Counted from the first letter of the stretch, positions 1-64,000 are shown. The stretch is DNA of 64,000 bases from Oceanispirochaeta crateris (GCF_008329965.1 NZ_CP036150.1:1116001-1180000), one strand, 5' to 3'. Notes: generated by a model not told the origin, from the letters alone. Made by a program: numbers and translations.

Positions 1-231
1 TATAAAAAAGGTTTTCCCATTGAGGGAATTGAAAATTGTGAAAGTGATGTCTACATAGCCGGAGCAGCCCTACAAGGAGACACTCTTATTACATCAGGGG
101 GAAGAGTCTTAAATGTGGTTGCCACCGCTCAGGACCTGGCTTCGGCTAGAGAGCAATGTTACAAGGACCTCTCTCTTATCAAGTTCAAAAACTCTGTCTA
201 TCGTCGCGATATTGGAGGCACCCCTCTTTGA
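1..231 (+). CDS. purD: Phosphoribosylamine-glycine ligase, C-terminal part (partial)
   Basis: The window opens inside this gene. Frame 1 is open from base 1 to the TGA at 229-231, giving the last 76 residues. The stretch with GDTLITSGGRVLNVVA, then an Ala/Asp-rich helix with ARE, then FKNSVYRRDIG is the typical C-terminal rudiment-hybrid-motif domain of PurD (GAR synthetase). That enzyme makes glycinamide ribonucleotide from phosphoribosylamine, glycine and ATP in cytosolic purine synthesis. The ATP-grasp core lies upstream of the window, so the catalytic residues cannot be checked. The remaining piece matches the family end closely, and truncation is due to the window edge only. Confidence 0.87.
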   Translation, partial: YKKGFPIEGIENCESDVYIAGAALQGDTLITSGGRVLNVVATAQDLASAREQCYKDLSLIKFKNSVYRRDIGGTPL

Positions 232-237
232 TATCAA

Positions 238-256
238 AGGAACAGGTCCGGTTCCT
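238..256 (+). terminator. Weak hairpin after purD
   Basis: AGGAAC and GTTCCT form a 6-bp stem around a 7-base loop, seven bases after the purD stop. It is followed by ATTTGTT, not a clean T-run. It could be a weak terminator. No better candidate is visible in the gap. Confidence 0.3.
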
Positions 257-648
257 ATTTGTTGAGCCGGGCTTCGTTAAAATCATATAATTCGATTCTG
301 TAAAATCAATAAAAATGAAAAGAATCATTCTTTCTATAGCTTGGTTCCCTACTTTTAGCGTTGCGAAAACAACAATTATGTATCTTTTGTCGTTTTTTGT
401 TTAATTAATACTCAAATTCAAGACAATTTCAGACATAAAACAGTGGATTAAAATCAATATATAAAACACTATTTGCTAATATTAACTGAAAAACACTAGG
501 TTTCCATATAATGCATGTTAAAAATTTGTAAAAAAACTAAATATTTCAATCAAAAATGAAAATTACTGACAGATATTTTATGTAAAACTATGAATTAATA
601 TACATAAAATGTTTTTTATCGAATATAGATAACACAAAATCCTCAACA

Positions 649-677
649 TTGACAATTCAGTCTTTTAATCTTATAAA
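649..677 (+). promoter_or_regulatory. Sigma-70 promoter for the liv operon
   Basis: TTGACA at 649-654 and TATAAA at 672-677 are separated by exactly 17 bases. This is one of the closest matches to the sigma-70 consensus in the window. The predicted start of transcription near 684 leaves a leader of about 45 nt with GGAG at 721-724 before the livJ ATG. Confidence 0.75.
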
Positions 678-729
678 AATAACCATACCTTAAAAGAAAA
701 TCAGGTTAAAAACCGGATAAGGAGAAAAA

Positions 730-1848
730 ATGAAAAAACTATTAGTCTTACTGCTGATTTCTTTCGTAACTTTTGGTGCTTTTGCCAATGGTCAGGGAGA
801 AACAGGTACAATCAAAATTGGTGTTGCAGGTGCTCATTCAGGTGACCTTGCATCCTATGGTCTTCCTTCTGTTAAAGCTGCAGAGCTTGTTGTTGAAATG
901 TATAATGCCAACGGTGGAGTTCTGGGAAGACAGATCGAACTTGTCATTGAAGATGATGTTTGTAAACCTGAAGTAGCCACAAACACAGCTGCCAAGCTGA
1001 TTGGTGAAAATGTTGTAGCTGTTATTGGACACATTTGCAGTGGTGCAACAAAATCAGCTCTGGGTATCTATAAAGATGAGAATATTATTACAGTTTCTCC
1101 TTCTGCAACAAATCCCCCTTTAACAAAAAGCGGAGATTACCCCAATTTTTTCAGAACTATAGCTCCTGATGACGCTCAGGCTGACGTAGAAGTCGACTTT
1201 GCAGTCAATACACTGGGACTGAAGAAAATTGCTGTTCTTCATGACAAAGGTGACTATGGAAAAGGTTTTGCAGAGTTCTGTAACGCTCTTCTGGAAAACG
1301 AATCCGGTGTTGAAGTTGTTATGTTTGAAGGAATCCAGGTTGGTGCTGTAGATTATTCTGCCATCATCAACAAAGTTGCCAACTCAGGAGCTGAGGCTCT
1401 GATTTTTGGTGGATACCATCCTGAAGCGTCCAAGCTGATTAGCCAGATGAAAAAGAAGAATCTTGATATTCCTTTCTTGTCTGATGATGGAGTAAAAGAC
1501 GACACTTTCATTAAAGTCGCCGGTGAATATTCAGAAGGTGCCTATGCCACAGGACCTGTTGATACAACATCCAATCCACTGGCTATCAAAGCTACTGAAG
1601 ATCACATTGCAAAATATGGTGAAGAGCCCGGTGCATTCTTTCTGAATGCCTATGCTGCGACACTTGCAGTAATAAATGCTATTGAAAAAGCTGGGTCAAC
1701 AGACTATGCAGCTATCGATGCTGCTCTTAAAAGTGAGTATGTAGACACTCCTCTTGGAAAGATCAGTTTTGACCAGAATGGTGATGCGATTGGTGTAGGT
1801 TTTGCTATATACCAGGTTCAGAACGGTTCTTACGTAGAATTGAAGTAA
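730..1848 (+). CDS. livJ: Branched-chain amino acid ABC transporter, substrate-binding protein
   Basis: This 372-residue protein is a type I periplasmic binding protein of the LivJ/LivK family. It captures leucine, isoleucine, valine or a related amino acid outside the inner membrane and hands it to LivHM. Residues 1-19 are a signal peptide with a hydrophobic core and an AFA cleavage site before NGQ. The mature part begins IKIGVAGAHSGDLASYG, the usual first strand and ligand loop, and ATKSALG and PSATNPPL lie where the family binds the amino-acid backbone. GGAG at 721-724 supports the ATG. It is the first gene of a complete liv operon and has its own strong promoter. A large hairpin after it probably sets its higher expression. 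The exact substrate cannot be read from sequence. Confidence 0.93.
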   Translation: MKKLLVLLLISFVTFGAFANGQGETGTIKIGVAGAHSGDLASYGLPSVKAAELVVEMYNANGGVLGRQIELVIEDDVCKPEVATNTAAKLIGENVVAVIGHICSGATKSALGIYKDENIITVSPSATNPPLTKSGDYPNFFRTIAPDDAQADVEVDFAVNTLGLKKIAVLHDKGDYGKGFAEFCNALLENESGVEVVMFEGIQVGAVDYSAIINKVANSGAEALIFGGYHPEASKLISQMKKKNLDIPFLSDDGVKDDTFIKVAGEYSEGAYATGPVDTTSNPLAIKATEDHIAKYGEEPGAFFLNAYAATLAVINAIEKAGSTDYAAIDAALKSEYVDTPLGKISFDQNGDAIGVGFAIYQVQNGSYVELK

Positions 1849-1863
1849 GATTTTCTGATATAG

Positions 1864-1919
1864 CCTCATCATAAACCAGAGCAGATACCATTGGTATCTG
1901 CTTTCGGTTTGTGATGAGG
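1864..1919 (+). terminator. 24-bp intercistronic hairpin between livJ and livH
   Basis: CCTCATCATAAACC at 1864-1877 pairs with GGTTTGTGATGAGG at 1906-1919, with one T-G wobble. Inside it AGCAGATACC at 1880-1889 pairs with GGTATCTGCT at 1893-1902 around a 3-base loop. No T-run follows, so it is more likely an mRNA-stabilising or partial-termination element than a full terminator. This fits the usual excess of binding protein over permease in such operons. Confidence 0.75.
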
Positions 1920-1948
1920 TACTTCAAATATAGGAGCTGTAAAAATTC

Positions 1949-2857
1949 ATGAACCTCGAGTATTTTTTTTCCCTTCTGTTAGGTGGACTGACCAGAGGTA
2001 GTATCTATGCATTAATTGCTCTGGGATACACTATGGTCTATGGTATCATCAAACTCATAAATTTCGCCCATGGTGAGATTTATATGATAGGTGCCTTTAC
2101 CGCTCTCATCATCGGTGGAGCCCTTGCATTAACCGGTTTGAATCCTGTCTTAATTTTTGTGATCGCCTCATTGGCCGCAATCATTTATTCTGCTGCCTAT
2201 GGTATCACAATTGAAAAAATAGCGTACCGGCCTTTGAGAAATGCACCTCGGCTCTCTGCTCTTATCAGTGCCATTGGTGTGTCTATCTTTTTGCAGAATT
2301 ATGTTCTGCTAGCGCAAACTTCTGATTTTCTACCATTTCCGAACTTGCTACCTAGTTTAAAATTTCTTGCACCAGTCGAGCACCTTATCAGCACTTCTCA
2401 GTTTTTAATTCTCGTATCGACAACCGTGGTTATGGTGTTGCTGACGATTCTCATTAAATTTACAAAAATGGGGAAAGCCATGAGAGCCACATCACAAGAC
2501 AAAGATATGGCTCAACTTGTTGGAATCAATGTAGACAAAGTAATTATGGTCACTTTTTTAATCGGTTCTGCAACTGCGGCTTTGGGGGGTGTCCTTATCA
2601 GTTCACATACTGGACAGATAAACTTCTACATCGGATTTATTGCCGGTATTAAAGCGTTTGTTGCCGCAGTTCTGGGTGGAATAGGAAGTATTCCCGGTGC
2701 CGTTTTGGGTAGTTTTGTTCTTGGTCTGACCGAGAGTTTCGGTACTGGCTACATATCCAGTGATTATGAAGATGCTTTTGCCTTTATCATCCTGGTACTT
2801 ATTCTGATTTTCAAACCTTCCGGACTGCTTGGACGGAAAGAAAATGAAAAAGTCTGA
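1949..2857 (+). CDS. livH: Branched-chain amino acid ABC transporter, permease LivH
   Basis: A 302-residue polytopic inner-membrane protein of the LivH family. The N-terminal stretch with GGLTRGSIYALIALGYTMVYG and the NFAHGEIYMIGA motif is characteristic of this permease, which pairs with LivM to form the channel. The cytoplasmic loop with GKAMRATSQD and MAQLVGIN is the coupling helix region that contacts the ATPases. About eight hydrophobic segments are visible. AGGAG at 1929-1933 precedes the ATG at a rather long spacing, just after the intercistronic hairpin. It is followed 23 bases later by livM. Confidence 0.93.
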   Translation: MNLEYFFSLLLGGLTRGSIYALIALGYTMVYGIIKLINFAHGEIYMIGAFTALIIGGALALTGLNPVLIFVIASLAAIIYSAAYGITIEKIAYRPLRNAPRLSALISAIGVSIFLQNYVLLAQTSDFLPFPNLLPSLKFLAPVEHLISTSQFLILVSTTVVMVLLTILIKFTKMGKAMRATSQDKDMAQLVGINVDKVIMVTFLIGSATAALGGVLISSHTGQINFYIGFIAGIKAFVAAVLGGIGSIPGAVLGSFVLGLTESFGTGYISSDYEDAFAFIILVLILIFKPSGLLGRKENEKV

Positions 2858-2880
2858 TTCCCTAAAAGAGAGACACAATA

Positions 2881-4107
2881 ATGTTTAGTATAAAAGAATT
2901 AAAAAGAGCCTTTTTGACTTCTTTATGGTTTATGTTTCTGACCTTCCCTCTGTTGGTCATGAAGGTGAACACCATAACTGATACTGTCATCTGGCGCTGG
3001 ATGAACCTCCTGTATGTAGGAGTAGGTACTTTTTTCCTGTCCATTTTATGGAAATACCTTTTGGAAAGAAGAGATGCAAAAGGATCTGATTCAACAAAGA
3101 ATCCCTTTAATGAAAAGATCAGCAAATATATGAAAAACAAAAGGGTAAAAACTTCAGCAATAGTAGCTTTGCTTTTAATTGTTATTATTTATCCCTTTAT
3201 AATGTCTATGTACCAAACCAGTATTATGACAACAGCTCTTATGTATGTTGTTCTGGGACTTGGTCTGAATATAGTTGTAGGTTTTGGTGGTTTGCTTCAC
3301 CTTGGTTATGCTGCATTTTATGCGGTTGGTGCCTATACTTATGGATTGTTATTTTATCATTTTGGCATAAGTTTTTGGATCTGCCTTCCCTTAGGAGCCT
3401 TTCTCAGTGCCGTCTTTGGTATTCTTCTGGGATTTCCTATCCTTCGTCTCAGAGGAGACTATTTGGCCATTGTTACTCTGGCTTTCGGTGAAATCGTACG
3501 ATTGATACTTGAAAACTGGAATGACTTTTCTTTTGGACCCAGTGGTATAGCCAACATTCCGAGACCGGATTTTTTCGGTCAAAAGCTAAGATTAGCTCAG
3601 GTTACCAATTTTACATATTTTATTGCCATTGGATTGACAATATTAACCATAGTTCTTATCAGAAGAATGGAAAGTTCTAAAATGGGCCGGGCTTGGGAAG
3701 CCATGAGGGAAGATGAAATTGCCTGTCAATCCATGGGTATTGATATTACAAAAGCCAAATTAACTGCATTTTCTATGGGAGCAGTATGGGCTGGTATTAT
3801 GGGTGTTCTTTTTGCTGCTAAAACAACCTTTATTAATCCTGCAAGTTTTACCACATGGGAATCAATTGTCATTCTATGTGTTGTTGTTATTGGAGGAATG
3901 GGTTCCATACCGGGAGTTATTGTTGGGGCTCTTATTTTCATACTTACACCGGAATATCTGAGAGCGTTCTCTCAGTATCGAATGCTTATCTTTGGTATAG
4001 CTCTGGTTATGATGATGATATTCAGACCCGGTGGTATTATTCCCAAAATCAGAAGATCCTATAAATTTTCCACTGATTCGAAAGAAACACAGGAGGGTGA
4101 GGCATGA
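2881..4107 (+). CDS. livM: Branched-chain amino acid ABC transporter, permease LivM
   Basis: A 408-residue permease of the LivM family. It starts with two membrane segments and a basic loop (about residues 50-85), an N-terminal extension also found in enterobacterial LivM. The conserved core follows, with LGLNIVVGFGGLLHLGYAAFYAVGAY and the coupling loop SKMGRAWEAMREDE. VVVIGGMGSIPG near the C-terminus is another family signature. It forms the heteromeric channel with LivH. Its 3' end overlaps livG by four bases (ATGA), indicating coupled translation. Confidence 0.92.
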   Translation: MFSIKELKRAFLTSLWFMFLTFPLLVMKVNTITDTVIWRWMNLLYVGVGTFFLSILWKYLLERRDAKGSDSTKNPFNEKISKYMKNKRVKTSAIVALLLIVIIYPFIMSMYQTSIMTTALMYVVLGLGLNIVVGFGGLLHLGYAAFYAVGAYTYGLLFYHFGISFWICLPLGAFLSAVFGILLGFPILRLRGDYLAIVTLAFGEIVRLILENWNDFSFGPSGIANIPRPDFFGQKLRLAQVTNFTYFIAIGLTILTIVLIRRMESSKMGRAWEAMREDEIACQSMGIDITKAKLTAFSMGAVWAGIMGVLFAAKTTFINPASFTTWESIVILCVVVIGGMGSIPGVIVGALIFILTPEYLRAFSQYRMLIFGIALVMMMIFRPGGIIPKIRRSYKFSTDSKETQEGEA

Positions 4108-4898
4108 GTGAAGCCCCCATATTAGAAGTCAATGACCTGTCTATGGTATTTGGAGGACTCCATGCCGTTGATAATGTCACTCTCAAAATCAATAAAGGTG
4201 AGATTGTTGCTCTTATCGGACCAAATGGTGCAGGTAAAACCACATTTTTCAACTGCGTGACCGGTGTTTATGTCCCCACGCATGGAGAAATCAAGATTAC
4301 CACTCCCGATGGAAATCAGTCTGTTCTCAATGGATTGAAACCGAATATTATTAATGAAAAAGGTCTGGCCAGAACATTTCAGAATATAAGACTGTTCAGT
4401 AATATGACAGTCCTTGAGAATGTCATGATTGGAAGACATCAATCTCTTAAATCCGGCATTCTAAGTTCGGTTCTAAGAACGAAAAAGAATCGAATAGAAG
4501 AACAAAAAGTCATTGAAGACAGCTATGAGATTTTAAAAAAAATCGGCTTGGAAATGTTTGTCAACGAAGTTGCCAGCAATCTTCCCTATGGTGCCCAAAG
4601 AAGACTTGAAATAGCACGAGCGATGGCAACAAATCCTTTTCTGTTACTCCTGGATGAGCCAGCAGCTGGTATGAATCCACAGGAAACGAATGAGCTTGTC
4701 TTCCTGATTCAGAAACTCAGAAAAGAAGAAGATATATCCATTCTTCTGATTGAACATGACATGAGTCTCGTCATGACCCTTTCTGAAAGGATCTATGTTG
4801 TGGATTATGGAAAAATGATTGCCGAAGGCTCACCTTTAGAGATTAAAAATAATAAGGATGTTATAAAAGCCTATCTGGGAGAGGATATCGATGCTTAA
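4104..4898 (+). CDS. livG: Branched-chain amino acid ABC transporter, ATPase LivG
   Basis: A 264-residue ABC ATPase. The Walker A motif GPNGAGKTT is near residue 38 and the Q-loop lies in ARTFQNIRLF. An LivG-type signature, LPYGAQRRLEIARA, replaces LSGGQ, and Walker B is LLLLDEPAAGMNP. The His switch is in IEHDM. The insertion between Walker A and the Q-loop is typical of LivG rather than LivF. It powers import with LivF. Its start overlaps livM by four bases and its end overlaps livF by eight, so translation is probably coupled through the operon. Confidence 0.93.
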   Translation: MSEAPILEVNDLSMVFGGLHAVDNVTLKINKGEIVALIGPNGAGKTTFFNCVTGVYVPTHGEIKITTPDGNQSVLNGLKPNIINEKGLARTFQNIRLFSNMTVLENVMIGRHQSLKSGILSSVLRTKKNRIEEQKVIEDSYEILKKIGLEMFVNEVASNLPYGAQRRLEIARAMATNPFLLLLDEPAAGMNPQETNELVFLIQKLRKEEDISILLIEHDMSLVMTLSERIYVVDYGKMIAEGSPLEIKNNKDVIKAYLGEDIDA

Positions 4899-5598
4899 AA
4901 TAAAGAATATCAGCACTTTCTATGGTAATATTCAGGCTTTAAAGGATATTTCTATAGATGTTGCAGAAGGTGAAATCATAACTCTCATTGGTGCCAATGG
5001 AGCAGGAAAGTCTACAACACTCATGTCTCTCTGTGGTATTGTACCCATCAAGTCCGGTTCTATTGAATTTGAAGGAGAAGATATTTCTTCACTCACCCCA
5101 GATAAGATTGTATCCTTGGGAATTTCACAGGTTCCTGAAGGACGTCGAATCTTCCCCCTTTTATCGGTAAAAGAAAACCTTGATATGGGTGCTTTTCTCA
5201 GAAATGACACTGAAGAAATTAAAAAAGACATCGATTATATCTATGAACTCTTTCCCCGTCTGGAAGAAAGAAAGAATCAGCAGGGTGGTACATTAAGTGG
5301 TGGAGAACAGCAGATGCTTGCCATATCCAGAGCACTTATGGCAAGACCTCGCTTACTCTTACTGGATGAACCATCCTTAGGACTAGCACCGCTGATCGTA
5401 CAGCAGATTTTTGATATCATAAAAAAGATCAACAAAGAAAATAATACAACAATTTTTCTGGTTGAACAGAATGCTAATATGGCATTGAAGATAGCTCATA
5501 GAGGGTATGTCCTAGAAACTGGACGAATCAGCTTAAGCGATGATGCGGATAAACTCCTCTCCAATGAGGGTGTTAAAAAAGCATACTTAGGAATCTAA
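4891..5598 (+). CDS. livF: Branched-chain amino acid ABC transporter, ATPase LivF
   Basis: A 235-residue ABC ATPase of normal LivF length. Walker A is GANGAGKST, the signature is LSGGEQQMLAISRA, Walker B is LLLLDEPSLGLAP, and the family motif QVPEGRRIFPLLSV is present. It forms the ATPase pair with LivG. It is the last gene of the operon, whose end is marked by a long perfect hairpin four bases after the stop. Confidence 0.93.
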   Translation: MLKIKNISTFYGNIQALKDISIDVAEGEIITLIGANGAGKSTTLMSLCGIVPIKSGSIEFEGEDISSLTPDKIVSLGISQVPEGRRIFPLLSVKENLDMGAFLRNDTEEIKKDIDYIYELFPRLEERKNQQGGTLSGGEQQMLAISRALMARPRLLLLDEPSLGLAPLIVQQIFDIIKKINKENNTTIFLVEQNANMALKIAHRGYVLETGRISLSDDADKLLSNEGVKKAYLGI

Positions 5599-5601
5599 TA
5601 G

Positions 5602-5632
5602 AACTGGAATCTCAGATTTTGAGATTCCAGTT
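5602..5632. terminator. Bidirectional terminator after livF
   Basis: AACTGGAATCTCA at 5602-5614 and TGAGATTCCAGTT at 5620-5632 form a perfect 13-bp stem with a 5-base loop. T and A runs on either side are short. It sits between convergent livF and a lipoprotein gene whose stop codon begins at 5634 on the minus strand, so it probably ends both transcripts. Confidence 0.75.
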
Positions 5633-6435
5633 TAAAAAATACAGCCTGGATTATCTAACCAAAAATCGTATTCAGGCTTACTTAAGTCCGCTAATTTATT
5701 CTTTAGAAAAGTATTCATCTCCATCAAATACAGTATTTTATTCCAGGGAAATCCCGTTCGATTTATTTCACTTTCCATTGAACAGAGACTCTGGGGACTC
5801 TTTATCCATAAATAGGTTACGGCTGTAATTCTATCTTCAGGAATAAGTTCCAGCATGAATGGCAATATTTGAGGATCCATCCATTGTGGATCATACATGG
5901 CAGCCGTGTAAATCAGATACCAGTAGTTAAACTCCGTTTGCTCATCATAGAAGTCTCTTACCATCCAGGGAGTATCCTGTAAGAGCACACTATGTTCCAG
6001 TAAATAGCTGAGTTCTTTCCATACTTTCTTTCTAGAATCTATGAGCAGACCCTGATCATGACCATTTTCATCAATAGAAATAAAGTGGCTTATATAAGCA
6101 GATTGTTCTTCGGGACTCCAGTTTCTGTACTTTAAATTTTCATAGATCATCTGTACTAAGAACTGATCTCGGTCTGCACTGAAATTGATAAAGGCCATAA
6201 GCCATTCCCGATCATCAATGTTTCTGCTTTGATTGGCAAATAAATCATCCAGCCGATTCAATATCATCTCGGTTTCACCAATAGAACGTTCAATGGAAAT
6301 TTCTGAGGATTGTGCTTCTTGATGATACAAAGAGGAATCAGAACTCTCTTGATTTTCTTTAAATGAATCAAAATTTAAGCTCGTGCAAGAAAATTGAATA
6401 GCTATTATTAGAATAGAGAATACAATCTTATACAT
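5632..6435 (-). CDS. Predicted lipoprotein of unknown function
   Basis: A 267-residue protein not recognised as a known family. Residues 1-17 form a lipoprotein signal peptide ending in IQFSC, with Cys17 as the probable lipidated residue, so it should be anchored in a membrane facing the periplasm or outside. The rest is rich in aromatic and acidic residues (EWLMAF, PEEQSAYISHFISIDE) and looks mostly alpha-helical, without membrane segments. No catalytic motif is visible. No clear Shine-Dalgarno precedes the ATG. It is a single gene, convergent with livF and divergent from the methyltransferase at 6596. Confidence 0.7.
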   Translation of the reverse strand: MYKIVFSILIIAIQFSCTSLNFDSFKENQESSDSSLYHQEAQSSEISIERSIGETEMILNRLDDLFANQSRNIDDREWLMAFINFSADRDQFLVQMIYENLKYRNWSPEEQSAYISHFISIDENGHDQGLLIDSRKKVWKELSYLLEHSVLLQDTPWMVRDFYDEQTEFNYWYLIYTAAMYDPQWMDPQILPFMLELIPEDRITAVTYLWIKSPQSLCSMESEINRTGFPWNKILYLMEMNTFLKNKLADLSKPEYDFWLDNPGCIF

Positions 6436-6542
6436 AATTAACTATTAATAAGTCATGAGAAGAATAAAATCCATTATATTCCAAAAAAGAATTGACTTAA
6501 TTGGCCCTTTATTGATAAGTTCTATATATAATATATTGAATA

Positions 6543-6571
6543 TTGACGGAATCTTTAGAAGTCCCTATAAT
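6543..6571 (+). promoter_or_regulatory. Sigma-70 promoter of the methyltransferase/peptide/radical SAM operon
   Basis: TTGACG at 6543-6548 and a perfect TATAAT at 6566-6571 are 17 bases apart. Transcription should begin near 6578, leaving a leader of about 18 nt that contains AAGGA at 6583-6587 before the ATG at 6596. A second TATAAT at 6527-6532 has no matching -35 box. No operator palindrome was recognised. Confidence 0.75.
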
Positions 6572-6595
6572 GAACATTGAGTAAGGAATTATCTT

Positions 6596-7240
6596 ATGAA
6601 AAATATAGATGCCATTAATATTAGATACACAGAATTAGCAGACAGTGATTGCTGTTTATCCTGCGGAAAAGCCATTCAATTTGCTGGTGCACAGGAAGGT
6701 GAGGTATGTCTGGACCTGGGTAGTGGAAGAGGAAATGATGTTCTGAGGATGGCGGATCAAGTTGGTCCCACAGGGTTTGTTTATGGAATAGACCTTTCTG
6801 ATGGCATGATTAAAAAAGCAAGAAAAACAGCTGAAAAACTGAATATTTCAAATGTCGAATTTATACATTCTGATCTTGAAACATTGCCTCTTAAATGTGG
6901 AACAGTTGATTTAGTTATATCGAATTGTGTGCTCAACCATTTGGATAACAAGGCTCGTGCATGGTCTGAAATCTATCGAGTCATCAAAACCGGAGGAAGG
7001 TTCACAATCAGTGATATTTATTCGTCTGAAACGGTACCTGAAGAATATGCCAAGGATCCTGTGGCTGTTTCTGAATGCTGGGCTGGAGCCGTTACAAAAG
7101 ATGTTTATCTTCAGCTACTTGAAGATGCAGGATTTACACAGGTGAATATCCTGGAAGAAAGCAAGCCCTATGAAAAAGGGAAGATTAGTGTGGTCAGTTT
7201 CACATTGACTGGTTTTAAAGCCGGGAAATGTTGCTGTTAA
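6596..7240 (+). CDS. ArsM-like SAM-dependent methyltransferase
   Basis: A 214-residue class I methyltransferase most like the arsenite methyltransferase (ArsM) family. The SAM motif LDLGSGRGNDV is at about residues 39-49, the acidic-loop strand YGIDLSDGM follows, and the family stretch VISNCVLNHLDNKARAWSEIYRVIK includes Cys111. SECWAGA carries Cys161, at the place of a conserved ArsM metalloid-binding Cys. The N-terminus has Cys19, Cys20 and Cys23, and the protein ends in three cysteines (212-214). ArsM enzymes transfer methyl groups to As(III) bound by thiols. Here the gene leads an operon with a Cys peptide and a radical SAM maturase, so the substrate could be a metalloid, the peptide's thiols, or a metalloid bound to the peptide. 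The family is well supported, but the substrate is inference. Confidence 0.8.
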   Translation: MKNIDAINIRYTELADSDCCLSCGKAIQFAGAQEGEVCLDLGSGRGNDVLRMADQVGPTGFVYGIDLSDGMIKKARKTAEKLNISNVEFIHSDLETLPLKCGTVDLVISNCVLNHLDNKARAWSEIYRVIKTGGRFTISDIYSSETVPEEYAKDPVAVSECWAGAVTKDVYLQLLEDAGFTQVNILEESKPYEKGKISVVSFTLTGFKAGKCCC

Positions 7241-7263
7241 ATAAGTAATAGGAGGCAGAGTTT

Positions 7264-7359
7264 ATGAAATCTCTTATCCGCAAAAAAACGGGAAATTCAA
7301 TAAAAACAGCCCAGTGTTGTGCAAAAATTTCCCCTGTTGTGGCAGGATGCCACGACTGA
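7264..7359 (+). CDS. 31-residue Cys-containing peptide, candidate RiPP precursor
   Basis: This small gene has an unusually strong signal: GGAGG at 7251-7255 sits eight bases before the ATG. The product is M-K-S-L-I-R-K-K-T-G-N-S-I-K-T-A followed by Q-C-C-A-K-I-S-P-V-V-A-G-C-H-D. The first 16 residues are basic and polar with no Cys, like a leader. The last 15 hold all three cysteines and the only His, like a core. It lies 23 bases after the methyltransferase and 42 bases before a SPASM radical SAM enzyme, the usual place for a precursor. A stem-loop follows its TGA, which would raise its transcript level relative to downstream genes. No homologue is recalled. The TGA is in frame with the radical SAM gene, with no stop between, so readthrough is possible but unproven. 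Confidence 0.7.
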   Translation: MKSLIRKKTGNSIKTAQCCAKISPVVAGCHD

Positions 7360-7366
7360 TGTCGTT

Positions 7367-7388
7367 CCGGGCCGTATGGCCCGGTTTT
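7367..7388 (+). terminator. GC-rich hairpin plus T4 between peptide and radical SAM genes
   Basis: CCGGGCC at 7367-7373 and GGCCCGG at 7378-7384 form a perfect 7-bp GC stem with loop GTAT, followed by TTTT at 7385-7388. It resembles a leaky intrinsic terminator. Placed between a precursor and its maturase, it would allow much peptide mRNA and little enzyme mRNA. It starts eight bases after the peptide's TGA, so a SECIS-like role was also considered. The loop does not match the E. coli type. Confidence 0.65.
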
Positions 7389-7401
7389 AAAAGGAATCAT
7401 A

Positions 7402-8715
7402 ATGAAATTAAGAAAATCTAAGCATACAATTACAGCAAAACTACAAGACTCTGATTCTTGGTATATTCTAAATACACTCAGTGGCGAAGCAGATCTACTT
7501 GAATCCGAAATGGCAGTTCAATTTCAAAATAACACCCTTGAAGACCCAACACCCTTCATAGAAAAAGGGTACTTCATGGATGAAGAAACTGAAAATTCAT
7601 TGTTCAAAAATGCCTATTTGGAGTTCTCTGACAATCAGGAAAAAGCAGAAATCCAAGTTTTTTATGTTCCTGACTATTCATGCAATTTCAAGTGTACTTA
7701 TTGCTACCAAGAAGAGTATGTTCAAGACTCCAGACCTCAGAATCAGAAGGATATTATTGATGCATTTTTTACATATTTGGACCAAAAGTTTTTAGGAAAA
7801 TCATTTTACCTGACTCTTTTTGGAGGAGAACCTCTTCTTCCATCTGATTCCCATAGAAAAACTATAGAATATTTTCTGGATAAGGCCGATGAGAGAAATT
7901 TGTCTCTTGCCATTGTGACAAATGGTTTTTCACTAGAGTCTTATCTTCCCAGATTAAAAAAATCCAAGTTACGTGAAATTCAATTGACAATTGATGGCCC
8001 CAAGGATATGCATGATATAAGAAGACCACTAAAAAGTGGTGGAGAAACCTTTGATAAAGTATCTAATGCGGTCTCTCTTTGTCTTGAAAATGATATCCCC
8101 GTAAACCTAAGAGTTGTCCTGGATAAACAAAATATAGATAGTCTTCCTCAATTGGCAGATCATGCCATCCGAAAAGGCTGGACCGCATCGAGTCTATTTA
8201 AGACTCAATTAGGAAGAAATTATGAACTCCATTCCTGCCAGAAAGAGCATGAATTTTTATTCAGCAGGATCAGTATGTATGAGCACATATATAAAATGCT
8301 GCAGGAACATCCTGAAGTTTTAGAATTCCACAGACCAGCATTTTCACTCTCCAGATTTCTATATGAACAAGGAGAATTGCCGGATACTTTGTTTGATTCC
8401 TGTCCTGGTGCCAAAACGGAATGGGCTTTCGATTACACCGGCAGAATATATTCCTGTACGGCTACTGTCGGCAAAGATGGAGAAGAACTGGGTGAGTTTT
8501 ATCCGGAAATTAAATTAAATGATCAAGTAATTGAACAGTGGCAGGATCGAGATATCTGCTCAATTGAAGAATGTAAAGACTGCTCTGTACAATTAGCCTG
8601 TGGTGGCGGTTGTGCGGCGGTAGCGAAAAACAGGACAGGCAGTGTTTTATCACCAGATTGCCGTCCAGTGAAAGAACTCATGTCCTTGGGTTTTTCATCA
8701 TATTTTGATAAATAG
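7402..8715 (+). CDS. Radical SAM/SPASM protein, putative peptide maturase
   Basis: A 437-residue enzyme. Residues 1-85 form an N-terminal domain of the kind found in SPASM peptide maturases. The radical SAM cluster motif CxxxCxxC uses Cys94, Cys98 and Cys101 in SCNFKCTYCYQ. LFGGEPLLP follows as the SAM-binding GGE motif. The C-terminal SPASM domain has Cys386, Cys391, Cys394, Cys400, Cys404 and Cys420 in the pattern CxxCx5CxxxC...C, so it should bind auxiliary Fe-S clusters. Such enzymes crosslink or epimerise ribosomal peptides. The adjacent 31-residue Cys peptide is the obvious substrate. AAAAGGA at 7389-7395 supports the ATG. Its TAG overlaps the AGGAG ribosome-binding site of the next gene. 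Family call is firm, and the substrate is inferred from position. Confidence 0.88.
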   Translation: MKLRKSKHTITAKLQDSDSWYILNTLSGEADLLESEMAVQFQNNTLEDPTPFIEKGYFMDEETENSLFKNAYLEFSDNQEKAEIQVFYVPDYSCNFKCTYCYQEEYVQDSRPQNQKDIIDAFFTYLDQKFLGKSFYLTLFGGEPLLPSDSHRKTIEYFLDKADERNLSLAIVTNGFSLESYLPRLKKSKLREIQLTIDGPKDMHDIRRPLKSGGETFDKVSNAVSLCLENDIPVNLRVVLDKQNIDSLPQLADHAIRKGWTASSLFKTQLGRNYELHSCQKEHEFLFSRISMYEHIYKMLQEHPEVLEFHRPAFSLSRFLYEQGELPDTLFDSCPGAKTEWAFDYTGRIYSCTATVGKDGEELGEFYPEIKLNDQVIEQWQDRDICSIEECKDCSVQLACGGGCAAVAKNRTGSVLSPDCRPVKELMSLGFSSYFDK

Positions 8716-8727
8716 GAGTTGCTTAAA

Positions 8728-10011
8728 ATGGCAGGAAAAATTGTTGAACTGAATGCAGACGCATGGAAATCGGACGTACTTGAAGGTGGAAAAGTTGTTG
8801 TCGATTTTTACTCTACCGAATGTCCCCCCTGTGAAGCCTTAGCTTCAAAATTTACAGCATTGAGTGAATTGTATGGGGATGATCTGAAATTTGTAAAGAT
8901 ATTTAGGCAGGGAAATCGAGAGTTGAGCGAAAAGCTGGGAGTCTCAAGTTCACCAACATTATTATATTTTGAAGATGGCAAGGAAATTGCCGATCGTCAA
9001 TCCGGAGGAATTAAGAGATCTTCCATAGTGAAAACACTTGATAAAATGGTGGGATCATCTAGAGCAGACGCCATACATAAGAGCATAAAATCTTTTACAT
9101 CTGAATATGATGTTGCTGTTTTAGGTGGTGGTCCTGCCGGTCTTACAGCGTCTACATATCTGGGACAGGCCCATTTAAAAACGGTCATTATAGATATAGC
9201 CTTAACAGGTGGATATATGTCAACAACTCATCAGGTCTCTAATTATCCCGGTTTTATAGACCCTCAGCAGGGCTTTATGCTGGCTCATTTTATGAGTGAG
9301 CAGACCAAAGGCGCTGGTGTCGATTTTAGATCTGCCGTTGATGTAACATCCATTGACTTGACTAAGAAAGAAATACTGATAGATGGTGTTGAAACTATCA
9401 AGGCTAAAAAAATTATCATTGCCACAGGTTCTTCTCCAAGACCCCTTGGTGTACCTGGGGAAAAAGAATACGGTGGGAACGGCATTTCCTATTGTGCAAC
9501 CTGTGATGCTAAATACTTCGATGGGAAAGATGTCATCGTCATCGGCGGTGGTAATAGTGCCATTGAAGAATCACTTTTTATTGCTAAGTTTGCAAAATCT
9601 ATCACTATTATTCATCAGTTCGCAGAACTCCAGGCGAATAAACAGGCTCAGGAAGAAGTTTTTAAGAACAAAAGTATTAACATTCTCTTTGAACATGAAC
9701 CACGAGAGTTTATAAAGAATGGTTCTATGGATATGTCGGTTGTGGTTGAAGACTTAAAAACAAAAGAACGAAAAACACTCAATACAAATGGTATTTTTGT
9801 ATTTGTTGGTTTTATTCCCAATTTAACTGGATTCCCTGAATCCCTTGAAAAAGATCAGTTTGGATACCTGGTCACCGATGAAGATATGCTGACAAACATT
9901 CCCGATGTGTACGCTGCAGGAGACATTCGAACCAAAAAATTCAGACAGATCACAACGGCAGTTTCTGATGGAACAATTGCTGCCATAGCTATTTCCAAGG
10001 AACTTAGTTGA
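8728..10011 (+). CDS. Thioredoxin-thioredoxin reductase fusion
   Basis: A 427-residue two-domain flavoprotein. Residues 1-110 are a thioredoxin fold with active-site CPPC at Cys32/Cys35 and cis-Pro in SSSPTLLYF. Residues about 125-427 are a low-molecular-weight thioredoxin reductase: FAD motif GGGPAG near 131, redox motif CATC at Cys256/Cys259, nucleotide motif GGGNSA near 272, and FAD motif DVYAAGDIR near the end. It should pass electrons from NAD(P)H through FAD to the fused thioredoxin. Most fusions have thioredoxin at the C-terminus, whereas here it is N-terminal. AGGAG at 8714-8718 selects the ATG at 8728 over an upstream TTG. As last gene of the operon it probably keeps the peptide's or methyltransferase's thiols reduced. 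Confidence 0.87.
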   Translation: MAGKIVELNADAWKSDVLEGGKVVVDFYSTECPPCEALASKFTALSELYGDDLKFVKIFRQGNRELSEKLGVSSSPTLLYFEDGKEIADRQSGGIKRSSIVKTLDKMVGSSRADAIHKSIKSFTSEYDVAVLGGGPAGLTASTYLGQAHLKTVIIDIALTGGYMSTTHQVSNYPGFIDPQQGFMLAHFMSEQTKGAGVDFRSAVDVTSIDLTKKEILIDGVETIKAKKIIIATGSSPRPLGVPGEKEYGGNGISYCATCDAKYFDGKDVIVIGGGNSAIEESLFIAKFAKSITIIHQFAELQANKQAQEEVFKNKSINILFEHEPREFIKNGSMDMSVVVEDLKTKERKTLNTNGIFVFVGFIPNLTGFPESLEKDQFGYLVTDEDMLTNIPDVYAAGDIRTKKFRQITTAVSDGTIAAIAISKELS

Positions 10012-10013
10012 TT

Positions 10014-11456
10014 TTACATGAGTGGGGAAAACAGTCTACACACTGAGTTCCTCAACTTCCGGGAGATTTTCATGGTCTGCATTTCGTCCAATGTTATCTC
10101 CCGGCATTTTTTTTCATCTTCCATAAAGTGATCCTTTAATTCCATATTGATTTTTTGATCGTAAAATACGGCATTGACTTCATAATTCAATCGAAAACTT
10201 CTTATATCCATATTACAAGTCCCGATAGTGCTGACAATATTATCCATAATGACAACTTTGGAATGTAGGAATCCACCCTTGTAGTGAAGAATCCGGACTC
10301 CTGCTCTTAGCAAGGGTTCAAAGTACGTATAGGCAGTCCACCAGGCAATCTTCTTGTCTGGAATACCGGCCATCATCAATTTAATTTTAATGCCACTCAA
10401 TGCAGCAGATTCCAAAGCGCGCATAATTGCAAGATCTGGAATAAAGTAGGGACTTTGAATGTATACTTCATGATTAGCATTCGTAATTATATTAAAGATT
10501 AAAAGTTCTATTGAATTCCATTGGGAATCGGGTCCGCTGACTGCTATTTGAAGGGGTATCCCTTTTTTCTTTTCCTGCTGTTCTGGAAAGAAATCATCAT
10601 GAACCAGCATTTCATGACCGCAGTTAAACCAGTCTGTTAAAAAAATGGTCTGTAATATTCTAACACTGTTCCCCTGAAGCCTAATATGAGTATCTCTCCA
10701 GGAATCAAATCTTTTCCCTCCATCTATATACTCGCTCCCAATGTTCATACCGCCTGTATAAGCGATCCGACTGTCTATAATGACTATCTTCTTGTGATTG
10801 CTGTAGTTGATCTTCAGACGGGCTATAAAACGGTTTAAATCCTTAAAATAGCTGAACTCCACACCGGCATTTCTAAGATCTTTCTTATATTGAAAAGAAA
10901 TCCTGCCAAAAGAGCCCAAACCATCAAAAATGAGTTTAACTGAGACACCTTCCTGTGCTTTCCTGACTAAAATATCCTTAATTTTTTTGCCTAATTCGTC
11001 GGACTTCCAAATAAAGTACTCCATATGAATGGATTCTTTGGCATGTTCTAACTCGTTTATCAAATTCTTAAATAACTCTTCTCCTGTATAGAAAAGATTA
11101 ACACTGTTATCGATGGTTAATGCGGCCTGATTGGCATTCAAAAGGAGATTCATACTTTTTAAAACATCAGAAAGGGATTCACTATCTCCAATTTCACTGT
11201 CTCGGATTAATTCTTTTTGTGACTGAAGTAGGGGACGCAGCTTTTCGGCGAACAACTCTTCAGGCCTCTGTTGTATGACTTTATACTTTTTAACATCTAT
11301 CCCGAAGAGTATGTAGAAAAGGAGACCCCATACAGGCAGAACCATGATGATAAGCAACCAGGCAATGGTCGATTCACTCTCTTTATTAGAAAGCAGTATG
11401 ATAATGACTGCTCCTAGAGTAACAAGAAAATTTGCATAGTATAAATAATCAAGCAT
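10014..11456 (-). CDS. cls: Cardiolipin synthase, phospholipase D family
   Basis: A 480-residue membrane enzyme of the normal bacterial Cls length. Two N-terminal hydrophobic segments (about residues 1-55, with a PxWGLLFYILFG hairpin) are followed by two phospholipase D catalytic motifs, HKKIVIID near residue 221 and HSKVVIMD near 398. Both keep the HxKxxxxD residues and downstream GGxNIG or GTxNMD. It condenses phosphatidylglycerol to cardiolipin at the inner membrane. GAGGAAG seven bases before the ATG supports the start. It converges with the thioredoxin reductase gene, two bases from its stop, without a visible terminator. Confidence 0.92.
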   Translation of the reverse strand: MLDYLYYANFLVTLGAVIIILLSNKESESTIAWLLIIMVLPVWGLLFYILFGIDVKKYKVIQQRPEELFAEKLRPLLQSQKELIRDSEIGDSESLSDVLKSMNLLLNANQAALTIDNSVNLFYTGEELFKNLINELEHAKESIHMEYFIWKSDELGKKIKDILVRKAQEGVSVKLIFDGLGSFGRISFQYKKDLRNAGVEFSYFKDLNRFIARLKINYSNHKKIVIIDSRIAYTGGMNIGSEYIDGGKRFDSWRDTHIRLQGNSVRILQTIFLTDWFNCGHEMLVHDDFFPEQQEKKKGIPLQIAVSGPDSQWNSIELLIFNIITNANHEVYIQSPYFIPDLAIMRALESAALSGIKIKLMMAGIPDKKIAWWTAYTYFEPLLRAGVRILHYKGGFLHSKVVIMDNIVSTIGTCNMDIRSFRLNYEVNAVFYDQKINMELKDHFMEDEKKCREITLDEMQTMKISRKLRNSVCRLFSPLM

Positions 11457-11510
11457 GTGAACTTCCTCATTTTAATATTACTTTATTGATCCAGTTATAG
11501 GCAAGATTTT

Positions 11511-11533
11511 AAGTTCTTTCTTTTTAAGAACTT
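11511..11533. promoter_or_regulatory. 8-bp inverted repeat in the cls-rnz divergent region
   Basis: AAGTTCTT at 11511-11518 and AAGAACTT at 11526-11533 are perfect inverted repeats separated by seven T/C bases. It lies between the divergent cls and rnz starts and could be an operator or an mRNA hairpin. No regulator is identified. Confidence 0.35.
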
Positions 11534-11569
11534 CCCTTAATGTGATATTTTTGGTATTTTCTGTTCATT

Positions 11570-12502
11570 ATGGAAGTATTTGTTTTAGGGACAGGAGGCA
11601 TGATGCCCCTTCCAGGTAGAAATTTAACATCAGTTCTTTTAAGAAGAGAAGGGGATTTGTTCCTTTTTGATTGCGGTGAAGGAACTCAGGTTTCACTTCG
11701 GAAATTAAACCTCAGATGGAAAAAAATAACAACTATTTTTATCTCTCACACTCATGCTGATCATATCACTGGACTGCCTGGAATCCTTATGTTGTCTTCC
11801 CAGGTCGAAAGAACAGAACCGTTGACAATCATTGGACCTCCAAAAATCAGAGAATACGTTGAGACAAGTCGTCAAGTACTCGACATGTATGTTAATTATG
11901 AAATTATCATCAAAGAAATTGAAGAACCAGAAAAGCCTGGGATAGTGTATGAAACTGATGACCTGATCATCAGATCAGTTCCTTTGAATCATTCCAAGGT
12001 TTGTGTTGGATATGTTCTAGAAGAAAAAGACCGTCCTGGTGTATTTTTTCCTGATAAGGCAAAAGAGGCGGGCGTTCCCTGCGGTCCCCTTTGGTCACAA
12101 CTACAAAATGGCCAGTCTGTACAACTCGAAGACGGAAGAACCGTTGATTCCACTCAGGTCATGGGACAAATGAGGAAGGGACGAAAATTTAGTTTTGTAA
12201 CCGATACAGCCTTTGTCCCTTCCTTGCCTAAAGAAGTAGAAGGTTCAGATCTTTTCATATGTGAAGGAATGTTTGATCTTTCACTCTCGGCTTCTGCCCG
12301 AGAAAAAAAGCATCTCACATCCCATCAGGCTGCAACAATAGCAGAAAAAGCTGGGAATATAAAAAAAATGGGGCTCATCCATTACAGTCCAAGATATACA
12401 GAACGTGAGCTTAGAAATCTTTTAAAAGAAGCGCGGGAAGTTTTTCCAGACACATTTTTATGCCGTGATAGAATGAAACTAGAAATTCCCTATGAGGAAT
12501 AA
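11570..12502 (+). CDS. rnz: Ribonuclease Z
   Basis: A 310-residue metallo-beta-lactamase-fold nuclease that trims the 3' end of tRNA precursors. The zinc motif HTHADH is near residue 60, the N-terminus FVLGTGGMMPLPGRNLTSVLL is typical, the exosite-type insertion follows, and TDTAF and the late LIHYSPRY motif supply further metal ligands. Length is normal for the short tRNase Z form. No Shine-Dalgarno is visible before the ATG (TTCTGTTCATT), so it may be translated from a leaderless or weakly led mRNA. It is a single gene, divergent from cls, with a terminator after it. Confidence 0.92.
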   Translation: MEVFVLGTGGMMPLPGRNLTSVLLRREGDLFLFDCGEGTQVSLRKLNLRWKKITTIFISHTHADHITGLPGILMLSSQVERTEPLTIIGPPKIREYVETSRQVLDMYVNYEIIIKEIEEPEKPGIVYETDDLIIRSVPLNHSKVCVGYVLEEKDRPGVFFPDKAKEAGVPCGPLWSQLQNGQSVQLEDGRTVDSTQVMGQMRKGRKFSFVTDTAFVPSLPKEVEGSDLFICEGMFDLSLSASAREKKHLTSHQAATIAEKAGNIKKMGLIHYSPRYTERELRNLLKEAREVFPDTFLCRDRMKLEIPYEE

Positions 12503-12503
12503 A

Positions 12504-12545
12504 AAAGGCTGTGTGACCCTTAAGGAAACACAGCCTTTATATTTT
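12504..12545. terminator. Bidirectional terminator after rnz
   Basis: AAAGGCTGTGT at 12504-12514 and ACACAGCCTTT at 12528-12538 form a perfect 11-bp stem. The loop itself contains CCTTAAGG. An A-run precedes it and a T-rich stretch follows, so it can serve both rnz and the convergent gene that ends at 12545. Confidence 0.85.
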
Positions 12546-14083
12546 TATGAGCTATGACTCAAGAAGTCTCTAAACTTTTCCGGATCGGACCTAAAACCCA
12601 CAATAGGATTTTCATCATCAGCCTTGTTCAGAGAGGAATCGGCTTCCTTAATCAGGCGTTTTCCTGTGATCAATCTTCCATTTCGGGATGATAATCCACA
12701 CTTGATACCGCTGATGTCCATTTCTGTTTCAAAACGCTTAAAGAGAGATTGTATACCAAGAATTGCCTCATCCAGATCTTTATTTGGTTCAATCAATGCC
12801 AGGCTGTCATGCCCTGCTTCAAAGATAAGGTCCTGATAGCTGTAAACATCCTTGATAATGGAGCTGATTTTATCCATATCTTCCTTATCAGCAGACTGAC
12901 TCCTAATCATAAGAAGTACTAGATCCTGATCAAATGATGCAGATCTTTCTAGCTCTAGCCCAAGCCTCTCTTCCATGAAAGATTCCCAACCTAAACCAGT
13001 TTCTGGATTGTATAGGGAGGGAGTAGAACTTGTAGATACAGGGGGAATCTCCTCCTGGTTGAGATCAAAATCATCGGAGGACATATCATCAAAAAGATCT
13101 TCCTCTTCAGGGAGATCAAAATCATTATCCAAGTCATCCATAGAATCACTGGATGGTAACTCCTCATGATCCATTCCCACGAGGTCTTCAGAATCAGGAA
13201 TATCAGGAATAGTATCTTCAAGGTTCAGATCATCAGAATCAAATTCATCAACATCACCAAAATCCAGATCATCAAAACTATCTGCAGAATCAATACTCAA
13301 GTCATTGAGATTTTTATCATCTTCCATAGAGTCTAAACCTAAATCATCATCCAATGAAAAATCAGAAGAACTGGCGAAATCATCAGATCCTTCAGATTGA
13401 GTTTGGCTTTCGGAATCGTAATCATCAAATCCATCATTGGAATGCATAGAATCTAAGGAAGAGGGATCACTCTGTGAATCATTTTTTTCCCATTCTGGAA
13501 TATCCTCATCCTCATCCTCATCCTCATCCTCATTCTTACTCTTGGAAAGACTGAAGGCCACAATAAGAATGAGAGTAATGACAAAAAGAATAATTACAGC
13601 CAATAGAGAAATTTTTAGGACGTAAAAAATGGATGTCCTTGGAAGGACTGTAAAAATAAAATCCGCATTCGTTCCAGGTTTGTCTTTGATAGACAATGGT
13701 ATAGAACCAATACTGTTAGAGAAAGAAAGACCCTTGTACTCAGGGTTTTGACTTATACCATTGGCACTATTGATGATACTGACCTGACCATTCCTGCTAT
13801 AGAAATATTCGATCCCGGTATCATAGGAATAAATAGTTAAAGCTGTGATATCTTCATTCTCAGAAAATATTCTTTTAATTTCATCACCAAAATCTTTATT
13901 ATAAAGAGTTTCACTGGAACTTAAGGAATTCGTAACCTCCTTAACCAATGAAGGAATACGCTGGTTGTTCTTTTCTGAATTAAACTGGCGCTGATTATAT
14001 AGATAGGTCGCAGACCATGCTGCTGTTGCTAATAATCCCAGAATTACTATAATTGTATGTACAGTTGTAATTGCCTTTTTCAT
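12545..14083 (-). CDS. Membrane protein with Asp-rich linker and degenerate GGDEF domain
   Basis: About 512 residues from the chosen ATG. A membrane segment near the N-terminus (TIIVILGLLATAAW) and a second near residue 165 bracket a roughly 130-residue extracytoplasmic sensor-like part. A long Asp/Ser/Glu-rich linker follows, including a run of ED repeats. The C-terminal 150 residues align with the GGDEF fold: TGLGWESFMEERLGLEL at the start, DLIFEAGHDSLALIEP where active enzymes have RYGGDEF, and LIKEADSSLNKAD at the end. With GGDEF replaced by AGHDS it should not make cyclic di-GMP, but it could bind a nucleotide or a partner. Starts at 14092 or 14146 are also possible. None has a clear ribosome-binding site, and 14146 would overlap the divergent gene. 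Confidence 0.6.
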   Translation of the reverse strand: MKKAITTVHTIIVILGLLATAAWSATYLYNQRQFNSEKNNQRIPSLVKEVTNSLSSSETLYNKDFGDEIKRIFSENEDITALTIYSYDTGIEYFYSRNGQVSIINSANGISQNPEYKGLSFSNSIGSIPLSIKDKPGTNADFIFTVLPRTSIFYVLKISLLAVIILFVITLILIVAFSLSKSKNEDEDEDEDEDIPEWEKNDSQSDPSSLDSMHSNDGFDDYDSESQTQSEGSDDFASSSDFSLDDDLGLDSMEDDKNLNDLSIDSADSFDDLDFGDVDEFDSDDLNLEDTIPDIPDSEDLVGMDHEELPSSDSMDDLDNDFDLPEEEDLFDDMSSDDFDLNQEEIPPVSTSSTPSLYNPETGLGWESFMEERLGLELERSASFDQDLVLLMIRSQSADKEDMDKISSIIKDVYSYQDLIFEAGHDSLALIEPNKDLDEAILGIQSLFKRFETEMDISGIKCGLSSRNGRLITGKRLIKEADSSLNKADDENPIVGFRSDPEKFRDFLSHSS

Positions 14084-14138
14084 AGTAAACATTATACGCA
14101 GAAATAATGTTTTGTGCATTATTTTTAAAGGATTTTTT

Positions 14139-14963
14139 ATGGACATTAGGAAAATGATGCTTCCTGAGGGCTGGTATCCACATAATCCGCATCATGCTGA
14201 ATTACAGATAGACAATTGGAAAAGAAATATACAGCCTTTAAATAAAAAGATTGTCTCTGGTATTGGTCCTCATGCCGGCTGGTTTTTTTCAGGGAAACAG
14301 GCCTTTCAGCTTGTCAGTTCCATTCCGAAAGAGACGCAATTACTTATCATTGCTGGTGGCCATTTAAATCGAGGATTGAAGAATAGAATTTTAAATTTTG
14401 CTAATTTTGAGACACCCTTTGGGTCTCTAAAACTTGATAAAGAGGCCTCGAATGCTTTATGTTCCGATTTTACCTCAGATTATGATTCTGATAATACAGT
14501 AGAAATCTATCTACCTCTCATAAAATATATCTTTCCCCATATTAAAATCTTACCCGTAAGGCTAACTCCCGAGACAAGTGCCGTTCAATGGGGAGTCGCC
14601 TGTCAAAACTACTGTAGAAATCACAACATATCTGCTTTTTTCTTAGGTTCTACAGACCTTTCACACTATGGAAATCGCTTTGGATACACAGAGTTTGGCG
14701 ATGATCTGCAGTCTCGAAGAATTGTCAAATCCTACGATCAACAATTCCTTGATTCTCTTTGTGTGATGAATACAGATTTATCCCTGGAAATAGTTGAAAG
14801 TCATCATACAGCCTGTTCTGCTGGAGCTGCCCTGGGGGCATGCGGTTTTGCCCAGTCTGCCGGTATAGAGGGAGGAGAGATTATTGAACAGCGTTATAGC
14901 TATGACCTAATTCCAGATGATTCAAATGAATTTGTTGGCTATGGAACTGTTGCCTATTCATAA
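14139..14963 (+). CDS. MEMO/AmmeMemoRadiSam system protein B homologue
   Basis: A 274-residue protein of the MEMO1 family, related to extradiol dioxygenases. The family motifs are GPHAGWFFSG near residue 47, a GSTDLSHYG motif in the middle, and ESHHTACSAGAALGA near the C-terminus, which supply the His and Cys residues of the pocket. Bacterial members are usually found with an AMMECR1 protein and a radical SAM protein, but neither partner is next to it. AAAGGA at 14127-14132 selects the ATG at 14139 over one at 14112. The biochemical role of the bacterial protein is not settled. Its end overlaps the convergent DUF115 gene by 10 bases. Confidence 0.8.
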   Translation: MDIRKMMLPEGWYPHNPHHAELQIDNWKRNIQPLNKKIVSGIGPHAGWFFSGKQAFQLVSSIPKETQLLIIAGGHLNRGLKNRILNFANFETPFGSLKLDKEASNALCSDFTSDYDSDNTVEIYLPLIKYIFPHIKILPVRLTPETSAVQWGVACQNYCRNHNISAFFLGSTDLSHYGNRFGYTEFGDDLQSRRIVKSYDQQFLDSLCVMNTDLSLEIVESHHTACSAGAALGACGFAQSAGIEGGEIIEQRYSYDLIPDDSNEFVGYGTVAYS

Positions 14964-16603
14964 AATACCTTTCTTTTCAGAAGTTCCAAAGTCCATTTTC
15001 TGGCAAGGTTTAAGGCTTCTTCTCCTGTAGAGCAATTCTTTCTGAAATGAGCCGCTGCAGGTAAAATAGACATTAAAGTACCTTTTTGATTATGGGTGAG
15101 GGAACTTAGGAATTCTATCAATGAAGTATCAATCACAGGAAAATCATGAATTTCTCTGGCAAAGGAGTGTAAAAAATCTGAACGACTCTGAAATGGTATT
15201 CCCGCGCTCATCATGCGAAAGTCTCCGGATGTTCCCTTCTGATTCTGAATGAAATCAAGATGCACTCCGTCACCCCTGATATTTTCGATGAAAGCGTTCA
15301 TGGAGTTCGCTTTATTTTCAAGACAAGTTTTGTAATGAATCATAGGTTTGGATATGTATCGAAAGCCTCCGGGAAATTTTTCCCGGTCCAAGGATTGATT
15401 ATGGAGAACAAAACTTAGAAATTGACTTTCTATTCCATCCATTCTTGAACTCTGTTTTTGAAAATAAGGGAAAATATAGCTTCCCCTGGAATAGGGCTTC
15501 CCATAAGGATATGAAAAATCAGTCCCAAACAGACTAATTTGTTTTGCTCCCAGTGACTCGGCAAGACTCAAAGCTGCATGAGTAACATTTCCACCGGATG
15601 TATCGATTCTGGGAAAGCTCCTGAAATTTCTGCTCACATAATTTGAAAAGGGATGATCACTCGTAAAAAAAAAGTATTTTTTCGCTATTCGAGTTAAAAA
15701 AGGGGGAGATGCCAAATCAAGGATCAGTGGGATATCTTCGGGGTAACCCTGCATAAAATGATGATAGCTGATATGTTGGCAATCAATAGAAATGACCATA
15801 TCCGGTTTTATACCATGGCTTAGTAAAACAGGAAGAGAGGTGTCTGTGGCTATGAGTGTGGATTCATTTCTATACTGTAAAAGATGGTCAATCTGTTTTT
15901 CAAGGCTTGGACCAGCGGCTGTAATTTGAACTTTTTTAACGGGATTCAGAGTCAAGGTCGTCTCTTCGGAGGCTTTCAGATTCGTTAGAGTATTGACAAA
16001 CCATTTTTTACCAAAATGGGTTTGGACCGTATAATCATCTGTTATGGTAGAAATAGATTCTTTGACAACATCTGCCACTCTATGGAAAAAATCTGATGTA
16101 TTGTCCACTCTAGGACGCAAACTGATACTTTGAAGATCACCTGAAAGAACTGGAATATACCTGGACAAAAGAAAAGGCTTAAAGTCCTCCGCATTCCGGG
16201 ATATCCATATGGAGACTCTTTTATCAAGAAAAAGAGAGCTTAAATCCATTTCTCTTAGTATTGCTCTTATGATTTCAGGTTCTGTATCAATGATTAAAAG
16301 ACTCACTAAATTCTGATTTTCAAGGAGTGGTAATAAGTGATATGCTCCTCCTAATCCATAGGCCAAAATTGTTCCTGCAGTATTTTGAGAAGATGAAAAT
16401 CTCCTTCCTTCCTTAATAGGATTAAACCGGGAATGCAAGGGTTTATCACTCCCGGAATTGCTTAATACTGGAACAAGACTGCCATCCCTTGCCGTTATAA
16501 AATGGACATGTGGGGAATCATTGCTTCGGCTAATCAGATGAGCCGCTTCTGGAGAAGTCTGAGAGAGACACAGTAGATTTTTATCAAGGAAATCGTTCTT
16601 CAT
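14954..16603 (-). CDS. DUF115 / Maf-type motility-associated protein (copy 1)
   Basis: A 549-residue protein with a central DUF115 (MptE-like) domain. ITAAGPSLEKQIDHL opens a nucleotide-sugar or pterin-binding fold, and the DTSLPVLLSHGIKPDMVISID stretch is typical, with FGTDFSYP further on. Family members called motility-associated factors are linked in other bacteria to transfer of nonulosonic acids to flagellin. No membrane segment is seen. Its start overlaps the stop of the next upstream paralogue by four bases, so the two are translated together. The family is clear, and a flagellin-glycosylation role in a spirochaete is inference. Confidence 0.75.
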   Translation of the reverse strand: MKNDFLDKNLLCLSQTSPEAAHLISRSNDSPHVHFITARDGSLVPVLSNSGSDKPLHSRFNPIKEGRRFSSSQNTAGTILAYGLGGAYHLLPLLENQNLVSLLIIDTEPEIIRAILREMDLSSLFLDKRVSIWISRNAEDFKPFLLSRYIPVLSGDLQSISLRPRVDNTSDFFHRVADVVKESISTITDDYTVQTHFGKKWFVNTLTNLKASEETTLTLNPVKKVQITAAGPSLEKQIDHLLQYRNESTLIATDTSLPVLLSHGIKPDMVISIDCQHISYHHFMQGYPEDIPLILDLASPPFLTRIAKKYFFFTSDHPFSNYVSRNFRSFPRIDTSGGNVTHAALSLAESLGAKQISLFGTDFSYPYGKPYSRGSYIFPYFQKQSSRMDGIESQFLSFVLHNQSLDREKFPGGFRYISKPMIHYKTCLENKANSMNAFIENIRGDGVHLDFIQNQKGTSGDFRMMSAGIPFQSRSDFLHSFAREIHDFPVIDTSLIEFLSSLTHNQKGTLMSILPAAAHFRKNCSTGEEALNLARKWTLELLKRKVFYE

Positions 16604-18096
16604 ATGAGCTGACCGATCTTGTGAAGAAATAATTTCATCCTAGAAATGATCTCTTCAGGATTATCTGATATTGAGAACTCTGGAAACAGCTCACTACTAG
16701 TCTGATTCAAGAATTGTGTAGGGACTGAAGACTTTTCAAATTGATGAAGTTCATGATTTAAAGAACTTCTTAATTCACTGATTTTTCGAATTCTCTCTCG
16801 TAAATTGGGATAATGGATAGATCTCTTAAGAACAATTTGTTTTGTGCCTTTCATTGAAATTGAAGGTATCGTATTTTTAGTTTTAAAAGGTAAATTGACC
16901 TGTATTGGTGATAACCTTAAAAAGTTATCCGGAAATTTCTGATTTCTGAACCAGGCTGAATATGTATCCATACTCTTTGAATATCGAAAATGGTTTTCAA
17001 TTTTATAAGCCATGTCATTGGCTCTATTAAAATAGGATGAGACTCCAGGGAAAAATCTATTTTCATTTTTTAGGATAATAGATTTAAAAGAATGGGGTTC
17101 TGCATGCATTTTAATATCCTTTATACAAAAATCTAATCCCGCAATATAAATAGGATGAGTACAGATTTCTTTCAAAAATGTCAAAGCAGTGGCTGCCACA
17201 GTTCCCATCTCTGCGAGGAAGGGTAACTCGTTGTTTTTAAAAAGGAGAGACTCAATATAACTTCCTTGGTTTATCCCAGCCAAATGATTTTGATTATCCC
17301 TAAAGGAAGCTGTTACAGGAGCGATACACAAAGTAGAAGGATCCAGATATTTTAAGTGTTCACGCGCATAAAACCCAGGGTCAGTCGTAAACAGTATATC
17401 TGGAATGATATCATATTCCTTCAAAATTGATAATGATGAGGGAAGAGCGACAATGAAATAGTCTTTTTGCAATTCCTGAATACGGTCGATATGATTTTCC
17501 AATGAAGGCCCCGATGCTGCCAGGATCACAGCTCTGTCAAGAGGTGATGCAATACAGGTCGAATAGTCATGTCTAAGATAATTTCGGATGCCATTACAAA
17601 TCCAGAGTTTGGAAAATTGCCTTTTAGTTATTTCATTTCCTTGAAGTATTCTCAGGTGCTCTAATATTTTATAGCGAATATGCTTGCATTCATCTGGGAA
17701 TAAATACTTTGATGCTGGCCATTCCAAGAAAATTATATCTCTCATATTTAGTCTGGTCAGAGTTTTATCCAGTACTGTTGTGAGGGAATCATTCATGTTG
17801 GGAGCATAGGAAAATATGTTATCCAGAACTCCTTTTTCGCTGCAGTATTGATATGTGTTTGAATGAAAGAAAACAGAAAAAATTAAGTTTTGGGGATGAA
17901 TCAGACTCAATTCATTCAAAAGATAACCTAATCCCGGTTCCAGCACGATGATCAATTTGTTTTTACTATAGCTTTTATCTTGAATAAAATTATTAACAAA
18001 AAGACGCGCTTCTTTTAAAGGATCATATTTAGAATGAAGATATTTATTATTGATTCTGGCCGTAGGAGTTCCTGATTGACTCATCTCCAGATGCAT
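16600..18096 (-). CDS. DUF115 / Maf-type motility-associated protein (copy 2)
   Basis: A 498-residue paralogue of the gene downstream. The core AVILAASGPSLENHIDRI and the partner motif SSLSILKEYDIIPDILFTTDPGF match the same MptE-like fold, and IAGLDFCIKD corresponds to FGTDFSYP of the other copy. The N-terminal third differs, with KLIIVLEPGLGYLLNEL in place of the other copy's LAYGLGGAYHLLPL, which is the same position in the family. It lies one base after the GAF-like gene and four bases into its partner. Two different copies side by side suggest separate acceptors or a heteromer. Confidence 0.75.
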   Translation of the reverse strand: MHLEMSQSGTPTARINNKYLHSKYDPLKEARLFVNNFIQDKSYSKNKLIIVLEPGLGYLLNELSLIHPQNLIFSVFFHSNTYQYCSEKGVLDNIFSYAPNMNDSLTTVLDKTLTRLNMRDIIFLEWPASKYLFPDECKHIRYKILEHLRILQGNEITKRQFSKLWICNGIRNYLRHDYSTCIASPLDRAVILAASGPSLENHIDRIQELQKDYFIVALPSSLSILKEYDIIPDILFTTDPGFYAREHLKYLDPSTLCIAPVTASFRDNQNHLAGINQGSYIESLLFKNNELPFLAEMGTVAATALTFLKEICTHPIYIAGLDFCIKDIKMHAEPHSFKSIILKNENRFFPGVSSYFNRANDMAYKIENHFRYSKSMDTYSAWFRNQKFPDNFLRLSPIQVNLPFKTKNTIPSISMKGTKQIVLKRSIHYPNLRERIRKISELRSSLNHELHQFEKSSVPTQFLNQTSSELFPEFSISDNPEEIISRMKLFLHKIGQLI

Positions 18097-18097
18097 T

Positions 18098-19039
18098 TTA
18101 CAAAATTTCTCTCAACAATTCAGATCGTCCCTCGGCGTTGGAAGGATTTTTATATTCAACGAAATCAAGTTTGGGAGTTGATTTTAAATCCTGAAATATG
18201 AGGGGTAGTGAAGCAGCCAACTGATGAAGAAATAATTCTTTGTCGGAAATGCGAAGCTTATCGAGGAATAACAGTATTTGATTATTATCCAGCTCTAATA
18301 TTTTCTGTTGAGATCCTGCCATTGTTCTAAAAACCGACAGAATTTCCTTTTTTATATGGATATGGGATAAACCATCATCAGTTTGAGATAAAAGATTCAT
18401 GAGAGGCTGGAGATTGATCTTAATAATCGCTATATCTCGTCCTTCATAAGCAGCAAGAATCATTGCAATATCATCTTTTAATGGTTTTCTCTGGCTATGA
18501 ACCGGATTTTCCAAGAGAACTTTACGACTATTAAATATTTTTGAAGAATATCTTGAACTGATTATTTGAAAGGAGTCCTCCCAATCATCGGGTACAAAAC
18601 TAGCCCATTGAGTAATCATAATAACAGAATACAAATGATCATTGACAACAAAGGGTAACCAGTATATGTCTTCCAATAAACCGAATTCTCTAGAAGACAT
18701 ATAGTTTTTCAAAAAAAGAGGCACCTCTGTTGTACACAAGGGTGACTTATTTTGTAACAAAAGAGAGAACTCTTTGCTATCCATGACATGATTATCCAGT
18801 CTTAAACGATTTGTAGTAGTTATGTCATACCCTTTTGATAATAAACAATCATAGGAAGAGTGATCATCGTTGATTAAAAAAAGAGAAGCCTTATCTATAT
18901 TGAATGACTCAGTTAAATATCGAAAAAGAATAGCCGCAAAATCAACACTAGAACCAATAGATTCAACTTTGTTAAAAAATTGTGACCATACACTTTCTTC
19001 TTCTATTTGAGAGTTTGCTGCTCTATTCAGTAGTCCCAT
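18098..19039 (-). CDS. GAF-like domain protein
   Basis: A 313-residue soluble protein. Residues about 25-165 read as a GAF-type sensor fold (DFAAILFRYLTESFNIDKASLFLIN, then LEDIYWLPFVVNDHLYSVIMI). The C-terminal half is uncharacterised, and AIIKINLQPLMNLL with a later NNQILLFLDKL is faintly like a degenerate cyclase domain. No catalytic or DNA-binding motif is seen. Its ATG overlaps the stop of the upstream acidic protein (TAATG), which indicates coupling. It may be a sensory partner of the acidic protein, but this rests only on position. Confidence 0.55.
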   Translation of the reverse strand: MGLLNRAANSQIEEESVWSQFFNKVESIGSSVDFAAILFRYLTESFNIDKASLFLINDDHSSYDCLLSKGYDITTTNRLRLDNHVMDSKEFSLLLQNKSPLCTTEVPLFLKNYMSSREFGLLEDIYWLPFVVNDHLYSVIMITQWASFVPDDWEDSFQIISSRYSSKIFNSRKVLLENPVHSQRKPLKDDIAMILAAYEGRDIAIIKINLQPLMNLLSQTDDGLSHIHIKKEILSVFRTMAGSQQKILELDNNQILLFLDKLRISDKELFLHQLAASLPLIFQDLKSTPKLDFVEYKNPSNAEGRSELLREIL

Positions 19040-21822
19040 TAGCTAGTGATTCCAAGTTCCTCAAAAATCTTTTTATAGACTTCAAAATGTTCACTACGAG
19101 CAAATTCCTGAATTTTCTCCTCCGGGAGAGACTCGAGTAGCTGATCCATATAAGTTAATATTTCCCTTATTTCTTCCCGTAATTCAGGAGGAAGTTTTTT
19201 CAAGCTAGCACTATTTCTGGCATCATCTAAAAAACTTCGTTCTTTCGTATCAGAGGGCAGCGAATCAGCACCGTCCATAGATTTTTCATTTTGTGGAGAG
19301 GTGGGAGTTTCTTCCGTTGATTTATCATCAGGGATTTCACTGCTGAATTCAAACTCTTCAGGGACTTCTTCTATCTCAAGATCCAGAATCTCCTCAGGTT
19401 CGATGATTTGATCATCAGAGTCTTCTTCAGAATCCAAATCATGAGGTAAATCAATAGAAATGACATCATCTTCAATATCATCAATTTCTAAATCCTCAGG
19501 TTCTGTTAAAACCCCTTCAAAATCATCAGGTATTTCATCTAAATCAATTTCAATACTCTCTGTTTCATCAGCACTTTCCTCTGAAGATTCATCTTCTGGT
19601 ATTGCCAATGCTTCAAGAGAATTGAGATCGATCTCTTCTGTTCCAGGAAGAACATCGTCATCTTCAAAAAATGAGTCTGATTGATCAAGAATAGAATCAA
19701 TTGAATCTAGTTCTTCTTGCATTTCTGTGTTCAAATCGAGAGAATCATCAAGTTTCAATTCGTCCAAATCCATATTGTCTTCATCATTTGAAGACGTCTC
19801 ATTTTCAGAAAAATCAGATATATCAAGTGTAATTTCATCCTCAGATTCTGTAATATTTGGTACATTATCACCTATTTCAAGATCATCAAAATCATGTACA
19901 TCAGGTAAAGATGAAGAATCGAGACTTATATTGATATCAGAGTCATCGGAATCAACATCTGTCAGATCGATAGTAGGTGAGTCTTTCAGATCCTCCACAG
20001 AAAATTCATCCAAGTCATCCGAAATTGTAATTTCATCCAGTTCTGATAGATCTGTAGAAGACTCATCCATTGATTCAGAAGGATCGTCCATCTCTAGATC
20101 AACAATCTCTCCTTCATCATATTCATCACCATTTTCATCTGAAAGCTTCAAGTCAAAATCAAAATCTTCTGGTTCATCTTCTTCTATTGGATCACTAACT
20201 GCATCCTCTTCAAGATCAAACGCATCTAGAGAAATTTCTTCAATATCATCAAAAGAGATATCTTCTTTAGTTGATGTTTTATCCTCTGAATCATCTAAAC
20301 CGAATTCTTCTAGAGAAACATCTTCTGGTTCAAGAATATCTAAGTCATTTACAGTTGTCGGTTCTTTTTCTGCTGTATCAGCAGTTAAATCAAGAACCAG
20401 TTCTTCATCGTCGAAGGGTTGCTCTTCGACGTCGAGAGAGATCTCATCATCCATTGAAAAATCATCTATGGAGAGCTCCTCATCGTCATCTAGTGATATT
20501 TCTTCGATCTCCAGTGATAACTCTTCATCTTCCAGGGAGAGTTCTTCAACATCCAGTGATAATTCATCGTCGTCCAGTGATAATTCATCGTCATCCAGTG
20601 ATAATTCATCGTCATCCAGTGATAATTCATCGTCATCCAGTGATAATTCATCGTCATCCAGTGATAATTCATCGTCATCCAGTGATAATTCATCGTCATC
20701 CAGTGATAATTCATCGTCATCCAGTGATAATTCATCGTCATCCAGTGATAATTCATCGTCATCCAGTGATAATTCATCGTCGTCCAGGGAAAGCTCTTCA
20801 ACATCCAATGATAATTCATCGTCGTCTAGTGAAAGATCTTCATCATCGAAGTTTATATCACTCACAGCAATGTCATCATCTGCTGAATCGCTATCATCAA
20901 AAGTTAAATCATCCAGAGAGAGATCCTCTGTTTCTAGAAAAGACTCGTCAAGAAGATCTTCATTTTCGGGTTCAGAAAGAATTGATAAACCGGGATCTTC
21001 CTGGTTTAAATCATTATTCGCTACATCTTCAACGGTCATTTCAGCGGTGTTGAAGATATTATCCAGCTCATCTCCAGTGAGAACGATAGACTCGTCATCA
21101 TCTTCATCAAAGAAACCACTTCCACTTCCATCAACAGATTCATCGCTATTAGAATCGTTAGAGTAGGGTTGTTTGATCAATTGATTTCGTATATCAAGTA
21201 TTTCACTTTTAATCGTTGATAATTCCTGTTCTATTTTCCCTAATAATTCAGTTTGTTTTTCAACCAAACTGAGGGCTACTTCAGATTCCTGTGTTGAATT
21301 ATCAGAATGAATTTTGTCATCCTTTGTTGATGATTCCTCTTGTGAGATCTCAAGATTATGATCGATCATAAAATCATCTGCGGCCTGAATATCACCGTCA
21401 TCTAAATCTATGGAAGAGTCATCCTTATCCCATGGAACTTCATCCAGCGCATCGTCCGAGGGACTCCAGCTGTCTTCGGCCATAGAAATGAGTTCATCCT
21501 CTTCTTCTGGTGAAATCAGATCATCTCCAAAATCGTCAAGATCAGGAAGATCATAATCTTCTTCAGTATCCATCATATCATCTTCGAAATCTAAAAAGTC
21601 ATCACTTCTATCTAGATCATTTAGATTAAAATCATCCATTTCTGAGTCCATTTCAGATTCGTTGATGTCTAAATCAAGATCATCAAAGTTTAAATCATCC
21701 AGACTTTCTTCTTCTAAAGAAACAGATCCAGATACAACACCTGGGATGTCTTTGAGATCTTTTTTAACCCATGTGCCGTAGTTTTCAAGTTCACCATTAT
21801 TGTTATCTATTTCCCTGGCCAT
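19039..21822 (-). CDS. Giant acidic repeat protein with conserved C-terminal helix domain
   Basis: A 927-residue protein made almost entirely of Asp, Glu, Ser and Leu. It has no signal peptide or membrane segment. Its middle holds 11 near-identical 7-residue units, S-L-D-D-D-E-L, with diverged units on both sides (SLDVEEL, SLEDEEL). The last 50 residues change character: LPPELREEIREILTYMDQLLESLPEEKIQEFARSEH is a basic-acidic helical domain without repeats and is probably the functional or conserved part. A short Gln/Glu coiled coil lies near residues 190-215 (VEKQTELLGKIEQELSTIK). AGGAG six bases before the ATG supports the start. It leads the operon with the GAF-like and DUF115 genes. A scaffold or cation-binding disordered spacer is plausible, but the function is unknown. 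Confidence 0.7.
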   Translation of the reverse strand: MAREIDNNNGELENYGTWVKKDLKDIPGVVSGSVSLEEESLDDLNFDDLDLDINESEMDSEMDDFNLNDLDRSDDFLDFEDDMMDTEEDYDLPDLDDFGDDLISPEEEDELISMAEDSWSPSDDALDEVPWDKDDSSIDLDDGDIQAADDFMIDHNLEISQEESSTKDDKIHSDNSTQESEVALSLVEKQTELLGKIEQELSTIKSEILDIRNQLIKQPYSNDSNSDESVDGSGSGFFDEDDDESIVLTGDELDNIFNTAEMTVEDVANNDLNQEDPGLSILSEPENEDLLDESFLETEDLSLDDLTFDDSDSADDDIAVSDINFDDEDLSLDDDELSLDVEELSLDDDELSLDDDELSLDDDELSLDDDELSLDDDELSLDDDELSLDDDELSLDDDELSLDDDELSLDDDELSLDDDELSLDVEELSLEDEELSLEIEEISLDDDEELSIDDFSMDDEISLDVEEQPFDDEELVLDLTADTAEKEPTTVNDLDILEPEDVSLEEFGLDDSEDKTSTKEDISFDDIEEISLDAFDLEEDAVSDPIEEDEPEDFDFDLKLSDENGDEYDEGEIVDLEMDDPSESMDESSTDLSELDEITISDDLDEFSVEDLKDSPTIDLTDVDSDDSDINISLDSSSLPDVHDFDDLEIGDNVPNITESEDEITLDISDFSENETSSNDEDNMDLDELKLDDSLDLNTEMQEELDSIDSILDQSDSFFEDDDVLPGTEEIDLNSLEALAIPEDESSEESADETESIEIDLDEIPDDFEGVLTEPEDLEIDDIEDDVISIDLPHDLDSEEDSDDQIIEPEEILDLEIEEVPEEFEFSSEIPDDKSTEETPTSPQNEKSMDGADSLPSDTKERSFLDDARNSASLKKLPPELREEIREILTYMDQLLESLPEEKIQEFARSEHFEVYKKIFEELGITS
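20552..20782. repeat. Minisatellite, 11 copies of a 21-bp unit
   Basis: The unit TCCAGTGATAATTCATCGTC plus A or G repeats every 21 bases from 20552 to 20782. It is almost invariant, with variation mainly at the last base (copies 1 and 11 end in G). The period is a multiple of three, so copy-number change alters protein length without a frameshift. Diverged units flank it on both sides (about 20500-20551 and 20783-20850). Confidence 0.95.
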
Positions 21823-21963
21823 TCACTGCTCCTGTATCCAGAATAATAAACCTTTAATGAATTATCGGAAACCCAACCTGAAAAGTTGAATATAACAATC
21901 ATTTTATATCATTTTACCAGATTATGCCTGTCTGGTGTTAAGGTTTTTGCAGAATATCCGTAA

Positions 21964-22410
21964 ATGATAAATATGATTACCATGAAGTATTATTGGCCTT
22001 TAATGGCTGCCCTTATCATTTATACGGTTCTCAGTTTTTTTTGGGGTAAAACAGGCATTCAATCTATCATTGAAATGGAAAGGGTGAGAAGTCAACTAGA
22101 GTTGAATCTAAACGAATTAAATCAAATTAACAATCAATTAAATGAAGACCTGGGGTCATTGAGCAGTGATCCTGAACGCATTGCCATACAATCTAGAAAT
22201 TTAGGCTACATTCAGGACAATGAAAGAATCCTGTTTATGAATTTAAACGGATTAAGCGCTTCTAAAATGAATGTGGGTAAAATCCTTCATCTGGAACAAA
22301 AGATGGAGAAACCAGAACAATCATTCAAATGGATAGCATTCATTACTTTTCTAAGTGGCTCTCTTCTTGCCTTTATTTCTGATCGAAAAAAAGAAATCAT
22401 TAATCAATGA
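21964..22410 (+). CDS. Septum formation initiator (DivIC/FtsB-like) protein
   Basis: A 148-residue bitopic protein. A membrane segment (about residues 10-28, LMAALIIYTVLSFFWG) is followed by a coiled coil of Leu/Asn/Gln heptads (LELNLNELNQINNQLNEDLGSL). The family motif SSDPERIAIQSRNLGYIQDNERI matches the end of DivIC/FtsB proteins, which join FtsL and FtsQ at the division site. A second hydrophobic segment near residues 122-138 is not usual. No clear Shine-Dalgarno is visible, and a start at 21982 is also possible. It overlaps the convergent ABC gene by 11 bases. Confidence 0.72.
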   Translation: MINMITMKYYWPLMAALIIYTVLSFFWGKTGIQSIIEMERVRSQLELNLNELNQINNQLNEDLGSLSSDPERIAIQSRNLGYIQDNERILFMNLNGLSASKMNVGKILHLEQKMEKPEQSFKWIAFITFLSGSLLAFISDRKKEIINQ

Positions 22411-23200
22411 CTTTAACTCTCTGACCACTTAACTCCTGTGGCAAAGGCGGTTTAGCTAATTGTTCACGAAATAGATTTTCTCGTCTATAGAGCAGCTCCA
22501 TGGGAATTTGGTAAGCATCTTCTAGGTAATCTCTTGTGAGAACCTCAGAAGAAGGGCCAGTAATGATTGAATGATCTTTACTAAAAAGTAATGCATTATC
22601 AGAGTATTTTAGAGATAAATCTAATTCATGTATGGAAAAGTACAACGTTTTATTTCTGTTATGTGCGAAATCTTCCAGATATTCAAGAATCTTCTCTTTC
22701 CACTTGTCTTCCAGTGCAAAAATGGGTTCATCCATCATTATGTAAGGAGAACCATAAAGAAGACTAAAGGCAATGGATATTTTCTGCATATCCCCTTTGC
22801 TGTTTTCCTGAAATCTTTTACCAAGACATGAATCTAATTCAAAGTTCATTATGATATCTTCAACTAAATTTCCATCATCATTCTGCCCCTGCTCATATAC
22901 AAAATCTAAGAGGGCACCAATTTTTTCTTCCGTTTCAAATTCCATATTCTGGTAAATAAATGAAATCAATCTGTTTCGACTTTCTTCATCATTCATAAGA
23001 CTTGTATCGATACCATTTACCTGTACAGATCCCGCGGTGGGGCGTATGCGCCCCCCAGCCAGTAGCAAGAGAGTACTTTTTCCCGTTCCATTTTGACCGA
23101 CAAGAGTTGTCATACCAGCTGGCAATTGGAGTGTTATATCTTTGAATACTGCTAATTCTTCACTTTCATAGGAAAATGAAACGTTATTCAATTCAATCAT
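22400..23200 (-). CDS. Orphan ABC transporter ATP-binding protein
   Basis: A 266-residue ABC ATPase with Walker A GQNGTGKST, Walker B YIMMDEP and the switch His in SIHELD. The signature motif is altered: NSKGDMQKISIA stands where LSGGQ is expected. The ATPase may still work in a dimer but is atypical. About 35 extra C-terminal residues are rich in Arg, Pro and Lys. No permease gene is near. It is two bases downstream of the glycosyltransferase gpgS and is probably co-transcribed with it. The substrate is unknown. Confidence 0.75.
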   Translation of the reverse strand: MIELNNVSFSYESEELAVFKDITLQLPAGMTTLVGQNGTGKSTLLLLAGGRIRPTAGSVQVNGIDTSLMNDEESRNRLISFIYQNMEFETEEKIGALLDFVYEQGQNDDGNLVEDIIMNFELDSCLGKRFQENSKGDMQKISIAFSLLYGSPYIMMDEPIFALEDKWKEKILEYLEDFAHNRNKTLYFSIHELDLSLKYSDNALLFSKDHSIITGPSSEVLTRDYLEDAYQIPMELLYRRENLFREQLAKPPLPQELSGQRVKVID

Positions 23201-23202
23201 CT

Positions 23203-24180
23203 TTATTTCTTTCCTCGATTCAGTTTCTGATATTCGGCTATGGTATTCATGGGAGGACGTTCGGCTTCTGGGATGTTGTATTCTACCGCTTCGAAAATTT
23301 CATCTTTCACTTGAAACTGTCTGAAAATGGTTGGTAAATCAACAACATCCTGAATCATACCATACTGAAGCAATCTATTGAGAAATGTTTGAAGTATCCC
23401 AAAAGACATTTTCCCAAGAGCTCTGGTCGTCTGATTCCGATGCACACGCTGATCCAGATCTGTTTGAGCAAAAGCACTCATTCCAAACTGGTGATAGACA
23501 TCAAGAATGTGAGACGTTTCAACACCATACCCAATAGGGAATGGTATGCTTTCAAGGACTTCCCGCCTAACTGCATACTCTCCAGACAGAGGTTGAATAA
23601 TCGCTGTTAATTCCGGAAAAAATAGCGAAAAGAGGGGCCGCGTCAATATTTCGGTTACACGACCGCCCCCTGATGGCCTGATACTGTCTGAAAACGCCAG
23701 AGGACGGTCATAAAATGCCTTTACATATTGAACTTCGGGACGTTTGATCAGCGGCCCAACCATGCCATACACAAAACGGGGATGAATATTTTTTATATCT
23801 GCATCGATGTAAACGATGATATCCCCTTTGAGCTGATAAATCGCTTTCCAAAGATTTTCACCTTTGCCTTTCATAGGCTCAAGATCAGGAAGAATATCTG
23901 ACGCCAGATATGTATCCGCACCAAAAGATGAGGCAATCTCAAGGGTCTTATCATCAGAACCTGAGTCAATGACCGCTATTTCATCGAGCAGAGGATATCT
24001 GTTCATGAGTTCTGATTTGAACATGACTACTTCTTTACCAATGGTCTTTTCTTCGTTCAGCGTTGGTATACAAAGAGAAATTGTCAGTCCTTGTTTTTCC
24101 TTCTCTTCAATGAGTTCTTTAAGATCTTCAAAATTGGAATGATGGTATGTGTTGTCTTTTAGCCATGAGTTAATTTTCAC
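23203..24180 (-). CDS. gpgS: Glucosyl-3-phosphoglycerate synthase
   Basis: A 325-residue GT-A glycosyltransferase of the GT81 type. SLCIPTLNEEKTIG begins the nucleotide-sugar fold, DSGSDDKT and the metal motif DADI are intact, and the stretch RPSGGGRVTEILTRPLFSLFFPEL, with GEYAVRREVLE and GYGVETSHILD, is diagnostic of GpgS. It joins glucose from NDP-glucose to 3-phosphoglycerate, the first step to the compatible solute glucosylglycerate or to related polysaccharides. No GpgP phosphatase is nearby. AAGGGG seven bases upstream selects a GTG start at 24180 rather than a TTG at 24198, giving an 11-base overlap with the upstream gene. Confidence 0.82.
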   Translation of the reverse strand: MKINSWLKDNTYHHSNFEDLKELIEEKEKQGLTISLCIPTLNEEKTIGKEVVMFKSELMNRYPLLDEIAVIDSGSDDKTLEIASSFGADTYLASDILPDLEPMKGKGENLWKAIYQLKGDIIVYIDADIKNIHPRFVYGMVGPLIKRPEVQYVKAFYDRPLAFSDSIRPSGGGRVTEILTRPLFSLFFPELTAIIQPLSGEYAVRREVLESIPFPIGYGVETSHILDVYHQFGMSAFAQTDLDQRVHRNQTTRALGKMSFGILQTFLNRLLQYGMIQDVVDLPTIFRQFQVKDEIFEAVEYNIPEAERPPMNTIAEYQKLNRGKK

Positions 24181-25339
24181 TGCAATACCCCTTATCAACT
24201 GCCTGAAGCAGAGCTATTAGTTGAGCAATCCCTTTCTTCATGGGTTCTATTTGTATCATTTCGTCCATCTCGCCAAAACGTTCACCATTGGTGAGACCTA
24301 TCGTCACTGCCGGAATTTTTTTATCAATGAAGGCAGAAAGTTCTGAGGTACTGGGAGAGAGACGGGGAGTGACTCCCAAATGTTCCAGGATAGCTCGACT
24401 AGTCTTGTTTAAAGAATGTGAAAATTGAGTACCACCAGGCTTCCTTCGAGCCATCTCAATAAACTTGACCATGGCTCCAGTCATGGAAGTCATTTCATCT
24501 GCAAGGGAGCGTATGCGAATGGCAATATCTTCTACCATTTCATCCGATTCACTTCGAATCTCAAACTTTAAAGAGGCTTTTGTCGGAATGGTGTTATATG
24601 AAGTTCCTCCTCTGATAGATCCAAGCATGATGCTTGTTTTGGGTTTTCTAGGCAGAGGTATTTCTAGTATTTTATTAATCAGTTCGTTCATATTGACGAT
24701 GGCTCCAACGGAACTGAATCTGGTCCAGTCGTACTCTTCGGGAACCTGATATTTCAATTCGCCCCGAAGCATCCCAATAGAGGAGTAGCTTAAACGGCCC
24801 AATTTGACACCCTCGATACAGATACCAGCCGTGATGGGTTTTTTAAAATTATCAAGAAAGAAACGGATACCTTCAATATCTCCCGGTCCCAGACTGCGGG
24901 CGGTTCCCATGAGGATTAGGTTTGATTCAAACTCAATGTTTAATTTTTCCAGAATCATAGGCAGAGTAGCCAGTGTGGCTAGTCCAAGACCGTTATCACC
25001 TACACCCGGCCCAATGACCTGATCAGGTTGTACAGTAATTGTATGGTCCACATTGGATGGAAATAAGGTGTCCAAATGAGCTACAACAAGAATATTACTA
25101 TCTCTTGATTTTCCAGGAATGATGCCTAAAGCATTTCCTTTCTCATCTTCTGAACAATTTAAAAGATTGTATTCTGTAAAACGATTCAATAAAAACCTAG
25201 TTCTTTCTTGTTCCTCAAAAGTGGGAGCCGGAATCTCACTCAGCATGATCAAGTTAGTCAGAAGGCTTTCTTTGAACTTATCAACCTGTGTTTCATATTC
25301 GGGAAGGTATTCCAGAATCTCTTCGCAGCTTTTGTTCAT
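24170..25339 (-). CDS. M20-family metallopeptidase homologue with altered active site
   Basis: A 389-residue protein with the M20 fold. AHLDTLFPSNVDH carries the first His and Asp ligands and GPGVGDNGLG carries the bridging Asp. The catalytic Glu-Glu pair is missing: GTARSLGPGDIEG stands where active members have GT-x-x-E-E-GxGDxxG. Near the end PSTSELSAFIDKKIPAVTIG is present, but no His follows in NGERFGE. It may therefore be an inactive binding protein, or an enzyme with a changed mechanism. It leads a three-gene operon with gpgS and an ABC ATPase. AGGA eight bases before the ATG supports the start. Confidence 0.72.
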   Translation of the reverse strand: MNKSCEEILEYLPEYETQVDKFKESLLTNLIMLSEIPAPTFEEQERTRFLLNRFTEYNLLNCSEDEKGNALGIIPGKSRDSNILVVAHLDTLFPSNVDHTITVQPDQVIGPGVGDNGLGLATLATLPMILEKLNIEFESNLILMGTARSLGPGDIEGIRFFLDNFKKPITAGICIEGVKLGRLSYSSIGMLRGELKYQVPEEYDWTRFSSVGAIVNMNELINKILEIPLPRKPKTSIMLGSIRGGTSYNTIPTKASLKFEIRSESDEMVEDIAIRIRSLADEMTSMTGAMVKFIEMARRKPGGTQFSHSLNKTSRAILEHLGVTPRLSPSTSELSAFIDKKIPAVTIGLTNGERFGEMDEMIQIEPMKKGIAQLIALLQAVDKGYCSEN

Positions 25340-25459
25340 ATTGTATTCCTGATTTTTTGATGGATATATTTCATTATAGAGTAATCTAGGAAAACTGCAA
25401 AGAAAGAGTCATAAATAAATGGATTCTTTAATGCATAGCAATTAAAAAGAATAAAATGA

Positions 25460-25488
25460 TTGTACACTAATTTTATTTTCTTTAAAAT
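25460..25488 (+). promoter_or_regulatory. Sigma-70 promoter of the phosphofructokinase gene
   Basis: TTGTAC at 25460-25465 and TAAAAT at 25483-25488 are separated by 17 bases. Transcription near 25495 means that in-frame start codons at 25460 or within the box cannot be used, which supports a start at 25535 or 25547. Confidence 0.6.
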
Positions 25489-25546
25489 GTTAATATCTAT
25501 TATAGAAAATTTTAATATATTTAGGACCTTTCATATGGAGGATTCT

Positions 25547-26884
25547 GTGAGTAATGAATTTGATTTTAGAATTAAAAAAATTGGTGATTGTAAAATTCCC
25601 TCTCCCATGCCTTTTTCAAATATACAAGGCGACCGTATAGCCAACTTCGTCAGAGATGATCAATACGTACTTCACTCTGTTATAAAAGGTGATAATCAGG
25701 ACAAAAAAAACGTCTATGAGTATGCATTGGAGATGGCCGGTCCAAGAGAGAAAGTGTTTTTTAATCCAGGTCATATTCATGCAGGTATTGTAACTTGCGG
25801 CGGCTTGTGCCCTGGTCTGAACGGGGTAATAAGAGCCATAGTAAGAACGCTGTGGCAGAGATACAACGTAAGAAGGATTTCAGGCGTCCAGTATGGATAT
25901 GTTGGTTTTATGCCCGAGAGTAACCTACCCGTAAAAACATTAGACCCGGATATCGTAGATGATATTCATAACATGGGAGGAAGTATCCTGGGATCCGCTA
26001 GGGGAGGCTCGGATGTCATCAAAATTGTAGATGCTCTTGAACAGCTGAATATGAATATGCTTTTTACAATTGGCGGCGATGGAACTCAACGATGTGCCTT
26101 GGAAGTAACAGAGGAAATCGAAAGACGGAACCTAAAAATCACCGTTGTGGGAGTTCCCAAAACAATTGATAATGACATTAGTTTTATTGATAAGTCTTTT
26201 GGTTTTGATACTGCCGTATCCAAGGCCGAGGCAGCGGTTCATGCCGCTCATGTCGAAGCAAAATCAGCTATTGATGGAATGGGTCTTGTAAAGGTAATGG
26301 GCCGTGAAGCCGGATTCATTGCAGCCCATACAACTCTTGCTACGAGTGATGTCAATTTTTGCTTGATTCCCGAAGTTCCCTTTAGGCTAGATGGTGAAAG
26401 GGGTCTTTTAAAACAGTTGGAAAGAAGGCTGGACCGAAGAAAACACGCTGTAATACTTGTGGCAGAAGGAGCTGGCCAGGAACTTCTAAAAGAGACAGGA
26501 GAAAAGGATCCCAGCGGGAACAAAAAACTGGCTGATATTGGTCTGTTCCTCAAGGATTCAATCATCTCTCACTTTAAATCCATCGGACGCGAAGCCAATC
26601 TCAAATACATTGACCCAAGCTATATGATACGGGCTTCCAAGGCGAATCCCAACGACTCACTTTACTGTGCCAGGCTGGGCGCCAATGCCGTTCATGCAGC
26701 CATGACGGGCAGAACTGCAATGCTTATCTCTGAATGGAATAATTGTTTTGTTCATGTTCCGATTCAGATGGCAGTCAGTAAAAAGAACCGGGTTGATCCG
26801 GAAAGCCCCTTGTGGAGGGATGTTCTTGAGGCTACTCAACAGCCTATAACAATGATGGATACAGCTGATAAGAAAAATAAGTAA
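25547..26884 (+). CDS. 6-phosphofructokinase, long spirochaete/plant-type
   Basis: A 445-residue phosphofructokinase of the long group that includes spirochaete and plant enzymes. It phosphorylates fructose 6-phosphate in glycolysis. GIVTCGGLCPGLNGVIRAIV holds the phosphoryl-donor loop, IGGDGTQRCA follows, and PKTIDNDI carries the catalytic Asp. Gly rather than Asp in GGDGT is the state linked to ATP use, whereas PPi enzymes have GGDD. The Lys of PKTIDND occurs in both groups. ATP is therefore the likely donor. GGAGG at 25537-25541 fits the GTG start at 25547. An ATG at 25535 would add four residues. A terminator follows. Confidence 0.9.
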   Translation: MSNEFDFRIKKIGDCKIPSPMPFSNIQGDRIANFVRDDQYVLHSVIKGDNQDKKNVYEYALEMAGPREKVFFNPGHIHAGIVTCGGLCPGLNGVIRAIVRTLWQRYNVRRISGVQYGYVGFMPESNLPVKTLDPDIVDDIHNMGGSILGSARGGSDVIKIVDALEQLNMNMLFTIGGDGTQRCALEVTEEIERRNLKITVVGVPKTIDNDISFIDKSFGFDTAVSKAEAAVHAAHVEAKSAIDGMGLVKVMGREAGFIAAHTTLATSDVNFCLIPEVPFRLDGERGLLKQLERRLDRRKHAVILVAEGAGQELLKETGEKDPSGNKKLADIGLFLKDSIISHFKSIGREANLKYIDPSYMIRASKANPNDSLYCARLGANAVHAAMTGRTAMLISEWNNCFVHVPIQMAVSKKNRVDPESPLWRDVLEATQQPITMMDTADKKNK

Positions 26885-26888
26885 TAGT

Positions 26889-26924
26889 AAAGATAGCCAG
26901 TGAAAAACACTGGCTATCTTTTTC
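26889..26924. terminator. Bidirectional terminator between phosphofructokinase and pgi
   Basis: AAAGATAGCCAGTG at 26889-26902 and CACTGGCTATCTTT at 26908-26921 form a perfect 14-bp stem with loop AAAAA, followed by TTTC. It lies between convergent genes. Confidence 0.88.
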
Positions 26925-26931
26925 TAATGGT

Positions 26932-28509
26932 TTATATTTCAAGAAGATCTGCAAATCCTTTCAAAATAACATCCATATCATCCCCTCCGGATAATACCTG
27001 TTTTGCTAAAACTTTCCCTAGTTGAACTCCTTCCTGATCAAAGGAATTCAGATTCCAAACAAAACCCTGAAACATGACCTTATTTTCAAAATGGGCCAAA
27101 AGAGCACCCAGTGATTTTGCTGTTAGTTGTTCACCAAGAATAAGGGAAGATGGTCTACCGCCTTCAAAATTCTTGTTTGTATTTGAACTGAAACTTCCTC
27201 TGGCAAAGGCAACAACTTGAGCGACAAGATTGGCTTTTAGTTTTTGCTGACTAGTGGATCCTTCATAATCCAAATCAGAATTGATTTGTGATTTTTTAAA
27301 ACCAATGAATTGGAGAGGAATGATATCGGTTCCCTGATGAAGGAGCTGGTAAAAGGAGTGCTGACCATTCGTACCCGGCTCTCCAAAGATGACAGGACCT
27401 GTTGAGTAGTTCAAACGAATATTATCCCTGGATACCGATTTGCCATTGCTTTCCATATCCATCTGTTGTAGATGAGCCGGAAATCGTGATAGGGCCTGAC
27501 TATAGGGAAGTACAGCAGTGCTGGGATATCCAAGGACATTCCTTTCAAAAATACCAAGCATAGCATCCATTAAGGACGCATTTTTTTTGATATTGCTATT
27601 TAACGCAAGGGCATCGGCCTCGGAAGCTCCTTCAAGAATCTGTTCAAATACATCATATCCAAATGCCAATGATAATACGGCTCCACCAACAGCAGACGTA
27701 CTGGAATATCTTCCACCTATAAAATCATCCATATAAAAGGAGTCTAAAACATCCGATGATCCTGCTAAGGGGCTGGTTTCACTGGTAACAGCAATCATAT
27801 GCGCCGCTGGATTGAAACCGGAAATATTTGCCTGCCTAGATTTCTCAATGACAAAATTTCTGTTGGCAAGTGTTTCCTGTGTTGTCCCGGATTTTGAAAC
27901 CAAAATAAATAGAGTTGTCTCTAGATTTAAATTTTTGAGTACAGCATTGGCATCATCTGGGTCTACATTGGAAATAAAATGAGCTTTTAGCAGGGGAGTG
28001 CTCATGTTCTCCAAAGCAAGATATAGAGCCCGAGGACCTAAGTCAGAGCCACCGATTCCAATCTGAACGACCGTATCAAATGGTTTCCCTGTTGATCCCT
28101 TTATCTCAGCTTTTTGAACCTTATGAGCAAAAGATTGTATGCGTTTTAATTGAGAAATATAGAATTGTCTTTGATCTTTACCATCATAGACGACCTTGCC
28201 GTTGAGCTCTCCTCTTGTCAGCTGATGAAGGACCATTCTATTTTCACCTGTATTAATAATTGTTCCACTTAAAAGAGCTTTATACTTTTCTATGACCTGC
28301 TGTTCATCCGCTAAATCCTGCAGTTGAGAAATCAACTGTTCATCCACAGCCTTGGCAGCATAATTGTAGCTGAGTCCTCCTCCTGCATCGATATTAGAGT
28401 TTTGAATTCCCTCAGCGGTAAGAAAAGACCCGACCTTGATGTCTCCGGCTCTCTTCAATAAGGTTTTATAGCTTTTTACTGTATCTAGGTTGTGAAATTG
28501 AATTGACAT
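26932..28509 (-). CDS. pgi: Glucose-6-phosphate isomerase
   Basis: A 525-residue cytosolic isomerase that interconverts glucose 6-phosphate and fructose 6-phosphate. GIGGSDLGPRALYLAL, the phosphate-binding VSKSGTTQETLAN, and the signature GRYSSTSAVG, FGEPGTNGQHSFYQLLHQGTD and the late Lys motif are all present. An AGGGGG Shine-Dalgarno ends seven bases before the ATG at 28509. An adjacent ATG at 28512 would add one Met. It is next to phosphofructokinase, convergent, so the two glycolytic genes are not co-transcribed. Confidence 0.95.
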   Translation of the reverse strand: MSIQFHNLDTVKSYKTLLKRAGDIKVGSFLTAEGIQNSNIDAGGGLSYNYAAKAVDEQLISQLQDLADEQQVIEKYKALLSGTIINTGENRMVLHQLTRGELNGKVVYDGKDQRQFYISQLKRIQSFAHKVQKAEIKGSTGKPFDTVVQIGIGGSDLGPRALYLALENMSTPLLKAHFISNVDPDDANAVLKNLNLETTLFILVSKSGTTQETLANRNFVIEKSRQANISGFNPAAHMIAVTSETSPLAGSSDVLDSFYMDDFIGGRYSSTSAVGGAVLSLAFGYDVFEQILEGASEADALALNSNIKKNASLMDAMLGIFERNVLGYPSTAVLPYSQALSRFPAHLQQMDMESNGKSVSRDNIRLNYSTGPVIFGEPGTNGQHSFYQLLHQGTDIIPLQFIGFKKSQINSDLDYEGSTSQQKLKANLVAQVVAFARGSFSSNTNKNFEGGRPSSLILGEQLTAKSLGALLAHFENKVMFQGFVWNLNSFDQEGVQLGKVLAKQVLSGGDDMDVILKGFADLLEI

Positions 28510-28597
28510 CATACTCCCCCTGGTTTTATTCATTTCATAATAAGGTGGCGGGCTTAAGCGTTCAATAGCTTTGTACTAGAAATCATGAAGGCATAAT

Positions 28598-28636
28598 AAA
28601 AAAAGGCCTGCATACTGGATGAACAGGCCTTTTTTA
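28598..28636. terminator. Bidirectional terminator between pgi leader and argG
   Basis: AAAAAAAGGCCTG at 28598-28610 and CAGGCCTTTTTTT at 28624-28636 form a 13-bp stem around a 13-base loop. On the minus strand it follows the argG stop at 28653 and ends the arg operon. Confidence 0.85.
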
Positions 28637-28652
28637 ATTAAAATTTTAATTT

Positions 28653-29927
28653 TTATTTATCATGGAAGGAAGCGGCAGTACCCTTGATCTTAAGAGCTTG
28701 TCCTGAATCATCCTGTAATTGCTTCTGTACCATTGCAGTAACCCCTGTGGACAAGCCGTAAAGGTTGATAAAACCTTCTGCATCATGATGATCGTAGCTG
28801 GACTCACCAAAGGAGGCCAGATCTTCAAGGTACAGAGCATAGGGAGATTTTCTTCCCGCGACAAAAGCATTCCCCTTATACATCACCATTCTAACTGACC
28901 CGGTGGTGAACTCTGTTGTTTTTTTCATAAATTCTTCCAGAGCATAACGACTAGTTGTGTACCATTTACCGGCATAAACAAGATCGGCATAATCCAGGGC
29001 CAGTTTATGCTTAAGATGAAGTGCATCATTGTTAATTGTAAACATTTCCAGATCCCTTAGAGCTTGATGCAGCAGGGTACCGCCAGGAGTTTCATAAACA
29101 CCACGGCTCTTCATGCCAACCAGTCTGGTTTCTACTATGTCCACTCTACCAATACCATGGGCAGATGCCTTTGCATTGAGCTCTTGAAGAAGGTCATAGG
29201 GACCCATCTTCTTACCATTCACGGCAACAGGAATTCCTTTTTCAAAATCAATAGTGATTTCCTCTTCTTGTTCAGGGGCATCCTTGGGTGCTTTTGTCAG
29301 CTTAAACATGGATTCCTGAGGTCTGTTCCAGGGATCTTCCAAATCGCCACCTTCATGGCTCATATGCCAGATATTCCAGTCTCTAGAATAAATATTCTTT
29401 TTGGAAATGTCTCCAAGATCAATCCCGTGATTTTCAGCATACTCAATGGCATCTTCTCTGGAATGAATGTCCCAGATTCTCCAGGGAGCAATCACTTTAA
29501 GATGAGGAGCCAGGGCCTTGTAGGTTAATTCAAAACGAACCTGATCGTTCCCTTTTCCCGTACATCCGTGACATAAAGCATCACAGCCTTCCTGAAGAGC
29601 AATATCCACTTGATATTTAGCCTGAATCGGTCTAGCAATGGAGGTACCAAGAAGGTATTGACCTTCATAAATTGCACCGGCTCTTACCATGGGATAGATA
29701 TAGTCTTTGGTAAGTTCTTCTCTGAGGTCGGCTAGAAAATATTTTGAAGCTCCCGCATTCAAAGCCTTTTGTTCCATTCCATCCCAATTTTCATCCTGAC
29801 CTACATTGGTACAGATGGCGATGACTTCTGCATTATCATAGTTTTCTTTTAGCCATTGAATGATAATGGATGTGTCCAGTCCTCCAGAATAGGCGAGGGC
29901 TATCTTTTTGATCGGTTGTCCGCTCAT
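28653..29927 (-). CDS. argG: Argininosuccinate synthase
   Basis: A 424-residue enzyme that joins citrulline and aspartate with ATP in arginine synthesis. The PP-loop AYSGGLDTS is at residues 12-20, and CTNVGQDENWDGME, GCTGKGNDQVRFE and ETRLVGMKSRGVYETPGG are family motifs. It is slightly longer than the usual 400 or so residues, with a C-terminal tail after the tetramer domain. It is the last gene of the arg operon and overlaps argD by four bases. Confidence 0.95.
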   Translation of the reverse strand: MSGQPIKKIALAYSGGLDTSIIIQWLKENYDNAEVIAICTNVGQDENWDGMEQKALNAGASKYFLADLREELTKDYIYPMVRAGAIYEGQYLLGTSIARPIQAKYQVDIALQEGCDALCHGCTGKGNDQVRFELTYKALAPHLKVIAPWRIWDIHSREDAIEYAENHGIDLGDISKKNIYSRDWNIWHMSHEGGDLEDPWNRPQESMFKLTKAPKDAPEQEEEITIDFEKGIPVAVNGKKMGPYDLLQELNAKASAHGIGRVDIVETRLVGMKSRGVYETPGGTLLHQALRDLEMFTINNDALHLKHKLALDYADLVYAGKWYTTSRYALEEFMKKTTEFTTGSVRMVMYKGNAFVAGRKSPYALYLEDLASFGESSYDHHDAEGFINLYGLSTGVTAMVQKQLQDDSGQALKIKGTAASFHDK

Positions 29928-31123
29928 AAAATCTCCTTGATAACTTTAAATAATATAGAGACTCCCTTCTGGAGTTCTTTTTCACTAATTGTCAAAGGCG
30001 GGGCCATTCTTATTACATTTTGTCCCGACCTTAATACCAGTAGTCCCTGATCCTGACAGGAATTCAACAACTGACCTATTTTTTCCGGTTCTATTGAAGG
30101 AATTTTCAAACCTTTTAGAAGACCTTTCCCCAAAATTTCACCCCGAAGTCCCAGTTCTTTCAAAGACTTATTCAGTTCATTATCCAAATACAGACCCTTA
30201 TCCTGAACATCTTGTAAGAAACCAGGAGCCTGAATGATATCTAGAACAGACATAGCCACCACAGAAGTAACAGGACCACCACCAAAGGTAGTTCCATGGT
30301 CTCCAGGATGTAAGAGATCATTCACTTTTGCAGGAATAAGTGTCGCGGAAAGAGGAAGTCCACCAGCCAATGGTTTTGCCAAGGTGATAATATCTGCATG
30401 CAATCCCGCCTCTAGGGAAGCAAAAAATGAACCCGTCCTTCCTACACCGGTTTGCACTTCATCTGCTATAAGAATAATGTCATATTTTTCACAATAGCTA
30501 TTTAACGCGCTAATCATCTCCTTCGATAGACTGACCAGACCGCCTTCACCTTGAATAACCTCAACAATAATGCCTGCTACATTTTGGGGATACTTGATTG
30601 TCTTTAAGGACTCCGGATCGTTATAGGGAAGAATTACGCAGTCTGAAAGGAGTGGAGAAAAGGGAGCTTTATATTTTTCAGTGGCTGTGACACTCAATGA
30701 GCCCATAGTCCGGCCGTGAAAACCATTGCTGAAAGACACAAATCCAACAGACTCCGGGCCTTTTTTATTTTTTCCATAAAGCCGTGCATATTTTAACGCA
30801 GCTTCATTCGCTTCTGATCCGCTGTTTCCAAAATGAACGGCTGTAAAGTCACCAGTTTTGACGAGTCTCTCAGCCAGTTCAACGGTGGGACCGGTTGTGT
30901 AGAGATTTGAAACATGTATCAGTTTTTTCATCTGATCATAGGCGGCTTTGGCCAGGTCTTCCCTTCCATACCCAAGAGAATTGACGGCGATACCGGAACC
31001 AAAATCCAGGTATTCTTTACCGCCTTTATCGTAAACATAAGAACCTTTTCCAGATTCAATCAAAAGAAATTTATCTGAGAAATTCTTTGTAAGATGCGGT
31101 TTTTCAATAATATAAGGTTGCAT
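29924..31123 (-). CDS. argD: Acetylornithine aminotransferase
   Basis: A 399-residue class III PLP aminotransferase of ArgD type. FGNSGSEANEAALKYAR is the cofactor phosphate site, ADEVQTGVGRTGSFF holds the Asp that binds the pyridine nitrogen, and ITLAKPLAGGLPLS has the Schiff-base Lys. It converts N-acetylglutamate semialdehyde to N-acetylornithine. It overlaps argG by four bases and touches argB by one, so translation is coupled. Succinyldiaminopimelate use is a known side activity of this family. Confidence 0.93.
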   Translation of the reverse strand: MQPYIIEKPHLTKNFSDKFLLIESGKGSYVYDKGGKEYLDFGSGIAVNSLGYGREDLAKAAYDQMKKLIHVSNLYTTGPTVELAERLVKTGDFTAVHFGNSGSEANEAALKYARLYGKNKKGPESVGFVSFSNGFHGRTMGSLSVTATEKYKAPFSPLLSDCVILPYNDPESLKTIKYPQNVAGIIVEVIQGEGGLVSLSKEMISALNSYCEKYDIILIADEVQTGVGRTGSFFASLEAGLHADIITLAKPLAGGLPLSATLIPAKVNDLLHPGDHGTTFGGGPVTSVVAMSVLDIIQAPGFLQDVQDKGLYLDNELNKSLKELGLRGEILGKGLLKGLKIPSIEPEKIGQLLNSCQDQGLLVLRSGQNVIRMAPPLTISEKELQKGVSILFKVIKEIL

Positions 31124-31911
31124 TATTTATCCTCCAGGGTAATACAGGTCCCTTTTATGCGGGCGATTATTTTTGACAAATCCCCCTGATTTTCATAGTT
31201 ACTGATTTGGATGTTATGCACTCCCTGTCGGATGGCTTCCAGAGAAGATCTGACCTTTGGTATCATTCCTCCCTGAATTTCTCCATTACCGATGGAATCC
31301 TCAATAAATTGTTCATTCATTGAAGGAACCACAGTTCCTTCAATGAGGATTCCTGGTATATCAGAAATAAAAATAAGAGACTCTGCATTAAGAGCCACAG
31401 CAAGTGCTAAAGCAGCTTCATCAGCATTTATGTTCATACCTCTTCCGCAAGAATCAGTACTAACAGAACATATTACGGGAAAATACTCATGTTCTAAGAG
31501 CAAATGAATCAAAGTAGGATTAACCTTGGAGACCGATCCGGTTCTATTCTCGTTTCCATCTGCTCCAGTGGCATCTGTGGAAAGGAATAGGGATCCGTCA
31601 GCTCCTGACAGTCCCACAGGTTTCAGTCCGGCAGTTTGGAAGATCCTCACAAGATGAGTATTCATCAAGCCCGAGAGACCCATATCGACAAGATCCATTT
31701 CCCTGGCGGAGGTTAGTCTTTTACCATCTATAAAACGGGGTTCAAGTTCATACTGCTTCTGAATAGCTGAAACAGCGGCTCCTCCACCGTGAACAAAGAC
31801 AATATGATGACCCTTCTGGACCAAATCACCTATTTCAACAGCGAGTGCAGCAATGGACTCGGAAGACTCAGCGGAGCGTCCACCAGCCTTGATAACGAAG
31901 ATGCTCATCAA
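31123..31911 (-). CDS. argB: Acetylglutamate kinase
   Basis: A 262-residue amino-acid kinase. VIKAGGRSAES and FVHGGGAAVSAIQ bind phosphate and substrate, and NINADEAALALAVAL and GGMIPKVRSSLEAI are the nucleotide-side motifs of ArgB. It phosphorylates N-acetylglutamate, the second step of the pathway. The first lysine motif reads KAGG rather than KxGG with Gly after Ile, a small variation. It is the short form without the N-terminal helix that arginine-inhibited hexamers have, so feedback inhibition at this step is less likely. It overlaps argC by four bases. Confidence 0.92.
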   Translation of the reverse strand: MMSIFVIKAGGRSAESSESIAALAVEIGDLVQKGHHIVFVHGGGAAVSAIQKQYELEPRFIDGKRLTSAREMDLVDMGLSGLMNTHLVRIFQTAGLKPVGLSGADGSLFLSTDATGADGNENRTGSVSKVNPTLIHLLLEHEYFPVICSVSTDSCGRGMNINADEAALALAVALNAESLIFISDIPGILIEGTVVPSMNEQFIEDSIGNGEIQGGMIPKVRSSLEAIRQGVHNIQISNYENQGDLSKIIARIKGTCITLEDK

Positions 31912-32945
31912 ATTTCTCCATGAAGCCTTAAGCCGGCTATTTCATCCAGCCCAAACCGGATATTCATATTTTGAATTGCCTGGCCACTGGCGCCCTTAAT
32001 CAGGTTGTCAATGACTGAAAAAAGAATCAAATCCTTTCCTTCACGGTGCCAGCTGATATCACAACGGTTTGATCCCCAAACTTGTTTTGTTTCTGGAATA
32101 GCCGGAAAAACGGTCTTCACAAAGGGTGAGTCCTTATAAAACGACTGATATAGATTATTCATCGATGCATTACTGATTTCTTCTTTCAGCTCACAGCTGA
32201 TAGTAATTGCCATTCCTCTTTTCATTGGAACAAGATGGGGTACAAATAAAACAGATCCCTGTGAAGAAACCTTTTTGACTTCCTTGAGTATTTCCATGGA
32301 GTGTCTATGGGTCGTACCAGGGGCATATGCACAGATGTTTTCTGACCTTTCCACCAGTAAATTTGAAGTTTTGGCCTTCTTTCCCGCACCGGAGATTCCA
32401 GAAAGAGCATTAATAATAATTTTTTTACTGATCAATTTCTCTTTTAACAAAGGGATAAGAGGGAGGAGGCTGGCCGTAGGATAGCATCCGGGATTGGCAA
32501 TCAGGTCAGATTGACGAATCTGATCACGGTACACCTCTGACAGTCCATAAACAGCGGAAGGAAGCCTCTCTGCACGGGGAGGATATTCGCCATAGGCTTT
32601 AAAAAAACCTTCCGGATTCTCCATCCTAAAGTCGGCTGACAAATCAATGACGACTGAATGATCGTAAAAGGGATCACAGACCTGGGCTGATGCCAGGTGG
32701 GGAAGTGCCGAGAAAACAACATCGGCTTTCAATGAAACGGCCTCTTCTACAGTTACATATAAGCCTTTGGTCAGTTCCATTTTATTTAAGATAGAAGGAT
32801 GGAGTCCTGCGTCCGACTTAAGAACACTTGTACCGGCAATGGAGGAGGACACGGCAATAATCGAATCGATATCCTCATGAGTACTCAGTTGTCTGAGCAA
32901 AATTTGACCTGTATAACCTGTTGCACCCAGTATGACAGCTTTCAT
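31908..32945 (-). CDS. argC: N-acetyl-gamma-glutamyl-phosphate reductase
   Basis: A 345-residue NADPH-dependent reductase. GATGYTGQILLRQL is the nucleotide-binding turn, NPGCYPTASLLPL carries the catalytic Cys, and GISGAGKKAKTSNL and HRHSMEI follow with the catalytic His region. It makes N-acetylglutamate semialdehyde for ArgD. It shares one base with the argR stop and four with argB, placing it second in the operon. Confidence 0.94.
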   Translation of the reverse strand: MKAVILGATGYTGQILLRQLSTHEDIDSIIAVSSSIAGTSVLKSDAGLHPSILNKMELTKGLYVTVEEAVSLKADVVFSALPHLASAQVCDPFYDHSVVIDLSADFRMENPEGFFKAYGEYPPRAERLPSAVYGLSEVYRDQIRQSDLIANPGCYPTASLLPLIPLLKEKLISKKIIINALSGISGAGKKAKTSNLLVERSENICAYAPGTTHRHSMEILKEVKKVSSQGSVLFVPHLVPMKRGMAITISCELKEEISNASMNNLYQSFYKDSPFVKTVFPAIPETKQVWGSNRCDISWHREGKDLILFSVIDNLIKGASGQAIQNMNIRFGLDEIAGLRLHGEI

Positions 32946-33418
32946 TATTCTAACTCCAGTTCGGGAATGATTGTTTTTAAGGTTTGCATGAATTTCTGAG
33001 GTGGCAGATTCTCCTTCAGGACGATCAAAATCGTATCATCCCCGGCAATGGTGCCTAAAATCTCATCTAATTCCATATTGTCCAGGGCTATCGCAACTGT
33101 ATCGGCATGCCCAGCCAGTGTTTTCATGATGCATAGATTGGCAGAGAAGCTTACGGTGAGGAATCCCCTGGTAATGTCATTGATATACTGCTGGGTTGTC
33201 TCCAGTTCTTTCCTGTTCCTAGGAAGGGTATAGTAATATCCATTATTACCATCAGAGACTTTCCCAACTTTGAGGAGTTTCAGATCCCTGGACAGAGTCG
33301 CCTGGGTAACACTGACATTTTCTTTTTCAAGGAAGGCAAGGAGCTGTTCCTGACTCGTGATGTGATATTCGTTTATTATCCGTTTTATGGACTTCAAGCG
33401 TCCGGTTCTACTGTTCAT
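32945..33418 (-). CDS. argR: Arginine repressor
   Basis: A 157-residue ArgR/AhrC regulator. The N-terminal winged helix-turn-helix contains TQATLSRDLKLLKVGKV, the recognition motif. The C-terminal arginine-binding and hexamer domain ends with LDEILGTIAGDDTILIVL, including the GDDT ligand residues. With arginine bound it should repress this operon. Two ARG boxes lie directly upstream of its own start and overlap its promoter. First-in-operon placement means autoregulation. A GGAGAGG sequence precedes the ATG. Confidence 0.95.
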   Translation of the reverse strand: MNSRTGRLKSIKRIINEYHITSQEQLLAFLEKENVSVTQATLSRDLKLLKVGKVSDGNNGYYYTLPRNRKELETTQQYINDITRGFLTVSFSANLCIMKTLAGHADTVAIALDNMELDEILGTIAGDDTILIVLKENLPPQKFMQTLKTIIPELELE

Positions 33419-33427
33419 ACCTCTCCA

Positions 33428-33466
33428 TCCGTATATATATTCGGTAAGGATGAATAAATATACAGG
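33428..33466 (-). promoter_or_regulatory. Tandem ARG boxes (ArgR operator)
   Basis: Two 18-bp imperfect palindromes lie at 33428-33445 (core CGTATATATATTCG) and 33449-33466 (core ATGAATAAATATACAG). Their centres are 21 bp apart, with 3 bp between, the spacing known for ArgR hexamer operators. The distal box covers the -10 element. Confidence 0.82.
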
Positions 33467-33485
33467 GATTTGACTCTTTGATCAA
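33457..33485 (-). promoter_or_regulatory. Promoter of the arg operon
   Basis: On the minus strand TTGATC (plus 33480-33485) and TATATT (plus 33457-33462) are separated by 17 bases. The -10 lies inside the distal ARG box, so bound ArgR would block RNA polymerase. Confidence 0.72.
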
Positions 33486-33506
33486 GATCTTAATTGGAGA
33501 TTTTTT

Positions 33507-34172
33507 TCATTCAACGGCACCATGAGCAATGAGGAGATCTCTGAGTGTCTCATACTGTCTCCATGTCGCATACATGAGGGGAGTATAACCTCTGGAATCC
33601 ATGAGATTAACCTCGGCTCCTCGTTTAACTAGAGCCTCTGCAGTTTCTCTTAATCCCTTCTGAACAGAAAGAAGCAGAGCAGACACACCTGAAGATGAAA
33701 CTGTATTTGGCTCTGCTCCATGCTGAACCAATTCAAGAGAGGTTAGTTCCATATTCCTCGAAATGGCCATGATTAAAATACTGTTTCCGTATTGGTTTAT
33801 GAAATTTGTATCCGCTCCCGCCCTGATCATTGCAGCGGCAGTCTGCTCCATATCTCTCAGCACGCAAAGATAAAGAAAAGAGTCACCATCTTCGTCATAT
33901 TCCAGAGGATTGGCACCCGCATTTATAAGAGCCACGGCCATCTGATCATTGTTATATAAAATAGCCAGATACAGAGCCGATCTACCACGGCTGTCATACA
34001 CATTTGGATCATCAAGATCGTTTAGCGCAGATTCAAAAAGAGGATAATTTTGATTAGCAATGGCATTAAAAAGATCTTTTTCTGCATCGGCAGCAACGTT
34101 AAAGGGTAGGATTAGAAAAAAAAAGAGAGTGAAATACTTTAACATAGTTAAGTTATATAAAGTATGTTTCAT
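33507..34172 (-). CDS. Secreted ankyrin-repeat protein
   Basis: A 221-residue protein. A hydrophobic stretch (about residues 12-28, YFTLFFFLILPFNVAADA) is a signal peptide with a likely AxA-type cleavage, so the protein should be periplasmic. The rest contains about five ankyrin repeats with the pattern G-x-x-x-L-x-x-A...A-x-x-L-I-x-x-G-A (DSRGRSALYLAIL, NQYGNSILIMAIS, DSRGYTPLMYATW). Such repeats bind other proteins, and no enzyme domain is attached. A start at 34145 (second Met) is possible. It is a single gene, divergent from birA by 39 bases. Confidence 0.82.
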   Translation of the reverse strand: MKHTLYNLTMLKYFTLFFFLILPFNVAADAEKDLFNAIANQNYPLFESALNDLDDPNVYDSRGRSALYLAILYNNDQMAVALINAGANPLEYDEDGDSFLYLCVLRDMEQTAAAMIRAGADTNFINQYGNSILIMAISRNMELTSLELVQHGAEPNTVSSSGVSALLLSVQKGLRETAEALVKRGAEVNLMDSRGYTPLMYATWRQYETLRDLLIAHGAVE

Positions 34173-34211
34173 GAAAAATCAACCTTTTCCTGAGAACCTG
34201 AAGCAGGTATA

Positions 34212-34976
34212 ATGCAAAAGATGAACCAATCTTCAGTTTTTTCAAATTTACAAAATCCATTTAAGGCTCCTATATATTATAAGGAAACAAGCGATTCTAC
34301 AATGGTGGATGCGTCACTATTAGTGCCGACAGAACATGGAACGCTCACTGCCGCAGGATTTCAGTCAAAAGGTAAAGGAAGAGGTGAAAATCGAATCTGG
34401 AACTCTGCAAAAGACAAAAACCTGCTATTTACGATCATTTTGAACCCCAAACAAATTTCTCACCCACTGGTGAGAGCCCCTCTCATCTGTGGCTTGGCTT
34501 TGACCAAATTTTTAAACCATGAGTATAAATTGAATGCCATTCTCAAATGGCCCAATGATGTTCTAGTAGACAATAAGAAAGTATCAGGCATACTCTGTGA
34601 ATATAAGAATAACAACTTGTTGGTTGGCCTAGGTATCAATTGCCTTCAAATGGATTTTCCAAGTGAAATAGAGCACAAATCAACGTCTTTAAGGCTCCAG
34701 GGAGTTAAAGAAACACCCCCTAAAATACTCGAGGCATTCTTACCTATTCTCAAGGATACCCTAGAAAGCAGTCATTGGAAAAATGAGGCCATGAAATACC
34801 TCTTTGGATGGAATAAAATCATTGAAATACAAACTGGGAGTGTCGAAGATTCTGCTACAGAATCAATTCAGATCGTCGATCTCACAGATGATGGATTTCT
34901 TGTTGCCATAAATACTAAAAACAATGAAAGATTAACAATATCCACGGGTGAGATCCGCTTTGCTGATTTTATCTGA
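34212..34976 (+). CDS. birA: Biotin-[acetyl-CoA carboxylase] ligase
   Basis: A 254-residue class I biotin ligase without the N-terminal DNA-binding domain found in E. coli BirA. FQSKGKGRGENRIWNSAKDKNLLFTI matches the biotin-AMP loop (usually GRGRxGRxW), and LKWPNDVLVDNKKVSGILCE is the family signature. It attaches biotin to carboxylase carrier domains. With no DNA-binding domain it cannot act as a repressor. The ATG has only a weak AGG upstream, and a second ATG at 34221 is possible. Confidence 0.88.
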   Translation: MQKMNQSSVFSNLQNPFKAPIYYKETSDSTMVDASLLVPTEHGTLTAAGFQSKGKGRGENRIWNSAKDKNLLFTIILNPKQISHPLVRAPLICGLALTKFLNHEYKLNAILKWPNDVLVDNKKVSGILCEYKNNNLLVGLGINCLQMDFPSEIEHKSTSLRLQGVKETPPKILEAFLPILKDTLESSHWKNEAMKYLFGWNKIIEIQTGSVEDSATESIQIVDLTDDGFLVAINTKNNERLTISTGEIRFADFI

Positions 34977-35028
34977 AACTTTTTCATATATATTCCAATA
35001 ATTTTCATTCAGAAATGCAAAATATTTC

Positions 35029-35057
35029 TTGATGAATCGAATTAGAATGAGTATCTT
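35029..35057 (+). promoter_or_regulatory. Candidate groL promoter
   Basis: TTGATG at 35029-35034 and TATCTT at 35052-35057 are 17 bases apart. No CIRCE palindrome (TTAGCACTC-N9-GAGTGCTAA) is present between birA and groL, so HrcA control at this site is not supported. Confidence 0.45.
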
Positions 35058-35086
35058 ACATCTGAAGATTTGCATAAGTCTTTTAA

Positions 35087-36772
<1,686 letters not shown>

Positions 36773-36793
36773 TCATCCCCCGTTCCTGACAGG

Positions 36794-36823
36794 AGAGGGA
36801 GGCGAAAGCTTCCCTCTTTTTTT
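36794..36823 (+). terminator. Terminator after groL
   Basis: AGAGGGAGGC at 36794-36803 and GCTTCCCTCT at 36808-36817 form a 10-bp stem (one G-T pair) with a stable GAAA tetraloop, followed by TTTTTT. Confidence 0.9.
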
Positions 36824-36873
36824 GCTTACAAAAATGAATTCTTAGTCAGAAAATGGAAAAAGGAGATACTGTT

Positions 36874-37161
36874 TTGAAAAGAGATGATTTTGTCAGTACC
36901 ATTGGATATAGCGGAAATTCTGCAATAGCAGATAAGAAACTGCAGAAGCCAGGGACTCCCATTGAGACACTTCTTGAACTTGGTCTATACAAAGCCGCGT
37001 TCAGTAAGGCCCTGTACGATGAGAATGTTCATGAACAGGAAATGGTATTGGAAGCATATAATAAAGCCAGTAAATCTTCTTATAAATCTATCGAGGAGTT
37101 AAAACGACTTTTTGGTGTATTCCGGGTTCCTGATAAAATTACAAGAGTCAAACGTATTTAA
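36874..37161 (+). CDS. Small conserved-looking protein of unknown function
   Basis: A 95-residue soluble protein (M-K-R-D-D-F-V-S-T-I-G-Y-S-G-N...). AAAAGGAG at 36858-36865 lies eight bases before a TTG codon at 36874, so that TTG is chosen over an ATG at 36853, which has no ribosome-binding site. The sequence is helical, with TPIETLLELGLYKAAFSKAL in the middle and a basic C-terminus (ITRVKRI). No known domain is recognised. It precedes yajC by 69 bases and could share its transcript. Confidence 0.65.
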   Translation: MKRDDFVSTIGYSGNSAIADKKLQKPGTPIETLLELGLYKAAFSKALYDENVHEQEMVLEAYNKASKSSYKSIEELKRLFGVFRVPDKITRVKRI

Positions 37162-37230
37162 TCATTCTTGACGGTTATTCATTTTATGTGATAATTTTAC
37201 CCAATCTTTTTATATTCCGAGGAAATTTTT

Positions 37231-37623
37231 ATGGATAATTTTAGACTGGCTCTCCTGATGGGGATGCCTGCAGGAGGATCTTCCGGTTCTACCGGCGGCT
37301 CCATGACTACGAGTCTTGTCACTTTCGCACTTGTAATAGGTATTTTCTATTTTCTTATCATCAGACCTCAAAATAAGAAACAGAAAGAAACCAAAAATAT
37401 GATTGAAGCCGTTAAGAAAAACGATAAAATCATCACTATTGGTGGAATTCGGGGTACTGTCCATGCTGTCAAAGAAGAAACTGTCATAATCAAAGTTGAT
37501 GATGAGTGTAAGCTTGAAATTAACAAGTCTGCCATCTCTACAGTTTTGAATGCAGTAGCTGAGCCCAAAAATGAAAAAGGCAAGAAAGACAGCAAAAAAG
37601 CAATCGAAGAAGAAAAAAAATAA
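37231..37623 (+). CDS. yajC: Preprotein translocase subunit YajC
   Basis: A 130-residue single-pass inner-membrane protein. The membrane segment (LVTFALVIGIFYFLIIRPQNKKQKE) and KNDKIITIGGIRGTVHAVKEETVIIKV are family signatures. It has a Gly/Ser-rich N-terminus before the segment and a Lys/Glu-rich tail. It associates with SecDF and the SecYEG channel. GAGG precedes the ATG. It leads the yajC-secD-secF operon. Confidence 0.93.
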   Translation: MDNFRLALLMGMPAGGSSGSTGGSMTTSLVTFALVIGIFYFLIIRPQNKKQKETKNMIEAVKKNDKIITIGGIRGTVHAVKEETVIIKVDDECKLEINKSAISTVLNAVAEPKNEKGKKDSKKAIEEEKK

Positions 37624-37644
37624 TTATAGCTACCGGAGATTTTA

Positions 37645-39369
37645 ATGAACAAACGATTGAGATTCGTCGTCGTTCTTTTCTTTTTGGGAATGGGGGCATA
37701 TTTTTTGTTTCCCACTGTACAATGGTACTTCAACACCCCTGAAGAAAAGAAAATCCTTGCTAACGGCTCCAAGGAACAGATTAGAAATTATGCCAAAGTT
37801 GAAGCGTCGAAAGACCTTGAAACACTGGTCGAGCTCGTTAAGGACAGCCCCGATGAGGAGCTTCCAGAGAATATCAGTTTTCTCATCAAAGCGGCAAAAG
37901 CAAATTACAAACTTGAAAAACTTGATATGCCAAAAAATTGGACTGTTCAGACCGTTCTGACAGGATTTCAATCGGGAAACGAAGTCTTTAAAACTCTGGA
38001 AGAATACTATAGAGATGACATTCTAAACCTGAAAGCGCTTAAGAATAAAACTCTTATGCTCGGTTTAGACCTTTCTGGTGGAATGAGTGTAGTTGTTGAA
38101 GCGGATACTGATAGTTTATCTGCCAGACTAGACAGAACTCCCACTGAAGATGATATGAAAGAAGCCTTAAGCCTTGCCATGGAGATTCTTAATAACAGAA
38201 TCGACAAATTTGGTGTAACAGAACCACAAATCAGAAAACAGTCTAACAACCAGATTTTGATTGAAGTGCCCGGTGAAGTAGACCCAGAAAGAGTCAACTC
38301 CTTCCTAATGGGTAAGGGTCAGTTAAACTTTCATATTGTTGACGATGCCGCCACTAGCCGCATGATTGAATATGCAGCACAAAATCCCGGCGAAACCTTT
38401 GAAAACGGAAGACCTGCAGATGATAGCGTCCTAGAAGCAGGATTATTAGTCTATGGTTTTTACAAGAAAGACAATTATGGGATCGATCAGTTTCAGCGCT
38501 ATGTTGTAATTCAGGAAGAAGTTGGCCTCGATGGTCAGCACATTCAGGAAGCACAGGTCATTGCAGACCAGATTACAAGCCAGCCAAATGTAATTTTCAA
38601 TCTGGATGCAGAAGGCGGAGAGATTTTCTACAAATTCACTTCAGACAATACTGGAAACACCCTGGCTGTTGTCATGGATGATAAAGTTAAGGCTGCCGCA
38701 CGTATTTCAGAACCTATAAGGGATTCTGTTAGAATCACTGGATTTGAAACGGCAGAAGCCAATGATCTGGCCTTGGTTTTAAGAACGGCAGCTCTTCCTG
38801 TTGATCTAAAAATTATCAATGAAAATGCAGTAGGTGCATCCCTCGGAAGCGATGCTATTGATGCCGGTTTAAAGGCCATCATGCTAGGATTCATTGCCGT
38901 TTTTATCTTTATGATCATCTACTATAAGGGTGCTGGACTCATAGCCGATATAGCTCTGATTCTGAACCTGATATTCATTGTTGCCATCTTGTCATCTTTT
39001 AACATGACACTCACCATGACAAGTATTGCCGGTATTATTCTAAACGTCGGTATGGCTGTTGATGCCAATGTAATTATCTTTGAACGTATCAAAGAAGAAT
39101 TGCGTTTGGGCAAATCCAGATCGGCTGCTGTAGAAGCAGGGTTCAAAAAGGCGTTCTGGACTGTTATGGATGCCAATATTACAACTTTTATAGCTGCAAT
39201 TTTTCTTTCACAACTTGGAAAGGGACCCATCCAGGGATTCGCAGTAACCCTGGCCGTCGGTATAGTTTGTTCACTCTTTACGGCTATATTTGTGTCCCGT
39301 CTGATCTTTGACTTCGGTACCGATGTCCTAGGGAAAGACAAAATCAGCATTTCCTGGGGGCTCAAATAA
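37645..39369 (+). CDS. secD: Protein-export membrane protein SecD
   Basis: A 574-residue RND-family protein with six membrane segments and a large periplasmic domain. LGLDLSGGMSVVVEAD is the D1 motif, GVTEPQIRKQSNNQILIEVPG follows, and the membrane core has GMAVDANVIIFERIKEEL with the conserved Asp of proton-driven SecDF. It helps pull proteins through SecYEG. The P1 region has an extra roughly 90-residue stretch near the N-terminus. Its end overlaps secF by one base. Confidence 0.95.
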   Translation: MNKRLRFVVVLFFLGMGAYFLFPTVQWYFNTPEEKKILANGSKEQIRNYAKVEASKDLETLVELVKDSPDEELPENISFLIKAAKANYKLEKLDMPKNWTVQTVLTGFQSGNEVFKTLEEYYRDDILNLKALKNKTLMLGLDLSGGMSVVVEADTDSLSARLDRTPTEDDMKEALSLAMEILNNRIDKFGVTEPQIRKQSNNQILIEVPGEVDPERVNSFLMGKGQLNFHIVDDAATSRMIEYAAQNPGETFENGRPADDSVLEAGLLVYGFYKKDNYGIDQFQRYVVIQEEVGLDGQHIQEAQVIADQITSQPNVIFNLDAEGGEIFYKFTSDNTGNTLAVVMDDKVKAAARISEPIRDSVRITGFETAEANDLALVLRTAALPVDLKIINENAVGASLGSDAIDAGLKAIMLGFIAVFIFMIIYYKGAGLIADIALILNLIFIVAILSSFNMTLTMTSIAGIILNVGMAVDANVIIFERIKEELRLGKSRSAAVEAGFKKAFWTVMDANITTFIAAIFLSQLGKGPIQGFAVTLAVGIVCSLFTAIFVSRLIFDFGTDVLGKDKISISWGLK

Positions 39370-40427
39370 TGGAAAAAGTAATTAACTTTACTAAGAACAG
39401 ATTCATATTCTTATCAATCTCTGTTTTTCTTATTATCGCTTTTTGGGCAGGAACATTTGCCCAGGGTGGTTTTAACTTTGGTATTGATTTTAGAGCCGGT
39501 TTAAATCAGCAGATCAACATCGAAGGTGCTGAATCTATCAACGATGTAAAAGATGCCCTGTCTGAGATTCATTCCCTGCAGGTACAGACTGTTGGTTCCG
39601 GTGAATCAATGGACTATATGATAAAAACCGGTGTAGATGAAAGTAATGATAACTTTCAAGTAGAAATGGAACAGCTGATTATGGATTCACTGGAAAGCGC
39701 CTTTGGTGCCGGAGCGGTGACCGTAAAGTCTACTGAGTTTGTAGATGCCCGTTTTGCCGGGAATCTGGCGAGTCAGACTATTTTACTAACCATAGTGGCT
39801 ATGGCTTTAATTCTGATATATATCTGGTTTCGCTTTAAGTTAAACTATGCCGTATCGGCAATTATCGCCATTATTCATGACGTCCTCTTCCTCACAGGAT
39901 TTATAGGGGTCATGCAGCTGGAATTTTCCACTGCCACGATCGCTGCGGTACTTACAATCATTGGTTATTCCTTGAACGATACCATCGTTATCTTTGATAG
40001 AATCAGGGAGAATACAAGGATGGTCAAAGAAAAGAGTTTCAAAGATGTGATTAATATCTCAATTTCTCAATCTCTATCCAGAACTCTGATTACGTCTATA
40101 ACAACATTCATTGCCGTTTTATTTATCTATGTCATTGGTATTGGAACGATCAAGACTTTTGCCTTGAGTTTGATTGTAGGTATCATCGTAGGTACTTATT
40201 CATCACTCTACATCGCTTCAACCATCCTTCTTGGATGGCATGACAAGGCAGCCAAAAATGTCAAAAATAAAGTTTCAGCCACCAAGGCTGTAGCTGAGAA
40301 AAAGGCTGATCCTGTTAAGGTCATTGAGAAAACAGCTGCAGAAGCAGTCAAGCAAAGTGCTGATGAAATTGCAGAAGCAACAGAAAAGAAACGTCAAAGC
40401 AAACTAAAAAAGAAGAAAAAGAAATAA
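39369..40427 (+). CDS. secF: Protein-export membrane protein SecF
   Basis: A 352-residue partner of SecD. FNFGIDFRAGLNQQINIEG is the conserved first periplasmic motif, and GYSLNDTIVIFDRIRENTR and SLSRTLITSITTF are core signatures. The C-terminal 50 residues are a Lys/Ala/Glu-rich cytoplasmic tail ending in a poly-Lys stretch, longer than in E. coli and possibly bound to the ribosome or membrane. It is the last gene of the operon, with a strong terminator behind. Confidence 0.95.
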   Translation: MEKVINFTKNRFIFLSISVFLIIAFWAGTFAQGGFNFGIDFRAGLNQQINIEGAESINDVKDALSEIHSLQVQTVGSGESMDYMIKTGVDESNDNFQVEMEQLIMDSLESAFGAGAVTVKSTEFVDARFAGNLASQTILLTIVAMALILIYIWFRFKLNYAVSAIIAIIHDVLFLTGFIGVMQLEFSTATIAAVLTIIGYSLNDTIVIFDRIRENTRMVKEKSFKDVINISISQSLSRTLITSITTFIAVLFIYVIGIGTIKTFALSLIVGIIVGTYSSLYIASTILLGWHDKAAKNVKNKVSATKAVAEKKADPVKVIEKTAAEAVKQSADEIAEATEKKRQSKLKKKKKK

Positions 40428-40433
40428 TTTTTC

Positions 40434-40467
40434 AAAAAGCCCCCTTTTTAAAGGGGGCTTTTTTTAG
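40434..40467 (+). terminator. Terminator after secF
   Basis: GCCCCCTTT and AAAGGGGGC (40439-40458) form a GC-rich stem flanked by an A-run and seven Ts. Confidence 0.92.
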
Positions 40468-40504
40468 GCATAATAGGCGTAATTCATACAGATAAGGAGC
40501 TCCA

Positions 40505-41080
40505 ATGAAATTTAATCAACTGGTAGAAATGACAAGAAGCTGCCGAAGATTCGATCAAAAAGACTTGCCTCAGGATTTTCTGGATTCCCTGATTGAGATT
40601 GCGAGGATTTGTCCTTCAGCCCGAAACAGTCAACCCTTAAAATACATAACAATTGATGATCAGGATTTCATGAGTCGGCTATTTCCGAACCTCCTTTGGG
40701 CTGGTGCCTTGAAGAATTGGGATGGACCAGAAACAAATGAGAGGCCTAAGGCCTATATTGCCATGATTCTAGATAAAAGCATTAGTGGGAATGCAGCCTG
40801 GGACTCGGGGATTGTGGCCCAGACTCTGCAGTTATATGCCATGGAACAGGGCATAGGATCCTGCATCCTCGGATCCTTTGATAAGAAAAAAATCACAGAA
40901 CTCCTAGAGCTCGATGACAAGCATGAAATTCAGTTTTTAATTGCCTTTGGATACCCTTTGGAAAAGAGAGTCATCGTCGATGTGAAAGAGGAATCGGATG
41001 TCAAATACTACAGAGATGACAATGAAGTGCATTATGTACCCAAACGATCAGTACAATCTCTTTTGTTAAGAAAAATCTGA
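40505..41080 (+). CDS. Nitroreductase-family FMN protein
   Basis: A 191-residue member of the nitroreductase fold. TRSCRRFDQKDLP opens the FMN-phosphate site, ARICPSARNSQPLKYITID is the typical flavin loop, and the MEQGIGSCILGSF stretch supplies the second half. FAFGYPLEKR-like IAFGYPLEKR ends the core. It probably uses NAD(P)H to reduce a small substrate, but the substrate is unknown. AAGGAG lies before the ATG. Its end overlaps the convergent neighbour by 15 bases. Confidence 0.85.
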   Translation: MKFNQLVEMTRSCRRFDQKDLPQDFLDSLIEIARICPSARNSQPLKYITIDDQDFMSRLFPNLLWAGALKNWDGPETNERPKAYIAMILDKSISGNAAWDSGIVAQTLQLYAMEQGIGSCILGSFDKKKITELLELDDKHEIQFLIAFGYPLEKRVIVDVKEESDVKYYRDDNEVHYVPKRSVQSLLLRKI

Positions 41081-41569
41081 TAAGGCAGTCCTATTTCTTC
41101 GACCTGTCATTTCATCAATTATTAATTTCATGATTAAGACTTTGTCCAGATTATCCGTGATCTTCTGGGCAAAACTCTTCTTATCCGAGGGTGCATCATA
41201 GAGTTTATCTGCAATGCAGTTCAAAGCTTTCATTCTTTCTTCAGCATTATGCAAGACTTCAACGAGTCCTCTATATACGAGGGATTCATACACTAGTCCA
41301 CTCTGACTATCCAGGTCTTCCTTTTCAAGGATGACTGTGCCGCAAACATAAGAATTGCTCTTAAGGAAGTCAATTTTAGTGCCCGTCTTTAAACCGTATA
41401 AATAAAGAGTCTCCTCCTGAGGATCAAGACCAAAACTGAGAGTAATGATATAGGGGTCATTTCCGTCAGACAAGGCCAAAGAGGTATACTTTCCCCGGGA
41501 GAGGATACCTCTCATTTCAGATATATCATCAAAAAAACACTCAGAATTGTGCATCATCATAGACCTCAT
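41066..41569 (-). CDS. Pyridoxamine 5'-phosphate oxidase-family flavin-binding protein
   Basis: A 167-residue split-barrel protein. GRYTSLALSD-like GKYTSLALSDGNDPYIITLSFG is the conserved N-terminal strand pair, LYLYGLKTGTKIDFLKSN follows where family members bind FMN or F420, and a basic C-terminal end with RR is present. It is too short and diverged to call true PdxH. The role may be in flavin or haem redox chemistry. It is convergent and overlapping with the nitroreductase gene. Confidence 0.75.
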   Translation of the reverse strand: MRSMMMHNSECFFDDISEMRGILSRGKYTSLALSDGNDPYIITLSFGLDPQEETLYLYGLKTGTKIDFLKSNSYVCGTVILEKEDLDSQSGLVYESLVYRGLVEVLHNAEERMKALNCIADKLYDAPSDKKSFAQKITDNLDKVLIMKLIIDEMTGRRNRTALSDFS

Positions 41570-41678
41570 TGATCATCTACTGTTTAATAACTAAATAGGT
41601 TATAAATGTAACATATTTGGATAATTGAATAAACAGAATTATCTGCAGGATTCCTTTGTGATTCTTTTCTAAGATAGA

Positions 41679-41708
41679 TTGAAAAGAGTCTATTATATTT
41701 GGTAATAT
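41679..41708 (+). promoter_or_regulatory. Candidate valS promoter
   Basis: TTGAAA at 41679-41684 and TAATAT at 41703-41708 have an 18-base spacer. The implied start near 41715 leaves a leader of about 20 nt and excludes the in-frame ATG-like codon at 41699. Confidence 0.5.
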
Positions 41709-41734
41709 GCACAAAAGATTCTAAGGAAGGGCTA

Positions 41735-44377
41735 ATGAAGGCTATTGAACTTGAAAAGACATACAACCCCGGTGATTTCGAAGACAGAATTTACCAATAC
41801 TGGGAAACAGGTGGGTATTTCAAACCTGGTGGTGATGACAGTAAAGAGCCCTTCGTCATAGTCATTCCACCTCCCAATGTGACTGGCGTACTCCATATGG
41901 GTCATGGATTGAATAATTCTCTCCAGGATATTCTCATCCGTTATCAGAGAATGCAAGGCCGTCCCACTCTTTGGGTTCCCGGGACTGATCATGCCGGGAT
42001 AGCCACTCAGAATGTTGTAGAACGCAGGCTCAAGGAAAAGGGGCTCACAAGACATTCTCTAGGTAGAGAAAAATTCATAGAAGAAACCTGGAAAGTCAAA
42101 GAAGAGCATCACAGCATTATTACTAGACAGCTTAAAAAAATCGGAGCATCCTGTGACTGGTCAAGAGAACGGTTTACCATGGATGAAGGTCTTTCCGGTG
42201 CTGTTCGTGAAGTATTTGTGACCCTTCATGAAAGAGGACTCATTTACAAGGGTGAATACCTTGTAAACTGGTGTCCCTCCTGTGGCACCGCATTGGCCGA
42301 TGATGAGGTGGACCATGAAGAAGAGCAGGGCGCCCTTCATCATGTCAAATACCCGCTCAGTGATGGATCTGGTTTTATCGAAGTTGCCACAACAAGACCG
42401 GAAACCATGTTTGGTGACACAGCAGTGGCCGTACATCCCGAAGACGACAGGTACAGCTCAGTAGTTGGGAAAATGATAGATCTACCACTGACAGATCGTA
42501 AAATAAAAATTATAACAGACAGCTTTTGTAATCGGGAATTCGGTTCAGGCGCTGTAAAAATAACGCCCGCCCATGACCCCAACGACTGGGATATCGGTAA
42601 TCGCCATAACTTGGAGCGTATTAATATCCTCAATGACAATGGGACACTCAACAATAATGTTCCCGAGCCCTATAGAGGAATGGATGTAATCACAGCCCGA
42701 AAAGCAACCATAAAGGCTCTGGAAGAGGGCGGATTTCTCACAAAAATTGAAGATCAGCCCCATAAGGTAGGTCATTGTTATCGATGTAAATCGGTTATTG
42801 AACCTTATATGTCGGATCAATGGTTTGTAAAAATGGATACAATGGCCGATAAAGCCATGAAAGCCTGGGAGGAGGATCGAATCAGATTCTACCCCAAACG
42901 ATGGGAAAATACCTACTCACATTGGCTCAAAGGCATCAGAGACTGGTGTATATCAAGACAGCTTTGGTGGGGTCATAGAATCCCGGCATGGACCTGTTCA
43001 GACTGCGGTGAAATACTGGTTAAACGACAAGACCCAGTAGAATGCTCTAAATGTGGTAGCAAGAATCTAGTTCAGGATCCCGACGTTCTAGATACCTGGT
43101 TCAGTTCCTGGTTGTGGCCTTTTTCTACTCTGGGATGGCCTGAGAAAACCTCTGACCTTGAAAAGTTTTTCCCCACAACGGCCCTTGTCACCGGTTATGA
43201 TATTATCTTCTTCTGGGTCGCCAGGATGATTATGGCTTCTGAAGAATTCATGGGTCAAGCTCCTTTCAAAGATATCTACATCACTCCTTTGGTGAGAGAC
43301 AAAAGCGGACGAAAAATGTCCAAATCTCTCGGAAATGGCATTGACCCTCTAGATATTGTCGATCAGTACGGTGCAGATGCCATGAAATTTACTTTGGCCT
43401 ATCTGTCAGCCCAGGGACAGGATATTCCTCTGGATATGGATGACATCAAGCTGGGAAGCCGATTCTGCAATAAAGTATGGAATGCATCGCGGTACATTCT
43501 TATGAACCTCGAAGGGCGTTCTCTCATTGATATTGATGATAAAATTCTGAATACCGTTGATAGATGGATTTATCATAGATTGAATAAAGCTGTTGAAAAC
43601 GTCAACAAAGCTGTGGATGCCTACCGCTTTGACGATATGGCCCACAGTGTATACGAGTTTTTCTGGAATGATTTTTGCGACTGGTATGTCGAGGCAACAA
43701 AACTATATCTTTATAGCAACAGCAATGACGAAAAAGATAGAGCCGTATCCATCCTTTTGGATGTCCTGAATAAATCTTTAAGACTCCTTCACCCCTTCAT
43801 GTCTTTTCTCACAGAAGAGATTTACCAGAAGCTACCCGGCGTTAACAGCCCATTGATCATTGCTGATTTTCCCCAGGTTGATGAAAAAATGAATAACCCC
43901 GAACTTGAAAATCAATTTTCACAACTTCAGGATCTTGTTCAATCTGTCAGATCCTTCCGCAGTGAGTTCAATATTCCACCAGCAAAGAGTATAAAGGTAC
44001 GTGTAAAGACTGATGATGCATCTCTGGTCGACTTTTTGACATCAGAAGGGGAGTTAGTTTCTTCCCTTATCCATTGTGATGATTTTGGGTTATTGGGTGA
44101 TGAAAATAGGAGTGGATCCGTTACTGCTGTTGGAAAAACATTTGAAGCTTATCTGTATATCAGAGAGATGATTGATGTTGATAAGGAAAAAGCCAGACTT
44201 TTAAAGAATATTGCCAAAAATGAAAAATTATTTGATTCTACCAAGAAGAAACTTGGAAACGAAAGATTTACATCCAATGCTCCTGATGAGGTGATACAGA
44301 AGGAGAAGGAAAAACTGGACGAATTCAAGAACGCCATTGAAAAAATGAAGAGTTACTTGAATGAGCTGGAATCCTAA
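41735..44377 (+). CDS. valS: Valyl-tRNA synthetase
   Basis: An 880-residue class I synthetase of usual length. PPPNVTGVLHMGHG is the HIGH motif, the editing domain carries TTRPETMFGDTAVAVHP, and GRKMSKSLGNGIDP is the KMSKS loop. A zinc-type CxxC pair (CSDCGEIL and CSKCGSKN) lies in the insertion. The last 60 residues are the tRNA-binding coiled-coil arm. AAGGA at 41723-41727 selects the ATG at 41735. It charges tRNA-Val. Confidence 0.97.
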   Translation: MKAIELEKTYNPGDFEDRIYQYWETGGYFKPGGDDSKEPFVIVIPPPNVTGVLHMGHGLNNSLQDILIRYQRMQGRPTLWVPGTDHAGIATQNVVERRLKEKGLTRHSLGREKFIEETWKVKEEHHSIITRQLKKIGASCDWSRERFTMDEGLSGAVREVFVTLHERGLIYKGEYLVNWCPSCGTALADDEVDHEEEQGALHHVKYPLSDGSGFIEVATTRPETMFGDTAVAVHPEDDRYSSVVGKMIDLPLTDRKIKIITDSFCNREFGSGAVKITPAHDPNDWDIGNRHNLERINILNDNGTLNNNVPEPYRGMDVITARKATIKALEEGGFLTKIEDQPHKVGHCYRCKSVIEPYMSDQWFVKMDTMADKAMKAWEEDRIRFYPKRWENTYSHWLKGIRDWCISRQLWWGHRIPAWTCSDCGEILVKRQDPVECSKCGSKNLVQDPDVLDTWFSSWLWPFSTLGWPEKTSDLEKFFPTTALVTGYDIIFFWVARMIMASEEFMGQAPFKDIYITPLVRDKSGRKMSKSLGNGIDPLDIVDQYGADAMKFTLAYLSAQGQDIPLDMDDIKLGSRFCNKVWNASRYILMNLEGRSLIDIDDKILNTVDRWIYHRLNKAVENVNKAVDAYRFDDMAHSVYEFFWNDFCDWYVEATKLYLYSNSNDEKDRAVSILLDVLNKSLRLLHPFMSFLTEEIYQKLPGVNSPLIIADFPQVDEKMNNPELENQFSQLQDLVQSVRSFRSEFNIPPAKSIKVRVKTDDASLVDFLTSEGELVSSLIHCDDFGLLGDENRSGSVTAVGKTFEAYLYIREMIDVDKEKARLLKNIAKNEKLFDSTKKKLGNERFTSNAPDEVIQKEKEKLDEFKNAIEKMKSYLNELES

Positions 44378-44402
44378 AGATTTGTTGTAAATTGCATAAG
44401 TG

Positions 44403-44439
44403 GACTGAACCGGTAAAGATACCAGTTCAGTCTTTTTTT
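44403..44439 (+). terminator. Terminator after valS
   Basis: GACTGAAC-C-GGTA at 44403-44415 and TACC-A-GTTCAGTC at 44420-44432 form a stem with one C/A mismatch and a 4-base loop, followed by seven Ts. Confidence 0.85.
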
Positions 44440-44454
44440 ATTAGGACTCAAGAA

Positions 44455-45183
44455 TTAATGCTCAGTCCGTTTCCCAGTCAATTTTTGAATGACCCTGTAG
44501 TGAGCATCTTCGGAGGATCCCCAGGGTTTGCTGTTATTTTCAGCCTTGAATTTCTGTGTAAACCAGGCCAACTCTTCTTCAAGTCTTTGAAAACTTTTTT
44601 TCTGAATATCTTTTATCTCGTTGAAAAAATCATTTTTTTCAGATTTTTTAAAAACTTCTTCAGCCATGAGGAGTAAATCCCCTTCATGGGGGATGCAAAA
44701 TCCTTTACTTTCAGATAAAAAACGTCGAAATTCTTCTTCATCCTTCTTCCAGAGGATGCATGTTGTAAAGGTATAGCGTTTGATTGTTTTGTCTATTCTG
44801 TCACAGATCAGACAATCTTTGATTCTGGAATCATTCTGAGTCTTGAATTCAATGGCATCAGTATTTTTTGTGGAAAAAAATGAACTCCGTCCCGACTTTT
44901 CCGCCGGAAATCTTTTATCCAGATCTTTAGACCAATCCTGCAGATGGGTATGAGTGATGAGTCCCAGGTGTTGTGGGTTCCTTTCCTTGAGGAGTTGGCT
45001 AAAATGATCAGGACAAAAACCCGTCTTATTCAATTCCACCCGCGTTTCCGGATTCATGGCAGAATTACCAAGATAATATTTTAAGTAACGCTTCTCAGCT
45101 ATTTCTTTGAGAGAACAAAAGGGACACTCAGTGTCCTCTTTCAAGGCATCCCAGACGGGAATGGTTTCCAGTTTATATTTCAT
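44455..45183 (-). CDS. Cys/His-rich DUF6062-like protein
   Basis: A 242-residue protein that fits the DUF6062 family in layout. It has four regularly placed Cys/His pairs: CPFC, CPDH, CLIC and CIPH, probably two zinc or haem-like metal sites. The N-terminus ETIPVWDALKEDTECPFC is typical. No enzyme motif is recognised. The ATG at 45183 is preferred over a TTG at 45198. No Shine-Dalgarno is visible. It is convergent with valS. Confidence 0.65.
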   Translation of the reverse strand: MKYKLETIPVWDALKEDTECPFCSLKEIAEKRYLKYYLGNSAMNPETRVELNKTGFCPDHFSQLLKERNPQHLGLITHTHLQDWSKDLDKRFPAEKSGRSSFFSTKNTDAIEFKTQNDSRIKDCLICDRIDKTIKRYTFTTCILWKKDEEEFRRFLSESKGFCIPHEGDLLLMAEEVFKKSEKNDFFNEIKDIQKKSFQRLEEELAWFTQKFKAENNSKPWGSSEDAHYRVIQKLTGKRTEH

Positions 45184-45244
45184 GAACTTATAATACAATC
45201 ATTGAATAGCCAGCTCAAGTGGAAACTCTCCTACAGGCCGATCT

Positions 45245-46198
45245 TCATACAATCAGGTTTCTCTTTTCTCCCCTGAGATGAGCCATTACATTTTGATGCA
45301 CTTCCTTAATCAGGGTCTGTCTTGATTCAATGCTTCCCCAGGCATTGTGTGGCGTAATTAAAAGATTTTTACCCAGTTGTTTAAGAAGGGGATTTGTGTC
45401 AGAAGGTGGTTCATTCGCCAGAACATCCAGGGCTGCCCCGGCAATCCAACCTTCCCTTAGAGCATGGTACAAGGCCTTTTCGTCTACAATTCCACCCCGT
45501 CCTAGGTTTAAAAAGAAGGCCCTTTTTTTCATGGAGCGAAATTGTAATTCACCCATGAGATTTTGAGTTTTGTCATTTAAGGGAGCATGAACAGAAACGA
45601 TATCTGACTCTGATAAGAGGTTTGCCAAAGAACGCTCTGGAAAGTTTTCCTCTCTCATAGCCCCGCTAGTGCTGTAGTACACAGGTTTTGCCCCAAAGGC
45701 TGCGGCGACCTGTGCGACCCGCCTTCCAATGCTGCCCATGCCAATGATTCCCCAGACTTTTCCATTGATTTCAAACCAAGGTCTGGAGACATCGGCAAAT
45801 ATCCCGCCTGTGTTGTATAGGCCTTGACGGACATAATCATCATAATAACGGGTTTGTTCCAACAGATACAAAAGCATTGAGAAACAGTGCTGAGTCACAC
45901 TTTCTGTTGAATAGGATGAGACATTCGCCACGGAGATCTCTCTCTGCCTACAGTAATCGATATCGACATTGTTAAATCCTGTGGACGTTAAGGCAATTAA
46001 TTCTAATTTTTCAGCCTGACAAAGGGCTTCTTTTGTCAGTAATACTCGGTTAGAAACCAGTATCCGGCTATTTCTAATCCTGGTGACCAGATCCTCTTTC
46101 ATTGTATTAGGCCAAATATGACAGTCTTTCATACTGCTAAAAAGAGATAAATCCAGATCGACGCCTAGAGAGCTTGCGTCTAGTAAAACAATACTCAT
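45245..46198 (-). CDS. D-isomer 2-hydroxyacid dehydrogenase
   Basis: A 317-residue NAD-dependent enzyme. GIIGMGSIGRRVAQVA binds the cofactor, and LGRGGIVDEKAL carries the catalytic Arg. ALDVLANEPPS has the Glu, and TPHNAWGS has the catalytic His. Sequence around STGFNNVDIDYC and the overall pattern suggest the glycerate/hydroxypyruvate type, but the substrate is not certain. It is 46 bases downstream of the start of the neighbouring DUF6062-like gene, on the same strand. Confidence 0.87.
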   Translation of the reverse strand: MSIVLLDASSLGVDLDLSLFSSMKDCHIWPNTMKEDLVTRIRNSRILVSNRVLLTKEALCQAEKLELIALTSTGFNNVDIDYCRQREISVANVSSYSTESVTQHCFSMLLYLLEQTRYYDDYVRQGLYNTGGIFADVSRPWFEINGKVWGIIGMGSIGRRVAQVAAAFGAKPVYYSTSGAMREENFPERSLANLLSESDIVSVHAPLNDKTQNLMGELQFRSMKKRAFFLNLGRGGIVDEKALYHALREGWIAGAALDVLANEPPSDTNPLLKQLGKNLLITPHNAWGSIESRQTLIKEVHQNVMAHLRGEKRNLIV

Positions 46199-46284
46199 GC
46201 TCCATTCCTTGCGGAAAACTGATTTTTTATTAGAATTAGTATATTACATTTTATTTAAAAATGTCCTGAATCGGAGGTTCATTC

Positions 46285-46554
46285 ATGTTTATTGAAATTG
46301 ATGACGGTACCTATGTCAACTTGACCCAGGTGTTTTCTATTCACTACAAAAGTTATCAAAATAAAGGAGTCTGGGTTTTTACATCTCCCAATATAGAGGA
46401 GAGTGATCGCTCTTTAGCCGATAAATCAAATAGGAAAATTCATTCCCGATATTTTGTGTCCCGAGAAGAAGCCGATACATGGCTCGAAGAGATGGTGAAG
46501 TCTGAAGGGATTATTCGTGAAAAAAGACGCATAAGAAAGAGGCAATATGAATAG
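46285..46554 (+). CDS. Small protein of unknown function
   Basis: An 89-residue protein not recognised. GGAGG at 46273-46277 precedes the ATG at a good distance, so it is probably real. FIEIDDGTYVNLTQVFSIHYK looks like a small beta-sheet, as in short single-domain proteins that bind nucleic acid or membranes, and the C-terminus is very basic (REKRRIRKRQYE). It lies between a divergent dehydrogenase gene and glnS. Confidence 0.6.
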   Translation: MFIEIDDGTYVNLTQVFSIHYKSYQNKGVWVFTSPNIEESDRSLADKSNRKIHSRYFVSREEADTWLEEMVKSEGIIREKRRIRKRQYE

Positions 46555-46619
46555 GGGATCTACCAGTAAAAATATCTTTATGTTAGGATGAACACTGATA
46601 AATTTTAAAGAGGTAGACT

Positions 46620-48335
46620 ATGGCTGCTGCAAGTATGAATCACACAGAAGAAAAAGCAAAAGGACCGGATTTCATCCGGCAGATAATAAATGAAGATCTT
46701 GAAAAAGGTTTGAATGAAGGAAAAGTCCACACTCGCTTCCCACCGGAGCCAAATGGCTATCTTCATATTGGTCATGGTAAATCCATATGCCTCAATTTCG
46801 GGATTGCCCAGGATTACAATGGAGTGTGTAATCTTAGATTTGACGATACAAATCCAACAAAAGAAGAACAGGAATATGTAGATTCTATCATCGAAGATGT
46901 TCGATGGCTTGGCTTTAATCCTGAGATCTTTTTTGCATCCGATTATTTTGATAATTTTTATGACTGGGCTCTCGAGCTCATTGACTCAGGAAAAGCCTAT
47001 GTAGACTCCCAGAGCGCCGAAGAAATGAGGCTAAACAGGGGAACTCCCACAAAACCAGGGACCGACTCTCCATATCGGAACAGAACGGTTCAGGAAAACA
47101 GGGATCTTTTTGAAAAAATGAGAAAAGGCGAATTCGAAGAAGGTGCCTGTATCCTCAGGGCTAAAATTGATATGGCCCACCAGAATATGAACATGAGAGA
47201 TCCTGCCATTTACCGTATTCGGAAGGAATCTCATCATAGAACAGGTAATAAATGGAATATCTATCCCATGTATGACTTTGCCCATGGTTTTGAAGATGCC
47301 CTTGAGGGAATCACCCATTCCATTTGTACCCTTGAATTTGAAAACCACAGACCATTATATGACTGGTTTCTGGACAATGTTTCGGCTCCCTGTCATCCAA
47401 AACAAATAGAGTTTGCCCGCTTGAATCTGAGTTATACAGTCATGAGTAAAAGAAAGCTCCTGGAACTGGTAAGCGAAAAAATTGTTTCAGGATGGGATGA
47501 TCCCAGAATGCCTACTTTGTCGGGGTTCCGTAGAAGGGGATATACTCCTGCATCCATACGCCGGTTTGCACGGGAAATAGGGGTCTCCAAGGTAAACAGC
47601 TTGGTTGATATTAACTTCTTGCAGTACATCATCAGAGAAGAACTGAACCTGAGCGCAGATAGGGCCATGGCTGTGCTGGATCCATTGAAAGTGACCATAA
47701 GCAATTATCCAGAAGGACAGATTGAAGAACTGCCAGGTGAAAATAATCCTTCGAATCCAGAAGCTGGAGAGAGGATGCTGCCCTTCGGACGTGAAATATA
47801 CATAGAACACAACGACTTCATGGAAGATGCACCCAAGAAATTTTTCCGACTCTCACCGGGTAGAGAAGTCCGGCTCAAACATGCCTATTTTATTACTTGT
47901 GATGAGGTGATCAAAGATGATGATGGAAACGTGATTGAGTTGATCTGCAGTTACGATCCTGAAACAAAGGGTGGTGATTCTCCAGATGGTAGAAAAGTGA
48001 AGGGGACTCTTCACTGGGTCTCTGCTGCAAAAGGAATACGGGCAGAAGTGAGACTCTATGATCATCTTTTTACCCTTGAAAATATGGATGATATGGAAGA
48101 GGGAAAAGATTATAAAGATTATTTAAATCCTGAGTCTCTTGTGACGAAGACGGAGTGTATCATTGAACCTTCTCTGGCTCTTGCAGAACCTGGAAAAACA
48201 TTTCAGTTTTTGAGACAGGGTTACTTCTGTGCGGACTCTAAGGATCACAGTGCGGATCATCCAGTGTTCAATAGGACTGTTGCATTAAAAGACTCATGGG
48301 CCAAACTACAGAATAAAAAAAACCAGGGAGCCTGA
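46620..48335 (+). CDS. glnS: Glutaminyl-tRNA synthetase
   Basis: A 571-residue class I synthetase. [20 protein letters not shown] is the HIGH motif, [19 protein letters not shown] is typical for GlnRS, and [11 protein letters not shown] is the KMSKS-like loop. The two C-terminal anticodon beta-barrels follow. GlnRS in this organism implies direct charging of tRNA-Gln, so an indirect GatCAB route need not serve it. It is followed by zwf after one base. Confidence 0.95.
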
Positions 48336-48336
48336 T

Positions 48337-49662
48337 ATGTCCATTAGAAAATCGGCAATCGTCATTATGGGAGCTTCGGGAGACCTTGCTCACAGAAAGC
48401 TGATACCCGCCATAGTAAAACTCTATGAAGAGGGAATCATTGAAAAAAACTGCAGTGTCCTTGGGAATGGCCGGTCTGAATTCTCAGATGAGACTTTTAG
48501 AGACAAAATAGGGCTAACAGCGCCCTATCGTAATATGTTTCATTATCATCAGGGGATGGAAGGGCTCTATGACAAAGTCCTTTCCATGGGTAAATTTGAC
48601 CAGATCATCGTATTTATGGCTCTACCACCCAGAGTGTATGGCTCTACAGCCGAACAATTGCATAAACAGGGATTCAGAGACAATGTCAGGCTTATCATCG
48701 AAAAACCCTTTGGGACAGATTTAAAGACCGCTCGAGAATTAAACATAAAGTTGAAGCAGTATTACAGTGAAAAACAGATCTATAGAATTGATCACTACCT
48801 GGCAAAAGAAAGCATTCAGAATATTTTGGTATTCCGCTTTGCCAATAATATATTCTATCCTGTTTGGAATAACGGCTTCATCGAATCTATCCAGATTTCG
48901 GCCTTTGAAGAGTTGGGTGTCGAATCAAGGGGAGATTATTTTGACAGTTCCGGAATTATACGGGATATGATACAAAACCATCTCTTTCAACTCCTGGCCT
49001 TATTGACGATGGAGGCCCCGGTTTCTCTCAAACCGGAAGAGATAAGATTACAAAAGATGGCTATATTAAAGGCACTTGAAATAAAAGAATGCAAAATAAA
49101 ACAGTATGAAGGCTATCAGAAAGAGCCCAAGATACCTTCTGATTCAGAAACTGAAACCTACGCAGAGATGAAGCTGGAAATCAATAATTTTCGTTGGACA
49201 GGTGTCCCTATTTATATTAGAACAGGAAAGGCCGTTGGAGAGAAAATGACAACGATTGCCATCACACTCAAGAAAGTGCCCCGGCTTCTATTTAACGAAA
49301 ATGATGAGCTTGAAAAGAACAAGATACTGATTCAGATCCAGCCAGACTCTTCCATAATTATTGACCATTCTACAAAGATTCCTGGAACTGATAGGGACAT
49401 CACGACAACAGATATGGATTTTTGCTACTCCTCATCCTATGAAGGAAATGTACCCGAAGCTTATCAGAAACTCCTCCATGATGCATTGAAAGGGGATCAA
49501 ACTCTTTTTGTCAGTGCCGAAGAAACAGAGTTATCCTGGGAGAAAATAGAACCATTTCTGGATATGGGAAATCCCGGTTTGTATCGACGTGGCCGTATTC
49601 CCCAATCAGATCTCGATGCTGACTGGGTGGATATGTCCAAGTATTCGAGTGCATGCCATTGA
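48337..49662 (+). CDS. zwf: Glucose-6-phosphate 1-dehydrogenase
   Basis: A 441-residue enzyme, a little shorter than the usual 480-500. GASGDLAHRKLIPAIVKL is the NADP site, EKPFGTDLKTARELN and RIDHYLAKESIQNILVFRFAN hold the substrate and catalytic His. GKAVGEK also matches. It starts the oxidative pentose-phosphate path and gives NADPH. One base separates it from glnS, so they share a transcript. It converges with the RseC-like gene after four bases. Confidence 0.94.
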   Translation: MSIRKSAIVIMGASGDLAHRKLIPAIVKLYEEGIIEKNCSVLGNGRSEFSDETFRDKIGLTAPYRNMFHYHQGMEGLYDKVLSMGKFDQIIVFMALPPRVYGSTAEQLHKQGFRDNVRLIIEKPFGTDLKTARELNIKLKQYYSEKQIYRIDHYLAKESIQNILVFRFANNIFYPVWNNGFIESIQISAFEELGVESRGDYFDSSGIIRDMIQNHLFQLLALLTMEAPVSLKPEEIRLQKMAILKALEIKECKIKQYEGYQKEPKIPSDSETETYAEMKLEINNFRWTGVPIYIRTGKAVGEKMTTIAITLKKVPRLLFNENDELEKNKILIQIQPDSSIIIDHSTKIPGTDRDITTTDMDFCYSSSYEGNVPEAYQKLLHDALKGDQTLFVSAEETELSWEKIEPFLDMGNPGLYRRGRIPQSDLDADWVDMSKYSSACH

Positions 49663-49666
49663 AAGG

Positions 49667-50089
49667 TTAAGACTTTGGAGTTCTGCTGATTTCTACAAGA
49701 TCGATGGTTTGGTCTTTTCTTAATAATTTCAGCAGAACGGCAGAGAGCAGAAAACCTAGGAATCCTGCGGCCATGGCCCATAGATTCCGGGTCTGTTCAT
49801 CGGCTTGCCATCCAACCAGCTGAGGAAGAAATGAAACCGTAACAACTAAAAGTACGGGAAGTATTATGAGTAGGAACCAGTCAATTGAAAGAGTCTTGGG
49901 TGCTATCATCTCAACATCCATACCTACCTTAAAGTTTGAAGACTCCGGTAAGGTCAATGTCATGGTCTGCATACCAGAGGAACAACTGCACCCTTCGCAG
50001 GTACCACTTCCACAGCTACCTCCGTCATTTAGAAGACCTAAGAGTGCGCGATTATTTTTTATTTCAAGGATTCTTGCAAATTTTGCCAT
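49667..50089 (-). CDS. SoxR-reducing system RseC-like membrane protein
   Basis: A 140-residue protein of the RseC/MucC family. The N-terminus has a short Cys-rich motif, SCGSGTCEGCSCSSG, that is usual for the family and may bind an Fe-S or other redox centre. Two membrane segments follow (WFLLIILPVLLVVTVSF and LWAMAAGFLGFLLSAVLL). In enterobacteria RseC works with the Rsx/Rnf complex. Here it is divergent from an NQR/RNF-like operon, which supports a link. GAGAGG sits before the ATG. Confidence 0.8.
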   Translation of the reverse strand: MAKFARILEIKNNRALLGLLNDGGSCGSGTCEGCSCSSGMQTMTLTLPESSNFKVGMDVEMIAPKTLSIDWFLLIILPVLLVVTVSFLPQLVGWQADEQTRNLWAMAAGFLGFLLSAVLLKLLRKDQTIDLVEISRTPKS

Positions 50090-50169
50090 TTTTTCCCTCT
50101 CCTTATTCTATAATAAAATATTATATACTGGTTATCCACTAATATATGATAAAAAATGATTGAATCTTT

Positions 50170-50199
50170 TTGCATTTTAATTCAATTCCAAACTATTAT
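50170..50199 (+). promoter_or_regulatory. Candidate promoter of the nqr operon
   Basis: TTGCAT at 50170-50175 and TATTAT at 50194-50199 have an 18-base spacer. The region from 50100 to 50240 is very AT-rich. No operator was recognised. Confidence 0.4.
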
Positions 50200-50274
50200 A
50201 TATATTGTATGTAATCGAAAGATCTAATACACATTATATATTGAAAAAAATAATAACTTATCAGGGGGTCCTTC

Positions 50275-51174
50275 GTGTTTCAAAAACAAATCATGATGCG
50301 GAGAGTCGTTTATTCACTCATACCGATTATGATCTTTTCAGTCTACCTTTATGGACTGCGATCCTTAATTATTCATGCCGTCGTATTATTGGCGGGAACA
50401 GCTACAGAATATCTGTATATGAAAACAAGAGGAAAGAAAGTCTCAGAAGCAGTACTGGTCACATCTGCTCTTTATGCGTTATCTATGCCGCCCATGGTTC
50501 CATTATGGGTAGCCGTCATCGGAATTATTTTCGGTGTTCTCTTTGGGAAGTGTATCTTTGGAGGCTTTGGAAGAAATATTTTCAACCCGGCAATCACAGG
50601 TCGTTTGTTCGTATACATTAGTTTTCCCTCTTTCATGACCAGCGCGTGGATGACACCCGGTCGATTTGGAACCAATGGTGTAGATGCTGTATCAACAGCC
50701 ACTCCGCTGGGACTGATGCGGAGCAATGTGATCCCCGACTTGAAGGATCTCATTCTTGGTGTCAGAGCCGGTTCCTTGGGAGAGAGTGCGGTGATTCTCA
50801 TCATCATAGCAGGAATCTATCTCATTTATACCAAAACAGCCAGCTGGAGAATTATCGTCTCTACACTTGTTAGTTTTATGGCTCTTTCTACGGCCTTGTT
50901 CTTTATGGGAGCCTCATCATCTTTTCCTCCAATGGAATCTCTTTTTTCCGGCAGTGTCCTTTTTGTCATTGTATTTATGGCTACCGACCCTGTGACTGGA
51001 CCCAAGAAAAATCAGGCACAATACCTCTACGGAATTGTGATAGGAAGCGTAACCTGTCTTGTGAGAATATTTTCACTTTTTCCGGAAGGTACAAGTTTCG
51101 GAATTCTGATGGGGAATACCTTTGCCTCCCTCTTTGATGAATGGTTCACTCCCCGTAAAGGAGCTCAGAAATGA
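50275..51174 (+). CDS. NqrB/RnfD-type membrane subunit
   Basis: A 299-residue membrane protein, shorter than NqrB (about 410) and slightly shorter than RnfD (about 350). It has a GTG start with a GGGGG ribosome-binding site. FGGFGRNIFNPAITGRLFVYISFP is a family signature, and VDAVSTATPL is the site for covalent FMN on Thr. ATDPVTGPKKNQAQYLYG is a late signature. It carries FMN and forms a core part of the ion-moving complex. It starts an operon with overlaps of four bases to each next gene. Whether to call it NqrB or RnfD depends on the missing partners. The downstream NqrF supports NqrB. Confidence 0.85.
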   Translation: MFQKQIMMRRVVYSLIPIMIFSVYLYGLRSLIIHAVVLLAGTATEYLYMKTRGKKVSEAVLVTSALYALSMPPMVPLWVAVIGIIFGVLFGKCIFGGFGRNIFNPAITGRLFVYISFPSFMTSAWMTPGRFGTNGVDAVSTATPLGLMRSNVIPDLKDLILGVRAGSLGESAVILIIIAGIYLIYTKTASWRIIVSTLVSFMALSTALFFMGASSSFPPMESLFSGSVLFVIVFMATDPVTGPKKNQAQYLYGIVIGSVTCLVRIFSLFPEGTSFGILMGNTFASLFDEWFTPRKGAQK

Positions 51175-51776
51175 ATAAAAACGGTTTAATCTATACAATC
51201 ATATTCTCATTTCTTGTTGCCTTCTTTTTTGTTTTCTTTCTGTCTCTGGCAGATGGAGCTACAAAGGATCTTGTAGAAAAAAATAATCTCATATCCATTC
51301 AGAAGTCAGTATTAAAAGTCTTGGATATACTTCCTGAGGATGACAATAATATTGCCACGGTTTATGAAAAAAGCTTTGATATAGTCCCCCAGCCAGGAGA
51401 TCTTCTTCAAACAGAAATTGAGGGAGAACCTGTTTTGATTCGATATTTCAGCGGCAGTGGTCTTTGGGGAACAATCACAGGAATCATCGCCGTAGATGAA
51501 TCCCTGGATAGGATTATTGGTCTGGATATAATCAGCCATAACGAAACTCCTGGATTGGGAGGACGTATTGACGAAGAATGGTTTAAAGAACAATTTCGAG
51601 ATGAAAAAATCGGAACTGAGGGAATCAAGGTTCTTAAAGGAAGCGGAAACCAGGACGAAGACAGCAGTAATTCCTCGGTAGACGGAATCACAGGGGCCTC
51701 TCTGACGAGTGCTTCTATGGAGAACATCGTGAATAGAGAAATCAAAAACTTTACAACCGAAAGGAGCAGCAAATGA
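51171..51776 (+). CDS. NqrC/RnfG-type FMN-binding subunit
   Basis: A 201-residue protein with one N-terminal membrane segment and a periplasmic FMN-binding domain. GLDIISHNETPGLGGRIDEEWFKEQF is the family motif. DGITGASLTSASMEN is the flavinylation site, with Ser in the place where most members have Thr. ApbE encoded at 59514 should attach the FMN. It overlaps both neighbours by four bases. Confidence 0.87.
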   Translation: MNKNGLIYTIIFSFLVAFFFVFFLSLADGATKDLVEKNNLISIQKSVLKVLDILPEDDNNIATVYEKSFDIVPQPGDLLQTEIEGEPVLIRYFSGSGLWGTITGIIAVDESLDRIIGLDIISHNETPGLGGRIDEEWFKEQFRDEKIGTEGIKVLKGSGNQDEDSSNSSVDGITGASLTSASMENIVNREIKNFTTERSSK

Positions 51777-52384
51777 ATGAAATAAGCCCTTCGGAAATAT
51801 TAAAAAACAATGTGTGGCACAACAACCCGGTTTTTGTACAGATCCTGGGAATTTGCTCCACTCTGGCAGTCACAAACAATTTGACCAACACATTTATCAT
51901 GACCGTAGCTTTGATCTTTGTAGCGGCTTTGACAAATGTAACGGTGTCACTATTAAAATCACTCATTCCACGTAAAGTCAGGATGATTGTACAGACACTC
52001 ATCATTGCATTCTACGTGATCATTGTAGATATCCTTCTGAGAGCCTACATGCCAGAGGTCAGTAAATCTCTTGGGCCCTATGTGGGTCTGATCATTACCA
52101 ACTGTATTATCATGGGACGGGCAGAAGCATTCGCACAGGCCAATGGACCTCTCCTGTCTTTCTGGGACGGTGTAACCTCAGGATTGGGCTATATGTGGGT
52201 TCTGATGATCATAGCCTCCATTCGAGAGCTACTGGGTTTTGGAACCCTTTTCGGAATCCCTGTTCTTCCTGAATTTTTTACACGATGGACCATCATGGTT
52301 ATGGCTCCCAGTGCATTTTTCCTACTGGGAACCTTCCTGTGGATCGTTAAATCCATAATGCTGAAGAAAGGAGCCGCGAAATGA
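51773..52384 (+). CDS. nqrD: NqrD/RnfE-type membrane subunit
   Basis: A 203-residue protein with six membrane segments. NPVFVQILGICSTLAVTNNL at the start and LGPYVGLIITNCIIMGRAEAFA are the family signatures, with the Cys that helps bind an Fe-S centre between NqrD and NqrE. It overlaps both neighbours by four bases. Confidence 0.9.
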   Translation: MNEISPSEILKNNVWHNNPVFVQILGICSTLAVTNNLTNTFIMTVALIFVAALTNVTVSLLKSLIPRKVRMIVQTLIIAFYVIIVDILLRAYMPEVSKSLGPYVGLIITNCIIMGRAEAFAQANGPLLSFWDGVTSGLGYMWVLMIIASIRELLGFGTLFGIPVLPEFFTRWTIMVMAPSAFFLLGTFLWIVKSIMLKKGAAK

Positions 52385-52974
52385 CACCGGATATAAATCC
52401 CTTCATTCTCCTGTTTGCCTCAATTTTCACCAGCAATATTTTGCTGGCTAACTTTCTGGGGATGTGCTCATTCATCTCCATTTCCAAAGATATAAAGTCT
52501 TCTAATGGACTGGGAATGGCTGTGACAGTGGTATTAACCCTTACAGCTGTTATCAACTGGGCTATTTTGAATTACCTGCTGATACCGATGAATCTGCTTT
52601 ATCTGCGATATATCGTATTCATAATCGTCATTGCCGCTACAGTTCAGATACTTGAAATGGTTATAGACAGAGTGTCTCCTGGACTCTATATGTCTCTGGG
52701 AATATTCCTGCCTCTTATCACTGTAAACTGTGCCATATTGGGTGTAGCCCTTTTTATAGAAATTAGAAACTATAACTTGATACAGACTTTATTCTATAGC
52801 TTTGGCTCCGGCTTAGGCTGGTGGCTGGCAATCATGGCATTGGCAGCCATACAGAAGAAACTGCAAAAATCACCCGTCCCGGCAGGACTTGAAGGTCCGG
52901 GAATCACATTAATCACCATAGGTTTCATGGCTATGGCGTTTGTCGGATTTTCCGGCATGCTGAATGTTCAGTAA
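52381..52974 (+). CDS. nqrE: NqrE/RnfA-type membrane subunit
   Basis: A 197-residue protein with six membrane segments. FTSNILLANFLGMCSFISISK and LPLITVNCAILGVALF are the paired family signatures, each with a Cys that matches those of NqrD, so the two subunits can form an inverted pair that holds the intramembrane Fe-S centre. It overlaps nqrD by four bases and is 26 bases before nqrF. Confidence 0.9.
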   Translation: MTPDINPFILLFASIFTSNILLANFLGMCSFISISKDIKSSNGLGMAVTVVLTLTAVINWAILNYLLIPMNLLYLRYIVFIIVIAATVQILEMVIDRVSPGLYMSLGIFLPLITVNCAILGVALFIEIRNYNLIQTLFYSFGSGLGWWLAIMALAAIQKKLQKSPVPAGLEGPGITLITIGFMAMAFVGFSGMLNVQ

Positions 52975-53000
52975 GATCAATAAATCTAGGAGTATGTAGC

Positions 53001-54113
53001 GTGAGTTTTTTGATTGCACCTCTAACAATAGCCTGTCTCTCAGCAGTGTTAGCGGCATTAATCGCCGTCATAGATAGAATCGTCAACAATTATGGTGAGT
53101 GCCAGATTGATATCAATAATGGTACTAAGGTATTAACGGTGAAGGGAGGGGAGCCACTCTTGTCTCTTCTCTCATCTGAAGGTATCTATCTTCCCTCAGC
53201 ATGTGGAGGGAAAGGGAGTTGTGGAGCCTGTAAATGTCAGGTAGAGACCGATATTGGTCCTCATTTACCCACTGAAACACCATATCTTACGAAAGAAGAG
53301 ATAAAAGATAAGATTCGTCTCTCCTGTCAGGTCAAGGTTAAATCAGATCTGTCTATCAACATTCCAGAAGAACTTTTTAATGTTAAACAATTTGATGCTA
53401 CCGTCGTGAGCATTAAAGATGTCACTTATGACATTAAGGAAGTTGTATTTGATTTGGGAGATGAAACGATCACCTTCCATTCCGGCATGTATATTCAGAT
53501 TGTGGTGCCCCCCTACGATAAAATCAAAGGAACCACTCAGAGGGCCTATTCCATGTCATCCAGACCACTGGATCATAATCGTGTAGAACTCCTTATTCGT
53601 TTGGTTCCTGGTGGTATTGCCACAACCTATGTTCATGAACACCTCAAAGAAGGGGATAAAATGGGCTTGGTTGGACCATTCGGTGATTTTAGACGATCTT
53701 CTACCGATTCCATCATGCTCTGTGTTGCCGGTGGTTCCGGAATGGCTCCCTTTAAATCGATTCTGCACGATATGATTGACAGTAATATTACACACAGGGA
53801 TGTGTGGTACTTCTTTGGTGCCCGTTCTCTAAGAGACATGTTTTATATGGATGAGATGTATGCTATGGCCAAAGAAAATCCCTGGTTTCACTTTGTTCCG
53901 GCCCTTTCAGAGCCACAACCGGAAGATAATTGGACAGGAGAAACTGGTCTCATTACCGATGTCCTTGATCGATTTATTAAGAATACGATTGGTGCAGATA
54001 AAGATATGGAAGGCTATTTATGCGGTAGTCCCGGTATGATCAATGCCTGCAACAATGTGATGACAGGCAATGGCATACCTCTTGAAAAGATCTATTACGA
54101 CAGCTTTGCCTGA
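53001..54113 (+). CDS. nqrF: NADH:quinone reductase subunit NqrF
   Basis: A 370-residue protein and the NADH entry point of NQR. An N-terminal membrane segment is followed by a 2Fe-2S domain (CGGKGSCGACKC with a fourth Cys in LSCQVKV), an FAD domain (RAYSMSS) and an NADH domain (GGSGMAPFKSIL, with CGSPGMINA near the end). Its length is close to that of the known subunit (about 407). RnfB and RnfC are absent, so electrons enter from NADH rather than ferredoxin. AGGAG at 52988-52992 supports the GTG start. Confidence 0.92.
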   Translation: MSFLIAPLTIACLSAVLAALIAVIDRIVNNYGECQIDINNGTKVLTVKGGEPLLSLLSSEGIYLPSACGGKGSCGACKCQVETDIGPHLPTETPYLTKEEIKDKIRLSCQVKVKSDLSINIPEELFNVKQFDATVVSIKDVTYDIKEVVFDLGDETITFHSGMYIQIVVPPYDKIKGTTQRAYSMSSRPLDHNRVELLIRLVPGGIATTYVHEHLKEGDKMGLVGPFGDFRRSSTDSIMLCVAGGSGMAPFKSILHDMIDSNITHRDVWYFFGARSLRDMFYMDEMYAMAKENPWFHFVPALSEPQPEDNWTGETGLITDVLDRFIKNTIGADKDMEGYLCGSPGMINACNNVMTGNGIPLEKIYYDSFA

Positions 54114-54131
54114 TTTTTTGGAGGATTTATT

Positions 54132-54587
54132 ATGAAAATGTCGCCGAATATGAGAAAAGCACAGGAAAATATGGCTCCTGGTGTGATTACTGCAGACGGA
54201 TTTCTTGGTGAGGATACAAGACCTCTTCAGGATATGATCGTAGAGACAGAAGAACTGATGAGACATCATGGAATCGATATAGACAATGTTGTGCAGACTC
54301 TTAAGGACATGATGGAAGAGGGTCGTAACGGATTAGGAGAACCCATTACGGTAGATGAAAAATGGATTGTTCAGACAAGTGAGGCCCGGGGACACCTGCC
54401 GTGTCCATTTGAAGACGGAATTGAAAGGAAGATTACGACGGTCATCCGTAACATAAAGCAGGGTGAGTCTATCATGATTTCATCACTTTCCCTGCATTTG
54501 CTTAAAAAACACCACTTCCTGGAAGGGAAAGGATCGGCCTTTCGTCTTGATCCCGAGAAATTAAAACGCGTTTTGGAATGGACTTAA
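54132..54587 (+). CDS. Unknown protein encoded after nqrF
   Basis: A 151-residue soluble protein with no known family recognised. TTGGAGG lies 7-13 bases before the ATG, so it is translated. PGVITADGFLGEDTRPLQDMI and a single Cys in HLPCPFEDGIERKITTVIRN are noticeable features. It is 18 bases after nqrF and 12 bases before an HdeD-like gene. It may be a helper of the NQR complex, but this rests on position only. Confidence 0.6.
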   Translation: MKMSPNMRKAQENMAPGVITADGFLGEDTRPLQDMIVETEELMRHHGIDIDNVVQTLKDMMEEGRNGLGEPITVDEKWIVQTSEARGHLPCPFEDGIERKITTVIRNIKQGESIMISSLSLHLLKKHHFLEGKGSAFRLDPEKLKRVLEWT

Positions 54588-54599
54588 GGAGACATAAAA

Positions 54600-55181
54600 A
54601 TGGAAGGTAAAATTGAAAATGCAGACCAGGATGAAACCTATAGAAATGCATGGTTTTATACTCTGGTTTTGGGTCTTATCAGCACTGTAACCGGTTTGAT
54701 CCTTTTTATTTTCCCAACCATAGGGATGGTCTTTATCTCTTTGATTTTTAGTTTCTATCTAATCTGGCTGGGAATTAGCCAGATAGTCATCGGATATAAA
54801 TTATCATCGATTCAAAAGAATTGGTGGATCTTGCTCTTGCGGGGCATCATCATGCTCATTCTGGGTTTTGTAGTGATCTCTTTTCCTATCAGTTTTGCAA
54901 AAGTAGGAGCAGGTGTACCTCTTGTCTTAACCGGGTTGTTCCTGATTTTCTATGGAGTTCAGGATCTAATTTCCAAGCATTTTCCTGGCAGCGGTATAAA
55001 TCATACTTTATCAAGCATCATGATTATTTTAACAGGAGCACTCTTGTGTTTTGCCCCTGTAAGCTCTGCTTTGATAATTTTCAGGCTCCTGGGACTGACG
55101 ACCTTTACTGGTGGTATACTCCATGTCATCAGAGCCCTTTATAACAGAAATAAAATAAATGCGGGAAAAACAGAGATTTAA
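54600..55181 (+). CDS. HdeD/DUF308-family membrane protein
   Basis: A 193-residue protein with six membrane segments in three hairpins, each with the repeat pattern GxxxxxxGxxxxxxP (LISTVTGLILFIFPTIGM, IIMLILGFVVISFPISF, IMIILTGALLCFAP). This is the DUF308/HdeD fold, linked in enterobacteria to acid resistance. It is the last gene of the nqr operon and touches the convergent phosphatase gene with no gap. Confidence 0.8.
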   Translation: MEGKIENADQDETYRNAWFYTLVLGLISTVTGLILFIFPTIGMVFISLIFSFYLIWLGISQIVIGYKLSSIQKNWWILLLRGIIMLILGFVVISFPISFAKVGAGVPLVLTGLFLIFYGVQDLISKHFPGSGINHTLSSIMIILTGALLCFAPVSSALIIFRLLGLTTFTGGILHVIRALYNRNKINAGKTEI

Positions 55182-57302
55182 TTAACTAATCTGCAGAGCC
55201 AGGAAGGTCTGATCATCGTGCTGCTTTGCATCCTTGGCAAAATCTTCAATATGAGCCTCAACAGCGGGTATCAGATCGCTGGGCGCTTTCTCTAGATTCT
55301 CGGCAAGGAAGCGGAGAAGCTGTTCCACTGACAGCTCTTTTCCGCTCAAACTCCTAGCCTCGGGTAAACCATCGGTAAACAGGAAAAGATAATCCTGATC
55401 ATGGAGCCTGATTAATTTATGTCCAAACACAGCCGTTTTATCCACTCCGATAGGGAGTCCTTCCGTATCAAAGCTCCTGAACTGTCTCTCCTTGTTTCTA
55501 AAGAGATAAAGCGGATGGTGTGCCGCATTAGAATAGGAAATTTCTTTTTTCTTTTCATCTAAGACAAAGACTGCCATAGTTGCATATTGATCAACACCAA
55601 TCCTTCCAGAAATATGATAATTCAATTCCTTTAACAAAGTATTGGCCTTACGGTGACGATGACAGATAGAATGAAGGATGGTTCGGATCATAATCATCAG
55701 CATGGAGGCCGGAACACCCTTACCGGCAACATCACAAACCGTATACAGGATTTTATCCTCATCCAGACGGATAGCATCAAAATAATCACCACTGATCCCT
55801 CTCGCCGGACGGGAATGGATCATGGCACTGCCGATTTTAAACTCAGGCATTTTAGAAGGCAGGAGTCTCTTCTGAATGGCTGCGGCAATATCTATCTCTT
55901 TCTGTATTTCTCTATTTTCAAGAAGGGTCTGATACTTGTAAACGTTATCAATAGACTGAGCCGTATAGTCGCTATATGCTTTGATAAAAGTAAAGTCTAG
56001 GTCGGAAAATAACTTATGACGACTTGTGTTATAGAAGACTAGCATTCCCATCAGCTGTTTTCCCACAATGAGGGGCAAAATGATCATAGAAGAGATAAAA
56101 AGCCATTCATCACTGATAGCATTATAGGGGAGTCCCTTGCTAGTTTCATTATCTTTGATAAAAAGAGCCGCACCTGTATTCATGATATTACCGAAAACTG
56201 GTGTCTCCACATTGAGGGGATGAGATTCAAAATACTCCTCCACGTTGCTTCTTACCATGGTAATGCTCTTATCCAATGCAAAGGGGGGAGGACAGAGTCC
56301 GGTCCTGCGCACCAGATTGAGTTCATTTTTCTCACTATCAACAAGAAAAAGCATGGCGGCATCGGCGTGAATGGAATCCATACCAAGCTCGACAATGGTC
56401 TCCTGAAAAGCATCAATATCAGTATCTGTTCCGATGGAATTACCAATGTCCTGAAGGAGGAATTTCAATGAATTCAGACGATCCGAAAGACCCTTTGAAA
56501 AGTAATGATATTCTTGAACAAGATCATCAAATTCATCGGTAGATTCCTTGTCTGATGTAAACTCGAGTGTCCCTTCTGTCATCATCTGGACCAGGCTGTT
56601 TGTGTTTTCGACTCTTTTGACGATTCCCCTTGAAAAAATGTACGATAGGAAAAGAGAGAGAAAAAGAACCAGGGTGACAGCAGAAGTGACTAGAGAGATG
56701 CTGTTCCTTGTATACTGAGAGACTTCTATCTCCAGCTTTCTGTTCATCTCTTCTATGCTGAACTGATAGATTTCTAAAAAATGGTCTAAAGAGACCTGGT
56801 AGGAACGGATGAGTTTCAATTGCTCCAGAACCGGAATGTCATTGACCTTGGATTTCGCAAGGTACAAATTATAAAATCCAAGTTGCGTACCCTCTTCGGA
56901 AAGCTCTGATCCGCTAAATCGATTCAATTCAAGAATGAAGGGATTGATAATGGCATTATAGGTTTCATTCCACTCATCCAACCAGATTTTCATATCCTCC
57001 TGAAACTCTAAACTCAGTCTATTGTTGAGTTTAGAATTGAATACTGAATTTAATTCTTTATGAAACAGAATTAGGTCATTTAACCAGTACTCGATCAGAA
57101 GCTTTGGATGATTATGCTCGGTATATAAGAGAAGATTTCGGTCAGAATATCGCGACAAAGAGATATTTAGCTCCTCACAGTCCTGCTGAAAATTCTTCAA
57201 TTGATAGACTGTGGTAAACCTAAAAAATAGGAAAAATAAAGAGAGGAGCAATCCTATGATCAGTATAAAACTTGTTAAACCTATCCTGGTTTGAATTTTC
57301 AT
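55182..57302 (-). CDS. Membrane HAMP-GAF-SpoIIE (PP2C-type) phosphatase
   Basis: A 706-residue sensor. Two membrane segments (about residues 9-27 and 200-225) enclose a periplasmic sensor. A HAMP linker, a GAF domain (about 290-450) and a SpoIIE phosphatase domain (about 480-706) follow. The metal residues are intact: GISGDYFDAIRLDE, CDVAGKGVPASM, FTDGLPEA and HDDQTFLAL. It should remove phosphate from Ser or Thr of a partner, often an anti-sigma factor antagonist, none of which is nearby. Its ATG overlaps the stop of a paralogue by four bases. Confidence 0.88.
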   Translation of the reverse strand: MKIQTRIGLTSFILIIGLLLSLFFLFFRFTTVYQLKNFQQDCEELNISLSRYSDRNLLLYTEHNHPKLLIEYWLNDLILFHKELNSVFNSKLNNRLSLEFQEDMKIWLDEWNETYNAIINPFILELNRFSGSELSEEGTQLGFYNLYLAKSKVNDIPVLEQLKLIRSYQVSLDHFLEIYQFSIEEMNRKLEIEVSQYTRNSISLVTSAVTLVLFLSLFLSYIFSRGIVKRVENTNSLVQMMTEGTLEFTSDKESTDEFDDLVQEYHYFSKGLSDRLNSLKFLLQDIGNSIGTDTDIDAFQETIVELGMDSIHADAAMLFLVDSEKNELNLVRRTGLCPPPFALDKSITMVRSNVEEYFESHPLNVETPVFGNIMNTGAALFIKDNETSKGLPYNAISDEWLFISSMIILPLIVGKQLMGMLVFYNTSRHKLFSDLDFTFIKAYSDYTAQSIDNVYKYQTLLENREIQKEIDIAAAIQKRLLPSKMPEFKIGSAMIHSRPARGISGDYFDAIRLDEDKILYTVCDVAGKGVPASMLMIMIRTILHSICHRHRKANTLLKELNYHISGRIGVDQYATMAVFVLDEKKKEISYSNAAHHPLYLFRNKERQFRSFDTEGLPIGVDKTAVFGHKLIRLHDQDYLFLFTDGLPEARSLSGKELSVEQLLRFLAENLEKAPSDLIPAVEAHIEDFAKDAKQHDDQTFLALQIS

Positions 57303-59359
57303 CTGGATGCTCCTTTATATTTGGCTATGAACAAGGTGCGGTCGTCCCGCTGACCCAGATTCCTTTCAAAAAAAGTAAGATCCTTATTGATCGCATCCTG
57401 TAGCCAATCAGCAGTATGATCGCCGTACTGTTTTAGTATTCGTTGTGGAGGATCCCATCCGTACATTTGATTTTCCTCATTCAATGTCCTATGGAATCCA
57501 TCTGTCATCATCAGAAGAAAAACATCTTTTCTAAGAGTTCCTTTTACTGAAATAAATCGTCCTTCTTCTTTCTGCAGAGCCGAAACTAACTTCATTGTCT
57601 CAGACTTCCTATCAAAAAGAATCATTTTCTGATCAGAAGTACCGCAAAAATGAAAGACTTTCTTCTTTGGTTCCATCAGACAGAGGCTTATCTTAATGTT
57701 CGTATCCAAACCTGTCGTTTCATGAAAATTATCAAAGATATTGTTCAGCATTTCTGCTGGTTCCTGCTCCGGTTTTACTAGAATTCTCACGAGTGTTCTT
57801 AAAATTACAAGGAGCATGGATGAGGCGATTCCCTTTTCTTCAACTTCTGCCAGGCAAAAAAGCCAACGGTCGACTCCCAGGGGAAAGAAATCATAGATCT
57901 CGCCACTGATACCTTTTTGAGTATAAGTCTTAACGGATAAATCAAAGCCATCCACTCTCGGCAATCTTGGCGGCAAGAGACTTTTTTGAATATCCGAGGC
58001 AATTTCCATTTCCCGGTTTAATCCAGACGATTTGAGCAGCTCCTTATACTGGGCCAGATTGTTTAAGGTAACGGCACTGAATTCTACAAAAGATTGAATA
58101 TTGCTATAATCCATATCTGAGAAAAATTGGTTCTCATTGTTTTTCTGCAGGCAGAGAAGGGCAATGACTGTTTTTTCAGACACGAGAGGCAAAATCAAAC
58201 AGGATGAAATATACCCTTTATCAAAAAGCCCCCTCTCAGGAATAAGATTCTGACCTTTCAGAGTCCTGAGAAACAAGGGTTCTCCCGAGAGGACTGAAAT
58301 ACCAATGACTGTTTTTCCAAAAGGAATAGACTCTTCCATATCATCGTGATCGTAGGGTGTTGCAAAATTACTGGTTTTAATTTTGCAAAATATTGTCCGC
58401 TCTTCATGGTCGGGTATATAGAGGGCTCCAGAATCGGCGTGGGTGTTTTCTATGGCCAAATCCAAAATTGACTGTTCCAGGACCAGAGCATCAGCTTCTG
58501 ATGACAAGGATTGTCCCATATTGTGAATGATGCTTCCAATATTGTTGACCTTATGCCAGATTGTTTCTGTCAGTAGATTAAAGTTCTGACCGATTGTTCC
58601 TAGTTCGTCTTCCGATTCAATATTGATTCTCGTCAGCAGGTCTCCTGAAGAAATTTTCCGGATACCATCATTCACCGACCTTAATTTTTTAATCATATTT
58701 CGATACAGAGCAATGATGAGAAACAAAGATAAAAATATCCCGACAAAAACAGTAATCCCTGTCTGCAGTATGATCGTGGCTATTTGATCCTGAACTTCTG
58801 AAATAATAGCATTGGTTACAGAAACAAAAGAGTCAGCAAGAGGTCTATGCCAAAGAATAAACGTCCTGACATCCTCTTGAATTTTTACCATGGTTTTAAA
58901 ACCAGAATCAGACTGGAATCCCTGTTCTGTCATATCCTGAAGCTCAAGTTCAAGAGTTGTGTTGTAAAGTCTTTGTCTTACTTTAGACAGTTCATTCTCA
59001 ATTTGTTCATAATAAGCATCAAAATCCCGTTCATAAAATAGATCCTTGATTTCATCAATACGAGAAACGGTGTTTTGATTGAGATAGATAAGGTTCTCAT
59101 TTTCAGAAAAGTTCCTCAAAGCATCCGTAACCTCAATCCCGGCCCATTTCAATGTGTCCAAGGGTGCTGCGTTTGCATTTAAAACAGCGCGGTTGGCATA
59201 CTCCAGTTTCAAAATACTGTTTCTAACGGAACTGGCTTCTCTCTGCAGGTCTTTTAGATTCATGAGCCTGAAAGAGGTCAGGATGAATATTAGAAAAATT
59301 CCAATAAAAAGTAAAAATACTGAGACATTTGTAATAAAAAGCTTGTTTCGGATTCTCAT
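57299..59359 (-). CDS. Paralogous HAMP-GAF-SpoIIE protein with altered metal site
   Basis: About 686 residues from the chosen ATG at 59359, which sits at the membrane segment. Same layout as its neighbour: sensor between two membrane segments, HAMP, GAF and SpoIIE-like domain. In the phosphatase domain GDYFD has become GEIYD, and DVAGKG has become EVEEKG. TDG and RDDRT remain. Two of four Asp ligands are thus Glu, so catalysis may be weak or lost and it may act as a regulator of the intact copy. A start at 59413 would add 18 residues. Confidence 0.78.
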   Translation of the reverse strand: MRIRNKLFITNVSVFLLFIGIFLIFILTSFRLMNLKDLQREASSVRNSILKLEYANRAVLNANAAPLDTLKWAGIEVTDALRNFSENENLIYLNQNTVSRIDEIKDLFYERDFDAYYEQIENELSKVRQRLYNTTLELELQDMTEQGFQSDSGFKTMVKIQEDVRTFILWHRPLADSFVSVTNAIISEVQDQIATIILQTGITVFVGIFLSLFLIIALYRNMIKKLRSVNDGIRKISSGDLLTRINIESEDELGTIGQNFNLLTETIWHKVNNIGSIIHNMGQSLSSEADALVLEQSILDLAIENTHADSGALYIPDHEERTIFCKIKTSNFATPYDHDDMEESIPFGKTVIGISVLSGEPLFLRTLKGQNLIPERGLFDKGYISSCLILPLVSEKTVIALLCLQKNNENQFFSDMDYSNIQSFVEFSAVTLNNLAQYKELLKSSGLNREMEIASDIQKSLLPPRLPRVDGFDLSVKTYTQKGISGEIYDFFPLGVDRWLFCLAEVEEKGIASSMLLVILRTLVRILVKPEQEPAEMLNNIFDNFHETTGLDTNIKISLCLMEPKKKVFHFCGTSDQKMILFDRKSETMKLVSALQKEEGRFISVKGTLRKDVFLLMMTDGFHRTLNEENQMYGWDPPQRILKQYGDHTADWLQDAINKDLTFFERNLGQRDDRTLFIAKYKGASR

Positions 59360-59513
59360 AAATATGCGTCTCTTTGTGGTGTGAATTGTAAAATACATTA
59401 CCATAATTGCCATGGATTCTGCCAGCTCTTTTTAAGTTTTGTATTTTATACATGACCGTTTCACCCCTCTTCACACTTTACTTTGTTTGCAGGTCTTGTC
59501 ATAATCTCTTTTC

Positions 59514-60551
59514 ATGAGATCCAGAGCCATCAAAACCAGCCCCTCCATTGTACTTTTTTTCCTGTTCGTTTTTGTATTGCAATCATGTCAAAAAGAAAAA
59601 ATGGAACCCATATCAGATTCACAGCTCCTGTTAGGAACATCCTGCTTCATCACTATCTATTCAATAGATAAAACGAATGATCCCGAAGAGGCTCTAAATC
59701 GGGGATTTAAAACCATTGAAGAGATGGAAAATCGCTTGAGTGTAAATATTTTTGAGAGTGAAATTTCCAGTCTCAACAGACTTAAAAATGCCAGTCTGAG
59801 TCCCGATACTCTCCAAATTATAGAAGATTCTCTTGAAATAGCGTCCCTTTCAGAAGGTCGCTTTGATCCCTCTATAGGTGCTCTCGTCTCTCTTTGGGGC
59901 ATTGGTACCGATTCTCAAAGAGTTCCGTCGCCCCAGGAAATTACACAAGCCCTAGCTTCTGTCGATTATACGTCCATCGATTTGAATGAAAATAAAATTT
60001 CTCTGCCCATGGACATGATGATAGATCTAGGAGGCATAGCCAAGGGAAGTGCTGCAGATCTTGTAAAAAATGAATTGATGAGCAATGGCGTGACATCAGC
60101 CATAATCAATCTGGGAGGAAATGTCCAGCTCATAGGAGGAAAACCAGATGGTTCTTCCTGGAGAATTGGAATACAGAATCCAGAAGATTTGAGAGGGCAG
60201 TATATTGGTATTCTGGAAACAAAGGACAGTGCGGTTGTGACCTCTGGTATTTATGAGAGATACTTCGTCCAAGATGGTGTACACTACCATCATATTCTAG
60301 ACACAGAAACGGGGTATCCGGTCAATAATGGTATTCAGAGTCTGACAGTTATAGCCAAAAACAGTCTCTTAGCGGATGGCCTGTCTACAGCCCTTTTTTC
60401 TCTGGGACAGGAAAAGGCAATGGACTATGCTGAAAATCATCCTGATATTGATATCATTGTCATTGATGACCAGAACAGAGTGTACCTCAGTTCCCACATA
60501 AAAGATGATTTTAGACTGACCAATACGGAAGATTTCTCTTACACGCCCTAA
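59514..60551 (+). CDS. apbE: FAD:protein FMN transferase, lipoprotein
   Basis: A 345-residue ApbE. The signal peptide ends in VLQSC, so it is a lipoprotein. LLGTSCFITIYS, the conserved MENRLSVN and IDLGGIAKGSAADLV (FAD and metal site) and AIINLGGNVQLIGG are family motifs. YHHILDTETGYPVNNG includes the catalytic His-Asp part, and the late DGLSTALFSLG is also conserved. It moves FMN from FAD to Thr or Ser of NqrB and NqrC. The complex in this window is an obvious target. Treponema pallidum uses a comparable lipoprotein for its RNF-type complex. Confidence 0.93.
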   Translation: MRSRAIKTSPSIVLFFLFVFVLQSCQKEKMEPISDSQLLLGTSCFITIYSIDKTNDPEEALNRGFKTIEEMENRLSVNIFESEISSLNRLKNASLSPDTLQIIEDSLEIASLSEGRFDPSIGALVSLWGIGTDSQRVPSPQEITQALASVDYTSIDLNENKISLPMDMMIDLGGIAKGSAADLVKNELMSNGVTSAIINLGGNVQLIGGKPDGSSWRIGIQNPEDLRGQYIGILETKDSAVVTSGIYERYFVQDGVHYHHILDTETGYPVNNGIQSLTVIAKNSLLADGLSTALFSLGQEKAMDYAENHPDIDIIVIDDQNRVYLSSHIKDDFRLTNTEDFSYTP

Positions 60552-61309
60552 TCTGCATCCTTATGGGCAATCAGGATAAGATTTTTAGCATTGTGGTCGT
60601 AAAGATCTTTTTCAAAACTCCCAAAAATTTCAATGGTTGAGAAACCGGCTTTCCACAACATAGCTGCCATCTCGGATGCTGAAAAGATTCTGTGGGAAAA
60701 GCTATATTCAGTCATAACATCATCTTTATAAAAGAGCCATCTGTTGCATAATTCGGTCCAATTCAAATCAACTGAATATTCAAGCATGATCTTTATGCCT
60801 TCCCGTTCAAACCAGGTTCTCTCTTCAAAATCTCTGGCCAGGATTTCCTTGCCCATCATTTCCATGAAAAGAGAGGCTCCCGGCTTGAGGGCCCGATGTA
60901 ATTTTCGTAGCAATTCAAGATCTTCATCTGGATCGTCAAAATAGCCAAAAGATGTAAACATATTGATGATAGCGTCGAATTGATTCTCATAATCGATGGT
61001 TCTGGCATCCTTGTGAATAAAATCAACCTTCAGAGATCTTTTCTCTGCTTCTGCTTTGGCCAGGTCCAGATACCCCTGAGATAAATCCAAACCGCTGACA
61101 CGGCAGCCTTTTTGGGCTAATTCAAGACTATGCCGCCCCAGGCCGCAACAGCAATCAAGGACATTATCGTTCTTTTTTATGCCACAAAGTTCCATAATCC
61201 GCTCAACTTCGTACACAGAGTTCTTCAATCTCTGGTCATCAAACATTATAGGTCCGTAGGTTTTCCAGAACCATTCATCTGAAAACCATGAATTTTCTTT
61301 TTTCTGCAT
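60548..61309 (-). CDS. Class I SAM-dependent methyltransferase
   Basis: A 253-residue protein. DNVLDCCCGLGRHSLELA is the SAM motif, with three Cys before the Gly. GLDLSQGYLDLAK and DAIINMFTSFGYF follow, and the fold is complete. The substrate is not known. It overlaps the stop of apbE by four bases in the convergent direction and is divergent from the outer-membrane gene. Confidence 0.8.
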   Translation of the reverse strand: MQKKENSWFSDEWFWKTYGPIMFDDQRLKNSVYEVERIMELCGIKKNDNVLDCCCGLGRHSLELAQKGCRVSGLDLSQGYLDLAKAEAEKRSLKVDFIHKDARTIDYENQFDAIINMFTSFGYFDDPDEDLELLRKLHRALKPGASLFMEMMGKEILARDFEERTWFEREGIKIMLEYSVDLNWTELCNRWLFYKDDVMTEYSFSHRIFSASEMAAMLWKAGFSTIEIFGSFEKDLYDHNAKNLILIAHKDAD

Positions 61310-61425
61310 ATTTACTCCATTCGGGATTATTTTTTGTTACAATTGAGATATTGTGTTGGTATTAAAGTAAGTTTAACATGGCAGACTCTGTTTAATATAG
61401 ATGTCAAAAACTGTGGGAGTATACT

Positions 61426-64000
61426 GTGAGAAATCCAATGAAGAAAATTCTAATCTTGACAATCTTGGCATTAACACTGTCAGAATTTCTGGCAGCAGAA
61501 TCAACAGGGGAATTGGCATATCCCCTCTATTCCCCCCGGTTCCTAGGAAATGGGGCCACAATTACGGGGATGGAAACACCTCAGTCAGCCAGTCTGAATC
61601 CGGCAGCATCCGGTAATTTTCAGGGCAAGATTCTTGATATTAATTATATCAATTTGTCCGGATGGGAAGAGTCCGGGATGGGTCATTCTGTCAATACAGC
61701 CTTTGCCTATCCCTCCAGATACGGTGTCTTTACGGGAGCCTTTCACTTCTTGACAACTTCCGGTTTGAATGCACCCTCAATGAATTTTGGAACCTTTGGT
61801 TCCATCAATGCCGCATTTTCAAAAGAAATATACAAGAACTTATTCACTGGATTCAGCCTCAATACAGCCTTAGGTACCGACATGGACTGGGGAGCGGGAC
61901 TCAACATTGGTTTCATCCACAAGGTGGGAACAATAGGGGCCATGAAGAACTTCAGATGGGCCGGGACCTTTAATCAAATAGGAAAAGGCTATGGAACCCA
62001 GGAAAGCGGAACCTACCTCAATGCAGTCCCCAATAACCTGACCTTACAGGTCGGAGCCGGATTTGATATCATAGACAAAACAGATATAACCTGGGCAGTC
62101 AATGGAGATGTGGCTTTACCCACATTTTCAGATATAAAAGTCGAAATTGGACAAAAAGTCACAATTCAGAATATTCTGAGTATCTCCACATCCTCCTCCA
62201 TGATTTTGTCAGATACCATTGATGGAAATTACCAGACACTCATCCCGTCTATCGGGCTTAACTATAAATATACTTTTAAACCAAAAGAAGGTGAGAAAAC
62301 AGAGAAGCAATCCAGTCAGATTGAATTTCAAACATCCGTGGCCCCCTTGTATGATGGAGTGATAGCCATAGGAGCAGGAGCGACAATTCCATTTGGAGTC
62401 CGCGATACGAATCCTCCCAATATTCAGATTGAACAAGACGATTCCATTTATATATCTCCCGATCTGAATGGTGTACAGGATGAACTTAATTTTCCCTATT
62501 CTGTCGAAGATGAACGCTACATCATGGCTTACACATTCTCAATCTACGATGAGGATGGTGTTCTTGTAAAAGAATTCAAAAATAAGGATGAAAGGCCAGA
62601 AAACGAAAGTTTCAAAAATATATTTGAACGAATGTTTGCAGCCAAGACAGGAACAACTCTGCCGGAAACATTCCGATGGGATGGTGTTATGGATTCCGGC
62701 GAACGAGCCCCCGATGGAACATATAGTTTTAAAATGGCCTTTCGTGATGATAACGACAACCTGTCAGAAACAGAAGCAAGAATGGTAGTTATCGATACGG
62801 TCCCACCAGCAATCAGTCTGGAAAAACCCGAAGGTCCTGACCTGATTTTTTCACCCGATGGCGATGGTAACAAGGATCAGCTGCAAATCAGGCAAAAAGG
62901 ATCCGAAGAAAAGCTCTGGAATGGAACGATACGGAACCTAAGTGGTGATGCAGTCAAAAACATTGTATTTGAAAATGACTCACCCCAATCCTTTTATTGG
63001 GACGGAACAGATAATCAGGGAGCCATTGTCCCCGATGGTATTTACAGTTATGAGATTCAGTCCACCGACCTTTCCGGAAATCATAGCACTGAAAGACTGG
63101 AAAATATCCTTGTAAATACGGAGCAGCCCCCGGTAAGCCTGACAATTGATAATGCCTGGCTCAGTCCCGGAAATTCAGAAGGAATCAATCTTATAAAATT
63201 CGGACCAGTGATCCCCGTTACCTCGGGTATTACTGAATGGGAACTTCAGATACAGGATCTTCAAGGCAAGACTTACTGGAGCTATAATAACAGAAGAGAG
63301 GGGATTCTTGAGGTCCCCAAAACGATTAACTACACAGGAAATGCCGGTGTTAACGGCACATTGGCTGAAGGTAAGTACAGGGGATATTTAACCATACAAT
63401 ATCAAAATGGATATCGACCAGAAGCCTGGTCACCAGGGTTTACTGTGGATAAAACGGCACCTGTAGGAAAAGTATCAGGAGACAGCATTCTCTCTCCTGA
63501 TGGAGATGGCTTCAAAGATACTCTCACACTCTCTCTGGATACAACAGAAGAGGACTACTGGGAAGGATTTATCCGCGACAGCAATAATTCAACGATCAAA
63601 TCATGGTTTTGGAGAGGAAAGGCTGATCCAATGATTGTTTGGGACGGCAGGGATCAGGAAGGACGACCGGTTCCCGATGGTAAATATAGTTTCTATATGG
63701 AAGCCTTTGATAAAGCCGGCAATAGAGGGATCTCCTCCAGGCATGGATTCACACTGGATACCACAGAGATGTCTCTTCAGCTGACAGTCAGCGATGATGC
63801 CTTCTCTCCTGACAGCAATGGCGTAAAAGATGAGGTCTCTTTCTACAGCGTTGTGGATAACCCCGAGACAATTGAATCCTGGGAATTGAAAATTCTTTCA
63901 GAAAAAGATGGCAGGGCGGTAAAAACCTGGCAGGGAACTGGAGAGATTCTCTCTTCCTATACTTGGAAAGGGGAAGGGGAAAATGGAGCCAAGGTTCCCG
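61426..64000 (+). CDS. Large outer-membrane-type protein with FlgD-like Ig modules (partial, runs off the window)
   Basis: The frame is open from a GTG at 61426 (GGGAG at 61415-61419) to the window end, 858 codons. An ATG at 61438 also fits. A signal peptide (about residues 5-22, KKILILTILALTLSEFLAAES) is followed by about 260 residues rich in Gly, Phe and beta strands, beginning LAYPLYSPRFLGNGATITG and like an OMPP1/UPF0164-type beta barrel. The rest contains at least four modules. Each starts with SPDxxGxxD (near 62455, 62850, 63495 and 63805), and most end with WDGxxxxGxxxPDGxYxF, the FlgD Ig-like signature. It is probably an outer-membrane barrel with a stalk. The 3' end lies outside the window. 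Confidence 0.7.
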   Translation, partial: MRNPMKKILILTILALTLSEFLAAESTGELAYPLYSPRFLGNGATITGMETPQSASLNPAASGNFQGKILDINYINLSGWEESGMGHSVNTAFAYPSRYGVFTGAFHFLTTSGLNAPSMNFGTFGSINAAFSKEIYKNLFTGFSLNTALGTDMDWGAGLNIGFIHKVGTIGAMKNFRWAGTFNQIGKGYGTQESGTYLNAVPNNLTLQVGAGFDIIDKTDITWAVNGDVALPTFSDIKVEIGQKVTIQNILSISTSSSMILSDTIDGNYQTLIPSIGLNYKYTFKPKEGEKTEKQSSQIEFQTSVAPLYDGVIAIGAGATIPFGVRDTNPPNIQIEQDDSIYISPDLNGVQDELNFPYSVEDERYIMAYTFSIYDEDGVLVKEFKNKDERPENESFKNIFERMFAAKTGTTLPETFRWDGVMDSGERAPDGTYSFKMAFRDDNDNLSETEARMVVIDTVPPAISLEKPEGPDLIFSPDGDGNKDQLQIRQKGSEEKLWNGTIRNLSGDAVKNIVFENDSPQSFYWDGTDNQGAIVPDGIYSYEIQSTDLSGNHSTERLENILVNTEQPPVSLTIDNAWLSPGNSEGINLIKFGPVIPVTSGITEWELQIQDLQGKTYWSYNNRREGILEVPKTINYTGNAGVNGTLAEGKYRGYLTIQYQNGYRPEAWSPGFTVDKTAPVGKVSGDSILSPDGDGFKDTLTLSLDTTEEDYWEGFIRDSNNSTIKSWFWRGKADPMIVWDGRDQEGRPVPDGKYSFYMEAFDKAGNRGISSRHGFTLDTTEMSLQLTVSDDAFSPDSNGVKDEVSFYSVVDNPETIESWELKILSEKDGRAVKTWQGTGEILSSYTWKGEGENGAKVP

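Follow-up and report, generated by a model that had tools for sequence, protein, structure and literature searches.

The locus lies in a 64,000-nucleotide stretch of the Oceanispirochaeta crateris genome (NZ_CP036150.1:1116001-1180000; hereafter the window) and comprises four genes, all on the plus strand. They encode an ArsM-like methyltransferase of 214 aa (6596..7240), a precursor peptide of 31 aa, MKSLIRKKTGNSIKTAQCCAKISPVVAGCHD (7264..7359), a radical SAM/SPASM RiPP maturase of 437 aa with a predicted N-terminal RRE-like domain (7402..8715), and a fusion of a thioredoxin (CPPC) with a thioredoxin reductase (CATC; 8728..10011). We assigned the methyltransferase by its match to the PRK11873 profile, its alignment with CmArsM and a cysteine triad conserved in homologues, the maturase by profiles, motif cysteines and a structural model, and the fusion by profile matches and conserved motifs. 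In the host genome (4.01 Mb, a single contig), the radical SAM gene is single-copy. Its position in the tree places it among the spirochaetes.

An earlier sequence-only reading of the window had described four same-strand genes, with a near-consensus promoter and a small cysteine peptide with a good ribosome-binding site ahead of the radical SAM gene. All four ORFs were confirmed where it had placed them. The ribosome-binding sites are clear at the peptide (AGGAGG) and at the fusion gene (AGGAG), and weaker at the methyltransferase and radical SAM genes (AAGGAA). For the fusion we prefer the start at ATG 8728, with AGGAG at 8715-8719, over the alternative TTG at 8719. The candidate sigma-70 promoter (TTGACG-17-TATAAT, 6543..6571) does match the consensus at 11 of 12 positions, but promoter-like sites across the whole region are not more numerous than in shuffled sequence. 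A strong hairpin (CCGGGCC-GTAT-GGCCCGG, followed by TTTT; 7367..7384, RNA fold z -3.45), not mentioned in the earlier reading, separates the peptide from the radical SAM gene.

Conservation of the peptide and spread of the cassette

We scanned genomes with an alignment of the radical SAM enzyme, which gave 298 relatives, and used the best 80 of these. Of the 120 loci examined, 118 have a small ORF ending in AQCC[A/S]Kx[S/T]xxxxGCHD-stop ahead of the orthologous enzyme. The two exceptions are a truncated contig (L142) and a locus with no such ORF at the site (L129). Judged from the sequences, the occurrence of this ORF is far beyond chance. Within the order of the host, radical SAM orthologues (53-83% identity to the window enzyme) were found in 11 of 26 genomes, and all 11 cassette-positive genomes have an upstream small ORF ending in AQCCAK[I/N]SxxVAGCHD. 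Half of the positions of the 16-residue core (A, C, C, K, G, C, H and D) never change among 103 distinct DNA versions, and the Q is present in 102 of the 103 distinct core sequences. Every synonymous codon is in use across these versions while the core remains constant; the peptide itself is therefore under selection. Conservation extends to the N-terminus (MKSL[I/V][K/R]KK), the linker between it and the core varies, and leaders range from 14 to 36 residues, some with an extra CC. The core stays near-invariant while the enzymes diverge to 33-37% identity.

The 31-aa cysteine peptide had been proposed as the precursor, and we looked for homologues of the enzyme that lacked a cysteine peptide upstream or had an unconserved frame. 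The proposal held, given the loci that keep the peptide and its near-invariant 16-residue tip, and the assignment of precursor and enzyme is strong. In the search for further examples near homologues of the enzyme, suggested for other spirochaetes and Clostridia, the peptide was found in other spirochaetes, and no Clostridia were among the best 80 of the 298 relatives.

The complete cassette (methyltransferase, peptide, SPASM radical SAM enzyme and thioredoxin-thioredoxin reductase fusion) recurs in more than 100 genome loci of seven phyla: Spirochaetota, Bacteroidota, Ignavibacteriota, Marinimicrobia, Elusimicrobiota, Acidobacteriota and Myxococcota. In the phylum sample, 37 of 393 genomes were positive. 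Among 247 sampled Bacteroidota genomes we obtained 8 matches, including some that are no more than distant, and one Myxococcales bin carries three complete cassettes. Across phyla, the four genes are found together, and their divergence is parallel (r=0.85 between radical SAM enzyme and methyltransferase, r=0.78 between radical SAM enzyme and fusion; 0 of 300 permutations). Radical SAM enzymes at around 26% identity lack the methyltransferase, the fusion and the peptide. Hence, the gene set defines a clade. In the tree, the phylum labels require 11 changes for 7 groups, which is compatible with some transfer, and binning errors may contribute. Viral contigs gave only short and weak matches to the radical SAM enzyme.

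Folded elements of differing sequence follow the peptide in 75 of the 97 loci with a gap of at least 35 nt (better than z -1.5), and hairpins comparable to that of the window are among them. An Rfam search gave only a chance-level match and thus no RNA element. The hairpin of the window is a candidate internal terminator or RNA-processing site, and the folded element probably lowers downstream expression, so that the peptide would be made in excess over the enzyme. The tandem Cys codons, together with a hairpin and T run just 5' of the enzyme gene, might also be expected of a cysteine-sensing leader peptide that attenuates the radical SAM gene. We consider this very improbable: the invariant residues extend well past the cysteines to the C-terminal GCHD, and both the hairpin and its distance vary among loci. 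Furthermore, in 16 loci the peptide and the enzyme are separated by 15 nt or less, or even overlap, leaving no room for an attenuator, which therefore cannot be general.

In the window, the frame of the peptide remains open through its TGA into the enzyme, with no stop between them, a hairpin lies 3' of the TGA and the genome encodes selD. The TGA after CHD could accordingly be read as selenocysteine, which would turn the peptide into a selenopeptide or into the N-terminal portion of a longer radical SAM protein. The homologues leave this reading practically no chance, since their peptides end in TAA (75), TGA (29) or TAG (13), the relative frames of peptide and enzyme are nearly even (35/38/44), and some loci have further stops or an overlap. 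We rejected read-through on the variation of stop codons and reading frames, and take the TGA of the window as a plain stop. In the order of the host, selD is present in 8 of 11 cassette-positive and 6 of 15 cassette-negative genomes, and is thus not required.

Enzymes of the cassette

The sequence-only reading had seen a radical SAM RiPP operon with an ArsM-like methyltransferase and a thioredoxin with its own reductase. All three descriptions agree with our results, the last in the form of a single fused protein. The radical SAM enzyme has, besides the conserved precursor, the CxxxCxxC motif (C94, C98, C101) and all seven SPASM cysteines (C334, C352, C391, C394, C400, C404, C420), each of them invariant in 53 sequences. 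Its top profile matches are RiPP maturases, each far below its cut-off: CefB (NF038107, 145 bits for a cut-off of 600), TIGR04463 (137 bits for a cut-off of 525) and PapB. CefB and TIGR04463/TigE, maturases of Cys-rich peptides, are thus the best sequence-profile matches, but these systems have no peptide family that matches the one found here.

A profile search of the PDB ranked CteB first. The AlphaFold model of the enzyme (pLDDT 93.8) is closest to the CteB structures (5why/5wgg), followed by SuiB and TigE (8vpo). For the N-terminus, the predicted order of elements is b-b-b-a-a-a (three strands, then three helices), which resembles an RRE, and the whole-chain matches CteB and SuiB carry RREs; the predicted domain fits an RRE-like assignment. 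When peptide and enzyme were modelled as a tethered complex, i.e., as a read-through fusion, residues 1-10 were moderately ordered (pLDDT 69, with a short strand) and the remainder of the peptide, including the core, was disordered (pLDDT around 30). The ordered leader end is weakly consistent with docking of the leader.

The closest characterised systems are SCIFF/thermocellin (CteB) and the ranthipeptides (freyrasin, PapB), which similarly combine a radical SAM/SPASM enzyme with an RRE-like N-terminus and a small cysteine peptide encoded directly upstream. They differ in the peptide sequence and in its cysteines (six in around 45 residues, against three conserved in the core here) and lack the methyltransferase and thioredoxin-thioredoxin reductase partners; the maturase of the cassette scores below the cut-offs of PapB and of the SCIFF maturase profile (TIGR03974, 89.5 bits for a cut-off of 425). 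Ranthipeptides are characterised by thioethers from Cys to a beta or gamma carbon. CteB and PapB are known to form thioethers (PMC8326336). By analogy, the core would undergo a radical modification, most likely a thioether. Since the likeness to CteB is one of fold (16% identity), a bond other than a thioether is possible. A single thioether made by the enzyme would leave only two thiols in the core.

The methyltransferase matches the arsenite methyltransferase profile PRK11873 with 198.7 bits, below the cut-off of 263, as do those of all cassettes in the order of the host (176-200 bits). Its C23, C111 and C161 align in the PDB alignment with C72, C174 and C224 of CmArsM, the known As(III)-binding residues of that enzyme. 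Among the homologues, C111 and C161 are present in 102 of 102; C23 occurs in 101, the remaining sequence having a gap there. The cassette enzyme thus shares the fold and the three cysteines of ArsM. It differs in being shorter, without the C-terminal part, in being tied to a RiPP cassette, and often in having a Cys-rich tail: the window enzyme ends in CCC, and around two thirds of the homologues have a C-terminal cysteine tail. We infer that it acts on the thiol or soft-element chemistry of the peptide pathway.

In the fourth protein, the thioredoxin precedes the thioredoxin reductase, and both CxxC motifs, i.e., all four redox cysteines, are invariant in 98 homologues. AhpF and fusions of thioredoxin reductase and thioredoxin have a similar arrangement, with an N-terminal thioredoxin-fold module and a flavoprotein of the thioredoxin reductase type (AhpF aligns over residues 27-421). 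In contrast to these, the protein has a single canonical thioredoxin domain, a HQFxxxxANK-type motif in place of HRRxxxR, and no AhpC partner in the cassette. HRRxxxR binds the 2'-phosphate of NADPH, and its replacement suggests NADH or another donor.

Proposed role of the product

With the cassette, the conservation of its precursor, the enzyme families and their catalytic and redox residues established at the sequence level, we propose, with a probability of about 0.5, that the operon yields an undescribed RiPP: a thiol peptide modified by the maturase, cofactor-like and intracellular, which handles reactive sulfur or soft elements. The precursor would consist of an N-terminal recognition part (MKSL[I/V][K/R]KK) and the 16-residue C-terminal core (AQCCAKxSxxxxGCHD). 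The leader would be bound by the RRE-like domain of the radical SAM/SPASM enzyme, which would then modify the core, most likely by forming a thioether between a non-alpha carbon and one of its three cysteines, as in the nearest characterised relatives of the enzyme. The ArsM-like enzyme may methylate a thiol or persulfide of the peptide, or a soft element (sulfide, selenide, metalloid) handled by it. The fusion, probably linked to NADH, would re-reduce any disulfides or persulfides that arise. Once mature, the peptide probably stays in the cell as a cofactor-like thiol and would not be exported as an antibiotic.

Radical SAM/SPASM enzymes with a small cysteine peptide are also the layout of sactipeptide and ranthipeptide systems, and a product of this type might be secreted, as a bacteriocin or a signalling peptide. 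This is improbable, because the core hardly varies over seven phyla, and no exporter, peptidase or immunity gene recurs near the cassette in the flanks of 80 loci; exporters or peptidases may be encoded elsewhere. Such constancy of the core in distant phyla points to a specific intracellular function, comparable to that of PQQ or mycofactocin, and not to a variable antimicrobial. For SCIFFs, the wide occurrence in Clostridia was seen as speaking against antimicrobial activity (PMC8326336).

The system is of a known kind (radical SAM/SPASM RiPP), with a precursor family that is undescribed in NCBIfam (June 2026), Pfam and open-access papers, and with an unusual, obligatory set of partners. In line with the earlier reading, none of these sources describes a system with this gene set. 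Neither the peptide nor the maturase nor the fusion scores above the cut-off of a curated NCBIfam model, no known NCBIfam peptide family matches, and the string AQCCAK appears in no open-access paper. The peptide is therefore likely missed by annotation. Were the product known, it would become clear what ties an arsenic-type methyltransferase to peptide modification, and a new route by which anaerobes handle sulfide, persulfides or metalloids could come to light.

An arsenic or antimony role had also been suggested. In such a scheme As(III) or Sb(III) would be carried by the CC...C cysteines of the peptide and methylated by the ArsM-like enzyme, whose thiols the thioredoxin-thioredoxin reductase would restore, as happens in arsenite methylation. 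The triad matching that of CmArsM, conserved in 102 methyltransferases, speaks for this, as does the fusion, given that thioredoxin and its reductase are an accepted reductant system for arsenic methyltransferases. The genomic context, however, makes the scheme rather unlikely. ArsR, ACR3 and ArsC do not recur in the flanks of 80 loci, no cassette methyltransferase reaches the curated cut-off for ArsM, and bona fide ArsM genes were found in two genomes of the order of the host, both cassette-negative. ACR3 passed its cut-off in 9 of 11 cassette-positive and 10 of 15 cassette-negative genomes of this order, and lies around 350 kb from the cassette in the genome of the window. Being similarly frequent with and without the cassette, it is uninformative, and we dropped co-occurrence as a link to arsenic.

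The recurring neighbours are of thiol and sulfur type. In the flanks of the 80 loci we found thioredoxin (23), DUF1847 (22), DUF6132 (20), DUF302 (19), MarR (14) and sulfide:quinone reductase (SQR, 9), as well as OsmC, TauE, rhodanese, methionine gamma-lyase and Crp regulators. With modest confidence, these neighbours lead us to favour a sulfur role of the thiol peptide over a metalloid role. More tentatively, the CC...C-His-Asp peptide, once modified by the radical SAM enzyme, might be a pan-phylum cofactor that carries sulfane sulfur or a soft element as methyl acceptor for the ArsM-like enzyme and is recycled by the thioredoxin-thioredoxin reductase. If so, it would represent a new class of peptide cofactor and not a natural-product toxin. 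The sulfur-type neighbours are mostly from Bacteroidota, where SQR, OsmC, TauE, rhodanese and methionine gamma-lyase were found, and are absent around the window locus. At several loci, DUF1847 and thioredoxin genes lie inside the cassette.

A DUF1847 gene at the cassette loci

In ten loci (L052, L059, L070, L080, L081, L091, L096, L103, L107, and L109), a DUF1847 gene lies between those for the radical SAM enzyme and Trx-TrxR, and in several spirochaetes one was found 3' of the cassette. DUF1847 is probably a functional partner of the cassette.

Cassette precursors and multiplicity

Some precursor peptides have, besides the conserved CC of the core, a second vicinal CC in the leader/linker (loci L065, L092, L125, L128, L135, L137-L139, and L141). 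We found three complete methyltransferase-peptide-radical SAM-Trx/TrxR cassettes in a single Myxococcales bin, G419 (L149, L150, and L151, contigs 70, 149, and 80), all with long leaders on their precursor peptides.

Candidate precursors beside distant radical SAM enzymes

In locus L156 (G583:C17:25500-34500), two nearly identical tandem ORFs of ~73 aa each (oriented positions 3256-3791) lie upstream of the gene for a distant radical SAM enzyme. They carry a CECC motif (MAASKNLGRMEI...LTICECCIDVTIKRPG...) and are likely another RiPP precursor pair. A 61-aa Cys-containing ORF (...PWICVGYVDCIGKCDSICSPVVQLD) located directly 3' of the distant radical SAM gene of locus L153 (oriented positions 5237-5479) is a candidate precursor of another family.

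Other ORFs in the window

Two adjoining ORFs on the minus strand (window positions 14954-18096) resemble, by eye, a pair of paralogues and are putative DUF115/Maf-type motility-associated glycosyltransferases.
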